Position numbers and translations under genes: made by a program. From Cochliopodium minus (Eukaryota; Discosea; Himatismenida; Cochliopodiidae), in the NCBI GenBank assembly GCA_024220525.1, contig JAMYWO010000056.1:168719-190115 (forward strand): 21,397 nucleotides of DNA. Direction: 5' to 3'. The stretch's first letter is position 1. The number at the start of each line of letters is the position of its first letter. This document shows positions 1 through 21,397 of this stretch, in pieces. The notes under the pieces are model-generated. The model was not told the DNA's origin and did not search any database. It was given only the letters and a program-made list of their open reading frames with translations.

Positions 1-156
1 AAAATTGTAAAAATTATTTTTAAATGATATAAAATAAAAATTTGATAAACAAATTAATTAAAAAATAATAAATAAAAAATAATGTAAAAAATAAAAAATA
101 AAAAACAAAAAAAACGAAAACAAAAAAATGAAAAATATAAAATAAAAAATAAATAC

Positions 157-2637
157 TTTTTCATTTGTCAAAATGATTGCAATGTCATCACTCATAATAG
201 TTTCATTGAAAGGAGAAAGCATGTATAAAGGAGACTTGGCACCTCTATTCCTGATGATGCCAAGCAAAATGAATTCTTCTTTCCATCTGAAAAATGACAA
301 CATGACATCGATGTACTTCATCCCTCTCCAGCGCAAGGCAAATTCTTGGAAATAAATATTGAAGGATGTACCCCTTGAGTAGTCATACTCCCACTTTGCC
401 GTCCTGGAAATTTTCGATTCTTCGAGAGGTCTCACCAAATTAGTTAAAACAGTCGACGTACCTAGAAATGTTGTTAGAAAAAATAATATTGAATTAATTT
501 AAAAATAATATTGAATTAATTTAAAAATAATATTGAATTAATTTAAAAATAAAAATAATGTTTCAAAAAATAAGTAAAAAAACATAAATAAAAAGAGTAT
601 TCCTACCAGGATGAATACAATTCTGAGCAAAAAAAGAAGAACGGAGCTCCTCAATACAAACAACACAATCAACGTGGATGTACTCCGGATTAGGCAGATT
701 CAAAATGGTCTTCTTCATATTCTCAGTCATGATCTGTATATAGATCCGAATATTTGGAGCATAATTTTTAATGGACCAATACTTTAAAATGTTCTTTGAA
801 TCCTCTTCTAATCTGTCGTCTATATCTTTATCTGCCAAGATGATAGCGTTGTCGTAGTTTTCGATTTGGAGGTTGATGAGAGTATTACGAGAGATGGGTG
901 AGCCTTGGATGTAGAAGATGTGCGAGTAGATGCTAGGGTTAGAGAGGATATTTTTTATATCTTGGGTCATTGGTTTGGAGTTCAAGATGCATACTTTAGG
1001 TGGTGGTGTCATTTCTTTAGAACTTTCAAATAAAAATAAATAATACTCTTAAAATATTACAAATTTAACACCTTTTTTTTATTTATTTTGAATTCAAAAT
1101 TTTTTAAAAAAGAAAATGTTTTTATATAATTAATAATATGCAAAAAATATTTCAAATTTATTCTACCTTTCAAAAAATAAACAATGCATTACACTGTTGA
1201 GACCGTTTGGTGTTATCGTACCAGTCAAAAGAATAGTTTTTCCGGAACCAAAATAAGAGATCTTTCTTCCATAAGTCTTTGGAACACTGTTCAAAAGCTC
1301 AATGAGCTTGCTCACTTCCAAAGGGATTATGATACTGTTAGTCAAAATAAAAAAGATGGCTGCTAATCTACCCAAAGTAGTTTTAGGGGCGATATCTCCA
1401 TATCCTAATTATTAAAAAGAAATTAATAAAATAAATTTTATTTTCTATTTTAAAAAATGTTGTTTGATAAAGTTATTGTTGTTTAATTTTTTTATTACCT
1501 ACAGTTGCCATCGTGACAACTGCGTAGTACACAAACTCAAAAAAGTTGAGTTGGTTAGTCACTCTGTTTTTGGGGCTTAGCCAAGGATCTCCATTTGTTT
1601 CAAATAAGTGTATAAACGCAGCGTAAGTGAACACAAGGTTCAATACTGCAAGAACAATCTCCGCCATCAACATGAAAACTCCTTTTCATTTTATAAAATA
1701 AAAAAAATAATGAAATAAAAATTTTTCAAGAAATAAATAAAAATAGTTTTAAATTAAAAAAGGAATACTGTAGTCAATTTTTTTGGTGAGAGAAGAAATC
1801 CACATCCCTTTTGTCCCTCCAAAAGTTGGCAACTTTGCTAAAAACCCCAAAAAAATCCACACACGAAGTGCACGAAAAAATCCTAATACCGCATATTTTC
1901 CCATGATCCTTTTTATTTATTCGGTTATTTAAATTAAAAAATTTAATATTATTTTACCATGAAATGAATACTGGGGTTATTGTGATAGTATCAATGATAG
2001 TATATGGGGTGAATATAAAATTAAATCTGAGAGATGAATTTAAATTAATATTATTTCTCTGAAATTAAAAAACAAGAAATTATACTTTCTTGGAGCAGAT
2101 AGGAATTTATATCCCCATGTTACACAAAACCATAATGCAATAGCCAAATCTGGCAAAAATTTGATAAAAGAGATACGAGTTTTGGGGCCACCAACTGAAT
2201 TTGCGACAAATATTCCCATATATACTAAACTTATTGCAAAGTTAAAGAATTCCTATTGATCATATTATTTGAAAATTTATTTATATTAAAGGTATTCAAT
2301 GAAGCATAATTTTACCAAGAATATCATGAAATTAGATTTCTGCGATTTGGTGGCTATCTTTCTGAAATCCCTCAACCACAATGGCTCATTGCTCACTATT
2401 CCATAGCCTATCTTTTTCTCCTTTGACTCAATTTTCTTTAGATAAATCCTCAAAATCCCAAAAACAGTGAGAATGACAGCAACCAAAGCTGCATTAATCA
2501 ATGCGACGATACAAATATCTTCGTATTATATTATATGGTTTTTTAGAAGATTTAAAGGAATATTGTTAAAACAATTGGTAAAGCGCTTTACCTATCACAT
2601 CTCCTTTAATAAGGTAAAAATCCAAAATTGTTCCCAT
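157..2637 (-). CDS. Slo/BK-type potassium channel A (3' part outside window)
   Basis: Exons read on the minus strand: 2637-2592, 2518-2316, 2252-2086, 2026-1958, 1908-1769, 1681-1499, 1404-1167, 1022-607 and 461-157, giving 589 in-frame codons. The next exon lies left of base 1; bases 1-156 read as intron. The start is the ATG at 2637, followed by a 15-codon first exon ending at a phase-1 intron shared with B. The protein has an S0-like segment (VALINAALVAVILTVFGIL), S1-S3, an S4 with two Arg (GFFRALRVW), S5 and a K+ filter ATVGYGD split by an intron inside the first Gly codon. The segment PKTTLGRL after the pore and the RCK1 motifs (IKNYAPNIRIYIQIM; CIEELRSSFFAQNCIHPG) match BK channels segment by segment. 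Compared with B and C it has an extra intron in RCK1 (1023-1166). RCK2 is not in the window. Membrane K+ channel subunit; family call is secure, gating ligand unknown. Confidence 0.9.
482..550. repeat. 22-bp direct tandem repeat, three copies, in an intron of channel A
   Basis: A 22-bp unit containing TTGAATTAATTTAAAAATAA recurs with exact 22-bp spacing (its TTG at about 489, 511 and 533). It lies within the intron 462-606, between the two exons that code for the middle and end of RCK1. The copies look identical, so the expansion is recent. Confidence 0.85.
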
Positions 2638-2780
2638 TTTTTTTTTATTTTAAATTCTTTGGAGATATTGCTCCAAAATGAATGATTTTTTGCTGCAATT
2701 TGTTTTAATTGGGGAAAAAGTTTTATTGAAAGAACTTCATATTTTATTATTTCGAAAAAGTGGAAGAACAAAATAATTAA

Positions 2781-5700
2781 TTATTTATTCCTCTTCGATT
2801 CATTATCTTTTTCATCATCCATTTCATCATCATCGCCTACATAGCTATGAAAACCACCAATGATTTTGCTCTTCAAATTAGAAGCACCCAAAAGAGGATT
2901 GAAATCATAAGAATGCTCTTGAGAGTCATAGGTGTTCTCATCAATGACATGAGTAGGAATATTAGGGAAGTTCTCAGAACTAGTATCTTCAGAGAATCTA
3001 ACATTTTTCTCTTTTTTTTTCTCAAAATTAACAGTTTTGAAGCTGCGTGGAGTTGTGTCTACGGGCTTGGAAGCTAAAGAGATTTTGTAGAGCACCTCTT
3101 TGCCCACGAAGGCATAAATTTGATCTTCATCTCTAATGAGGGTGGTACTTTCGGGCATGCATACCACATAGTCATGAACAGCTTGATCTATGTCGAATTC
3201 TTTTGAGGGCTAATAACAAAAAATAAAAAATTTTATTATCAAAATTAATAATATGTAAAGAAAAAAATCAAGAAAAAATTTTTGATCAAAAAAGTAATGA
3301 CCTTTCTCAAAAGAGCAAAAGGAAGGATCTTTTTTTCAATACTTTGAACAATAATGTCATCAAAGGTTGAATTTCTAAAGTCATAATAAAGAAGATCCTT
3401 GGCTTCACCATTTTCATCATGGTTCTCGCAGTAAACAGGGATGAGAGCCAAATGGTTTCTCTGTGGATGAAAGTTCTCATTGGAAGATCCAAAAATTTTG
3501 ATGAGAGGAATGATTTGAGGAATGAAACAAGCCTGTGCAAGCATCATTTCAAAAATTGCACCAGAAAAAACTTTACCAGAAGCAAAGAAAGGAGTGATGA
3601 GACCATCCACTTTGTGCCCCTTGTTCTCTTTGACTTTTTCTTTCATGTATTTGAGGTGGGTGGCTATATCTACAAACAACATGTTCCCATCGTCCAAGAG
3701 TTCCATCACTAACGCGTTTCTTACCTCTTTTTTATAATAATCAGTGATTTCCTTTTCTACATTGAGAGATATGTACATCGCTTCACTATCTATATGACCC
3801 CCTTCATTCTCCTGTGGAGTGGGGTTAGAGAATATGACAACCTTTGATGTTTTTTCAATATTGATCGTTCTAAGATCATCTCTATTTAATCCACTAATTT
3901 TTTTTTAGATGAATCAACGTCACAAATAATAATAAATTTTTGTTATACCTCCCACTGTAATAATAAATATCAGGGAACTTGGAAAGTTTTTTCCTTCTCT
4001 TTTCCACATAAAAATCATGTTCGCTGCTATTGATAGGTTTGAGATACTCGGGATCTAGAATCAAGATCTTTTTGTACCAATTGGTATTGGTAAGATAATT
4101 GAGCCTGAGAGCAGCAATGAACCAGAAAATTTTGTTCAGCCTTCCACAAACAACAATATGATCAGTTAAAAGCGCATTCGCTTGTTTCTTGGTAGTTATT
4201 GTATAAGGCCATCCTAAATAAATAAAAAAAATATATGAACAACATTAAATTAAAATTTGGAAAAATAAAAACCGTTGAAATTTTCCCAATTTTCTTTTCC
4301 CTTTCTTTTTTTTATTTCCTCTTCTTTGTTGACTGTTGTATATTGGTAAAAAGAAGTTGATCCCATGAAAACACTCCTTGGACCCACATCCATTGGTTCA
4401 ATTTCTTGTTCTTCAACTAATTTTGTCTTGTTAGTCAACAAATATTTCTTTTTCTTCTTTTTGTCGTGCTTTTTCTTTTTTTTGGTGAGACTTTGGAGTT
4501 CAAAATCGAGGTCTTTATCATCTAATTTCTCCAATTTTTTTCTAAGTTTATTTTCCAACTTTGTTGTCTCCTTATATTTAGTCTTTAATACTCTAGCTTC
4601 ATTGTGATACTTGTCAAAAAGATATTTATCTATTAAAAAATTTAAATGTTTTTAAACGTTATTTAAAAAAAAATATAAAATAATTTTAGGTTACCTTTTG
4701 ACAAAGGAAACCTCCCATCTTCAAAAAAGTTTTTTGGTATGTTTAGTTCAGAAGCAAACAACTCTTTAGGATCAGTACTTACTTTCAAAGACTCGTTCAA
4801 CTCATCAGTCAAAATAATAGCAATGTCTCCTTTTTCAATAGTGAAATCAAAAGGAGCTAAATGTATTTGGTAGATGCCATTTTGTTTCCTCATCATTCCC
4901 AGAATTAAAATATTAGGTTTCCATTTGTAGAAAGAGAGAACCAACTGTCTAAAATTCATAAAATTTTGACTCCAATGCTTGGCAAATGGTTGAAAATAAA
5001 TGTTAAATACAACTCCACGTGTGTATTCATATTCCCATCTACATTTTCTCGACAAAATACCTTGTTCTTTTGCTCTGAGCATATTTGTTACCAGAGTGGA
5101 CAAACCTAAAGAAATGGTTTATTTTTATTCTTAAAAAAACTGTTGAAATTTTTTTTACCAGGATATATACAATTTTGAGCGAAAAAAAGAGAACGAATTT
5201 CTTCAACACAAACAATGTTATCACCAGTCACATACCTGTTTGGCAAATTTAAAAGAGTTTTCTTCATATTATCTGTCAATATCTCGATGTATATTGTGAC
5301 ATTGATGCAGTAATTTTTAATGGATAAGTATTTGAGAATGTTTTTTGAGTCCTCTTCCTCTTTTTTAACTGCATTTTTATCGGCCAAAATGATAACATAC
5401 TTGTAATTTTCTACATGAAGATCCAACAGAGTCTTTCTTGACATTGGCGAACCTACTAGAAAATAAATATGAGGAGCAAAGACTGGATGAGACAAAATCT
5501 CAGTTATTTCGGGAGTAAGCGGAGAAGGGTTAAGAATAGTGACTTTGGGCGGATTGGTAGATGTTTGCATATTTTCAAAAAACAAAGAATCTAAAACAGT
5601 TTGTAAAGAAACAGGCTGAATTGAACCTGTAACCAGAATAGTTTTCCTAGAACCATTGGGACTAATGAAGTAACCATAAGTTTTTGGAAGTGCAGTAATC

Positions 5701-6936
5701 AGTCCATAGAGGTTGTTGACTCTCAAAGGAATTACAACGATTGATGTCAAAATGTAAATTATATCCGTCAATCTTCCTAAGGTAGTTTTGGGCGCTAAAT
5801 CACCATATCTTTATTTTTTTGAAGAAGAATTGTTTAAATTTAAACTATATGTACATTTTAAAATTAGTTACCCTAATGTTGTTGCTGTAACGATTCCCAG
5901 ATACACAAATTCAAAAAAGTTTAGCTGTTGTGTAACTCTGGTATCAAATGGCTCCCATGGATCACCGTTTCTTTCGAAAAGGATCATCAAACCAGCAAAT
6001 GTGAACAAAAGATTGATAATCATGTAAACAAAATCAGACCAAATCAAAAAGATTTCTTTGAATGGAGATTATTATGAAGTTTTGAAAATAATATTTGAAA
6101 AGAATATTTTACTTATATCAATGAATTGTGCGAATTTGAGTAATTTTGAATTTTTATTCAAGGTAGGCAATCTGGAGTATAATTGATTCATAAAGTACAA
6201 GAAAATCCATATTCTCAACGCTCTAAAGAATCCCAATACTGCATACTTTCTCAATCCCCTTCAAAATGATTATTTTTCTTTTCTTTAAATAAATTTAATT
6301 TACCATGAGATGAATACAGGTGAAATTGTTATCAAATCTATGATAGTATACAACGAAAAGATGAATGAATATCTAAAAATAATATCATTATTATTGATTT
6401 TCTTTTTAAAATTTAGGTGATTTTATTACTTATTTGGCGCAGCGAACAATTTGAACAACCAAACAAACAAAAAATAGAATGCCATTATCAAATCAGGCAA
6501 GAATCTTTGGAATTCAATCACCGATTTTCTAGATCCAGTTGTATTTAAGATATATATGCCCATATAAGCTAAACTCATGAATAAATTCAAAAATTCCTTA
6601 AAATGTTCATTAATATAAGAAAAATTTTATGAGAATTCTTTACCAATGATATCATAAAATTAGATTTATATGCTTTATGGGAAATATTTCTTGCAATAAT
6701 TATCCATTTGTGTTCAAATTTTTGAATGTTTTGATTTATATTCTTTTTCATTGATTTGAGCTTATGATATCTCACAAATCTGATAATTTGGAATACACTA
6801 AAGAATAGAATGATGCACAATAAATTGATTGCTGCGACTATTCCAAAGTCTTTGTTTGAACAAATAATTAATAATTTACTTATATTTCAATTTAGTTACC
6901 AACAACATCTCCATTAATCATTGGTCTAATAACCAT
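2781..6936 (-). CDS. Slo/BK-type potassium channel B (complete)
   Basis: Exons: 6936-6900, 6849-6644, 6596-6430, 6372-6304, 6258-6113, 6055-5872, 5808-5159, 5105-4695, 4629-4273, 4213-3949, 3893-3302 and 3209-2781, summing to 1171 codons with TAA. All junctions keep frame; one donor is atypical (GTCATT at 3301). The order is S0 (residues about 13-35), S1-S3, S4 (GFFRALRIWIF), S5, filter TTLGYGD, S6, and RCK1 ending FAQNCIYPG. A Lys-rich linker follows, then RCK2 (DHIVVCGRL ... LRTINIEKTSKVVIF ... TPFFASGKVFSGAIF) and an acidic tail. These blocks align with animal BK, e.g. LRAVNIN and TQPFACGTAFAVS. Predicted role: tetrameric plasma-membrane K+ channel with a cytosolic gating ring. The BK calcium-bowl aspartates are absent. 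It is the only intact channel here, so it is the reference for A, C and D. Its start codon is 24 bp from the LRR gene's. Confidence 0.93.
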
Positions 6937-6960
6937 TTTTTTTTTTTTATCAAAATTAAA
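6937..6960. promoter_or_regulatory. 24-bp gap between divergent start codons of channel B and the LRR gene
   Basis: Only 24 bases separate the ATG of channel B (6936, minus) and the first ATG of the LRR gene (6961, plus). They consist of a 12-T run followed by an A/T-rich dozen. Any shared promoter or 5' UTR must fit here or overlap the coding exons, unless the LRR gene starts at a later ATG. No TATA-like or operator motif is distinguishable from base composition. Confidence 0.6.
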
Positions 6961-9351
6961 ATGAAAGAGAAACAAATAGAATCAATTATGGAAAAGAATT
7001 TGGAAACTTTGAGAATAGAAATGATCAATATAAACTCTTTTGAAGAAAATACAATGGCTTTAAAAAAATATAGGAAAAAATATCACAGAGAATTGGTAAC
7101 CTATATTTCTGCACAAACCATCCAATCAATCTTCAAATCGAAAAATCTCAAAACATTGATCATAGTAAGAAAATGTTCCATAATAATAAAAATATAAAAT
7201 TTTATTCTGTTGAAGAGAAATTATAGAAATATAAATGCAAGAATGATTGATTGGAAAAGATTTGAAATGAGATTAGAACATTTAGATCTGAGCTATTGTT
7301 CCATCGGGGATTCTTTTCTAATGCAACTGAGTTTGTCAAAGTCTAGACTTACTTTGAGGACGCTGAAACTCAGAGAGGCTGGGATAAGCGAATATGGGGC
7401 ATCTTTCTTAGGGAGTTTTTCAAACTTGGAAAGTCTTGATTTGAGAAAAGTGAAACTGAAATCGTTTCCTGAATGTATAGGAGATTTAAAGAACTTAAAA
7501 GAATTAAGAATAGATAAGATGGTAAATACTGGTAAAAATAAAAACTATTAAGAATATTAAAATGCTAAATTTATTGAAAAAAATTTCATATTTTAAAGAT
7601 CGATCGAGGATTCTTGAAGAGAGACTTGAAAAAGTGTGCTGCATTTCTGGGTTATTCAAATACAAGGTGAATCCAGAAATGAAAGAATTTTCAATGCTGG
7701 ATCTCCATCACTACTCTCCCATGAACGGATACACCACACTCGAAAAAATAAAGTTAAACCTTTATGAACAAAATTGCCATTTAGGAAGTCTAGAGAAACT
7801 CAAATACTTAAAATTAAATTCTTCATTTCTTTCGATGGCTCCCTTTAATATTTGCAAAAATCTTGAAACTCTGATTTTGCCATATGTTAAATACATTAGT
7901 GCGTTAAAATCGGATGTTGTCGAAAATATCAAAGAATTTTCTCATTGCTGTTTCTATCAAAATGACCTCAGCGAATATAATGAAGAGCAAAGAATAAACA
8001 TATTAAAATTCAAGAGTTTAAAACACTATTCTGGAAGTCTGGTAACTAGTTCTCCCCTCCAACTAGAATTTCCAAGAACAGACGACATTCCCTTTAGAAA
8101 CATTGAAACGCTAAAACTGCCGTACCTTCCAGAATACATTGAATATTTTTTTAATTCAAAGATGCCTGATTACTTCCCAAAACTTGAAACCTTTGTTTCT
8201 TACACTGACATTCATGAAAATGTTCTAGATGTTTCCCTTGTAATGTTTCCTACAACGTTAACTGCACTGAGGCTCGGTAGTAGCAAAATCCCCTTTCCTA
8301 AACTCAATTTTCTGGGAAATTTGACAAACTTGAAGCTCCTAAAGTTAGATATTGCTCCTTTTTTAGAAGATGAGGTAAATATTTAAATTTTAATTCATTT
8401 TTTTTGATGTTTTTTTTTTTTAGAAATTTTATGATCCTCTCTCCAATCTTATAAACCTTCATGCTTTATCATTACACACGCCTATTTCAAGAAATCAAGA
8501 AAAAACAGTGGATTATTGTAACATTTTCAGTAATCTTAACAGTCTTGGGTATCTTGATCTTTCTGGTCATTTTGAGTTTAAACAATCAATTGTAGACTCA
8601 ATCTCAAAAATCAAGTATTTGAGCGTACTCAATTTGGACTTTTGTGATCAAATCACTGATATATCCCCTCTTTCCAACTTGCAGTTTTTAACAGATTTAA
8701 GTGCTAAGAACTTGAAAAATTTGAAGAAAATTTTTAACAAAGTAAAATCTCAAATATTTTTTCAAATTTTTAATTTTTCCATTAAAATAAAGAATTCTTC
8801 TTTAATTTCATACAAAATGACGGGTCCTTTTTCATGTCTTTTGGAAGCTGATCAACTGGATTTTCCTTCTCTTGTTACTCTCGAAGTTGAAGATGACAAT
8901 GAGTTCACAACAGAATTTTTTGAGGCTATTTTGAAGTTTCCATTCATCCACAACCTAAAATTGATTAGTAAAAAAATTTTATTTTTAAATTTATTTTCGA
9001 GAAAGAAATCTCTTTTTTTTTTTTTAAACAAAAAAAGATTGTAACATCAAAATTGATTGGATACACAAAATTAACAGATCAAATGTCAATAATCTTTGGC
9101 TTGAGAATTGTCAAAACATCAAAGAGTATCAAGTGAGGCAAAACATGATCCTTTCGGAGGAGACAGAGAACAACATCTTAAAAGAGCTTTTGTCCAAGAA
9201 AAGAGGAAACTATGGATTCTCTTTCTCTCCTTCCTTGAAGGAGTTTCACCTCTATATTGATAAATACCGAGAATATGCTGAACAGTGCTTGAACTACTAT
9301 TTTCCAAAGTTATACAAGGATGTATTACTATTTTTAATATTTAATTTTTAA
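6961..9351 (+). CDS. Leucine-rich-repeat protein (3' end uncertain at gap)
   Basis: Exons 6961-7164, 7216-7531, 7599-8374, 8424-8741, 8793-8967 and 9038-9351 keep frame through five GT-AG introns and give about 700 residues. Repeats follow the LxxLxLxxN/C pattern, e.g. LEHLDLSYCSIG, LRTLKLREAGIS, LESLDLRKVKLKSFPECIG, LGYLDLSGHFEF and LSVLNLDFC. No signal peptide, kinase or TIR domain is visible. The N-terminal 68 residues are basic and non-repeat. LRR solenoids usually bind protein partners; the partner is unknown. The exon 2 donor was set at 7531 because the earlier GT at 7522 breaks frame. The last codons (VLLFLIFNF) lead straight into a (TTTTTAA)n tract and an N, so the true 3' end may be a lost exon joined at a GTATTA donor near 9321. 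Confidence 0.75.
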
Positions 9352-9415
9352 TTTTTAATTTTTAATTTTTAATTTTTAATTTTTAATTTTTAATTTTTAA
9401 TTTTTAATTTTTAAT
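9339..9415. repeat. (TTTTTAA)n microsatellite abutting an assembly gap
   Basis: About ten uninterrupted copies of the 7-bp unit TTTTTAA run directly up to the N at 9416. The perfect repeat next to an unknown base is the pattern left when an assembler stops in a low-complexity tract. Confidence 0.9.
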
Positions 9416-9416
9416 N
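9416..9416. other. Single N: likely scaffold join of unknown length
   Basis: One ambiguous base separates the microsatellite from sequence that is a copy of 19990 onward. The LRR gene on the left and the amidotransferase 5' fragment on the right both stop here, which argues for missing sequence rather than one unread base. Confidence 0.75.
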
Positions 9417-9483
9417 TGATTTCATTTGCATCAAAGATGGCCAATCTAAATTTACCAGATGATCCCTTCACAATATTTTTCAT
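9417..9483 (-). CDS. Copy of the 5' end of the class I glutamine amidotransferase gene (fragment)
   Basis: This fragment starts at the ATG at 9483 and codes for the first 22 residues (MKNIVKGSSGKFRLAIFDAN, then Glu-Ile). It is identical base for base to 19990-20056, the 5' end of the amidotransferase gene. Upstream of the start the two loci stay similar for about 20 bases of poly-T and ATTTCA, then diverge completely, so this is not the same locus read twice with intact flanks. It ends at the N at 9416. It could be a recent paralog whose body is in the gap, a truncated duplicate, or an assembly artefact. Confidence 0.6.
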
Positions 9484-9559
9484 TTTTTTTTTTTTATTTT
9501 TTATTTCATCGATGGATTAAAAAGATAAAAATTATAATTCAACAATTAACTTTAATGGT

Positions 9560-11026
9560 TTATACAAACAAAACAGAAAAATGTTGAATTATGAGAATTT
9601 GGATAACTTTTGGAACAATAATTTTCATTTTTTTTTCTTTCAAGTACTTAAAAGACAACAAAGCCAAAAAAACCTTATCTTTGAATTCTGTGTTCCAAAA
9701 TCTGTGGTCTTCTTTGTTCCATTCAACATTCATTGAACTATAAAAAAAAAAAATAAAAAAAAAAATAAAACAACAAAAATTAACTTACTTTATTAAGTTG
9801 GTGACCAATGTATTGTGGATACGCTCCGAATTACTGTTACTATTAATACAATAAATATAACCCTTTCCAATTTTCTTTCGTGCAATGACAGGAAAATCCC
9901 TATCTCCAAGTAACACTTCGGAATGTTCATCAATGGTGGTTCCTTCCCCGACAGGTCTTACATAAAAAATGTCACCTATTTTTAATCCCATCGAATATAC
10001 ATTGTATTTGTTTGTTTGAATAAATTTTTCGTCAAAAACAAAAGCTTTATTTGCATTCAAACACCCTATTAAAAAAAAAATACAATTATAGAATTTTTAA
10101 CTTTTTCAAACCCAAAAAAAATAAAATAAGAGGAAGAGTAAATCAGGTTTGATGGATTTGTAGGAACAAGATGTTACAATTTGGAGCAATCATATCTTTG
10201 TTTCTATGATTTATATCAATCATATTATTATTTTTGCAAATATAAAAATACGTGGAACATATATGTTCACCTCAAAATCCAGTAAAATGAAAGAGAATAT
10301 ACCATTCAAAATTAAAATCTTGAGAGAGATAATTAATATTTCTTTCAATCGAAGGTATATAATTTATTTAGCATTATTTTTATATTCATTCTCTATTCCA
10401 ATCTATCTATCCATAAATGAAAAGATATATCTCGTTGATTTTACAATTGGATTTAAAAAGTTGATGAAATTTGTGAACAAAATGATTTTCGATCAACTTT
10501 AAAAAATTTTTAGGACTAATTTCACCATTTTATGAGTTTAAAAAAAAATTTACAGATAATGAATAAATTTAGATTTACCATTCAATGGATGTATTTTTTC
10601 ATTTTGCATCCTTCCTTTGGGTCCATAAGTATAATAATTGGTATTATTGTGACCCAAAGCACATACATTTCCTCCCTCCTCGATATATTGAGCCAGATCA
10701 TCTCCTATCTCTTTCCCTTCGCCATTTTCTTTCACACAATTTCCCCCATCTAGAAAAATAATTCTGAAATCATTCAATTTGATTCCATTTTGTTTCAATT
10801 CATTCCATTTCTTTCTGTTTTCGATATAGGGGTTTATATCGAACACCAAAAAATTTTCATTCTGTTGAAAATGCTTCCCTATTGAGCCCGTACTAGATTC
10901 GAAATAAGCGACCTTTATATTTTCTTTTATCTTCCAATCTGAGATATCACTGTGAATTATCTCCTCTGTTTTCTTCTCTGTTTTCTCTGTTTTCTTCTTT
11001 GTTTTCTTCTTTCTCCAAATATTCAT
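9560..11026 (-). CDS. Protein with glutamine-amidotransferase-like (ThuA-like) fold, function unknown
   Basis: Exons 11026-10579, 10065-9789 and 9737-9560 join in frame to about 300 residues, ending in TAA at 9560. After a Lys/Thr/Glu-rich N-terminus (KKKTKKKTEKTEKKTEE), a Rossmann-like pattern appears: strand KVAYFESS, strand RIIFLDGGN, helix-strand GDDLAQYIEEGGNVCALGH, then HPLNG. A closing segment follows (FPVIARKKIGKGYIYCINSNS). That arrangement is typical of type 1 GATase-like domains, where the last segment reads roughly PLVA..GKGRV. No catalytic Cys in a GxCxGxQ setting is visible, so amidotransferase activity is unlikely. Intron 1 (10066-10578, 513 nt) is far longer than others here. 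An alternative donor near 10552 would add residues, so that junction is the weakest part. Divergent from the EGF gene, 149 bp away. Confidence 0.62.
10066..10578. other. Unusually long intron with open frames on the plus strand
   Basis: This 513-nt stretch is treated as intron 1 of the minus-strand GATase-like gene. On the plus strand a frame stays open from an ATG at 10206 to a stop at 10500-10502 (98 codons) and includes a hydrophobic stretch (YIIYLALFLYSFSIPIYLSI). A second plus frame is open from about 10148 to 10281. On the minus strand an open segment at about 10524-10453 could be an alternative exon. None has recognisable homology, so no gene is called. Confidence 0.4.
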
Positions 11027-11175
11027 GTATATTTGAGTTTATATCGATGTTTGATTTTTATATCGTGTTAAAAATATGTCTGGATATGAAATTACCTAAC
11101 AAATCAAATTTGATGAATTAGTGAAATTATCAAAAAATTTACTCAAATGAGAATTTTCCTTTTTTATTTAAAAAA

Positions 11176-13043
11176 ATGAAAGGTTTGTCAATACCAATAA
11201 TTTTTCTTTTTTTATATTGTATATCATCAAATCAAGCCAATGCTTATTATACTTGGCATCAACCTATAATTTTTGGAGAAATAAATACAACAATACCCCT
11301 CATAACAAAGAGAATAAAGAATATTTCAGTATATCAAAGTGGACAAGCAAATATAACACTAAATGGAAATATCAATTCAACATCAAATACCAGTGTGGCT
11401 ATATGTGTATCATATGGCACATATCCTTCGAACCATACAGATTTCGAGAATGATTGCATAAAGAATAATGGAGAATATATTGAATTAGAATTATCTGTTC
11501 TATCTGTCATTAATCTAAGAGAAAACATCTACCTTGAAAGTTTTCTGACTATTTCTATTATTAATATCACAGATACATCTTCTTTCAAAAATATGGAGTT
11601 ATTATTGAGTGGAATTGAATGTGAAGATGAAAATCAAGTATATTTCAATGAAGAATGCTTTTTGGTTTTCCCTGCAAGCAAAGATACATTCACAGAGGCG
11701 ATAGTGAAATCTGAAGAATGGAGCTTCTTGTCAATATTCGTGCCATCCTTTGTAGATTATACCATGACAACATTGAGTGTTCAATCTGTTGGAATATCAA
11801 TTGATACCAAAATAGATTCGAATCCATTGAATTTATTTGTGAGATATGGAGGTAAAAATCTTTTTCTATTATTCGAAATTTCTAAGTATCAAATTTGAGA
11901 CTTATTTATATCAGATGAGTAGAATGGATTTAAATCATGGTATTACTTTATAATTGAAACACAATATAATATCGTTATAATAGTATTCAAATGATTTTGG
12001 AGATTCTTATTTAGAAGAAATTCATTTTTTGTTTTAATTTTTTGGTTTTTGGTTTTTAGCTTCTAAAAAAAAAAATTTCTTGTTTTGAGATGTTCAATAA
12101 CTGTTGTTAATTAAAAGTTAATAACCACTAACAAAGTTGTAAATTTTTTAGACATGTCTAAAAAATTTCATAAATAGATTTTAATTGATAAAATTGATCA
12201 AAGTTCAATCCAAATTTTCTAATTTAAAACTTTTTATTTAGCTGCTCCTACAAACGAATATTTTGATTCGCAAGGTTATTCAGTGACAAATCACAGCTTT
12301 GATTTAAAATCCATAATGAACATCTCAAGTACAGGAAATTTCATCATAGGACTGCATAACACAGGTAACAGCACAGTGAAAACTTATGTAACTTTAGACT
12401 ACTCTGTGTGCACAGTAGACCAAGCAGGACCTCATTGCAATGACTCTGTCACTGTTGTGAGTAATCATAGCTTTGTAGAGGGCGTTCTCATGGACCCTTC
12501 GACTTGGAACTACTTCATTGTGGAAAATGTCAACGATCTTGCTTTTTACGTCATTTCTTCTAGTGAGGACGAAACTCCTGCGGCATATGCAAGAATAATA
12601 AGTTTGAAACTTTTTATTTTCTTTGTTTTTTATGATTTTTTTTTAATTCAGATTTTCCGTCAGACACAGAGTACGACATTTCTGCTGGCGGAGAAAAAAT
12701 CAACATTCTAAGCACGGAACATCTAAACGTTACTCATTCCGTTTATTTATTTTTCAAGCGAAGCTATTTTACGAACAGCACTAGAGATTGGTATGTCTCC
12801 CTCTACAATGGTAACCCAAATGTCATCTCTTATGGTTACTGGATAAGTAATGATTGTCCTGGCGGTTGTAATGGGCATGGCACTTGTATGAACCACACTT
12901 GCATTTGTAGGGATGATTATGGAGGTTTGGATTGTTTGGATCTTGTCAAATTACATCCCTATTTCATCATTTTGATTGTGGTTGTTTCTGTCATGTTGAT
13001 ATGTGCTATCTTGTGGCTTCTTGTCCTTTTCGTTAGGAATTAA
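11176..13043 (+). CDS. Secretory EGF-domain, single-pass membrane protein
   Basis: Exons 11176-11851, 12242-12601 and 12652-13043 join in frame to 475 residues. The N-terminus is a clear signal peptide (MKGLSIPIIFLFLYCISSNQ, then ANA). The following ectodomain of about 390 residues has many N-x-S/T sites and scattered Cys but no domain I can name. Near residues 413-439 is one EGF-like module (DCPGGCNGHGTC, then CICRDDYGGLDC) with six conserved Cys and the Gly-rich spacing of that family. A hydrophobic span of about 27 residues (HPYFIILIVVVSVMLICAIL onward) comes next, leaving a cytosolic tail of only three residues (VRN). It is probably a glycosylated cell-surface adhesion or recognition protein; ligand unknown. 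With so short a tail, signalling would need a partner. Intron 1 is unusually long (390 nt). Confidence 0.85.
12141..12168. repeat. 28-bp perfect palindrome inside intron 1 of the EGF gene
   Basis: The sequence is its own reverse complement around the centre GACATGTC, with arms AAATTTTTTA and TAAAAAATTT. It sits in a 390-nt intron in a genome where most introns are under 100 nt. It could form a cruciform or RNA hairpin, or be a two-fold protein site. Confidence 0.85.
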
Positions 13044-13170
13044 ATTTATTTTTTGTAAATTGATTGATTATTTAAATTCAATTCAGTTGTTCCATTCAAT
13101 GAAACTATCATTCATCATGATTGGATTCCTTTTGAATAAAGTTTGTGAATGTTAAAAGTTGGCATTATAA

Positions 13171-13209
13171 TTAAAACAATTTTATTTTATTAAAATAAAA
13201 TTGTTTTAA
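13171..13209. repeat. 39-nt near-perfect inverted repeat (19-bp arms, 1-nt loop)
   Basis: Arms TTAAAACAATTTTATTTTA (13171-13189) and its exact complement (13191-13209) flank a single T. It lies between the EGF gene stop (13043) and the first recognisable exon of channel C. It could be a 3' hairpin of the EGF transcript, a replication or recombination scar, or a small mobile-element remnant; no target-site duplication is evident. Confidence 0.85.
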
Positions 13210-13279
13210 TGTATGGTACAAGATCTTATATTGGGAGGTAAAAATTTCTTCATTTTTCTAATTCACCAAATCTATCCAG

Positions 13280-16200
13280 ATTTCTATCTCATTCAAAGAT
13301 GTAGTAGGTAAAATAATTCAACAATTTTATTTTTTATTATATCGCCCATTTCCTTTAAAGATTATTTGATTGTGGGCCTTATTAATGTCTTGATTATATT
13401 CATTTCCTCCATTCTTTTTATCATTTTGAGAATGATAAAGGCAAGAAGAAAGATGAACCCCAAATCTCTATTCCTTGTTCGATTCAAGGATTTGTGCATT
13501 AGGGTGAACAAATCAAACAGCATGATATTATTTGTAAAAATATTTTAATAATTTACAAATTATAGTGGATAAAAATTTGCATCCAATCAAAATTTTTAGT
13601 TAACCCTTTGATAATCAATAGATTATATATATTTATTTAATTTTTATTGTTAATTTTGAAGGAAACAATAAATTTTATATTGGGAATTGCATTCATGGCA
13701 ATGTACATTGTGAATACCACAGGATATCCCAAATCAAGAATAGGATTTTATAGATTTCTCCCTGATATACTAATGGCATTCTATTTCTTGATAATGTGGT
13801 TGTTTAAATTGTTTGCATCGGCCAGAAAGTAAGAAAATGCTCTTTTAAATAAATTGATCAAATTAACCAATAAAATTGAATAGATTATCATTCATCTTTT
13901 CATTTTATTCGATGATCGATCTGATAACAATTTTGCCAGTCTTCATCTCATGGTGAGATTCAATTTTTTTTTGATAAGATCATTTGACATTTTTGTTGAA
14001 ATAGGCAAACAGGACATTACGCTGATTTGGGATTTTTTAGGCCTTTGAGAGTGTGGATATACTTGAAATTTTTGCACTCACTTCCTACGTATGCAGGGAA
14101 CTTCAAAAAAGACTCTTATTTCATAAAAAAAACAAAAAATTTGGATTTGAGTAATTTAATCTTTATTTTTTATTTAAAACTTTTAATTAAAAAAAAAATT
14201 TGAAGAAAAAGTTTTGGAGTGGGCAGAGTTTGTTTACTTGGTCTTCAACTTGATTTTCACATTTGCAGGGTTGACATTCTTGTTTGAATCAAACGGGGAT
14301 CCTTGGTTGAATGAAAAAACAAGGACAAAACAAGAACTGAATTTCTTCTTGTTCATTTACTATTCTATTTCGACAATGTCCTCAGTTGGTAACAAACTTT
14401 CTTACTTAACAATTGAAAAATAATTTTAAGAAATAATTTAAAGGTTATGGTGATGTAGTTCCTAAAACATCACTTGGCAGACTGACTTGTGTTATCCTGG
14501 TTTTTATATCAATTTTAATGATCCCCTTAAAAATATCAAAGCTTAACGAATTCTTGAGAGCACAACCCAAATATTTGGGCACTCCAGTGAGAAGTTTTGG
14601 ATCAAGGAAAAACATTTTAGTAACAGGGTCCGTGAAACCATCTACCTTGGAAAATGTTTTATCTTCTCTATTTTATGAGAGTAATCTGACATCTAGATTA
14701 CCTCCTAAAGTAACTATATTGGACATTACCCCCATTTGTAACGAAATCAGAAGAATTATGGCGAATCCTCAATATATATCGAATACTTTCTATTTTGTGG
14801 GATCACCCATGAATAAGAAGACTCTGATTCATCTTTCAGTGCATAATTTTGATAATGTCATCATTTTGGCTGATAAAACTTCTCCGAACAAAATTGGCGA
14901 GGATACCAAGAACGTAATGAAATACTGGGCCATCAAGAATTACGCCATCCATTTGCGCATTTATATCGAAATCTTGACGGAAATTATGAAAAAGACCATT
15001 ATGAACCTTCCTAACCCCCAGTACATTTCACAAGACAACATCATTTGTATCGAAGAACTTAGATCGTACTTTTTTGCACAAAATTGCATATTTCCTGGTA
15101 AATTTCTTTATAAAATTCAATTTTATATTGTCAATTTAAGCATTAATAATAAAAAACAGGTATGTCTTCTCTAATCACTAACATGATTAAATCCCAAAAC
15201 CCTACCGTCCTTTCAAGAAAAAATAGATGGGAGTACGACTACTCAAGGGGAGTCATCTTCAACATCTACTTCCAACCTTTGGCATCTCACTGGAGTGAGG
15301 TGGGGATCACCTTCAAAGACCTTGCTTCTAAATTTTACAAATGGAAAGATAATTTAATGATAATTGGGTTGGTCAGGAAAAGAGTTTTCGATAAAAATTT
15401 GGTCTCACAAATTTACATTAGTCCCTTAGATTTCACCATCCAAGAGAACGATGTCGCAATCGTTTTGACTGATGATTTCAACGTTTCTATGATTGTTACT
15501 CGTGAACCTCCTGAACTCAATGAAAGCGAAGCTCATATACCCAAAGATTTTTTTGGAGAAAAGTACTTTCTACCAGAAGGTTTCTTATTTTTATTTTTTC
15601 TCATTTTTATTTTTGTTGTTTCATTCAAATAAAACAATATTTTTTTTTTTTTTGTTAACAAATAAACTTTCTTTTAAAAGATGCGATAAACAAGACAAAA
15701 AACACAAAAAAAGTTAAAGAAATCAAACATCAACTAGAAAGACTGAAAAAATTGAAGGGAGACATCTACCACAAGCTCAAAAAGCTCAACACAAACCAAG
15801 AAGTTCTCATAGACTTGAATTACTCAAGCGAAGAAGAAAACATCATACCCAAAATGAGAAATAGGAAAATCAGCCAAAAATATGATTCGAGTGTTTTCCG
15901 ACACCAAGCCAAATTCACTAAAAGTTATAAAATTTCTTCCACAGAGTTTGTTGTGGCCAAAGATAGTGAAATAAGCCTTGACAACAATGGAATTCCTTTT
16001 CAATCTTTCACTGGTTTCTTCATCTTTTATTCATTTTTATTTCAGTGGAAAGTAAAAATTTTTTAGTTTTTCGATTTTTTATTTTTTATTTATTTATTAT
16101 TTATTATTCTATTATTAATTTTATTATTTATTATTTATTATTAATTTTTATTTTTTATTTTTTATTTTTTATTTTTTATTTTTTATTTTTTATTCTTTGC

Positions 16201-17421
16201 AGGCCTAATTTTTTTTTTTTTAATTAAAAACATGTTTTTTTATTATTATTTCATTTAAAGTGGTCGTTATAGAGAAGACTTAAGGGCAGTGAACATACAC
16301 AAAGCCTCCAAAATTGTGATTTTTTCAGTTCCTACCACCAACGATAAGGATAAAGAAGATATTCTGATAGATGCTGATACAATGTACATATCCTTAAACA
16401 TAGAAAAGGAAACCACCAAATTTAAAAAAGATCCAAACAATGCTTTGGTCATGGTAAATTTATTAAAATAAAATCAATTTAAAATTTTAAATTTATTGAA
16501 ATATTTTTTTTTAAAATTTTTTTAGGAATTGTCTAACGATGAAAATATGTTATTCATAGATCTCGCAACCCATTTAAAGTTCATAAAGGAGAAAACTGAG
16601 GAGAAGGACAAAAGCAAACATTTAAAAGTGGATGGTTTGATGACTCCTTTCTTTGCTTCTGGCAAAGTTTTTTCAAGCACAATTTTTGAAATTGGTGAAA
16701 GATTTTTCTTGATTATTTATTTTATTAATTTTAATACATTTATTAATATTTTTTTTTTTTAATTTTGATAGTTATTGCACAAGCATCATTTTTTCCTGAA
16801 ATTATTCCCCTCATCAAAATTTTGTCATCATCCAGACAGCGAGAACACCCACAAAATTACCAACTTGCCCTTTTGCCCTCTAGGTTCGAAAATTTGGATA
16901 TTGTTGAGCAAAGTGAAGAACAGGAGGAAATTTATTATGATTTCAGAGGTTATTCCTTCAATGAAGTTGTATTGATCTGCATGTCCAAGAAAATTCTTCC
17001 TTTTGGATTGTTCAGAAAAGTAAAAAAATTAAATAAAATAAAAAATATAATTGTTTAAATTTGTTAACTCGATTTTTTTTTTAAGCCTTCAAAAGAATTC
17101 GATATTGATAATGCTGTTCATGATTATATCATTTGCATGCCAGAAGGTTCTACTGTTGTCAGAGATAAAGATCAAATTTATGCTTTTGTAGAAAAAGGAT
17201 TGTTTTCTAAACTCTCAAAATATGAGAACAAAGATGGAAATTTTCATATTCCCCACAAAAAAAAAGCGACAGACAGCACACCTAAAGTATTCCACAAGAG
17301 AACTTCTAGAAACATTTCGAGAAACAAACTTGATCTATCTAGAAGTGACTCTGATTTTGAAAATGAAGATGATATTCCTCTCAAAGAAATACAAAGTTTA
17401 ATGAATGAAAAAGATTTTTGA
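13280..17421 (+). CDS. Slo/BK-type potassium channel C, lacking one RCK2 exon (broken or misassembled)
   Basis: Exons 13280-13307, 13361-13533, 13662-13828, 13884-13952, 14005-14150, 14206-14388, 14444-15097, 15160-15579, 15681-16013, then 16261-16453, 16526-16694, 16772-17019 and 17086-17421 (TGA). S0-S6, filter SSVGYGD, RCK1 (GSRKNILVTGSV ... FAQNCIFPG), a coiled Lys/Glu linker, and the second half of RCK2 (REDLRAVNIHKASKIVIF) are clear. The exon that in B and D codes for GWP...VVCG... to the FPD strand (265 nt, phase 1 in, phase 2 out) is absent. In its place is an A/T microsatellite (about 16075-16195). Joining exon 9 to exon 10 directly shifts frame and stops within eight codons. The start is also unresolved: the first exon needs a phase-0 upstream partner, but the ATG at 13210 gives phase 2. 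Either a pseudogene or a collapsed assembly. Confidence 0.85.
16075..16195. repeat. A/T microsatellite block including (ATTTTTT)n in channel C
   Basis: TTTATTATT-type repeats grade into about seven copies of ATTTTTT ending near 16193. The block fills the space where paralogs carry the first RCK2 exon. A short GC-containing residue (GCAGGCCT around 16199-16206) right after it might be an exon remnant, but is too short to prove it. Confidence 0.85.
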
Positions 17422-17462
17422 AATAATTTATTATTAAAATTGTATGATACAAAAAAAAATCT

Positions 17463-19458
17463 TCAAATGTCATCCTTATCATTCTTGTCATCACCAAAAT
17501 AAAATTCATCTTCGAATTCGTCGTTCTCATCAATGAAAATGTGCTCACTTTCTCTTTCCATTTCTCTTTTGGGAGATTTTTTATCGAGAAGTTGGTTACA
17601 AACGGTCACTTTTTCAAGGACGTCTTTGCTTACAAGAGCATAGATCTGATCATCTTCTCGAATGACTGTGGTTCCCTCAGGGACTGTAACAACATATTCA
17701 TGGGTAGCTTTATCAACATCAAATTCTCTTGAAGGCTATCAAAAAAAAAAAAAAAATTACGAAAAAGAAATAAAAACCAAAAAAATCACTAAAATATTTT
17801 TAAAAAATTTATTTTTTTTGATATCATCTTACCATTCTTAATATTCCAATTGGCAAAATGTTCTTTTCAACAGATTGATAAACCACTTGTTTGTACTCCA
17901 ACTTTCTGAAGTCATAAAATGTATGTTCTCCGTCACTTTTAGTATGGGTACAACAAGAAGGAATAAGAAATAAAAACGAAGAATCTTCAGATTTGGTACC
18001 TAACAAAGTTTGTTTTTTTATTTTTTTTTTTTTGATAATTTTATTTTATTTACCAGGGACAGAAAGCAAATGTCTCATTGTAGGGATTATTTCGGGGTTG
18101 AAAGAAGATTGGGCCACCATAAGATCGAAAATGGCTGCCGAAAATACTTTACCAGACGCGAAATAAGGTGTCATCAAACTATATAAAATTAAAAATTAAA
18201 GATAAACTAAAAATTTGAATATTTTTATTTTGAATTTACCCATCTACTTCGATAATATGGTTGTCTTCATATCCCTCATCTTTTTTTTAAAAAAGTTTTA
18301 TAAAATTATAAGGTTTTTAAAATTATTTTTCTTACTCAGCCTTTTCATCTGCGATTGCACGTCCATGAACAACATATTTTCGTCTTGCGAGAGTTCCTAC
18401 AGAAAAAAATGAAAAGACACAAAAAAATTGTTTTTTTTTACCATTACTAATTGAGTATCAGAGTCTGTTTCTTTGACCACATTGAGAGACACGAATAAAG
18501 ATTCAGTATCCAGCAAGTTTCTTTCAAAGAGAATGGAATTTTTCATGTTGGTGGAGTTGTTGGGGAAGACTACGACCTTGTTAGAATGTTTCACGTTGAC
18601 TGCTTTCAAATCTTCAGTGAATAAAGCACTGTTTGTTTTAAATAAAAATTGTGAAAATATTTAAAAAAAATACTAAAATATTTAAATAAAAAGTAAATAA
18701 TTTTTTTTTACCTTCCACAAAAGTAAAATACATCAGGAAATTTTTCTAATTTTTTGGTTCTTCTGTTAACCACAACATCGTGTTTTGGATCACCAGTGAG
18801 TTTCAAGTAATCAGGGTCCAAGATGACGATCTTTTTGTACCACTTGGTTTCTTTGAGATATTTCAGCCTAAGGGAGGCTATGAACCAGAAAATCTTGGAT
18901 ATTTTGCCACAAACAATGATGTGATCATCAAGAATTTTTTTTGATTGTTTCTTATTTTTTAAAGTGAATGGCCATCCTAAAAATATAAATTTATTATTTG
19001 CAAAATTAAATTAATTTTTTATTTTTTTGCTAAACGTTTTATTTTAATATATTTTTATTTTTACCTTTAAAATCTTCCCAATATTTTTCCTTTCTTTTCT
19101 TCAAAATCTCTTTGAAGTTATCCACAATGATATAATCTTTCTTGTTTATTTTAGAAGAGATTCTCCTGTTCATATTCCCGAAAACTCGACTTTTTTCTAC
19201 AGATTCATTCATCTCGCTTGACAAGTCGATCATTTGATTTTTTATTGAAAGAAGAGGAATGTTTTGATCTTCCTTTTTCCACTTTGAAGTGAAATCTTTT
19301 TTTGATCAAATTTTTAATTATTAAAATTATTGATTTGGTGATTAAATAATTATTTTTTTTTTAAAAGAAGATAAATTACCTTCAAAAAAATCGTTTGGAA
19401 TGTCATTAATTGTTAGCGCTAGTTCTTTTGGCTCAGTGCTAAGAAAGAAAGATTTATT
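17463..19458 (-). CDS. Slo/BK-type potassium channel D (C-terminal part; 5' part lost at gap)
   Basis: Exons 19458-19380, 19295-19065, 18976-18712, 18628-18442, 18396-18336, 18279-18240, 18178-18054, 17999-17833 and 17735-17463 give 475 residues ending in TGA. It begins in the last RCK1 segment (STEPKELALTINDIPNDFF). It then has the linker, a full RCK2 (DHIIVCGKISKIFWFIASLR ... LKAVNVKHSNKVVVF ... TPYFASGKVFSAAIF) and the terminal PSREFDVDKATHEYVV block with an acidic tail. S0-S6 and most of RCK1 should lie to the right but are replaced by a (AAAAAT)n tract and an N. Compared with B it has more introns in RCK2, including one 40-nt micro-exon. Tail-to-tail with channel C: 41 bases between stop codons. 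Likely functional if the missing 5' part exists. Confidence 0.88.
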
Positions 19459-19500
19459 CTAGAAAGAAAAAAAAAATGATAATTTTTCGTGATAATTTTT

Positions 19501-19574
19501 AAAAATAAAAATAAAAATAAAAATAAAAATAAAAATAAAAATAAAAATAAAAATAAAAATAAAAATAAAAATAA
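19501..19574. repeat. (AAAAAT)n microsatellite abutting an assembly gap
   Basis: About twelve perfect copies of the 6-bp unit AAAAAT end at the N at 19575. The tract starts just upstream of the first recognisable exon of channel D. Confidence 0.9.
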
Positions 19575-19575
19575 N
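19575..19575. other. Single N: likely scaffold join of unknown length
   Basis: Channel D lacks its 5' two-thirds on the left of this base, and the amidotransferase gene lacks its 3' half on the right. Both facts require missing DNA, so the N marks a gap rather than one ambiguous call. Confidence 0.8.
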
Positions 19576-19598
19576 AATTTTGGATTTTAAGTAATTAC

Positions 19599-20056
19599 CC
19601 TTTATTGCTTTTCTCCACACTTCCTGGATTCAATGAATATGAAATCAATTGATGTCCAAAACATACTCCTATCATTCTTTGCGAACCCAATTTCTCATTG
19701 TTATAAACAGTCTTTATGATATCTGATAAATTTACAATCCATTCATCTTTATCATAAGCAGAAAAAGGGGATCCTAAATTCATTATAGTTTAAAATATGT
19801 TAATATAACAGTTATTGAATAATTTTTTACCAGATATCAAAAACCCATCGAAATCATCCAATGATGATGGAAATTTATTTTGAAATACTTTAAAATCAGT
19901 GAATTCTAGATTATTATCAACTTTGCTGAAGCTATCTTTGAACAATCTGAAAGCATCAAAATTATATTTCTTTTTCAATTCAAGATTTCTGATTTCATTT
20001 GCATCAAAGATGGCCAATCTAAATTTACCAGATGATCCCTTCACAATATTTTTCAT
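19599..20056 (-). CDS. Class I glutamine amidotransferase domain protein (3' part lost at gap)
   Basis: Exons 20056-19831 and 19773-19599 code for 133 residues, and a donor GTAATT follows at 19598. The sequence FRLAIFDAN, then DDFDGFLISGSPFSAYDKDEW, then the nucleophile elbow RMIGVCFGHQLIS is diagnostic of stand-alone class I GATases of the GMP-synthase-like group. The Cys in GVCFGHQ is the predicted catalytic nucleophile that releases ammonia from glutamine. The His-Glu pair that completes the triad would lie about 80-100 residues downstream, beyond the N at 19575. A cytosolic enzyme is likely, as there is no signal peptide. The acceptor substrate cannot be read from this part. Its first 67 bases recur at 9417-9483. 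Confidence 0.85.
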
Positions 20057-20378
20057 TTTTTTTTTTATATTTTATTTCAAAAGATCAAAAATTTAGAAAT
20101 TGAATCATTCCAATTCGGTCATCATTTCTAAAGTGATCTTTTTAGTTATAAAGAATTTCATATTACTATGATATTCAAGAGACTTTGAGGACAGTGTAAA
20201 CAAACAATAGAGATGTCAATATGTATGCAATTTTCTATCAGTTAAATTTATTATTATATGATACATAATTCCAAGATACAAAATGAAATCTCTCCAATAA
20301 ATCGATGTTTGATTTTTAATTAATATCTGGTATAATTGTTAATCAATGTATTTTAGTTATTAAATGTATAAAAATAAT
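20057..20378. other. Intergenic region between the amidotransferase gene and tRNA-Met
   Basis: About 320 bases, AT-rich, without an open frame of note on either strand. It must hold the promoter of the minus-strand amidotransferase gene (start 20056) and the 5' flank of the tRNA. A poly-T tract lies directly upstream of the amidotransferase ATG. No specific motif is recognised. Confidence 0.6.
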
Positions 20379-20451
20379 GTCTACGTGGTGTAGTTGGCAG
20401 CACATGAGTCTCATAATCTCAGGGTCACGGGTTCGATTCCCGTCGTGGACT
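20379..20451 (+). tRNA. tRNA-Met (CAT), elongator type
   Basis: A full cloverleaf folds by eye. The acceptor stem GTCTACG pairs with CGTGGAC with one G-T pair. The D arm holds AGTTGG. The anticodon stem-loop TGAGT-CTCATAA-TCTCA has anticodon CAT at 20412-20414 and the T-T mismatch at the loop base seen in many eukaryotic elongator tRNA-Met. The T arm is ACGGG-TTCGATT-CCCGT. No intron; the final CCA is not encoded. Confidence 0.95.
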
Positions 20452-20453
20452 AA

Positions 20454-20464
20454 TTTTTTTTTTT
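20454..20464 (+). terminator. RNA polymerase III terminator of tRNA-Met
   Basis: Eleven consecutive T bases begin three bases after the tRNA 3' end, as expected for pol III termination. Confidence 0.85.
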
Positions 20465-20480
20465 CATTTTATTTTTATCA

Positions 20481-20879
20481 TTAACCCAGATATTTGGTCA
20501 TTAGGATTCTACAGAAAATCAATTGATTGGGGTTTCGTCTGGAATCCACTCCTTCATATCTGATAGCATGTTCAAGGTAATGTGTAAATTGAAAGAATAG
20601 CATTTTCCCTAAAAGAGGTGGTTGTTTTCATTTATTAACTTTGGATGATCAGAGCTGATACCTCTGCATTTGATGGTACAATCCCGCTGCTCTATGGGGA
20701 GATCCTTTAGGCAAGCAGTTGTATGTCTGTATCAGAGCAAGAGAATCGGTTAATTTTATGAAGTGTTGTTATGGGAAATCATTTTGGCTAATCTTTCTGG
20801 GGAGAATTATTCCCGTGGGGAATTCTTCAACCAAAAAAAACAAATGATGGAGTTGTTTGATCTCTAATTGGCTGAACAT
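20481..20879 (-). other. GC-richer inter-tRNA stretch: gene remnant or structured RNA
   Basis: GC is around 40-48% in parts (20641-20750), against roughly 20-25% for surrounding noncoding DNA. On the minus strand one frame runs 20879-20649 (MFSQLEIKQLHHLFFLVEEF ...) with a single internal TAA at 20769-20771. A second frame covers 20603-20481 (MLFFQFTHYLEHAIRYEGVD ... LIFCRILMTKYLG). Plus-strand frames are also open in places, so coding strand is not settled. The ending CRILMTKYLG faintly recalls ADP-ribosyltransferase-like domains, but this is weak. A short hairpin CAGAG-CTCTG (20651-20667) and a GGGAAT/ATTCCC pairing would also suit a noncoding RNA. I do not recognise it. Confidence 0.35.
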
Positions 20880-20881
20880 TT

Positions 20882-20889
20882 AAAAAAAA
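20882..20889 (-). terminator. RNA polymerase III terminator of tRNA-Ile
   Basis: A run of eight A on the plus strand, i.e. eight T on the transcribed strand, begins two bases after the tRNA-Ile 3' end. Confidence 0.8.
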
Positions 20890-20890
20890 T

Positions 20891-20963
20891 TGCTCCGGGA
20901 GGGGATCGAACCCTCGATCTTTGCATTATAACTACAACGCTTTACCAACTAAGCTACAGGAGC
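20891..20963 (-). tRNA. tRNA-Ile (TAT)
   Basis: On the minus strand the acceptor stem GCTCCTG pairs with CCGGAGC except one T-C mismatch. The D arm contains AGTTGG. The anticodon stem-loop TTGTA-GTTATAA-TGCAA has anticodon TAT, reading AUA. The T arm is GAGGG-TTCGATC-CCCTC. Discriminator is A. There is no intron. A tRNA for AUA suits a genome whose codons are heavily A/T-biased. Confidence 0.92.
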
Positions 20964-20995
20964 GGAGATTTTATATTAAATTATATTTAATTAAA

Positions 20996-21139
20996 TTATA
21001 ATTTTAATAATATTACTTTATTTGCAGACTTTTTTGCTCTTTCAACATAGTCCACTCCATGTATTACAAGACCTCCCAATATAGAAATAATGGATATCAA
21101 TATCGTGGATTTGATGTAAATTATTATCAACATTTCCAT
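20996..21139 (-). CDS. Small single-span membrane ORF, unknown
   Basis: The ATG at 21139 opens 47 codons ending in TAA (MEMLIIIYIKSTILISIISI, then LGGLVIHGVDYVERAKKSAN and a short tail). The N-terminal half is strongly hydrophobic and could be one membrane helix; the rest is charged (VDYVERAKK). A donor-like GTAATA follows the codons for SANK, so the last six residues may instead be intron and the gene may continue leftward. Size and shape would suit a small organelle membrane subunit, but I recognise no family. Chance is a real alternative at this AT content. Confidence 0.35.
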   Translation of the reverse strand: MEMLIIIYIKSTILISIISILGGLVIHGVDYVERAKKSANKVILLKL

Positions 21140-21397
21140 ATATTATTTCTATAAATATTAAAATTATGGAAAGTAAATTAGTTTTAGGATTTATACAAAA
21201 ATGATATCTGAATTTACTGATTTAAGATTGCATTCTCCAACAATCTCTTGATATTTAAATCTTACAATCAATTTTATAAATTACCAAGTCGTGAGTGAAT
21301 TGAGAATGAGTTCCATTTTTTATTGAAAATTTGTTAGTAAAAATGATTGTTAATTGGATCAATATTAATCAACATATACAAATGATAATATGATTAT
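21140..21397. other. AT-rich right flank, no gene seen
   Basis: About 260 bases with no convincing exon, RNA or repeat on either strand. It may hold the 5' flank of the small minus-strand ORF. Confidence 0.5.

Follow-up and report, generated by a model that had tools for sequence, protein, structure and literature searches.

The closest described systems for the channels analyzed here are BK, i.e., Slo1 (KCNMA1), Slo3 (KCNU1), and Slo2.2 or Slack (KCNT1). Passages of PMC10342799 state that Slo2 channels lack S0, whereas Slo1 and Slo3 possess it, and that human Slo3 has a far lower Ca2+ sensitivity than Slo1 without being insensitive. For human BK, D367, the main chain of R514, and E535 are given as RCK1 ligands, and E374 and E399 as Mg2+ residues, in the cited part of PMC4319557. 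In Slack RCK2, D818 and H823 belong to the Na+ site according to sections of PMC3850776, which also report unchanged Na+ or Cl− sensitivity after mutation of the bowl-like region in Slack and Slick. One paper uses absence of the calcium bowl to distinguish Slo3 from Slo1, and a second one cautions that sequence is a difficult basis for predicting RCK ligands. From protists, Prole and Marrion (2012) described protozoan KCa1 homologs similar to the KCa1.1 RCK domains (PMC3283738); we liken them to the present channels by description, not by sequence, and the main text of that paper uses neither "calcium bowl" nor "Ca2+ bowl". In sections of PMC6974456, a T. cruzi K+ channel is described as having no calcium bowls, yet its activation is likened to that of SK and IK channels. 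Apart from this channel, we found no statement on a bowl in protist Slo channels among the matches listed from the open-licence literature.

The window, i.e., the whole 21,397-nucleotide stretch of Cochliopodium minus DNA analyzed here, is AT-rich (26.0–32.4% GC in 2-kb steps) and has abundant short GT-AG introns, which marks it as evidently eukaryotic. It contains four genes for Slo-type K+ channels, of which B is complete and A, C, and D are partial:

151 to 2637, minus strand: gene A, from S0 to most of RCK1; the end of the last exon was set by hand at 151
2781 to 6936, minus strand: gene B, a full Slo-type K+ channel of 1170 amino acids with 12 exons and 11 GT-AG introns; its only stop is the final one
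5872 to 6849, minus strand: gene B exons 2–6, S0 to pore, including S4 with R210 and R213 equivalents, as read from hydropathy and S4 alignment
5159 to 5808, minus strand: gene B exon 7, end of the filter, S6, and start of RCK1, with FFENMQTSTNPPKVTILN as the stretch corresponding to D367
4695 to 5105, minus strand: gene B exon 8, remaining RCK1, with K as R514 equivalent and N as E535 equivalent
3302 to 3893, minus strand: gene B exon 11, RCK2 including the bowl position (NMLFVD...VDGLITPFFASGKVF), without the Asp run
13360 to 16013, plus strand: gene C, first part, reaching from S0 through RCK1 into the linker, with a tentative start-codon exon
16261 to 17421, plus strand: gene C, second part, with the bowl exon at 16526–16694 and the C-lobe
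17463 to 19458, minus strand: gene D, reduced to linker, RCK2, and tail, front half missing (Slo-like_RCK, 3.9e-17)
18336–18396, 18240–18279, and 18054–18178, minus strand: bowl exons of gene D in our gene model

Gene B features a K+ pore of the six-transmembrane type with GYGD, followed by tandem Slo-like RCK domains, as seen from Pfam and sequence. Its Pfam matches were Slo-like_RCK (3e-37, in two stretches), BK_channel_a (1.2e-17), Ion_trans_2 (4.4e-10), and also Ion_trans; Slo-like_RCK was found in all three models scanned (B, first part of C, and D) and BK_channel_a in B and C. The filter TTLGYGD of B is split across exons and finished in exon 7. Since the frame and all 11 introns are intact, the gene B protein is probably made. 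Every one of the 38 introns in the models (11 in B, 8 in A, 8 in D, and 11 in C) reads GT...AG, with intron ends picked to fit GT/AG, and one of the 11 in C is a 247-base stretch with a missing exon. At this place (16014–16260), which includes a T-rich tandem repeat (16058–16198), the counterpart of the B exon 3949–4213 (RCK2 start) is absent between the two parts of C, and the phase does not match across; either the assembly is collapsed or the gene is broken. RCK2 of gene A is expected past the window start, outside the stretch analyzed. In RCK1, A and C are 53.8% and 54.7% identical to B, and the RCK domains overall share 49–60% identity with B between the paralogs. The C-terminal tails are rich in Asp/Glu, with 9 of the last 30 residues in B (2781–2873), 10 of 30 in C (17329–17421), and 14 of 30 in D (17463–17555).

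One N base occurs at 9416 and another at 19575, the former bordering 7-base and the latter 6-base tandem repeats (regions 9330–9547 and 19500–20115), and 9417–9547 is 87% identical to 19990–20115 at the start of an amidotransferase-like gene. These sites look like assembly joins, and the missing front of D may be one outcome. The amidotransferase-like gene (19599–20056, minus strand) contains GVCFGHQLI, from which we presume a resemblance to class I glutamine amidotransferases; a Pfam scan of its first exon alone gave no match. Between B and the repeat join lie exons of a leucine-rich repeat gene (6961–9351, plus strand), with LRR_8 above the cut-off in 7198–7551. On visual inspection, a further gene (11176–13043, plus strand) begins with a signal-like stretch and ends in a hydrophobic helix, and EGF-type Pfam matches at 12636–13043 stayed below the cut-off. 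Two tRNA genes, tRNA-Met (CAT, 20379–20451, plus strand) and tRNA-Ile (TAT, 20891–20963, minus strand), are also present.

In hydropathy profiles, hydrophobic peaks numbered seven each for A and B and, above threshold, six for C. All three contained the extra N-terminal, S0-like peak expected for Slo1, and hence by hydropathy did not show the Slo2 pattern of six transmembrane segments without S0. In S4, the arginines R213 and R210 are present in all three channels, R207 is replaced by G in each, and the D153 column reads A, I, and L in A, B, and C. Because of these replacements at R207 and D153 voltage sensing may differ from that of BK, which we count against our preferred explanation below. 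Among the best 60 of 82 PDB matches, gene B as a whole matched BK best (167 bits; human BK, 4.6e-48; best stretch S1–RCK1), with Slack at 98 bits. For RCK2 of gene B alone, human Slo3 came out on top (41 bits), followed by zebrafish BK (36 bits), and no Slack chain was among all 29 PDB matches at E ≤ 10. From S1 to S6, A, B, and C share 33.1–35.4% identity with human BK. Their RCK1 domains are 22.7–26.3% identical to those of BK, Slo3, and Slack and thus, being alike to all, cannot place the channels; as plain identities rather than a tree, the values are 22.7–24.8% to Slo3 and 23.0–25.7% to BK, against 51.0% between BK and Slo3. RCK1 of gene B itself is equally distant from that of BK (23.0%), Slo3 (24.8%), and Slack (23.2%), a further point against our preferred explanation.

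In viral contigs, the RCK1 and RCK2 alignments returned 287 and 42 pattern stretches, and in bacterial and archaeal genome contigs 214 and 144, none of which was confirmed as a relative; the searches spanned viral, bacterial, and archaeal collections and are uninformative on protists. Structure prediction yielded no usable model, with mean pLDDT values of 36.1 for the RCK1 exon of B aligned with that of C (two sequences) and 32.1 for the RCK2 exon of B alone.

The bowl exon of gene B (3302–3893, minus strand) encodes ELLDDGNMLFVDIATHLKYMKEKVKENKGHKVDGLITPFFASGKVF. Against zebrafish BK (PDB 3u6n), the alignment of gene B RCK2 ran through ELVNDSNVQFLD and resumed at the FA-G-F stretch past the bowl; in between, BK QDDDDDPDTELY had no counterpart in gene B IATHLKYMKEKVKENKGHKVDG, and the DDDDD run of BK remained unmatched. 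The flanks likewise aligned and the Asp run stayed unmatched when BK, Slo3, Slack, B, C, and D were compared in two MAFFT modes. The ligand residues D895 and D897 are found in none of B, C, and D, and the pattern F-[LIVMF]-[DE]-x2-[DE]-x-[DE] matched the BK control and had no match in B, the second part of C, or D. This bears out the earlier note, which had read the flanks as kept in B and the Asp run as absent in all three channels and had named restoration of the bowl Asp residues by an alignment as the outcome that would speak against it. Its C stretch (16526–16694) is exactly one exon, and its D stretch (18054–18396) encloses the three bowl exons. An Asp at the place of D892, a main-chain ligand, is retained in all three (FVD, FID, and FMD in B, C, and D), where D892 was identified by counting from D894–D897 as numbered in a passage of PMC4319557.

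With loops bounded by hand, the net charge at the bowl position is −7 in BK, −2 in Slo3, +3 in Slack, +3 in B, +2 in C, and −3 in D. The middle had been described as basic, which applies to B and C and fails for D with its net acidic loop. Among B, C, and D, 8 of 12 columns are invariant in the N-terminal flank and 23 of 36 in the C-terminal flank, compared with 2 of 21 in the middle, so the variation is in the middle of a conserved frame. N449, which we take to be the bowl ligand contributed by the adjacent subunit, is N in A, B, and C and also in Slo3; its retention counts against our preferred explanation.

In RCK1, no acidic residue occupies the D367 or E535 position in A, B, or C. Depending on the alignment, the D367 column reads S/N/S, K/Q/L, or S/M/N (in the order A/B/C), non-acidic in each of three alignments, and E535, located in BK VSNEMYT by numbering along the chain, corresponds to N in all three channels. 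The R514 column is L/K/Q and the M513 column P/A/S. Neither Mg2+ residue is kept in any of the three, with F/Y/F at E399 and C/T/T or K/K/K, depending on the alignment, at E374; N172, the Mg2+ residue of the voltage sensor, is P/P/A. A Glu common to A, B, and C lies one to three places ahead of the D367 column (FFES, FFEN, FYES) and counts against our preferred explanation. Since RCK1 of gene B is no closer to any one of BK, Slo3, and Slack than to the others, these site calls rest on weak alignments in which the D367 column shifts between runs. The earlier note had concluded that the RCK1 calcium site was absent, and this conclusion stands; its pointer was aimed at a neighboring Asp pair, since the pair closest to VEIVFLH in BK is D369/D370 and the literature ligand is D367. 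The comparison supports absence of the known Slo1 calcium sites from every paralog where they are readable, i.e., the bowl in B, C, and D and the RCK1 site in A, B, and C; each site was read in three of the four genes, with RCK2 of A and RCK1 of D outside the window.

Overall, the channels resemble Slo1 in S0, the S4 residues R210 and R213, the GYGD filter, the tandem RCK domains, and the top whole-protein match, but are unlike it in having no bowl Asp ligands, D367, E535, E374, or E399. With Slo3 they share the missing bowl, non-acidic residues at D367 and E535 (both K in human Slo3, which has no bowl in our alignment), and the top RCK2 match, whereas in RCK1 Slo3 is far closer to BK than to B. 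Slack likewise has no bowl and features a long basic loop with the net charge of B, followed by FAAGRVFS against FASGKVFS in B. In contrast, the residue at position 535 is still E in Slack, and RCK2 of B gave no Slack match at E ≤ 10. LDP follows the second strand in B and D, and the alignments disagree on its match to Slack LDNKPDHH.

The missing Slo1 calcium residues are real but largely ordinary within the Slo family. Absence of the bowl is not special in itself, because human Slo3 and Slack are also without it. Nor does it alone prove Ca2+ insensitivity, since human Slo3 is described as far less sensitive rather than insensitive (passages of PMC10342799), a residual sensitivity that we also count against our preferred explanation. 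Because Slo2 and Slo3 have no bowl either, its absence in Cochliopodium may be the starting state rather than a loss.

We consider it rather probable that these genes encode divergent protist Slo-family K+ channels with Slo1-like topology that would combine voltage sensing with a gating ring whose ligand would differ from Ca2+ bound at the Slo1 sites. An S0-like helix, the R210/R213 arginines, the GYGD filter, and tandem RCK domains, complete in B, are present. Four subunits would form the pore and the gating ring, S4 might confer some voltage sensitivity through R210 and R213, and the ring would open the pore upon binding the intracellular ligand. That the ring probably senses another ligand, as the earlier note had it, is a reasonable, if putative, reading, for which Slo2 (Na+) and Slo3 (pH) are the nearest precedents and offer candidates by analogy. 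A bolder version, in which a protist Slo branch carries tandem paralogs with differently charged loops (+3, +2, −3) that assemble into mixed gating rings with a ligand new to Slo channels, appears very doubtful to us.

Gene B might still be gated by Ca2+ through a non-Slo1 site or calmodulin, which we regard as unlikely. The Ca2+ sites of MthK differ from those of BK. MthK is an RCK channel activated by Ca2+ (as stated in part of PMC6957272). The T. cruzi channel without calcium bowls is reported to be Ca2+-activated and to have predicted calmodulin sites, but it is described as IK/SK-like in its activation (both in sections of PMC6974456). The weak Ca2+ sensitivity of human Slo3 (passages of PMC10342799) points in the same direction, as do the acidic C-terminal tails of B, C, and D, which weigh against our preferred explanation, and the Glu near the D367 column common to A, B, and C. 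However, an EF-hand-like pattern, used without a positive control, had no match in B, D, or the second part of C, and no Ca-binding domain was among the Pfam matches of B, the first part of C, and D.

That the gating ring is structural only and voltage alone opens the pore seems quite improbable. The Slo1 divalent-cation residues examined in RCK1 and RCK2 are gone and R210 and R213 of S4 are retained, which speaks for this reading, but the conservation of the RCK domains between paralogs, and that of the bowl flanks relative to the middle, suggests a working ring. The view that the absence is an artifact, due to misassembly or an incorrect gene model, would draw on the two N bases adjoining tandem repeats, on the first D exon found near one of them, and on the exon missing from C. 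Against this, the bowl stretch lies within a single open-frame exon in B and in C, and the three paralogs agree; in D the stretch spans three exons. We give an artifact hardly any weight.

A missing bowl by itself is already known from Slo2 and Slo3. If S0 and tandem RCK domains occur here without the Slo1 calcium sites, however, this would bear on whether the bowl was gained along the Slo1 line or lost elsewhere. The Cochliopodium channels also offer natural variants from which the role of a Slo gating ring without Slo1 ligands may be learned.
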